IMG/VR virus record: IMGVR_UViG_3300045004_000121
Span: 1-22,275 of that record
Strand: one strand, 5' to 3'
Length of the DNA: 22,275 nt
Source: a virus
Made by a program: the position numbers and the translations under genes. Positions within the stretch are counted from its first letter, which is position 1. Every line of letters starts with the position of its first letter. Below are positions 1-22,275 of this stretch, one piece after another. The notes beneath the pieces are model-generated. The model was not told the DNA's origin and ran no database searches. It worked only from the letters and a program-made list of their open reading frames with translations.

Positions 1-1
1 C

Positions 2-934
2 GGCGATCAGCTCACCTTCGGCCTGCGCATGCAGCTCAAGGGCGCCGGCTTCTCGTCCTCGGACGTCGCCGAGGGCAATGGCGAGCAGCTCGGCACCAAC
101 TCCGACAAGGTGACCATCGACGAACTCGGCCACGTCGTCGGCGTGAAGTCCGAGAACACGATCGATCAGCAGCGCGTGCCCTTCAACCTGCGTGAGCAGG
201 CCCGCTCCGGCCTCGCCGACTGGTTCCAGACCCGCAAGACGGTCTCGTTCTTCAACCACGTCTGCGGCTTCACCCCGGCGAACGCGCTCGGCAAGAAGTT
301 CACCGCCAACAACGTGGTGACCGCCCCGTCGCAAGGTCGCATCCTGCGTCCGAACAACCGTGCCGACGATGGCGCCCTCGTGGCCGGCGACATCTTCACC
401 CTCGACCTGATCGACCGCGCCGTCGAACTGGCGAAGACCGGCGGCCAGGGCAAGAAGGTGATGATCCGTCCCGTCGTGGTGAACGGGAAGAAGTTCTACA
501 TCCTCTATCTCGCCTCGGAGCAGGTCACCTCGCTGCGCACCAACACGGCGACCGGCCAGTGGCTCGACATCCAGAAGGCGGCGATGGCCGGCATGGAGTC
601 GAGCAAGTCCCCGATCTTCTCGGGTGCGCTCGGCGAGTACAACGGCGTCATCCTTCGCGAGGCGCAGGACATCACGCAGGGCGTCTCGGCCAACGGCCAG
701 AACGCGGTGGCGAACACCCGCCGCGCCGTGCTGCTCGGCGCGCAGGCGGCCACCATCGCCTACGGCAAGGCCGGCGGTGACACCCGGTACCGCTGGAACG
801 AGGAGCTGCTCGACCACAAGCGCAACCTCGAGGTCTCGGCCTGGGCGATCTGGGGTCTGAAGAAGACGACCTACAACGGCGACGACTTCGGCACCGTCGT
901 CATTCCGACCTACGCCAAGCCGGCCGACGCCTAA
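2..934 (+). CDS. N4-gp56 family major capsid protein (5' partial)
   Basis: This is the major head protein that forms the capsid lattice around the DNA. The frame is open to the window edge, so the N-terminus is missing; 310 residues are seen. The segment with GDQLTFGLRMQLKG, then NLREQARSGLADWF, and later the IFSGALGEYNGVILRE block is typical of the N4-gp56/DUF4043 capsid family found in short-tailed phages and prophages. The C-terminal part with the AVLLGAQAATIAYGKAGG segment is also typical. The protein ends normally at TAA. A strong hairpin lies just downstream and could lower transcription of the following genes relative to this high-copy protein. I am confident of the family from sequence resemblance, but it was not searched. 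Confidence 0.9.
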   Translation, partial: GDQLTFGLRMQLKGAGFSSSDVAEGNGEQLGTNSDKVTIDELGHVVGVKSENTIDQQRVPFNLREQARSGLADWFQTRKTVSFFNHVCGFTPANALGKKFTANNVVTAPSQGRILRPNNRADDGALVAGDIFTLDLIDRAVELAKTGGQGKKVMIRPVVVNGKKFYILYLASEQVTSLRTNTATGQWLDIQKAAMAGMESSKSPIFSGALGEYNGVILREAQDITQGVSANGQNAVANTRRAVLLGAQAATIAYGKAGGDTRYRWNEELLDHKRNLEVSAWAIWGLKKTTYNGDDFGTVVIPTYAKPADA

Positions 935-960
935 GCGGCCCTCCCCGCCTGAATGAACCT

Positions 961-984
961 CGCGCGGGGCCTCGGCTCCGCGCG
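961..984 (+). terminator. Hairpin after the capsid gene, possible attenuator
   Basis: Two 10-base arms (961-970 and 975-984) pair throughout with one G-T wobble around the loop CTCG. The following bases are pyrimidine-rich (CCTCTTCC) but not a true T run, so partial termination or mRNA 3'-end protection is more likely than full termination. Its place directly after the capsid gene would suit differential expression. Confidence 0.45.
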
Positions 985-1017
985 CCTCTTCCGTTCTGAT
1001 CTGAGAGAGGGCCCACC

Positions 1018-1410
1018 ATGGCCACCAACGTCCCCCCGGTGAACCCGGCTGCCCGCGAGTACCGCGAGCAGGAAGTCCACTACGTCCGCCGCTCCGTCAC
1101 CTTCGTGAACGGCTCCTTCGTGATGCCGGCCTCCCTGCCGGAGGGCGCGCTCATCACCGCGACCCTCGTCCTCGTCACCACCGCGTTCTCGGACGGCGCC
1201 TCGCTCGTCGTCGGCTCGGCCCCGGGCGGCAACGACATCGTGGCCGCGGCCGACTCCGCCGTGACTGCGGCGGGTGCCAAGCGTCCCGACACCGCCACCC
1301 TGAAGGGCCCGCTCGCGGCCGACACCACGCTCTACGGCACGATTGCGGGCGCTCCGGCCGCGGGCGCCGCGACGCTCGTGTTCTTCTACACCCCGAACAA
1401 CGACGGCTGA
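1018..1410 (+). CDS. Small capsid-associated (decoration-like) phage protein
   Basis: A 130-residue protein encoded directly after the major capsid protein. It has a good ribosome site (GAGAGAGGG) 6 bases before ATG. It has no membrane segment or cysteine. The middle and C-terminal parts are rich in Ala, Thr, Val and Gly with alternating hydrophobic residues, which suits a beta-sandwich (for example ATLVLVTTAFSDG and AATLVFFYTP). By position it could be a head decoration, cement or head-fibre protein. That role is inferred from gene order, since I do not recognise a named family. The stop codon overlaps an ATG (TGATG at 1408-1412) that opens a doubtful 68-codon frame. Confidence 0.7.
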   Translation: MATNVPPVNPAAREYREQEVHYVRRSVTFVNGSFVMPASLPEGALITATLVLVTTAFSDGASLVVGSAPGGNDIVAAADSAVTAAGAKRPDTATLKGPLAADTTLYGTIAGAPAAGAATLVFFYTPNNDG

Positions 1411-1512
1411 TGTCCGCCCTCGCGTGGCTGCATCTCGCAGCCGCCACGGTCCTGACGGCGGAGCCCAGCGCCCCGCCGTCGCCTCCTCCCGCGCCACAGC
1501 CGAGCGACGCCG

Positions 1513-2151
1513 ATGCCGGACAATCAGGGCCGATCGACGCTCGCCGAGCTGATCGCGGAAATCGAGGACGACATCGAGCGAGCGGATCTGGGCGTACAGG
1601 TCGCGAAGGCGGTTGAGCGGGCCATCCGGCACTACCAGCCGGTCCGGTTCTTCTTCAACGAGCGCTCGCTGACGTTCCAGACGTTGCCGGGCACCGATCT
1701 CTACGGGCGCGGCGACCGGGACGAGATCCCGAACCTGCTGGCCATCGACAGCGCTGTGCTGATCGAGAACGAGCAGACCGCTGTCCTGCGGCGGATGCCT
1801 GAGACCGAGATCGAGCGTCTCGACGATCCGGCCGGCCCGGCGCGCCCTTGCGCCTTTTCCTACTTCGACCAGGGCATTCGGCTCTGGCCGGTGCCGTCGG
1901 GCGCGTGGACCGTCCGCCTGAAGGCGCACGTCCTGCTGCCGGCGCCCGCGTTCGACGAGGGCAACGCCTGGACCGACGAGGCCGGCTCGCTGATTGCCGC
2001 GTGGGCCAAGCGGCATCTCGCGCTCAACAGCCTGTCGAAGCCGTCCCTCGCACAGGCGCAGGCCCTTCTCGTCGCCGATGAGGAGCGCCGCCTTCGGGGC
2101 CGCTCCAACGTCATCGCGTCGTCCGGCCAGATCCAGGCCTCCTACCTCTGA
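1513..2151 (+). CDS. Phage neck adaptor protein (SU10 adaptor-like)
   Basis: A 212-residue protein expected to join the portal ring to the tail nozzle in short-tailed phages. The N-terminal helix (TLAELIAEIEDDIER), the segment AIRHYQPVRFFFNE, and the C-terminal helical part with AAWAKRHLALNSLSK and ADEERRLRGRS resemble phage adaptors of the SU10 type. The 1513 ATG is the first in-frame start after an upstream stop. Its Shine-Dalgarno site is poor, so coupling to upstream translation is possible. The next gene starts 15 bases after the stop. Two adaptor-like genes in a row occur in this phage group; this one is the first. Family assignment rests on pattern and order. Confidence 0.75.
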   Translation: MPDNQGRSTLAELIAEIEDDIERADLGVQVAKAVERAIRHYQPVRFFFNERSLTFQTLPGTDLYGRGDRDEIPNLLAIDSAVLIENEQTAVLRRMPETEIERLDDPAGPARPCAFSYFDQGIRLWPVPSGAWTVRLKAHVLLPAPAFDEGNAWTDEAGSLIAAWAKRHLALNSLSKPSLAQAQALLVADEERRLRGRSNVIASSGQIQASYL

Positions 2152-2166
2152 CCGGAGCCCGCCCGC

Positions 2167-2826
2167 ATGGCCGATCCCATCACGGATTACCCGTCCCTCG
2201 TGGCGGCGGTGGAGGAGTATCTCGCCCGCGGCGATCTCCAGACCTACGCGCGCATCTTCATCCAGCAGGCCGAGGGGCGGTTCAACACCGACCTGAAGGT
2301 CGTGGACATGCACAAGTCCACCGGCCTGAAGGATCTCGCTGCAGGCGGCATCGACGTGCCCGGCGATTTTATTGATTGGGTCGCGGTCGAGTGGACGCCG
2401 CCCGCCGGCAGCCCGCAGCGGCCTCTCATGCTGCGTTACGTCGAGGCCGATTCCCCCGAGTTCCGCACCCGGCACCGCCCGAACGGCCCGGCGCAGTTCT
2501 ACACCGTGCTCGCCGGCCGGGTGCGCGTCATGCCCGCCGCCGCCGGCAAGCTGGAGATGACCTATTACAGCCGCATCCCGGCCCTGACCGAAGCGGTGCC
2601 GAAGAACTGGCTCATCACCAAGGCGCCCGAGGTCTACCTCTACGGCACCCTCATGGAGGCGGCCCTTTTCCAGAAGGACGAGGAGAAGTCGGCGCAGTGG
2701 CTCGGGCTGGTGAAGGAGCGTCTCGGCGCGATCTTCGGCCAGGCCGATACCCAGAAGACCGCCGCCCGCACCGCGCGCCCGACGGTTGCCGCGGCCGAGA
2801 CCATGGCGGCGCAGGCGGTCGGCTGA
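2167..2826 (+). CDS. Second phage adaptor protein (SU10 adaptor family)
   Basis: A 219-residue protein. The opening YPSLVAAVEEYLARGDL followed by IFIQQAEGRFNTDLKV is the characteristic start of the SU10-type adaptor family. The middle part (GDFIDWVAVEW, then LRYVEADSPEF) and the motif MTYYSRIPALTE also fit. The later segment LYGTLMEAALFQKDEEK is a typical C-terminal helix of the family. The protein should form a ring at the head-tail joint, in contact with the preceding adaptor and the nozzle. The next gene's ATG begins 1 base after the stop (TGACATG), so the two are probably coupled. The Ala-rich C-terminus (last 25 residues) looks disordered. Confidence 0.82.
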   Translation: MADPITDYPSLVAAVEEYLARGDLQTYARIFIQQAEGRFNTDLKVVDMHKSTGLKDLAAGGIDVPGDFIDWVAVEWTPPAGSPQRPLMLRYVEADSPEFRTRHRPNGPAQFYTVLAGRVRVMPAAAGKLEMTYYSRIPALTEAVPKNWLITKAPEVYLYGTLMEAALFQKDEEKSAQWLGLVKERLGAIFGQADTQKTAARTARPTVAAAETMAAQAVG

Positions 2827-2827
2827 C

Positions 2828-4336
2828 ATGGCCGCGCCGCTGCCCCGCGTTCCGCTGGCGCCCTACGCGCCGGACGTGGCGTCAATCGACGCGTCGGTCT
2901 GCGCGGTCGCCCGCAACGTCATTCCCCGCGCCGACGGCTACGCGCCGTTGCCCGGGCCGGAGACGATCACGGATCCGCTGCCCGACCTGTGCCGCGGCGC
3001 TGTCACCGTGACGAGCCCGCTCTTCGGCGTGCCGATCTTCTTCGCCGGCACCGGTTCGCGGCTCTACCGCTCGAACGGCACGGGCGGCTGGACCGACGTC
3101 TCGAACCCGTCGCGGGCCTACGGGATGCCGGCCGACGATAGCTGGTCCTTCGCCCTGTACGGCTCGCTGCTGGTCGCGGTGCATCTCGGCGCCCCGCCGC
3201 AGGTCATCGACGTGGACAGCGGTGCCGCCTTCCGGGATCTCGGCGCGTCGAGCGGTTTCCCGCCGCCGCGAGCCCGCCACGTTGCCGTGGTGCGTGAATA
3301 CCTCGTGCTCGGCGGTCTCGCCGACGACCGCGGTGCGGTGCAGTGGTCGGACATCGGCAATCCCGAGTCCTGGCCGCTCGGTCAGCAAAACGGCCACGAC
3401 GGCGATATCCAGGCCTTCCCCGATGGTGGGGCGGTGACGGCCGTGGTCGGCGGTGAGTTCGGTCTCGTGCTGCAGGAGCGCACGGTTCGGCGGCTCGACG
3501 TCTCGGGTGGCGCAAGCGTCCTGTCGTTCTCGCTGCTCGAGGAGAACCGCGGCTCGGTCTCGCCCTCCGCCGCGGTCCGGGCCGGTCCCCGCGTGTTCTT
3601 CGTGGACCGCGACGGCTTCCACGCCTTCCCCTACGCCGGCAGCGCCTCGGTGCCGATCGGCGCCGAGCGGGTGAACCGCACCTTCCTCGATCGGGTGGAC
3701 CCGAACCGGATCGGCGCGACGGTCGCCATCCGCGATGCCACCGGACCGCGGATCCTGTTCGCCTACCGCCTGAAGGGTGCGCCGACCTCCGATCCGAGCC
3801 TCCTCGGCGAGGCCCTGCTCTACGACTGGCTCCTCGACCGGTGGACGGGTCCGATCACGGTGACGCTGCGGGCCGGCCTTGCCGCGGCGACCCCGGCGGT
3901 GTCGATCGACTCGATTGCCGGCTCGGTCGATGACCCCGGCCAGCTCTCGTTCGACGATCCGAGCTATGCCGGCGGCGTTCCCGCGCTCGGCTACATCACC
4001 GCCGACAACCGCCTCGCCCTGCTGACCGGCGCCCCGCTGGAGGCCCTGATCGAGACGGCGGACATCATGCCGTTTCGGCCGGACCGCGCCTTCGTCCGTG
4101 GTGTCCGGCTCGACACGGATGCCGACGACTGGCGGATCGCCGTTGGCGGTCGTGAGACGCTGAAGCGCGCCGATCAGGTGGCCTACAAGCCGGAGACGGA
4201 CCCGACGGTGGAGCGCTTCGCCCCCTGCCGGGTGTCGGCGCGCTACCACCGCGCCCGCATCCGGATCCCGGCCGGCACCGACTGGACCTATGCCGTCGGG
4301 GTCGAACCCGATGCAACGCGGGACGGCTCGCGATGA
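2828..4336 (+). CDS. Tail nozzle-like protein of a short-tailed phage
   Basis: A 502-residue protein rich in beta strands. The N-terminus (DASVCAVARNVIPRADGYAP, then PLPG) is typical of the nozzle or stabilisation proteins of podovirus-like phages, in which the first residues describe 'N-x-x-P-x-x-x-G-Y' and propeller-like repeats follow. Other typical segments are GVPIFFAGTGSRLYR, YLVLGGLADDRGAVQWSDIG and RVFFVDRDGFHAF. Start choice: an upstream ATG at 2786 lies inside the preceding gene, while 2828 sits directly after its stop and restores normal spacing. The product probably forms the tube below the adaptors. The stop overlaps the next ATG (ATGA). The exact family was not searched. Confidence 0.75.
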   Translation: MAAPLPRVPLAPYAPDVASIDASVCAVARNVIPRADGYAPLPGPETITDPLPDLCRGAVTVTSPLFGVPIFFAGTGSRLYRSNGTGGWTDVSNPSRAYGMPADDSWSFALYGSLLVAVHLGAPPQVIDVDSGAAFRDLGASSGFPPPRARHVAVVREYLVLGGLADDRGAVQWSDIGNPESWPLGQQNGHDGDIQAFPDGGAVTAVVGGEFGLVLQERTVRRLDVSGGASVLSFSLLEENRGSVSPSAAVRAGPRVFFVDRDGFHAFPYAGSASVPIGAERVNRTFLDRVDPNRIGATVAIRDATGPRILFAYRLKGAPTSDPSLLGEALLYDWLLDRWTGPITVTLRAGLAAATPAVSIDSIAGSVDDPGQLSFDDPSYAGGVPALGYITADNRLALLTGAPLEALIETADIMPFRPDRAFVRGVRLDTDADDWRIAVGGRETLKRADQVAYKPETDPTVERFAPCRVSARYHRARIRIPAGTDWTYAVGVEPDATRDGSR

Positions 4337-4632
4337 ACCTGCCCCCTCCCGGCGAGACCAATCTCCTGCGCATCGTCGCGGCGCTGCGCGATATGGCGGA
4401 GGGGGCGACCAACGCCATCGCGCGCGATGACGCCGTGCTCGGCGCCGGTACGGCAACCCGCATCGAGTCCCGGCTCTGCGTGCCCGGCGCGCTGGTGACG
4501 TTCGCACCGCTCGACGCGGGCGCAGCCGCCGCCGGCATCTTCCTCCAGGAGGCGGCCCGCAATTTCTTCGTGCTCGGCCATGCGCCGGGCGGCGAGGGGC
4601 GCCGGGTCCGGTTCGAGGTTCGGAGACCGTGA
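4333..4632 (+). CDS. Small conserved phage virion-region protein
   Basis: A 99-residue protein starting at an ATG that overlaps the previous stop (ATGA), so it is likely translated by coupling. It resembles a short protein commonly found next to nozzle genes in such phages: an N-terminal NLLRIVAALRDMAEGATNA helix, a central beta segment, and an end that reads FFVLGHAPGG followed by a basic beta strand. In relatives the last part is a strand-rich tail. Its role is unknown. The position suggests a minor virion or assembly protein. No membrane segment or signal peptide is visible. Confidence 0.65.
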   Translation: MNLPPPGETNLLRIVAALRDMAEGATNAIARDDAVLGAGTATRIESRLCVPGALVTFAPLDAGAAAAGIFLQEAARNFFVLGHAPGGEGRRVRFEVRRP

Positions 4633-5039
4633 TCCGCTTCTACGCCGCCCCCATGGACGCGGTCGGGCTCCTCTGGCCCCTCGTCGAGGGGCACCTCCGT
4701 CGTGCCTGCCAGCGCGGCGTCGGTGACATCTCGACCGACACCCTGCGGGCCGAGTGCGAGGGTCACCGAGCCCGCCTCCTCCTGACCTGCGACGGTCCCC
4801 GCATCCTCGCCGCGGCGGTGGCCCGCTTCTGCCTCCAGGCCGACGGCTCTACCGCCTGCGAACTCGTCGCGGCCGGCGGCGGCTCTCTCGCCGCCTGGAA
4901 GCACGTCATCCCCGACTTCGAGGCGTGGGCCCGGTTCCACGGCGCCAAGAGCATCCGCCTCTGCGGCCGCCCGGGCTGGGAGCGCGTCTTCCTCGGCTAT
5001 CGCCGCCGCCCCCTCGTCTCCCTCGTGAAGGATCTCTGA
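4629..5039 (+). CDS. GNAT-like phage protein in the T7 gp13 position
   Basis: A 136-residue protein starting at GTG that overlaps the previous stop (GTGA). A first half with an alpha-helical segment (VEGHLRRACQRG) is followed by RLLLTCDGPRILAAAVARFC, and by an end with WARFHGAKSIRLCGRPGWERVF and GYRR. This layout resembles the acyltransferase-fold proteins found in podovirus structural clusters at the place of T7 gp13 or internal virion protein A. The strand-turn pattern 'I-x-L-x-G-R-x-G-W-x-x-x-F' is what makes GNAT-like annotation plausible. No clear acetyl-CoA loop is visible, so enzymatic activity is doubtful. A role in virion assembly is an inference. Confidence 0.65.
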   Translation: MIRFYAAPMDAVGLLWPLVEGHLRRACQRGVGDISTDTLRAECEGHRARLLLTCDGPRILAAAVARFCLQADGSTACELVAAGGGSLAAWKHVIPDFEAWARFHGAKSIRLCGRPGWERVFLGYRRRPLVSLVKDL

Positions 5040-5041
5040 CC

Positions 5042-6340
5042 ATGCCCGGCGGCGGCGGCTCCAACACCACGACCCAGCAGCAGAGCCAGAAGACGGAGCC
5101 GTGGGCTCCGGCGGTCCCGGCGCTGAACGAGATCCTCGGCGGCGCCACGAAGGCCTATCAGTCCGGCGTCGGCTCACAGGTCTACGGCGGGCAGCGGGTC
5201 GCCGGGCTCGGGTCCGACACGCTCGCCGGCCTCGACATGCTGAAGGATGCCGCCACCACCGGCACCGCGACTGCGGGGGCGGCCAACGACCTCGTCGGCG
5301 GTCTGGCGCGCTCCGGCGGCACCACGGCGGCCACGCAGCAGGCCGTGGCCGGCTTCGGCGGGATCGACCCGACCGTGAGCACCGCGGGCGTCGGTGGAGC
5401 GGTCTCGAAGCTCTCCGATCCGGGCAACATCGCCTCCACCACCGGAGCGAAGATGGCGGGCGGCGCCTACGCGACGGACACCGCGCCGGTGGCCGGGCTC
5501 GCGGGCGACTTCGCCACCGGCACCAGCCAGACTCAGCGTTCGCTCCAGGATGTGGCCGACGGCAAGTTCCTCGGCGGGGCGAATCCCTACCTCGATGAGA
5601 TCATCTCGCGGTCCGGCAACGAGGCGGCCACGAAGGTGGCGCAGGCCTTCTCGGCCTCGGGCCGCTACGGCTCGGGCCGGTTCGCCGGCGCGACCGCCGA
5701 TGCCGTGGCCGGGATCGGGTCAAAGCTGCGCTACGATGATTACGAGGCGGAGCGCGGTCGGCAGGCCTCGGCCGCCTCGGCGATCGACGCGGCGGGCAAC
5801 GCGCGCGCCGGGCTCGCCGGCAGCCTGCTCTCGACGGTCGCAGGCGTGAACACCGGGAACGCGAATATCGCGGCCACCGGCGCCGGGCTCGCGCAGGGCG
5901 CACTCAAGGACTCGCTGGCGGGCGAGACCACGCTCGCCGGTCTCGACGCCGACAACATCACCCGCCGCCTCACCCAAGCCGGCACGCTGCTCTCGGCGGC
6001 ACAGGGCGACCGTGCGGCCGGGCTTGCCGCGGCAGGTCAGGTGCCGACCATTCTCGACGCTCTGGAGCGCGGCGGCCGCACCGTCGGCGCCGTCGGCGCA
6101 GCGCAGGACGAGGCGCGGCAGAACGCTCTCGATAGCGAACGCGAGATCTTCGACGAGACGCAGGGCGCACCCTGGAAGCAGCTCGGGCTCTATGCCGGCC
6201 TCGTGCAGCCCACCGCCGGTCTCGGTGGCACGTCGGAAGGCACGACGACCACGAAGATGCCGAAGCCGAGCTTCCTGCAGCAGCTCTTCGGCATGGGTCT
6301 CGCGGGCGCGTCGGTCGCCTCGAAGTTCATGGGCCCGTAG
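5042..6340 (+). CDS. Putative internal virion/ejection protein 1
   Basis: A 432-residue Ala/Gly-rich protein. The start at 5042 follows the preceding stop by 2 bases and gives MPGGGGSNTTTQQQSQKTEP, a typical disordered beginning for this class. The block NPYLDEIISRSGNEAATKVA, then FSASGRYGSGRF and a downstream LRYDDYEAERGRQ, is a recognisable signature of phage virion proteins often labelled 'tail fibre domain' or ejection protein in podovirus-like clusters. The C-terminus is hydrophobic (FGMGLAGASVASKFMGP) and could touch a membrane. With the next two genes it makes a set of three large helical proteins in the place where T7-like phages carry their ejected core proteins. Function is inferred. 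Confidence 0.7.
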   Translation: MPGGGGSNTTTQQQSQKTEPWAPAVPALNEILGGATKAYQSGVGSQVYGGQRVAGLGSDTLAGLDMLKDAATTGTATAGAANDLVGGLARSGGTTAATQQAVAGFGGIDPTVSTAGVGGAVSKLSDPGNIASTTGAKMAGGAYATDTAPVAGLAGDFATGTSQTQRSLQDVADGKFLGGANPYLDEIISRSGNEAATKVAQAFSASGRYGSGRFAGATADAVAGIGSKLRYDDYEAERGRQASAASAIDAAGNARAGLAGSLLSTVAGVNTGNANIAATGAGLAQGALKDSLAGETTLAGLDADNITRRLTQAGTLLSAAQGDRAAGLAAAGQVPTILDALERGGRTVGAVGAAQDEARQNALDSEREIFDETQGAPWKQLGLYAGLVQPTAGLGGTSEGTTTTKMPKPSFLQQLFGMGLAGASVASKFMGP

Positions 6341-7929
6341 TGGCCGCCTCCTCGCAAGGAACCTCGCCCGTGAGCGCATCCCCCTTCGGCTTCGGCGCAT
6401 CCATGGCGCCGGAGGATCTTGCCCGCCTGTTCGGCCGGATGCCGATCGGCGCGCCGCAGGGCTTCGCGCCCGTCGCTGAGAGCGAGGCCGACGTGCAGCG
6501 CCTTGAGCGGGCCACCGGCATGGTGCCCCAGCCGACTGCGCCCAAGCCCCGCGCCGGCCTCGTTGATGTCGCGCCGGCCACTCGGCCCGGCGCCATGACG
6601 GTGCCGCTGCCGCCCGCGCGCCCCGCCGAGTTCTCGACCTCGGAGGCCGATCTCCCCGCCGCGGGCACCCAGCCGATCATGGCCGCGCCCGCCCCAACCG
6701 CAGCATCGAGCCCGGCCGCGCCAGAGGGCCCGTCCTTCGGCGACCGCCTCATGAAGGGGCTGAAGGACAACGGCGATTATCTCGGCGCGCTCGGCGCCGG
6801 GCTGCTCTCCTCCCCGACCTGGGCGGGCGGCATCTCGGCCGGCATGCAGTTGGCATCGAAGAGCGAGACGGACCGGGCGGCGACCGATCTGGCTCGGGTC
6901 GAGCTCGGGCTCAAGCAGCGCAAGCTCGCGCAGGAAACGGCTGCTCTCGGTGGCAACGCCGCGATCATCAAGAAAGCCTTTCCGTCCCTGTCCGATGCGG
7001 AGGCCACGGCCGCCGGGTCGAACACCGGCATCGTGACGGACGCGCTGAAGCGCCTTCAGGATCCGAACTACGGTCGCGAGAACGATCCGGCCTTCATCCG
7101 GCAGAAGGCGCAGGCACAGGCCGAGGGCACCGCTGCGGGCAAGCCGGACGAGTCCTATGTGCAGCTTCCGGAGGCGGAGCGCGTCGCTCTCGGCCTACCT
7201 GCCGGCGCCTACCAGCGCGATACCCGGGGCAAGATCAGCGCGGTGAACCCGACCGGCACCACGATCAACATGGGAGCCGAGAAAGCGCAGGACGCGACCG
7301 TCGGCAAGGGCTACGGCGAGTATCAGCTCGACCTCGCCACGAAGGGCCGCAACGCCGGCTCGACGCTCAACACCCTGGCGCTGATGGAGCAGGCGATGAA
7401 CACGCCGGGCTTCTACTCCGGATTTGGTGGTGAGACGGCCAAGCGGGCAAACCAGTTCCTCGGCGCGCTCGGTGTGAAGGACTCGCGCGCCGCGTCCGCC
7501 GCGGAAGTGTTCGACGCCCTCTCCAATAAAGTCGTGCTCGACGGCCTGGGCGGCTCGCTTGGTCCCGGCATCTCGAACATGGACCGCGATTACATCTCGC
7601 GCACGGTGCCGACCTTGGCGCAGTCTGAGCAGGGCAACCGCGACCTGATCGGCGTCGCCCGCTCCCTGGCCAAGCGACAGCAGCAGGTCTCGCAGCTCGC
7701 GCGCGACTATGCGGCGAAGAACAACGGTCGGCTCGATGCTGGCTTCGATCAGGCCCTCGACGAGTTCGCCCAGAGCAACCCGCTCTTCCCGCAGGCACGC
7801 GACGGTGCCTCCGCCTCCGCGCCGAAGGAGCCGCCGCAGGGCGCGCCGAATGGTGCGCGCCAGGGCCGCGATGGCATGTGGTACGCCCCCGATCCGGCCC
7901 GACCCGGCAAGTACCTGAAGGTGCAATGA
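6340..7929 (+). CDS. Putative internal virion/ejection protein 2
   Basis: A 529-residue protein. The GTG at 6340 overlaps the preceding TAG by one base; alternative starts are GTG 6370 and ATG 6403. The first 130 residues are Pro/Ala-rich and probably disordered. A Gly-rich hydrophobic segment follows (DYLGALGAGLLSSPTWAGGI), then long helices. The conserved-looking core is in the second half: EVFDALSNKVVLDGLGGSLG, then GISNMDRDYISRTVPTLAQS and a helix rich in Arg and Gln. This core is frequent in virion proteins of alphaproteobacterial prophages. The C-terminus (GMWYAPDPARPGKYLKVQ) resembles a short tag-like module often seen at the ends of such proteins. A role in DNA ejection is inferred from position and composition. 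Confidence 0.65.
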   Translation: MAASSQGTSPVSASPFGFGASMAPEDLARLFGRMPIGAPQGFAPVAESEADVQRLERATGMVPQPTAPKPRAGLVDVAPATRPGAMTVPLPPARPAEFSTSEADLPAAGTQPIMAAPAPTAASSPAAPEGPSFGDRLMKGLKDNGDYLGALGAGLLSSPTWAGGISAGMQLASKSETDRAATDLARVELGLKQRKLAQETAALGGNAAIIKKAFPSLSDAEATAAGSNTGIVTDALKRLQDPNYGRENDPAFIRQKAQAQAEGTAAGKPDESYVQLPEAERVALGLPAGAYQRDTRGKISAVNPTGTTINMGAEKAQDATVGKGYGEYQLDLATKGRNAGSTLNTLALMEQAMNTPGFYSGFGGETAKRANQFLGALGVKDSRAASAAEVFDALSNKVVLDGLGGSLGPGISNMDRDYISRTVPTLAQSEQGNRDLIGVARSLAKRQQQVSQLARDYAAKNNGRLDAGFDQALDEFAQSNPLFPQARDGASASAPKEPPQGAPNGARQGRDGMWYAPDPARPGKYLKVQ

Positions 7930-9977
7930 TGAAGCTGGTCCCCGTCGATTATGACCCCTTCGCCGGGGACGAGCCGGCTCCGGCCGCCGGGCCGAAGCTC
8001 GTGCCGGTCGATTACGACCCGTTCGCGGACGCCCCCGAGGCACCCGCCGTCACCGACGCGCCGGGCGCTGGCCTACCCGGCTCCTCCGCCGCAGCGGTGG
8101 GCCGGGGCATCATCAACGGCGTGCCCGTCGTCGGCCCCTACCTGACGGCGGGGCTCGACCGCGGCATCGCGGGTGTCCGCTCGCTCAAGAACGACACCAA
8201 GTTCTCCGACGAGCTGAAGACCGTCCAGGCGTTCGGCGAGTCCACCGCGAAGGAGAACCCCGGCTCGACCACGACCGGCGAGGTGCTGGGCGGTGTTGTC
8301 GGCACCCTGCCGATGGTGGCGGCCGCGCCGGCTGCGTTCGGAGCGGGGGCTGGCGGGCTGGGCGTTCGGTCGGCGGCGTCGGCCCTATCCGGCGCTGCGG
8401 TAGGCGGCGCGGATGCTGCTGTTCGCAGTAACGGTGACGCGAAGGATACCCTGAAGGGCAGTGTAGCAGGCGCAGCCTTCGGCGGTGCTGCCCCCGCCCT
8501 CGGCGCGGCCGTCGGCGCCGGTGCCCGCAAGGTCGCCGAGATCGTCGGGACGCGTGGCGCGACGGCGCCCGGCGTCGGCCCTGCCGCGATGGGTAAGCTC
8601 GCCGACGATTTCGGGAACGCAGGCGGCCCCGACGCGGTACGGGCGCGCATGGCCGAACTCGGTCCTGAAGCGATGCTGCTCGACGCCTCGCCCGCCCTTG
8701 AGGGCCGCGCGCAGGGTCTCGCAGTGCTGCCGGACACCCGGGAAGCCGTGATGGCGCCGCTCGCCGCTCGCGCCCGAACCGCCAACGCCCGGCTCGGTGA
8801 CGATGTGAACCGGCATCTCGGCCCGAGCATGGACCCGGCGGACTTCCGCGCCAGCTGGCAGGAGGCCTACGACGAGGCGGTGCCGCCGCTCTATCGCGAG
8901 GCGCTGGGCCAGCCGGTCACGGTGGATACTTCCGGTATCCTCGACACCATTGGCCGGCTCGGCGCGACGGAGAAGGGCGGCGCCGACACGGCCCTGCGCC
9001 GCGCCTGGGGGCTCCTGCACCACGAAGCCGACGTGCCGGGCGTCGGACGCGCCATGATCCCCGACCGCCGGCCGGAGGCGTTGCACAACGCCAAGGAAGC
9101 CCTCGATGCGATGATCGCGCAGGTGGAGGCGCAGCAGGGCAGCGCGGCGGCAAGCGAGTTGCGCGCCCTGTCGGCGGTGCGGTCCGGCGTGAACGAGGCG
9201 CTCGAAGCGCAGGTGCCGGGCTACGCGAACGCGAACCGGACCGCGCAGCACTTCTTCCAGCAGCGCGACGCCTTCGATCGCGGGCAGACCCTCCTCAACG
9301 GTGGACGCGAGGCGGTCCGGCCGGGCCAACTCGCGGCCGAGACCGCCGAGATGACGCCCGAGGTCGCGCAGGCGCAGCGGCTCGGGCTCCGCGCCGAGGT
9401 AGATCGGGCCGTCGGCACAACGATCAACGACCGGGTGGCGCTTCAGAAGACGATCCAGGGCGAGGGCGACTGGAACCGCGCCCGGCTCGCCGAGGTGTTC
9501 GGCGAAGAGCCGACGGCGGGCGTGGTCGGGGCGGTGGAGCGAGAGCGCGCCTTCGATGCCTCACACCAGCGCATCGTCAACAACTCCATGACGGAGCTGC
9601 GGAAGCGCGCCGCCGACGACGTGGCGCCGCGCGAGATCAAGGGCGGCTCGGGCGATCCTGGCACGGTCGTGGCCGGCGCCGTCGGTGGCCTGAAAGGCAT
9701 CGCCGCCGCTCACGGCATCAAGGGCTTGAGGCTGGCGGCCAGCGCCGAGGGCCGTGCCCGCGACATCGCCCGCAACAGGCAGCTTGCCGAGGCAGTGACG
9801 GCCCGCGAGGGCGATTATCTGGAGCGACTGCTGGCGGCAATCGGCGCGCGGGCGGAAGCCGAGCGGCTGTCGGCACAGATCGGGAGCGCGGCCGGCACGA
9901 CCACGAACGCCGTAGTGCGGTCGCAGGGTGAGCGGGGACGGCCTTACGTCCCCTTCGGCTTCCCGGTGTTGCGGTAG
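7926..9977 (+). CDS. Putative internal virion/ejection protein 3 (large)
   Basis: A 683-residue protein starting at an ATG that overlaps the previous stop; a second ATG follows at 7929. The N-terminus carries two copies of KLVPVDYDPFA (residues 3-13 and 24-34) joined by an Ala/Pro linker. Next come Gly/Ala-rich hydrophobic stretches (about residues 50-205) that could insert in a membrane, then a long helical body rich in Glu, Arg and Ala. Short repeats of this YDPFA kind occur at the N-termini of large ejected phage proteins, where they may act as packaging or targeting signals; this is inference. No lysozyme or protease motif is clear. The 3' end overlaps the convergent minus-strand gene by 34 bases. 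Confidence 0.65.
   Translation: MMKLVPVDYDPFAGDEPAPAAGPKLVPVDYDPFADAPEAPAVTDAPGAGLPGSSAAAVGRGIINGVPVVGPYLTAGLDRGIAGVRSLKNDTKFSDELKTVQAFGESTAKENPGSTTTGEVLGGVVGTLPMVAAAPAAFGAGAGGLGVRSAASALSGAAVGGADAAVRSNGDAKDTLKGSVAGAAFGGAAPALGAAVGAGARKVAEIVGTRGATAPGVGPAAMGKLADDFGNAGGPDAVRARMAELGPEAMLLDASPALEGRAQGLAVLPDTREAVMAPLAARARTANARLGDDVNRHLGPSMDPADFRASWQEAYDEAVPPLYREALGQPVTVDTSGILDTIGRLGATEKGGADTALRRAWGLLHHEADVPGVGRAMIPDRRPEALHNAKEALDAMIAQVEAQQGSAAASELRALSAVRSGVNEALEAQVPGYANANRTAQHFFQQRDAFDRGQTLLNGGREAVRPGQLAAETAEMTPEVAQAQRLGLRAEVDRAVGTTINDRVALQKTIQGEGDWNRARLAEVFGEEPTAGVVGAVERERAFDASHQRIVNNSMTELRKRAADDVAPREIKGGSGDPGTVVAGAVGGLKGIAAAHGIKGLRLAASAEGRARDIARNRQLAEAVTAREGDYLERLLAAIGARAEAERLSAQIGSAAGTTTNAVVRSQGERGRPYVPFGFPVLR
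7932..8027 (+). repeat. Direct repeat encoding two KLVPVDYDPFA motifs
   Basis: The repeat units are at 7932-7964 and 7995-8027. The 11 residues are identical while several codon third positions differ (for example CTGGTCCCC against CTCGTGCCG), so the peptide rather than the DNA seems to be conserved. Confidence 0.85.
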
Positions 9978-10156
9978 ATATAGGCTGCGAGCGCGGCCAT
10001 CACGCTGAGGAAAAGCGCCCACGCTCCGGTGGCGCCGATGCGCTCCCAGAGCCAATCCACAGCCACAGGCACGCTCGCGCCAACGACCCAGCCCCACGCG
10101 GTCATCGCGAGGGTGAAGGCGACCATGGTGAGGGCGACGAGGAACCGGCGGGACAT
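9944..10156 (-). CDS. Small two-pass membrane protein (moron candidate)
   Basis: A 70-residue protein encoded against the direction of the late operon. The start at 10156 gives MSRRFLVALTMVAFTLAMTA; longer in-frame starts run into the upstream secreted gene and lose the natural spacing. Two membrane segments are likely, about residues 6-27 and 44-61, joined by a short loop, with a basic C-terminal tail (YRNTGKPKGT). Its ATG overlaps the stop of the upstream gene (TGATG), so the two are co-translated. It could be a holin-like or superinfection-exclusion membrane protein, but no family is recognised. It is convergent with, and overlaps, the ejection-protein gene by 34 bases. Confidence 0.65.
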   Translation of the reverse strand: MSRRFLVALTMVAFTLAMTAWGWVVGASVPVAVDWLWERIGATGAWALFLSVMAALAAYIYRNTGKPKGT

Positions 10157-10515
10157 CAGTTCAGGAACAGTTCGGTGCCGAGGTTGCGATGCACCTCGCG
10201 CTGATTTTGGCACCAGTACCGCGCTCCAGTCGCCTCTACCTCGCGCGTGCGGCGCGCACCCTCCTTTTCGAGGATGCCTTTGGCGCGACCCGGAGGCGCC
10301 CATTTATGAGCGAGTTCGTACCCAGCCGTACCCAACTTGAGCGCCTTCGGTCCATCGACAACGAAGTAGGCGGGACAGTAGCGAACGATTGCAGCCATGA
10401 CGCTGGCCGTTCGGGCTGCGCCCGAGACCTTGTCTTCCTGTGCCGACGCTGGCCCTGCGAGCAGCAGCACCGCGGTGAGGGCGAGTAAGGTTGGGCGAGG
10501 CAAGCGGCGAGGCAT
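10156..10515 (-). CDS. Secreted small protein of unknown function
   Basis: A 119-residue protein with a clear Sec signal peptide: basic start, hydrophobic core LLALTAVLLLAG, and a cleavage site ASA|QE near residue 25. The mature part, about 94 residues, has exactly two cysteines (47 and 102), which could form a periplasmic disulfide, plus an acidic/basic helical middle. No lipobox is present. The downstream partner is a two-pass membrane protein coupled by TGATG. A secreted protein and an inner-membrane protein transcribed opposite to the virion genes is a common arrangement for lysogeny-expressed cargo, so an envelope role such as blocking superinfection is possible, but this is inference. 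I do not recognise the family. Confidence 0.7.
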   Translation of the reverse strand: MPRRLPRPTLLALTAVLLLAGPASAQEDKVSGAARTASVMAAIVRYCPAYFVVDGPKALKLGTAGYELAHKWAPPGRAKGILEKEGARRTREVEATGARYWCQNQREVHRNLGTELFLN

Positions 10516-10587
10516 ACCGCCACGCTATCACGCCATTCGTTGATGAAAAGCGCCTGCCCAGACCCAGCGGGGCATCCACACCGCCCC

Positions 10588-10616
10588 TTGACCCGTCGGG
10601 CAAAACCCGCGATTTG
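10588..10616 (+). promoter_or_regulatory. Possible weak promoter before the host-contact module
   Basis: TTGACC at 10588 is followed after 17 bases by GATTTG (10611-10616), a poor -10 box. A short palindrome CGGG-CAAAA-CCCG lies between them. The site is in the gap between the minus-strand pair and the plus-strand muramidase gene, where a new plus-strand promoter would be useful. Only the -35 is convincing. Confidence 0.25.
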
Positions 10617-10649
10617 ATCACCGTCCCGAGCGCTGTGCGCCGGGCCCCG

Positions 10650-10675
10650 AAGGCCGCTCCGAGATGGGCGGCCTT
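10650..10675 (+). terminator. Hairpin before the muramidase-like gene
   Basis: AAGGCCGC at 10650-10657 pairs with GCGGCCTT at 10668-10675, with a 10-base loop and a short T run (TTT) at the end of the 3' arm. It lies 21 bases before the next start codon. It could end transcripts of the morphogenesis operon or act as an mRNA stability element; the T run is short. Confidence 0.5.
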
Positions 10676-10696
10676 TCGCGTTTCAGGATGCCGAAC

Positions 10697-11431
10697 ATGA
10701 ACGCTGCCGACCGCGACGCGCTGATCGCCTCGGCCGGGCGGCTCGGCACGACCCCGCTCGATCTCGGGACCGTCATTTCCTACGAGACCGGCGGCACGTT
10801 CTCGCCCTCCATCCGGGGCGGTGCCGGCAACCGGCATATCGGCCTGATCCAGTTCGGCATCCCGGAGCAGCGCCAGTATGGCGCCAGCCAGGACCAGAGC
10901 TTCGGCGAGCAGCTCGGCGCCGTCGAGCGCTACCTCACCGATCGCGGCTTCAAGCCCGGCATGGGGCTGCTCGACCTGTACTCGACCATCAACGCGGGCC
11001 GCCCTGGGCGCTACAACGCGAGCGACGCCGGGAATGGCGGTGCGCCTGGCACGGTCGCCGACAAGGTGAACGGGCAGATGGCCGGGCACCGCGCCAAGGC
11101 CTCGGCCTTCCTCGGCGGCGATGCAGCGATGACGATGCCGTCGGACGGCGGCGCGACCGCGCCCGTTGCATCCGGCCGGTTCGGCTTCTCCGGCATCGAG
11201 CCGTCCGCCTCCTCGGCCCCGACGATGGCCACGCCCGACGCGAAGAAAGACGACGGGCTCGACGCGGCCTCCATCCTCAAGATGCTCGCGGGCGAGAAAG
11301 GCCTCGGGTCGTTGGCGGCGCCGGCAGCGGGTGGCGCGACCGCCGCCCCAGCGCCGCCGCCCATGGTGCCGATCCAGCGTCGCGCCGCCCCCTTCGACCG
11401 CGACGCCTTTCTCGCGCTGCTGCGCCGCTGA
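10697..11431 (+). CDS. Virion muramidase / lytic transglycosylase-like protein
   Basis: A 244-residue protein. Residues about 1-140 look like a lysozyme-fold wall hydrolase: a helix carrying the probable catalytic Glu30 in VISYETGG, the GLIQFG motif at 49-54 that packs against the active site, and LLDLYSTINAG near 91-101. The C-terminal 100 residues are Ala/Pro/Gly-rich and end in the positively charged FDRDAFLALLRR. Starts at 10664 and 10688 are possible, but 10664 falls in the hairpin loop and 10697 has the best spacing from CAGGA. There is no signal peptide, so it probably acts as a virion-borne enzyme that opens the cell wall at infection. It lies between ejection and fibre genes, which fits. 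Confidence 0.72.
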   Translation: MNAADRDALIASAGRLGTTPLDLGTVISYETGGTFSPSIRGGAGNRHIGLIQFGIPEQRQYGASQDQSFGEQLGAVERYLTDRGFKPGMGLLDLYSTINAGRPGRYNASDAGNGGAPGTVADKVNGQMAGHRAKASAFLGGDAAMTMPSDGGATAPVASGRFGFSGIEPSASSAPTMATPDAKKDDGLDAASILKMLAGEKGLGSLAAPAAGGATAAPAPPPMVPIQRRAAPFDRDAFLALLRR

Positions 11432-11518
11432 CCTGACCCGATTCCGCTGAAGGCCTGACCGACCTGCGCGCCCTCCGGCGCCGCGGGAACGGACGGTCGC
11501 GCGCGCCTGGAGCCCGAA

Positions 11519-12778
11519 ATGACCGGCCTTATCGACTTCTCGATCTTCGCCTCGGAGAACAACGTCGCAGCCGCGCCGGTCAACTGGCAGGAGGGTATGC
11601 CCGCGAACGCAGTCAACAACTCCGCCCGCGAGATGATGGCGGCCCTGGCGCGGTGGCACTCCGACAACAACGGCTTCTTGGGCGCGACGATTTCTGGCAA
11701 TGCTGCCACCGTTGCCAGTTCGCAGGGCATCAAAGCCAGTCATTTCGACAATGGCTTCTCGGTTTCGTTCGCAACCATGCAGACGAATACCGGACCGATG
11801 ACGCTCAACATCGACAACACGGGGGCGCGGCCATGGCGTCGTCCGCGCGGCGTTGACTTCGCGCCGGGTGACATCGTCCCGTTCATGATCCACGTCGTGA
11901 TCTGGTCGCCAGCGCAGCAGGCGTATGTCTCGATAGCGCCGACTCTGGATGAGCCTGGGCGAATTGGCACGTTCGCCACCTCGGAAGCGATCCCGCCGGG
12001 CTGGGTCGAATGCGACGGTCGAGCGCTCTCTCGCTCCGCCTACTCCGCCCTGTTCGGAGTGTTCGGCACGTATTTCGGCAACGGCGACGGCTCGACGACC
12101 TTCAACATTCCAGACGTAAGTGGGCGCGCGATCTTCGGTCGCGACGCCGGCAAGGGGCGCCTTACCGGCGCCGGAGGAATCGGGGGCATTATCGGCAGCG
12201 CCGGCGGGTCCGAAACCGTCACGTTGAGCGAGGCACAGATGCCCTCGCACGGGCACGGAGGCTCGACTGGCCCGGCCGGCGCGCACGATCATGGCGGCGG
12301 CACGGGGCAGGCCGGCCAGCACAACCACGGTGGCCTGACGGGCAATTCGGGCGGGCACAATCACACCGGTACGACCGGTGGCGCCGGAGCCCATAGTCAC
12401 GGCGGCACCACCGGCAACGCCGGTAACCACGTGCATTCCCAGAACTATGAGCGGTTGAGCATCTATGGGGGCGGCGGCCAGTTGTCGGCTGTGAGCCAGC
12501 TCTTCCCGCCCGGGAACAACTCGGCGGCCACGAGCGAGGCGGCCGGCGTGCATCAGCATACCTTCACAACCGACCAAGTCGGCGAGCACTCGCACAATTT
12601 CACGACGAGCGGCGTCGGCGACCACGCCCACACCATCGGCTCTGACGGCAACCATACTCACACGATCCCCAGCGCGGTCGACCACAGCCACACGCTCAGC
12701 ATCCAGGCTGCAGGCGGCGGCCAAGCTCATCCGAACATGCCGCCCGGCTTCGTCGGCATCTTCGCAATCAAGGCCTGA
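11519..12778 (+). CDS. Tail fibre with phage collar domain and histidine needle
   Basis: A 419-residue receptor-binding or short-fibre protein. The N-terminal region has VNWQEGMPANAVNNSAREMM (residues 21-40), the usual virion-anchor segment of phage fibres. Residues about 150-215 form a tail collar domain: AIPPGWVECDGRALSRSAYS, then FNIPDVSGRAIFGRDAG. From 244 to 306 there are six H-x-H motifs at a strict spacing of 12 residues, and from 345 to 391 five more. Such H-x-H repeats in T4 fibres bind metal ions in a thin trimeric needle. The end PNMPPGFVGIFAIKA is typical of collar fibres. Residues 79-140 are related to part of the next fibre. ATG 11519 follows the anchor logic and no longer start is in frame. 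Confidence 0.85.
   Translation: MTGLIDFSIFASENNVAAAPVNWQEGMPANAVNNSAREMMAALARWHSDNNGFLGATISGNAATVASSQGIKASHFDNGFSVSFATMQTNTGPMTLNIDNTGARPWRRPRGVDFAPGDIVPFMIHVVIWSPAQQAYVSIAPTLDEPGRIGTFATSEAIPPGWVECDGRALSRSAYSALFGVFGTYFGNGDGSTTFNIPDVSGRAIFGRDAGKGRLTGAGGIGGIIGSAGGSETVTLSEAQMPSHGHGGSTGPAGAHDHGGGTGQAGQHNHGGLTGNSGGHNHTGTTGGAGAHSHGGTTGNAGNHVHSQNYERLSIYGGGGQLSAVSQLFPPGNNSAATSEAAGVHQHTFTTDQVGEHSHNFTTSGVGDHAHTIGSDGNHTHTIPSAVDHSHTLSIQAAGGGQAHPNMPPGFVGIFAIKA
12248..12436 (+). repeat. Six-unit histidine repeat, 36-base period
   Basis: The repeat encodes H-x-H-x-G-x-T-G-x-x-G-x units of 12 residues in the collar fibre. Each unit carries one pair of histidines expected to face the axis of a trimer. Confidence 0.85.
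12551..12691 (+). repeat. Five-unit histidine repeat, 36- then 30-base period
   Basis: A second array in the same fibre. The first three motifs are 12 residues apart and the last two steps are 10. Glycine-rich linkers of the first array are replaced here by T-F-T-T or T-I-x-S. Confidence 0.8.
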
Positions 12779-12810
12779 CCGGCCCCCTCCTTTAAGACCG
12801 GAACCTCAGC

Positions 12811-13572
12811 ATGAGCGTAACCGACTGGTCCCCCCAGCCGGGCGGCAACGCCTTGGCCGACCGCAGTATCCCGGCCCGTGACGGCATGGCCGGACGCGAG
12901 TTCCCGGAAGCGATCCGGGGCATCATGGCGAAGGTGGCCGCCTTCGTCCTCGACCAGAACGGCTCACTGGTCACAGGAGGTGCGACCAACGCCTATACGC
13001 TGATGACCCACTCGGGCATCACGGAGTTGAAGCCTGGGCTCTCGGTTTCCTTCCAGGCCGATCGCGACAGCTCAGATGTCCCGACGCTCAACGTCGATGG
13101 TCTCGGACCACGGCCGTTCCTGACACCAGCCGGGCTTCCCCTGATCGCCGGGTCGATCAAGCGCGGGCTGAACTACACCGTTGTCTGGGCGGAGGCGATC
13201 GACGCGGTACCGGCCGGCTGGCGGCTTAAGGGAGCGGCGGCCGTCCTAAACGGAAACGACTTTCAGGCGCTCGGGCACACCTCGGTCTACGATCGCGATT
13301 ATACGGCGCTGACCAGCGACGTGCAGGTCGGCTTCCGCACGCTGACCGGTTCGCGTATCGTCACGCTGCCCGACGTGGACGCCTTCCCCCTGGGACAGGA
13401 CCTCGTCATTGCCGATGAGAGCGGCGCCTGCTCGGAAGCGCTCACCATCACGATCCTGCCCGGCTCTGGTACTGGCGACACGATCGCCGGCGACGGCTCG
13501 ATCGTCCTCACCAGCCCCTATCAGGCCGTCCGCTTCCGTCGCGGCGCCGCGAACCTCTGGATCCGCCTGTGA
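12811..13572 (+). CDS. Second tail fibre-like protein
   Basis: A 253-residue protein. Residues 24-47 (DGMAGREFPEAIRGIMAKVA) match the anchor segment of the preceding fibre in pattern. Residues 76-140 share a module with residues 79-140 of that fibre, including SVSF, TLN-x-D, RP and a late VVW segment. The C-terminal half (residues 150-253) is beta-rich, with SRIVTLPDVDAFPLGQDLVI and VLTSPYQAVRFRR, which resembles the end domains of phage baseplate-type fibres. There is no collar domain or histidine needle. The stop overlaps the start of the tailspike gene (TGATG). It probably attaches the tailspike or is a second receptor binder; this is inference. Confidence 0.72.
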   Translation: MSVTDWSPQPGGNALADRSIPARDGMAGREFPEAIRGIMAKVAAFVLDQNGSLVTGGATNAYTLMTHSGITELKPGLSVSFQADRDSSDVPTLNVDGLGPRPFLTPAGLPLIAGSIKRGLNYTVVWAEAIDAVPAGWRLKGAAAVLNGNDFQALGHTSVYDRDYTALTSDVQVGFRTLTGSRIVTLPDVDAFPLGQDLVIADESGACSEALTITILPGSGTGDTIAGDGSIVLTSPYQAVRFRRGAANLWIRL

Positions 13573-15329
13573 TGATGCGCTCGCTCCTGATCCTCGCCGC
13601 GCTGCTCGGTCTGTCCGCGCCCGCGCTCGCGCAGACCCGCCCCTTGCCGCAGGGTGAGATCCGCGCCAACGGCGACATTACCTTCGGCAACGCTCTGAAG
13701 CTCGGAAAGCGCGAGGGCAACAAGACGGTCATTACCCCCGACACGCTTCAGATCCTCGGCTCAGGCTCGACCGGCGATGCGTCCGATCTGAGCGCGCGTC
13801 TTCGCGGGTCCACCAAGGCTCTCGCGCTCGGTCAGGATACCAGCATCGGTCATTCGGTGGCGCGGTTCGGTGCGCCGGGCGTCGAGACCTGCGCCGGCAA
13901 CGACGCGGTGGACGACAGCGTGGCGATCAACGCCGCGATCACCTACGTGGCGAGCCTTGGTGGCGGCAAGGTCACCTTCCCGCAGAGCGCGGATTGCCGC
14001 GTCGCCAACCCGGTCATCCTCAGGCGGGCTGTGCAGCTTTGGGGGCATGGAGGCATCGGTGTCGATGGCGGCGTGAAGACAAGCCGGATCAGCCCGTCCG
14101 CCAGCATGGATGCGGTGGTCAAGCAGGCGGACCCGAACGAGCTTCTGAGCAGCGTCGGAATTCACAACATCACGTTCGATGGACGGCGCGCTGGCTCCCC
14201 GAACGCGCCATCCGGAAAGACGATCACGGTTGGCGCGCTGGTCAACGTTAAGTCGATCGGCTCGCGTTATCAGGACAATGGCTTTTTCTACTCGTCCGGT
14301 GACGGACTAGTATTGCGCAACGACATCTCGTCCTTCGCCTGGATCAATTGGGTGACGGGCAACCAGCTCTCCCAAAACCGTGGCTGGGCTCTCCGCCTGG
14401 AGAGCACCGACAGTATCGTCTCCATGAACTACATCGGCGTAAACGGCGTGATGGGGGTGGCCGGTGGCGGCAAGACTGCGACAGAGAACGGCTCGGGTGG
14501 CTGCGTTTGGACTCGGAATTTCGGCAACATCCGCTTCTTCGGTAATCAGATCGAAGTCTGCAACGTCGGAGTGCTAGAGCAGAGCGTCGATGAAGGTAAC
14601 TACCCCGCTTATGGTAATTACTGGACCGGCAACTTTTTCGATCTCAACAATACCAGCGTTCAATTCAAGCATGGCGCGTTGTCTGCCGGCTCGATGATCG
14701 ACTACACCGGTGTGTTCTCAGGGAACCGCTTTAGTACCGCAACGGATAACCACATCACGATCGACGATTACATTAGCTCTGGAACAGTCGCCGCGTCCGT
14801 TTTCAATCCAACCAAGGCAGGCGGAGCGGCCATCAAGTGGCTTGGCTCCAATTCCAGCAAGTGGTCTTTCTCCGGCAAGTTCTTGGATACCACCAACCCG
14901 CGCTTCCAAAATATGCCGGCGGATACCGCCATCGAGATCGCGGGAGACTCTCCGCAGTCGCGCGTCCCAGGTCTGACGGCCAGCCCCGCCCCGAATGGGT
15001 CGGCGGTTTTCGGGATCGATGCTGGTCCCGGCAACGTGCCGTCGATGGAGTTCCGGCAGACCGGTTCCATCAAGTATCGCACGCGGATCAACCCGGCGGA
15101 TGGCTCGCTCACCACCTCAAACGTCGAGTTTGGCCAGGACGCGTTCAAGGTGCTCTTCAATGGCCAGACACAGTTCCTGAACCCTGTTGGCTTCAACGGG
15201 GCGACGCCGGCAGGTAAGTGCACGTTGCCCGCCGCCGTGCAAAATGACGGAGGGGCTACAAATGCCAGCCTCGCAAACCTGCTGAACAGTATCAGGGCCT
15301 GCCTGATCAACAACGGGCTGGCTCAGTAA
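13572..15329 (+). CDS. Beta-helix tailspike with an N-terminal signal peptide
   Basis: A 585-residue protein. Residues 1-20 are a textbook Sec signal ([20 protein letters not shown], cleavage before Gln21), which is odd for a virion protein. Residues about 112-137 ([20 protein letters not shown], then GGKVTFP) open a pectate-lyase-like right-handed beta-helix that runs to about 470, with many short Asn/Gly turns. The C-terminus ([20 protein letters not shown]) resembles the short end module of phage spikes and fibres. Such spikes usually bind or cut capsule or LPS. The start is ATG 13572 (coupled), with ATG 13575 next and GTG 13569 also in frame. Codon third positions contain visibly more A/T than in neighbours, a sign of acquisition. 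Confidence 0.75.
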
Positions 15330-15387
15330 CCGACCCGCTCGCCGCGCCATCCGACCCGAGCCCGCTCTCTCGACAACCGGAACTACC

Positions 15388-15726
15388 ATGCTCCTGCAGC
15401 GCCTCGCGGTGCGGGCCGCCCTCGCTTGCCTCGTGCTCAGCGTGACGCCGGCTCACGCCGAAATTGCATCGTGGTACGGCCCCGGCTTTCACGGGCGGCT
15501 GACGGCCAACGGTGAGCGGTTCGATCAGAACGCGCTCACCGCCGCGCACCGGAGCCTGCGCTTCGGCACCCGCGTGCGGGTCACCAACAGCGCGACCGGC
15601 CGCTCGGTGGTCGTGCGGATCAACGACCGGGGTCCGTTCGTCGCCGGCCGCTCCATCGATCTCGCCCGCGGCGCCGCCCGGGCCATCGGCTGCGGCACCT
15701 GCCGCGTCGCTCTTCAGCCCCTCTGA
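15388..15726 (+). CDS. Secreted minimal RlpA-type lytic transglycosylase
   Basis: A 112-residue protein: a signal peptide (residues 1-24, cleavage AHA|E) followed by one RlpA double-psi beta-barrel domain. [20 protein letters not shown] opens the domain and [10 protein letters not shown] continues it. Glu43, Asp46 and His54 keep the +3 and +8 spacing of the essential residues of Pseudomonas RlpA, so it is probably active on peptide-free glycan strands. It has no lipobox and no SPOR domain, unlike the host septal protein of about 350 residues. Cys102 and Cys105 form a C-x-x-C pair near the end. In this lysis cassette it may help the endolysin finish the wall. The symbol rlpA is avoided because the domain layout differs. 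Confidence 0.85.
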
Positions 15727-15748
15727 TCCTCCCGCGCCAGGACCGCCA

Positions 15749-16240
15749 ATGTCCCGCCTCGCCTACTATGCCGACTTCGTTTCGATGCCGGCGCTCGCGC
15801 TGGTGCTGATCCTGTTCGGCGGCGCCACGCTGCCGGGCATCATCCTCGGCCTCGCCGCCTGGACGCTGGCCGAGTACGTCATCCACCGCGTGCTGTTCCA
15901 CCGACTGCCGCTGTTCAAAGCGGGGCACGACGAGCACCATGCCAAGCCCTCGGGCCGAACCGGCGTCACCTCCTGGCACTCGCTCCTCGTGTTCGGGGCG
16001 CTGTTCCTGCTGCTGCCGGCGGGCGCGCTTGCGGGCCTCGCCCTCGGCTATCTCGCCTACATCGCGGCCCACCACGCCATCCATCACTGGCGGATCGCGC
16101 CGGGGCACGTGCTCTATGCCCTGAAGATCCGGCACGCGATGCATCACCGCGGTGACGAGGTGAACTTCGGCGTCGTCACCACCCTGTGGGACCGCGCCTT
16201 CGGGACGTACCGGCCGCCCGCCGCTCGATCTGCTCAATAG
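15749..16240 (+). CDS. Fatty acid hydroxylase/sterol desaturase-like membrane protein
   Basis: A 163-residue membrane protein whose histidine clusters match the di-iron fatty acid hydroxylase superfamily: H46-x4-H51, H60-x2-H63-H64, H108-H109 with H112-H113, and H129-x2-H132-H133. The end LWDRAFGTYRPP is also a typical family ending. Hydrophobic stretches are at about 14-43, 78-106 and part of 107-125. The family hydroxylates or desaturates membrane lipids using iron and oxygen. At 163 residues it is at the short end of the family. The gene lies 22 bases after the RlpA gene and 48 before the endolysin, all in one direction. ATG 15749 is chosen because longer starts fall in the RlpA gene. The phage role is unknown. 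Confidence 0.82.
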   Translation: MSRLAYYADFVSMPALALVLILFGGATLPGIILGLAAWTLAEYVIHRVLFHRLPLFKAGHDEHHAKPSGRTGVTSWHSLLVFGALFLLLPAGALAGLALGYLAYIAAHHAIHHWRIAPGHVLYALKIRHAMHHRGDEVNFGVVTTLWDRAFGTYRPPAARSAQ

Positions 16241-16288
16241 CCGCGCCACCGCTGCACCGCCGACACCCTCGACAATCTGGAGAACCCG

Positions 16289-17092
16289 ATGGCCGCGAGC
16301 CTGAACCGCGCCGCCTTCTACGCGGCCGTGCGCGCATCCTTGTTCGGCGGGCGTCTGACGGCCTCGCAGGTCGCGGGCATGGATGCGATCCTCGACGCCG
16401 CGCCCTCGCTGCTCGGCACGACGTCGCTCGGCTACTCGCTGGCGACCACGTTCCACGAGACGGCGCGCACCATGCAGCCGATCGAGGAATACGGTCGGGG
16501 CAAGGGCCGCGCCTACGGTCCCACCGGCTTCTGGGGACGCGGCTTCGTGCAGCTCACCTGGGAAACGAATTACGCCAAGGCGACCGCGCGGCTGCGGCAG
16601 CTTGGCTACCTGCGAGCCGACGAGGACCTGGTGAAGACGCCGAAGCTCGCGATGCGGCTCGACGTGGCGGCGGCCATCCTCTTCTACGGCATGGTTGAGG
16701 GTTGGTTCACCGGCAAGAAGCTGTCCGACTATTTCGGCGGCGGGCGGTACGAGCCGGTCGGAGCCCGCCGCATCATCAACGGCACCGACAAGGACGACCT
16801 GATCGCCGGCCAATGCGGTCTCTTCGTCGATGCGCTGCGCGCGGCCGGACACTCGGTGATCCCCGGAACTCCTCAGGTTAGCTCCTCAGGTTCGGCCGCG
16901 AGTTCCCCTCCTTTGTCTCCCAAAGGTGAGGAGCTATCCGCCTTGGCTCTCACGAAAGCCGATCCGTTGAACACAAAGCCCGCCCCCACCGGCGGGCTTC
17001 TTCGTTCCGGGGTCCAGGCCACCGGCGGCGCGGTCCGCTCCGGCCTCACCGGGCTCTACGACCTGATCCACACCTCGTTCCGGAAGGCCTGA
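16289..17092 (+). CDS. GH19-family (chitinase-class) endolysin
   Basis: A 267-residue cell-wall hydrolase that should cut glycan strands at the end of the lytic cycle. The catalytic Glu is probably Glu57 in LATTFHETARTMQPIEEYGR, and the family block GFWGRGFVQLTWETNY occupies residues 80-95. A later signature is GMVEGWFTGKKL, and ARRIING with the segment after it ends the domain near residue 190. There is no signal peptide, so export must depend on the holins. Residues 191-267 form an unusual tail made of Ser/Pro/Gly-rich sequence and an amphipathic end, partly encoded by palindromic DNA. ATG 16289 has GGAG at good spacing (TCTGGAGAACCCG). Confidence 0.88.
   Translation: MAASLNRAAFYAAVRASLFGGRLTASQVAGMDAILDAAPSLLGTTSLGYSLATTFHETARTMQPIEEYGRGKGRAYGPTGFWGRGFVQLTWETNYAKATARLRQLGYLRADEDLVKTPKLAMRLDVAAAILFYGMVEGWFTGKKLSDYFGGGRYEPVGARRIINGTDKDDLIAGQCGLFVDALRAAGHSVIPGTPQVSSSGSAASSPPLSPKGEELSALALTKADPLNTKPAPTGGLLRSGVQATGGAVRSGLTGLYDLIHTSFRKA
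16879..16936 (+). repeat. REP-like palindrome inside the endolysin gene
   Basis: TAGCTCCTCA (16879-16888) is the exact inverse of TGAGGAGCTA (16927-16936). A second stem CCTTTG/CAAAGG (16910-16915 and 16921-16926) nests inside. CTCCTCAGGTT also occurs twice in a row (16869-16879 and 16882-16892). The translation SSPPLSPKGEE resembles peptides seen where repetitive palindromes have entered genes. Origin as a REP element is an inference. Confidence 0.55.
16976..16999. terminator. Terminator-like hairpin inside the endolysin gene
   Basis: AAGCCCGCC (16976-16984) pairs with GGCGGGCTT (16991-16999) around a 6-base loop. The bases after it on the plus strand (CTTCGTT) are only moderately T-rich. 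It is 90 bases before the endolysin stop. It may be a relic of an older operon end, now read through, or a partial terminator that lowers holin expression. Confidence 0.45.
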
Positions 17093-17095
17093 CCC

Positions 17096-17362
17096 ATGGC
17101 GCCCCGTCCCTTCCTCGCGCGGGCCCGCCTCAGCCTGCGCCGCTGCTGGCGCGCGGCCTCGGGCTGGCGCGTCTACCTGCTGGCGGCCGTCATGGCTCTG
17201 CCCGACGTCCTCGACGCGCTCCCCGGCGTCGATCTCACGCCGCTCCTGCCGGCGTGGCTGCCAGGCGCGAAGGTGGCGACCTTCGTGGCTGTCGCCCGGC
17301 TCGCGGCCCGCGCCTACGCGACGAAGCTCGCGACGCTGCCGGCGCGGGAGCCGCCCCGATGA
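17096..17362 (+). CDS. Small holin-like membrane protein
   Basis: An 88-residue protein with a strongly basic amphipathic N-terminus (RPFLARARLSLRRCWRAAS), one hydrophobic segment at about 26-36 and another at about 58-72. The phrase LTPLLPAWLPGAKVATFVAV resembles small phage proteins encoded beside endolysins in Rhizobiales prophages. It starts 3 bases after the endolysin stop and overlaps the next gene (ATGA). A role as holin or pinholin partner is inferred. It could also be an anti-holin to the following protein. Confidence 0.65.
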   Translation: MAPRPFLARARLSLRRCWRAASGWRVYLLAAVMALPDVLDALPGVDLTPLLPAWLPGAKVATFVAVARLAARAYATKLATLPAREPPR

Positions 17363-17775
17363 ACCTCCTCGGCTGGCTCTCGAACCCGATCGGGTCCGCG
17401 CTCGGCGCCATCGGCTCTGGCCTCATCAAGGTGTTCGGCAACTCGGTGCTGAGCCCGATCCTCAAATCGATCGAGAACGGCCAGAACGCCCAGCGCGACG
17501 TGGCGGTGCAGGTCGTCCAGGCCGAGATCGCGGCGAACCAAGCGAAGGCGGCGATCGCGCCCGCCTTCAAGGGCCTCATCTACGGGATCGGCATCCCGCC
17601 CGCGATCCATTTCGGGGCGGCCTGCCTGACGAAGACCTTCGATCTCGGCTGGAACGTCCAGCCGCTGCCGCCTGAGTACGTGCCGATCGAGGCCACGATC
17701 CTCACCGCCTTCTTCGTCTCCTCGCCCCTCACGACGCTAGCGCGGGCCGGCGCCGCGCGCCTCCTGAAAGCCTGA
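17359..17775 (+). CDS. Putative 3TM-type phage holin
   Basis: A 138-residue membrane protein. The N-terminus (NLLGWLSNPIGSALGAIGSG) is amphipathic. A central polar helix with AQRDVAVQVVQAEIAANQAK is followed by IYGIGIPPAIHFGAACLTKT, then FDLGWNVQPLP, and EATILTAFFVSSPL. The 'IHFGA-x-C-x-x-x-x-F-x-x-G-W' pattern is the familiar core of 3TM phage holins of alphaproteobacteria. The protein should form the membrane lesion that releases the endolysin. The start at 17359 overlaps the previous stop; an earlier frame start at 17254 lies inside the previous gene and is discarded. Confidence 0.75.
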   Translation: MNLLGWLSNPIGSALGAIGSGLIKVFGNSVLSPILKSIENGQNAQRDVAVQVVQAEIAANQAKAAIAPAFKGLIYGIGIPPAIHFGAACLTKTFDLGWNVQPLPPEYVPIEATILTAFFVSSPLTTLARAGAARLLKA

Positions 17776-17779
17776 TCCG

Positions 17780-18136
17780 ATGGACACCTCGTTCCTCGCC
17801 GCCGGCCCGATCTCCTGGGCTCAGGTCGTGGCGCTCGCGCTGTTCCTCGTCGGGCTTGGCAAGCTCGTCGACTGGATCACAGGCAAGTTGCGAGCTGGCA
17901 CGAAGGACGCGGTGTCCCCGCTCACCATCGACATGGCTGCGGTGAAGATCCAGATCGCGGCCCAGACCGAAGCCCTGCACAACTTCAAGGTCGAGGTCGC
18001 CCGAACCTACGTCACCGGCGACGTCATCACCCGAATGGAGCGCCGCATCGACGACCTCGTGACCTCGATGCGCGAGGAAATGGCCGCGACACGCCGGGAG
18101 ATGCTTCAGGCGATCACGGGGCGCCGGCCCGACTGA
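17780..18136 (+). CDS. Membrane-anchored coiled-coil protein, spanin-like
   Basis: A 118-residue protein with one N-terminal membrane segment (ISWAQVVALALFLVGLGKLV, about residues 11-30) followed by a long charged helical region with heptad-like spacing (about 50-112, including MERRIDDLVTSMREEMAATR). This shape, and its place after the holin, fit an inner-membrane spanin or a holin regulator. No overlapping lipoprotein frame (o-spanin) was found. The tail ends in GRRPD. The strong terminator follows 30 bases after the stop, so this is the last gene of the late operon. Confidence 0.6.
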   Translation: MDTSFLAAGPISWAQVVALALFLVGLGKLVDWITGKLRAGTKDAVSPLTIDMAAVKIQIAAQTEALHNFKVEVARTYVTGDVITRMERRIDDLVTSMREEMAATRREMLQAITGRRPD

Positions 18137-18142
18137 TCCCCG

Positions 18143-18577
18143 CTATCCACATCCGTCCACACACCGCCCCGGGGCTTCGGCCTCGGGGCTTTTTTCGTGC
18201 GTGCTGCCGGCCGGCCGCTCGTATCCCTCCCATGCGACCATGGCGACCCAAGGCGTCATCCCGCCGTCGTCGTGGGCGGTCAGCGCCCGCATCTCTGCGC
18301 GCCAGTCCCGCTCCAGCACCCAGGCCTCGCGCAGCGCCTCGATCGCCTCCTCCTTCGTGTGCCGGAAGCCGCTGTCCGTCTTGCTCGGCTTCGACACGCC
18401 GACGAACTGGCTCACGCAGGTGATCGTCCAGTACCAGCGCGGCGGGGCGGGGATGGTGTCGTTGCGGTAGATCCGGCCGACAACGATGCCGCGGACCTCG
18501 AGCGTGAAGTCGGGGCCGGGCTTGAAGGTGTGGCGCCAGACCTCGGCGTCGGGATCGATCTCCGGCGCCTCAGCCAT
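18143..18577 (-). CDS. Hypothetical phage protein with terminator-encoded C-terminus
   Basis: A 144-residue soluble protein of unknown function. Visible features: the N-terminal acidic segment, a strand-rich part with VGRIYRNDTIPAPPRWYWTI, and a helix with TKEEAIEALREAWVLERDWR. The pattern 'G-R-I-Y-R, W-x-W, then T-x-x-E-A' is common in short proteins of Rhizobiales phages. ATG 18577 is preferred over GTG 18580. It overlaps the upstream zinc-ribbon gene by 8 bases, so it is coupled. The last 15 residues are partly encoded by the late-operon terminator, which suggests this end is not conserved. Confidence 0.65.
   Translation of the reverse strand: MAEAPEIDPDAEVWRHTFKPGPDFTLEVRGIVVGRIYRNDTIPAPPRWYWTITCVSQFVGVSKPSKTDSGFRHTKEEAIEALREAWVLERDWRAEMRALTAHDDGGMTPWVAMVAWEGYERPAGSTHEKSPEAEAPGRCVDGCG
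18166..18195 (+). terminator. Intrinsic terminator of the late operon
   Basis: Arms 18166-18175 and 18180-18189 pair over 10 bases with one G-T wobble around a TTCG tetraloop, followed by six T (18190-18195). It is the clearest terminator in the prophage and marks the end of the plus-strand operon. It lies inside the 3' part of the convergent minus-strand gene. Confidence 0.92.
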
Positions 18578-18785
18578 CACGATCCGACGACGGAGGGGAC
18601 TCTTCGATCATCTCAAAGGACGGCCATTGCGTGCTGTTCCACTCGCGGATGAGGTGCCCGCATTTCCCGCAGTGGAAGTCGCCCTTATCCCGCGCCGGCG
18701 CACGGAAAATCGTCACCTTATAGCGCGCGCCACACCCTTCGCAGGTTTCGACACCGCCATCGCCCCGCCCCCATGTCTTGACCAT
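18570..18785 (-). CDS. Small zinc-ribbon protein
   Basis: A 71-residue protein with two CxxC knuckles: C15-x2-C18 and C39-x2-C42, separated by 20 residues. The spacing fits a zinc ribbon that binds nucleic acid or a protein partner. Between the knuckles lies a short basic beta segment (ARYKVTIFRAPARDKGDF). The C-terminus is acidic and Ser/Pro-rich. The gene starts 3 bases after the upstream gene's stop, and its end overlaps the next one, so the three minus-strand genes form an operon. Such tiny zinc ribbons are frequent in phage early regions, often as transcription modulators; no specific function can be given. Confidence 0.7.
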   Translation of the reverse strand: MVKTWGRGDGGVETCEGCGARYKVTIFRAPARDKGDFHCGKCGHLIREWNSTQWPSFEMIEESPPSSDRDG

Positions 18786-18788
18786 CGT

Positions 18789-19055
18789 TCAACCTTTCTC
18801 CGTCCGCGCCAGCAGGATCGCCGTCCGCACGGCGGCTCGCTTCAAGCCGGGGCTCGACTCGGGATTGGCGACGACCTGGCTCGCCCATGCGTGCCCGGCG
18901 ACGGCCGCGGCAAGGTCGAGGCTGTAGTGGTCGGCGATCGGATGGGCACTCGTCGCGGGATCTGCGTGGTAAGCATCAACGGCCGCGTTCACCTGCTCGT
19001 CGGTGACGGCCTTGGCCTTGAAGAGTTCGCCGACGGTGGGGTTCGGGTCCGGCAT
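18789..19055 (-). CDS. Hypothetical protein, first gene of a minus-strand operon
   Basis: An 88-residue, mainly helical protein with no cysteine, membrane segment or signal peptide. The helix ADHYSLDLAAAVAGHAWASQ and the basic helix GLKRAAVRTAILLARTEKG are the main features. I do not recognise the family. ATG 19055 has a weak ribosome site (CGGAC). The three-copy GCTTAC repeat cluster lies 24-61 bases upstream of the start, in the place of a promoter or operator, so regulation by a repressor or by an integration/excision protein is possible. Confidence 0.6.
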   Translation of the reverse strand: MPDPNPTVGELFKAKAVTDEQVNAAVDAYHADPATSAHPIADHYSLDLAAAVAGHAWASQVVANPESSPGLKRAAVRTAILLARTEKG

Positions 19056-19078
19056 TTCGGGTCCGTTTTGCCGCTGAC

Positions 19079-19116
19079 GCTTACCATGTGCTTACTATCG
19101 CACATCTCTGGTAAGC
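19079..19116. promoter_or_regulatory. Three GCTTAC repeats: operator or recombinase arm sites
   Basis: GCTTACCAT (19079-19087) and GCTTACTAT (19090-19098) are direct repeats 11 bases apart, one helix turn. GCTTACCAG is present in inverse at 19108-19116. The outer copies also form a dyad, extended by TGTGC/GCACA (19087-19091 and 19100-19104). The site is 29 bases from the tRNA 3' end and upstream of a minus-strand gene, so it may be an operator or integrase/excisionase arm sites. Confidence 0.5.
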
Positions 19117-19144
19117 AGCACCGTCGCTAAGTGCCTCAAGTTAT

Positions 19145-19180
19145 TGGTGGGCGGTGAGGGACTCGAACCCCCGACCCTCT
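19145..19180. other. Probable attachment site (att) in the tRNA-Val 3' half
   Basis: Phage genes end just beyond the tRNA 3' end and host genes lie on its 5' side. A duplicate of part of this sequence should exist at the left end of the prophage, outside the window, so the exact core cannot be set here. The right-hand limit at 19180 is only a typical core length. Confidence 0.5.
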
Positions 19181-19220
19181 CCGTGTAAAGGAGACGCTCT
19201 ACCAACTGAGCTAACCGCCC
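19145..19220 (-). tRNA. tRNA-Val (anticodon TAC)
   Basis: A complete cloverleaf reads on the minus strand. The acceptor stem is GGGCGGT/ACCGCCC, the D stem GCTC/GAGC, and the anticodon stem TCTCC/GGAGA with loop TTTACAC (anticodon TAC). The T stem GGGGG/CCCTC has one G-T pair and loop TTCGAGT. The discriminator is A and CCA is encoded (19145-19147). The gene is intact, as expected when a phage integrates at the 3' end and restores it. Confidence 0.96.
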
Positions 19221-19299
19221 GAACCGGCGCCGCGCAGCGTTACGGAAGGGAACGCGGCTGCGCAAGACCGCCCGTGTTCCCTCGCCTGCGTCGCGAATG

Positions 19300-19332
19300 A
19301 AAAAAGCCCCCGAAGCAAGGCTCCGGGGGCTT
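19300..19332 (-). terminator. Intrinsic terminator of lon
   Basis: On the minus strand AAGCCCCCG (19332-19324) pairs with CGGGGGCTT (19312-19304), followed by a run of T (19305-19300 read as A on plus). It lies 24 bases after the lon stop. Confidence 0.9.
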
Positions 19333-19355
19333 CGATCATTGCAAGCGTCGCGGCA

Positions 19356-21779
19356 TCAGTGGGCGATGACCGCCGCGCCGTCCTCGTCGCGCTTCGGCGC
19401 CTTCGACGGGAGCGGCTCGTCCCACTCGATGGGCTCGGGCTGGCGCACGAGGGCGTGCTGCAGCACCTGATCCATCCGCGAGACGGGCACGATCTCCAGG
19501 CCGTTCTTCACGCTGTCGGGCACCTCGGCGATGTCCTTGGCGTTCTCCTCGGGGATCAGCACCGTCTTGATGCCGCCGCGCAGCGCGGCGAGCAGCTTCT
19601 CCTTCAGGCCGCCGATCGGCAGGACGCGACCGCGCAGCGTCACCTCGCCGGTCATCGCCACGTCGCGGCGCACCGGAATGCCGGTGAGCGTCGAGATGAT
19701 GGCGGTGGCCATGGCGATGCCGGCCGACGGACCGTCCTTCGGGGTCGCCCCCTCCGGAACGTGGACGTGGATGTCCCGACGCTCGAACAGCGGCGGCTCG
19801 ATGCCGAAGTCGATGGCCCGCGAGCGGACGTAGCTCGCCGCTGCCGAGATCGACTCCTTCATCACGTCGCGCAGGTTGCCCGTGACCGTCATCTTGCCCT
19901 TGCCGGGCATCATGACGCCCTCGATCGTGAGCAGCTCGCCGCCGACCTCGGTCCAGGCCAGACCCGTGACGACGCCGACCTGATCGTCCGCGTCGATCTC
20001 GCCGTAGCGGAACTTCGGCGGACCGAGGAATTCCGGCAGCGTCTCAGGATTGGCCTCGACCTGCTTCACCTTGGTGATCAGGATCTCCTTCACCGCCTTG
20101 CGGATCAGGTTGGAGATCTCGCGCTCCAGGTTGCGGACGCCCGCCTCCCGCGTGTAGCGGCGGATGAGCATCATCAGGCCGTCGTCGGTGATCGACCACT
20201 CGTCGGTCCCGAGCCCGTGCTTCTTCACAGCCTCGGGGATCAGATGGCGGCGGGCGATCTCCAGCTTCTCCTCTTCGGTGTAGCCGGCGATACGGATCAC
20301 CTCCATCCGGTCCATGAGCGGGCCGGGGATGTTGAGCGTGTTCGCGGTCGTCACGAACATCACGTTCGACAGGTCGTAATCGACCTCGAGGTAATGGTCG
20401 TTGAAGGTCGCGTTCTGCTCCGGATCCAGAACCTCGAGGAGCGCCGCCGACGGATCGCCGCGGAAATCCATGCCCATCTTGTCGATCTCGTCGAGCAGGA
20501 TGAGCGGGTTCGAGGTCTTGGCCTTGCGCATCGACTGGACGATCTTGCCGGGCATCGAGCCGATATAGGTCCGGCGGTGACCGCGGATCTCGGCCTCATC
20601 ACGCACGCCGCCGAGCGACATCCGGACGAATTCGCGACCCGTGGCCTTGGCGATCGACTTGCCGAGCGAGGTCTTGCCGACGCCGGGGGGGCCGACGAGG
20701 CAGAGGATCGGGCCGGTGAGCTTGTTCGCCCGCTGCTGCACGGCGAGATACTCGACGATCCGGTCCTTGACCTTGTCGAGGCCGAAGTGGTCCGAGTCGA
20801 GGATCGCTTGCGCGCCCAACAGGTCCTTCTTGATCTTCGAGCGCTTACCCCACGGGATGCCGAGCATCCAGTCGAGGTAGTTGCGCACGACGGTGGCCTC
20901 GGCCGACATCGGCGACATCTGACGCAGCTTCTTCAGCTCGGCGGTGGCCTTCTCGCGGGCCTCCTTCGTCAGCTTGGTCTTCTCGATCTTCTCCTCGAGC
21001 TCGGCCAGCTCGTCGCGGCCGTCCTCGCTGTCGCCGAGCTCCTTCTGGATCGCCTTCATCTGCTCGTTGAGGTAGTACTCGCGCTGGGTCTTCTCCATCT
21101 GCCGCTTGACGCGGGTCCGGATGCGCTTCTCCACCTGCAGAACGGAGATCTCGCTCTCCATCAGCGACAGCACGCGCTCCAGGCGCTGCGCCACCGTGGG
21201 GATCTCAAGGATCGCCTGCTTGTCGGCGATCTTGACCGCGAGGTGCGAGCCCACCGTGTCGGCGAGCTTGGACGGCTCGTCGATCTGCGTGACGGCGGAG
21301 ACGACCTCGGGCGAGATCTTCTTGTTGAGCTTCACGTAGTTCTCGAACTCGGAGATCACCGACCGGGCGAGCGCCTCGGCCTCGACGCGGTCGCCGAGAT
21401 CGTCGGCGAGCGTGAGGGCACGCGCCTCGTAATACTCGTCGGAGCGGACGAACTCCTCGATCTGCGCACGGCCGGCACCCTCGACCAGCACCTTCACGGT
21501 GCCGTCGGGCAGCTTGAGGAGCTGCAGCACGGAGGCGAGCGTGCCGATCGTGTAGATGGCATCGGTGGCCGGATCGTCGTCGCTCGCGTTGATCTGCGTG
21601 GCAAGCAGGATGTGCCGGTCCGAACGCACCGCCTCCTCAAGCGCGCGGATCGACTTCTCGCGGCCCACGAAGAGGGGCACGATCATGTGCGGAAACACGA
21701 CGATGTCGCGCAGCGGCAGGACGGCGTAGGAGCCCGTCGAACCGGGAACGACCGGCTGGCGCGATTTCGACTGGGTCAT
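19356..21779 (-). CDS. lon: ATP-dependent protease Lon
   Basis: Lon is the cytoplasmic hexameric AAA+ serine protease that degrades misfolded and regulatory proteins. The 807-residue product has all domains: the N-terminal substrate domain ([20 protein letters not shown] near residues 21-40), the long coiled region (200-290), the Walker A motif GPPGVGKT (363-370), Walker B LILLDEID (426-433), and the protease domain with Ser685 in PKDGPSAG and Lys728 in GGLKEK. The length matches alphaproteobacterial Lon. ATG 21779 with a GGGAAGA site 4 bases upstream is preferred to the longer start at 21833. A CTTGAAA element at 21980-21974 could be part of a heat-shock (RpoH) promoter, but the -10 is weak. 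This is host DNA. Confidence 0.97.
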
Positions 21780-22000
21780 GGGGTCTTCCCTTGATCTGTT
21801 GACGCCGGGCATTCGCTCCTCACTGGAGAGCAAGCATCCTGCCAGGTGCCGACCGGGCCGCGAAGGGTCGGAAGCGGATAATCAGATTGCGGCTGGTGGC
21901 GCAGGCCCGACCTTTCGGGGGAGTGAAGCGTAGGGCCCTGCGTTGAGCCTGAAGTGGTCGTTGCGGAGGGCGCTTTCAAGCGTGGGCCCCCTCCGGAACG
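21780..22000 (-). promoter_or_regulatory. Upstream region of lon
   Basis: No gene is seen here. On the minus strand a CTTGAAA box (21980-21974) resembles the -35 of heat-shock promoters. A good -10 partner is not clear (CCACTTCA at about 21957-21950 is the nearest). The clpX terminator bounds the region on the far side. A 67-codon frame in this gap has no ribosome site or family features. Confidence 0.3.
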
Positions 22001-22034
22001 AAAAAGGGCCGCCGGCTCAAAACCGGGCGGCCCT
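22001..22034 (-). terminator. Intrinsic terminator of clpX
   Basis: On the minus strand AGGGCCGCC (22034-22026) pairs with GGCGGCCCT (22013-22005), followed by TTTTT. It lies 14 bases after the clpX stop and separates clpX from the lon promoter region. Confidence 0.9.
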
Positions 22035-22047
22035 CAGATTTCGCCGA

Positions 22048-22275
22048 TCAGGCGCTGACGCTGGCCGGTGCGTCCTTGTTGCGGTCGCCGTGGATGAAGA
22101 GCGGCCGCGATTTGCCCTCGACCACCTCCGGGCCGATGACCACCTGTTCGACCGAGTCGAGGCCGGGCAGGTCGTACATCGTGTCGAGGAGGATGGTTTC
22201 CAGGATCGACCGCAGGCCGCGGGCGCCGGTCTTGCGCTCGATCGCCTTGCGGGCGACGAGGCTGAGCGCCTCGTC
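22048..22275 (-). CDS. clpX: ATP-dependent Clp protease ATP-binding subunit ClpX (C-terminal part)
   Basis: ClpX is the AAA+ unfoldase that feeds proteins to ClpP. Only the last 75 residues are in the window. The segment [20 protein letters not shown] carries the sensor-2 region (GARGLR) typical of ClpX, and [11 protein letters not shown] follows it, as in all ClpX C-termini. The end ([20 protein letters not shown]) resembles Rhizobiales ClpX. It is cut at the right edge of the window. The clpX-lon order on one strand is standard in alphaproteobacteria and shows this side is chromosome. A separate terminator follows, and lon has its own promoter region of about 210 bases. Confidence 0.95.

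Follow-up and report, generated by a model that had tools for sequence, protein, structure and literature searches.

Descriptions of phage lysis assign the process to holin, endolysin and spanins, and to our knowledge give lipid chemistry no place in this scheme. The locus studied here raises the question of what a membrane lipid hydroxylase gene is doing between a secreted RlpA-like protein and a phage endolysin. The window (the whole stretch of DNA that was analysed, the 22,275-base virus record IMGVR_UViG_3300045004_000121) covers the right part of a prophage, relatives of which are found in Methylobacterium and Methylorubrum genomes. Its gene order runs from the head protein through the tail genes to RlpA, hydroxylase, endolysin and three small membrane-protein genes (Table 1).

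Table 1 Features of the window, and lysis settings of the hydroxylase gene in distant viral contigs.
Location	Feature	Strand	Basis or remark
29-934	major head protein		PHROG 334
15388..15726	secreted RlpA-like double-psi beta-barrel protein, 112 aa	+	PF03330 (DPBB_1) E 6.9e-23; TIGR00413 rlpA
15749..16240	FA_hydroxylase (PF04116), membrane di-metal lipid hydroxylase, 163 aa	+	exact ORF, ATG to TAG; profile, alignment, dN/dS, model
16289..17092	endolysin, 267 aa	+	PHROG 181 (lysis) E 1.3e-25
17096..17362	small membrane protein, 88 aa, weak holin candidate	+	one hydrophobic stretch; conserved position
17359..17775	small membrane protein, 138 aa, holin candidate by position	+	PHROG 12264 E 1.3e-7
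17780..18136	membrane-anchored coiled protein, 118 aa, spanin- or holin-like by position	+	one N-terminal hydrophobic stretch
18166..18189	strong intrinsic-terminator-like hairpin, 10 bp stem, T tail	+	closes lysis module
19145-19220	tRNA-Val gene		beyond prophage
19356-21833	bacterial lon gene		beyond prophage
L190	hydroxylase after peptidoglycan-binding endolysin		ATGA start/stop overlap; then holin-like and spanin-like genes
L194	hydroxylase directly after endolysin		34% identity to the related L190 endolysin
L202	hydroxylase directly after PG-binding and CHAP endolysin		
L205	hydroxylase directly after M15 peptidase		overlapping
L207	M15 endolysin and hydroxylase		separated by two small genes
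L212	hydroxylase directly after GH25 endolysin		overlapping
L213	hydroxylase directly after PHROG 181 endolysin		overlapping

The window protein was found to match Pfam PF04116 over the whole domain (profile positions 2-132 of 132) with an E value of 3.5e-17 and 63.5 bits, against a cut-off of 31, in agreement with the first-pass annotation, which had called it FA_hydroxylase-like. The histidine clusters that it had described as kept are all present, in the form of HX4H (H46/H51), HX2HH (H60/H63/H64), HX3H (H108/H112) and HX2HH (H129/H132/H133) motifs, with H109 and H113 also falling within the third cluster. Across 28 aligned homologues from viruses and chromosomes, with identities to the window protein down to 32%, none of these ten ligand histidines varies. 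In FA2H/Scs7 it is four histidine motifs that build the di-metal centre (PMC10002949). A PDB sequence search with the window protein returned yeast Scs7 only (E about 1e-9), while the family profile retrieved Scs7 with E 6.5e-19, and the ten histidines line up with those of Scs7.

An AlphaFold2 model of the hydroxylase (pLDDT 92.2, pTM 0.87) displays the integral membrane helical fold of Scs7, and the only significant Foldseek matches among solved structures were Scs7 4zr0 and 4zr1 (prob 1.00, TM 0.70-0.77). Superposition of this model on the hydroxylase domain of Scs7 implies that the histidines are clustered. Hence, on the basis of sequence and predicted structure, the identity of the enzyme as a membrane lipid hydroxylase is well supported. 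The protein thus resembles yeast Scs7 and mammalian FA2H (PDB 4zr0, 4zr1; PMC10002949) in its PF04116 domain, ten aligned histidines and fold (TM 0.77), and shares with Scs7 a C-terminal FGV-T-WD-FGT stretch. Unlike Scs7 and FA2H, it consists of the hydroxylase domain only, has shorter loops and is encoded in a phage lysis module. The N-terminal cytochrome b5 domain used as a criterion for Scs7/FA2H is absent from the window protein, and we therefore assign it to the PF04116 superfamily only; plant FA2H members likewise do without this domain (PMC10002949). No PHROG family was matched by the window protein.

Prophage copies of the hydroxylase gene display dN/dS values of 0.18-0.36, indicative of purifying selection, and comparison of the sequences thus identifies it as a real, selected gene. 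A long antisense ORF across it (15620-16852, minus strand) looks like a high-GC artefact and was dismissed because the codon substitutions in the plus frame show purifying selection. The gene lies in the same direction as its neighbours and at short distances, as had been noted from the sequence: 22 nt separate the RlpA stop (15726) from the hydroxylase ATG (15749), and 48 nt its stop (16240) from the endolysin ATG (16289). RlpA, the first gene of the module, has a hydrophobic N-terminal signal stretch according to its hydropathy. The endolysin had been labelled GH19; it is retained as an endolysin through PHROG 181, but the GH19 label found neither a Pfam nor a PDB sequence match. Among the small genes behind it, the first reaches the PHROG 1356 holin family at E 0.17 only, and the third has weak PHROG matches of unknown function. 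The PHROG 12264 family, represented by the second, is also encoded just behind the hydroxylase in the distant contigs L194 and L213 and is possibly an unnamed holin family.

From RlpA to the hairpin at 18166-18189 no other terminator was found on the plus strand. Since the only plus-strand hairpin sits just past the last small gene, the sequence fits one transcription unit of six genes, from RlpA through 18136. No sigma-70-like promoter was found in 13400-18300, although such a scan says little for this organism.

The distribution of the hydroxylase was determined in Methylobacterium prophages. Six IMG/VR contigs encode it at 88-100% identity, with RlpA just upstream and the RlpA-hydroxylase-endolysin order. 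It is present in 9 of 111 Methylobacterium species genomes, where some copies are decayed (G004 and G211 retain partial copies only, and G140 has one intact and one broken copy), while most intact copies show the same order. The prophage type is represented in, among others, M. thiocyanatum (L008) and M. suomiense (L009). Homologues at the same place in other prophages, the check proposed by the first-pass annotation, are thus numerous, and the gene is not confined to a single prophage. The upstream tail genes vary freely, and RlpA, hydroxylase, endolysin and the small genes are mostly kept together. One locus (L101) retains the RlpA-hydroxylase pair beside a swapped endolysin (40% identical), and another (L098) retains the hydroxylase with RlpA gone. 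RlpA is 76-96% identical to that of the window in hydroxylase-bearing cassettes, compared with 57-70% in cassettes without the hydroxylase.

At nine prophage loci with a related endolysin (G339, G333, G338, G249, G299, G330, G359, G369 and G377) no hydroxylase was found beside it. The best examples (L171, L172 and L186) carry a near-identical endolysin and downstream genes without the hydroxylase; a different RlpA version (57-64% identical) is followed there by a gap of ~190-240 bases and then by the endolysin. By these sequence comparisons the hydroxylase is an optional gene that accompanies a single version of RlpA. The existence of sister cassettes without the gene, together with the decay of some copies, indicates from the genomes that it is dispensable for lysis in general. 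Order-wide searches with two distant viral hydroxylases returned mostly host-type copies, and a related endolysin was found nearby only in the known Methylobacterium prophages. As an observation in its own right, an RlpA-like protein opens the Methylobacterium prophage lysis module in two versions, only one of which is accompanied by the hydroxylase.

Wider scans of IMG/VR provided 17 further distinct contigs that encode an FA_hydroxylase and have enough flank. The gene lies in a lysis setting in seven of the 17 (L190, L194, L202, L205, L207, L212 and L213), the most frequent single setting among these non-Methylobacterium contigs, and directly behind the endolysin in six (Table 1), the hydroxylases behind endolysins being about 35-49% identical to the window protein. 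The endolysin and hydroxylase genes often overlap in these phages, by 1-4 nt, suggesting coupled translation. It was found by BLASTP that the catalytic parts of the endolysins share no similarity except for the L190-L194 pair. The L213 endolysin was counted as one type with that of the window, since PHROG 181 is matched by both, leaving at least five types beside the hydroxylase (PHROG 181, L190/L194, CHAP, M15 and GH25). Six direct endolysin neighbours in 17 contigs are far more than chance, on an estimate that assumes one endolysin per 80-100 genes per contig and that, with the phages partly related, yields no exact probability. A same-strand endolysin neighbour conserved across phages, as expected of a lysis-cassette component, is therefore seen both in the Methylobacterium prophages and in L190, L194, L202, L205, L212 and L213. 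The distant contigs, with their other endolysin types, strengthen the lysis link beyond what the first-pass annotation could draw from the sequence alone.

Other settings are found as well, and more than half of the non-Methylobacterium viral copies are placed outside the lysis region. The gene lies in the replication region in L191, L199, L204 and L231, between terminase and portal in L195, in the baseplate-tail region in L214, and in other or unclear settings in L192, L203, L209 and L210. In L201, whose protein is 72% identical to that of the window, it precedes the terminase genes. It is chiefly these non-lysis settings that argue against a role confined to lysis, and since many viral copies sit outside lysis regions, the hydroxylase may serve a more general membrane role. 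In a maximum-likelihood tree the lysis-linked copies are mixed with other copies rather than grouped in a single clade; the lysis label requires 8 changes by parsimony, of which well-supported branches force at least 4. The gene has thus probably entered or left lysis cassettes several times. Taken with the sister cassettes devoid of the gene, the copies in replication and packaging regions lead us to consider it an accessory rather than a core component.

We favour, with moderate confidence, a model in which the window protein, a minimal Scs7/FA2H-type hydroxylase with a di-metal site, is catalytically competent, forms a recurring accessory part of lysis cassettes and alters envelope lipids around lysis. 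The gene would be transcribed late together with the endolysin, and the protein would insert into the inner membrane. As the hydroxylase has no cytochrome b5 domain of its own, electrons are proposed to come from a host carrier. Drawing on O2, the enzyme would then place hydroxyl groups on the acyl chains of a lipid in the host envelope, ahead of holin triggering, and these groups would alter how the lipids pack and hydrogen-bond. Additional hydroxyls are believed to strengthen hydrogen bonds between lipids and to make the membrane less fluid and less permeable (PMC3972451). The altered lipids could thereby set the timing or completeness of membrane and outer-membrane failure, and of holin and spanin action. 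Whereas the gene, its family, active-site residues, fold, selection and position are supported by sequence and predicted structure, its late expression, the source of electrons, the lipid acted on and the consequence for lysis are inferred. Holin tuning, a block to superinfection and a benefit to the lysogen, as proposed in the first-pass annotation, are candidate roles, and hopanoids, sphingolipids and lipid A candidate substrates.

The findings suggest that some phages chemically alter the host membrane around the time of lysis. More tentatively, they may point to an unrecognised lysis step beyond endolysin, holin and spanin, in which host lipids are hydroxylated by a dedicated viral hydroxylase joined to at least five endolysin types. 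A lipid hydroxylase recurring beside unrelated endolysins offers a testable case for such a lipid-modifying step which, if true, would open a new way to approach the timing of lysis and the envelope lipids of Alphaproteobacteria.

The foremost alternative is that the gene is a moron. It would merely lie in the lysis region, its product modifying the envelope of the lysogen or infected cell and blocking superinfection or helping the host, with no part in lysis. We regard this as rather doubtful, while acknowledging that it accommodates the patchy presence among species genomes, the sister cassettes from which the gene is missing and the viral relatives in replication and packaging regions; late regions are also common landing sites for morons. 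The shared strand and the fact that neither a terminator nor a sigma-70-like promoter was found around the gene argue weakly against an independent cargo gene. A further objection comes from the distant phages, where overlaps of a few nucleotides tie the gene to several unrelated endolysin types.

A further possibility shares the lysis setting and differs from the favoured model in substrate only: the hydroxylated lipid would be a carotenoid (CrtZ-like activity), a hopanoid or the ornithine head group (OlsE-like activity) rather than an acyl chain. PF04116 holds several activities, OlsE belongs to the same superfamily as the window protein, and Methylobacterium makes both carotenoids and hopanoids. 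We nevertheless consider another lipid class unlikely, given that among solved structures the nearest relative is Scs7, a fatty acyl hydroxylase, with which even the C-terminal stretch is shared. Furthermore, no NCBIfam model was matched by the window protein, and that of the rhizobial ornithine lipid hydroxylase OlsE (NF052566), a longer protein with a model of 293 positions, gave no match even at E 10. Lipid hydroxylation by OlsE has been associated with reduced membrane permeability (PMC3972451).

The closest cellular proteins are encoded by single genes of Beijerinckiaceae and Rhizobium (L012, L107-L112 and L117), with ~183 residues and 38-49% identity. These chromosomal FA_hydroxylases have the same histidine set but two longer loops that are missing from the phage proteins, and branch apart from the phage sequences in the tree, L115 being the sole exception. 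Their neighbours include no constant genes, no common pathway and no lysis genes alongside, and because no pathway is shared they give no clue to the substrate. Plasmid matches are located on large Rhizobium replicons that are unannotated at the site.

It is less probable again that the protein is a broad viral membrane-remodelling enzyme, used early or late depending on the phage, for example for hardening against defence or for aiding assembly. The three genomic settings among related viral sequences and the mixing of lysis-linked with other copies in the tree agree with such a role, but lysis is the commonest single setting, mostly directly behind the endolysin, and no PADLOC-DB model (anti-phage defence proteins) was matched by the window protein. 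Virus-encoded FA_hydroxylase proteins of the same fold do occur in giant viruses (Mimiviridae and relatives); unlike the window protein, these belong to eukaryotic viruses, display weak fold similarity (best E 0.02) and are not part of a lysis cassette. Finally, the protein might be catalytically dead and act by forming pores or disturbing the membrane, in the manner of a holin or antiholin. Its small size, its several membrane helices and the lack of a clearly assigned holin in the cassette would suit this reading, but it is highly improbable given ligand histidines that are invariant down to the most distant homologues, the other membrane-protein holin candidates in the cassette, and the separate holin-like and spanin-like genes of the L190 cassette.

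The protein family itself is familiar; for its branch in phages, and for the genomic setting there, no earlier description appears to exist. The window protein and two distant viral members gave no tblastn match in 50,697 INPHARED phage records. Among openly licensed papers we found no report of an FA_hydroxylase in bacteriophages, which is not proof of absence, and in the Methylobacterium prophage literature a glacier-ice phage study makes no mention of a hydroxylase.

Several minor observations concern the wider set of viruses. In L190 (7980-8849) the hydroxylase is extended by a fused C-terminal domain bearing the motifs DGCS and CVEHDKAYW, which is also found without the hydroxylase in viral contigs L218, L219 and L222. 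By eye this domain appeared phospholipase-A2-like, an assignment we rejected as it had no Pfam, PDB sequence or fold match and a model pLDDT of 64. A small secreted protein with an SCCG/PCCG-DAY motif is encoded near the hydroxylase in three otherwise different viruses (L190:6676-7104, L191:986-1378 and L199:6938-7762), and matched no family where tested. Within the window, the tail collar protein (11519-12778) contains a long repeat tract rich in histidine and glycine, and a small cysteine-rich protein (18570-18785, minus strand) has a weak match to Lar-like restriction alleviation proteins (PHROG 6422, E 0.022). The window prophage end adjoins tRNA-Val and lon (19145-21833), and a related prophage in G334 (L185) ends at the same lon neighbourhood, with Lon 100% identical over 601 residues, suggesting an integration site in this neighbourhood.
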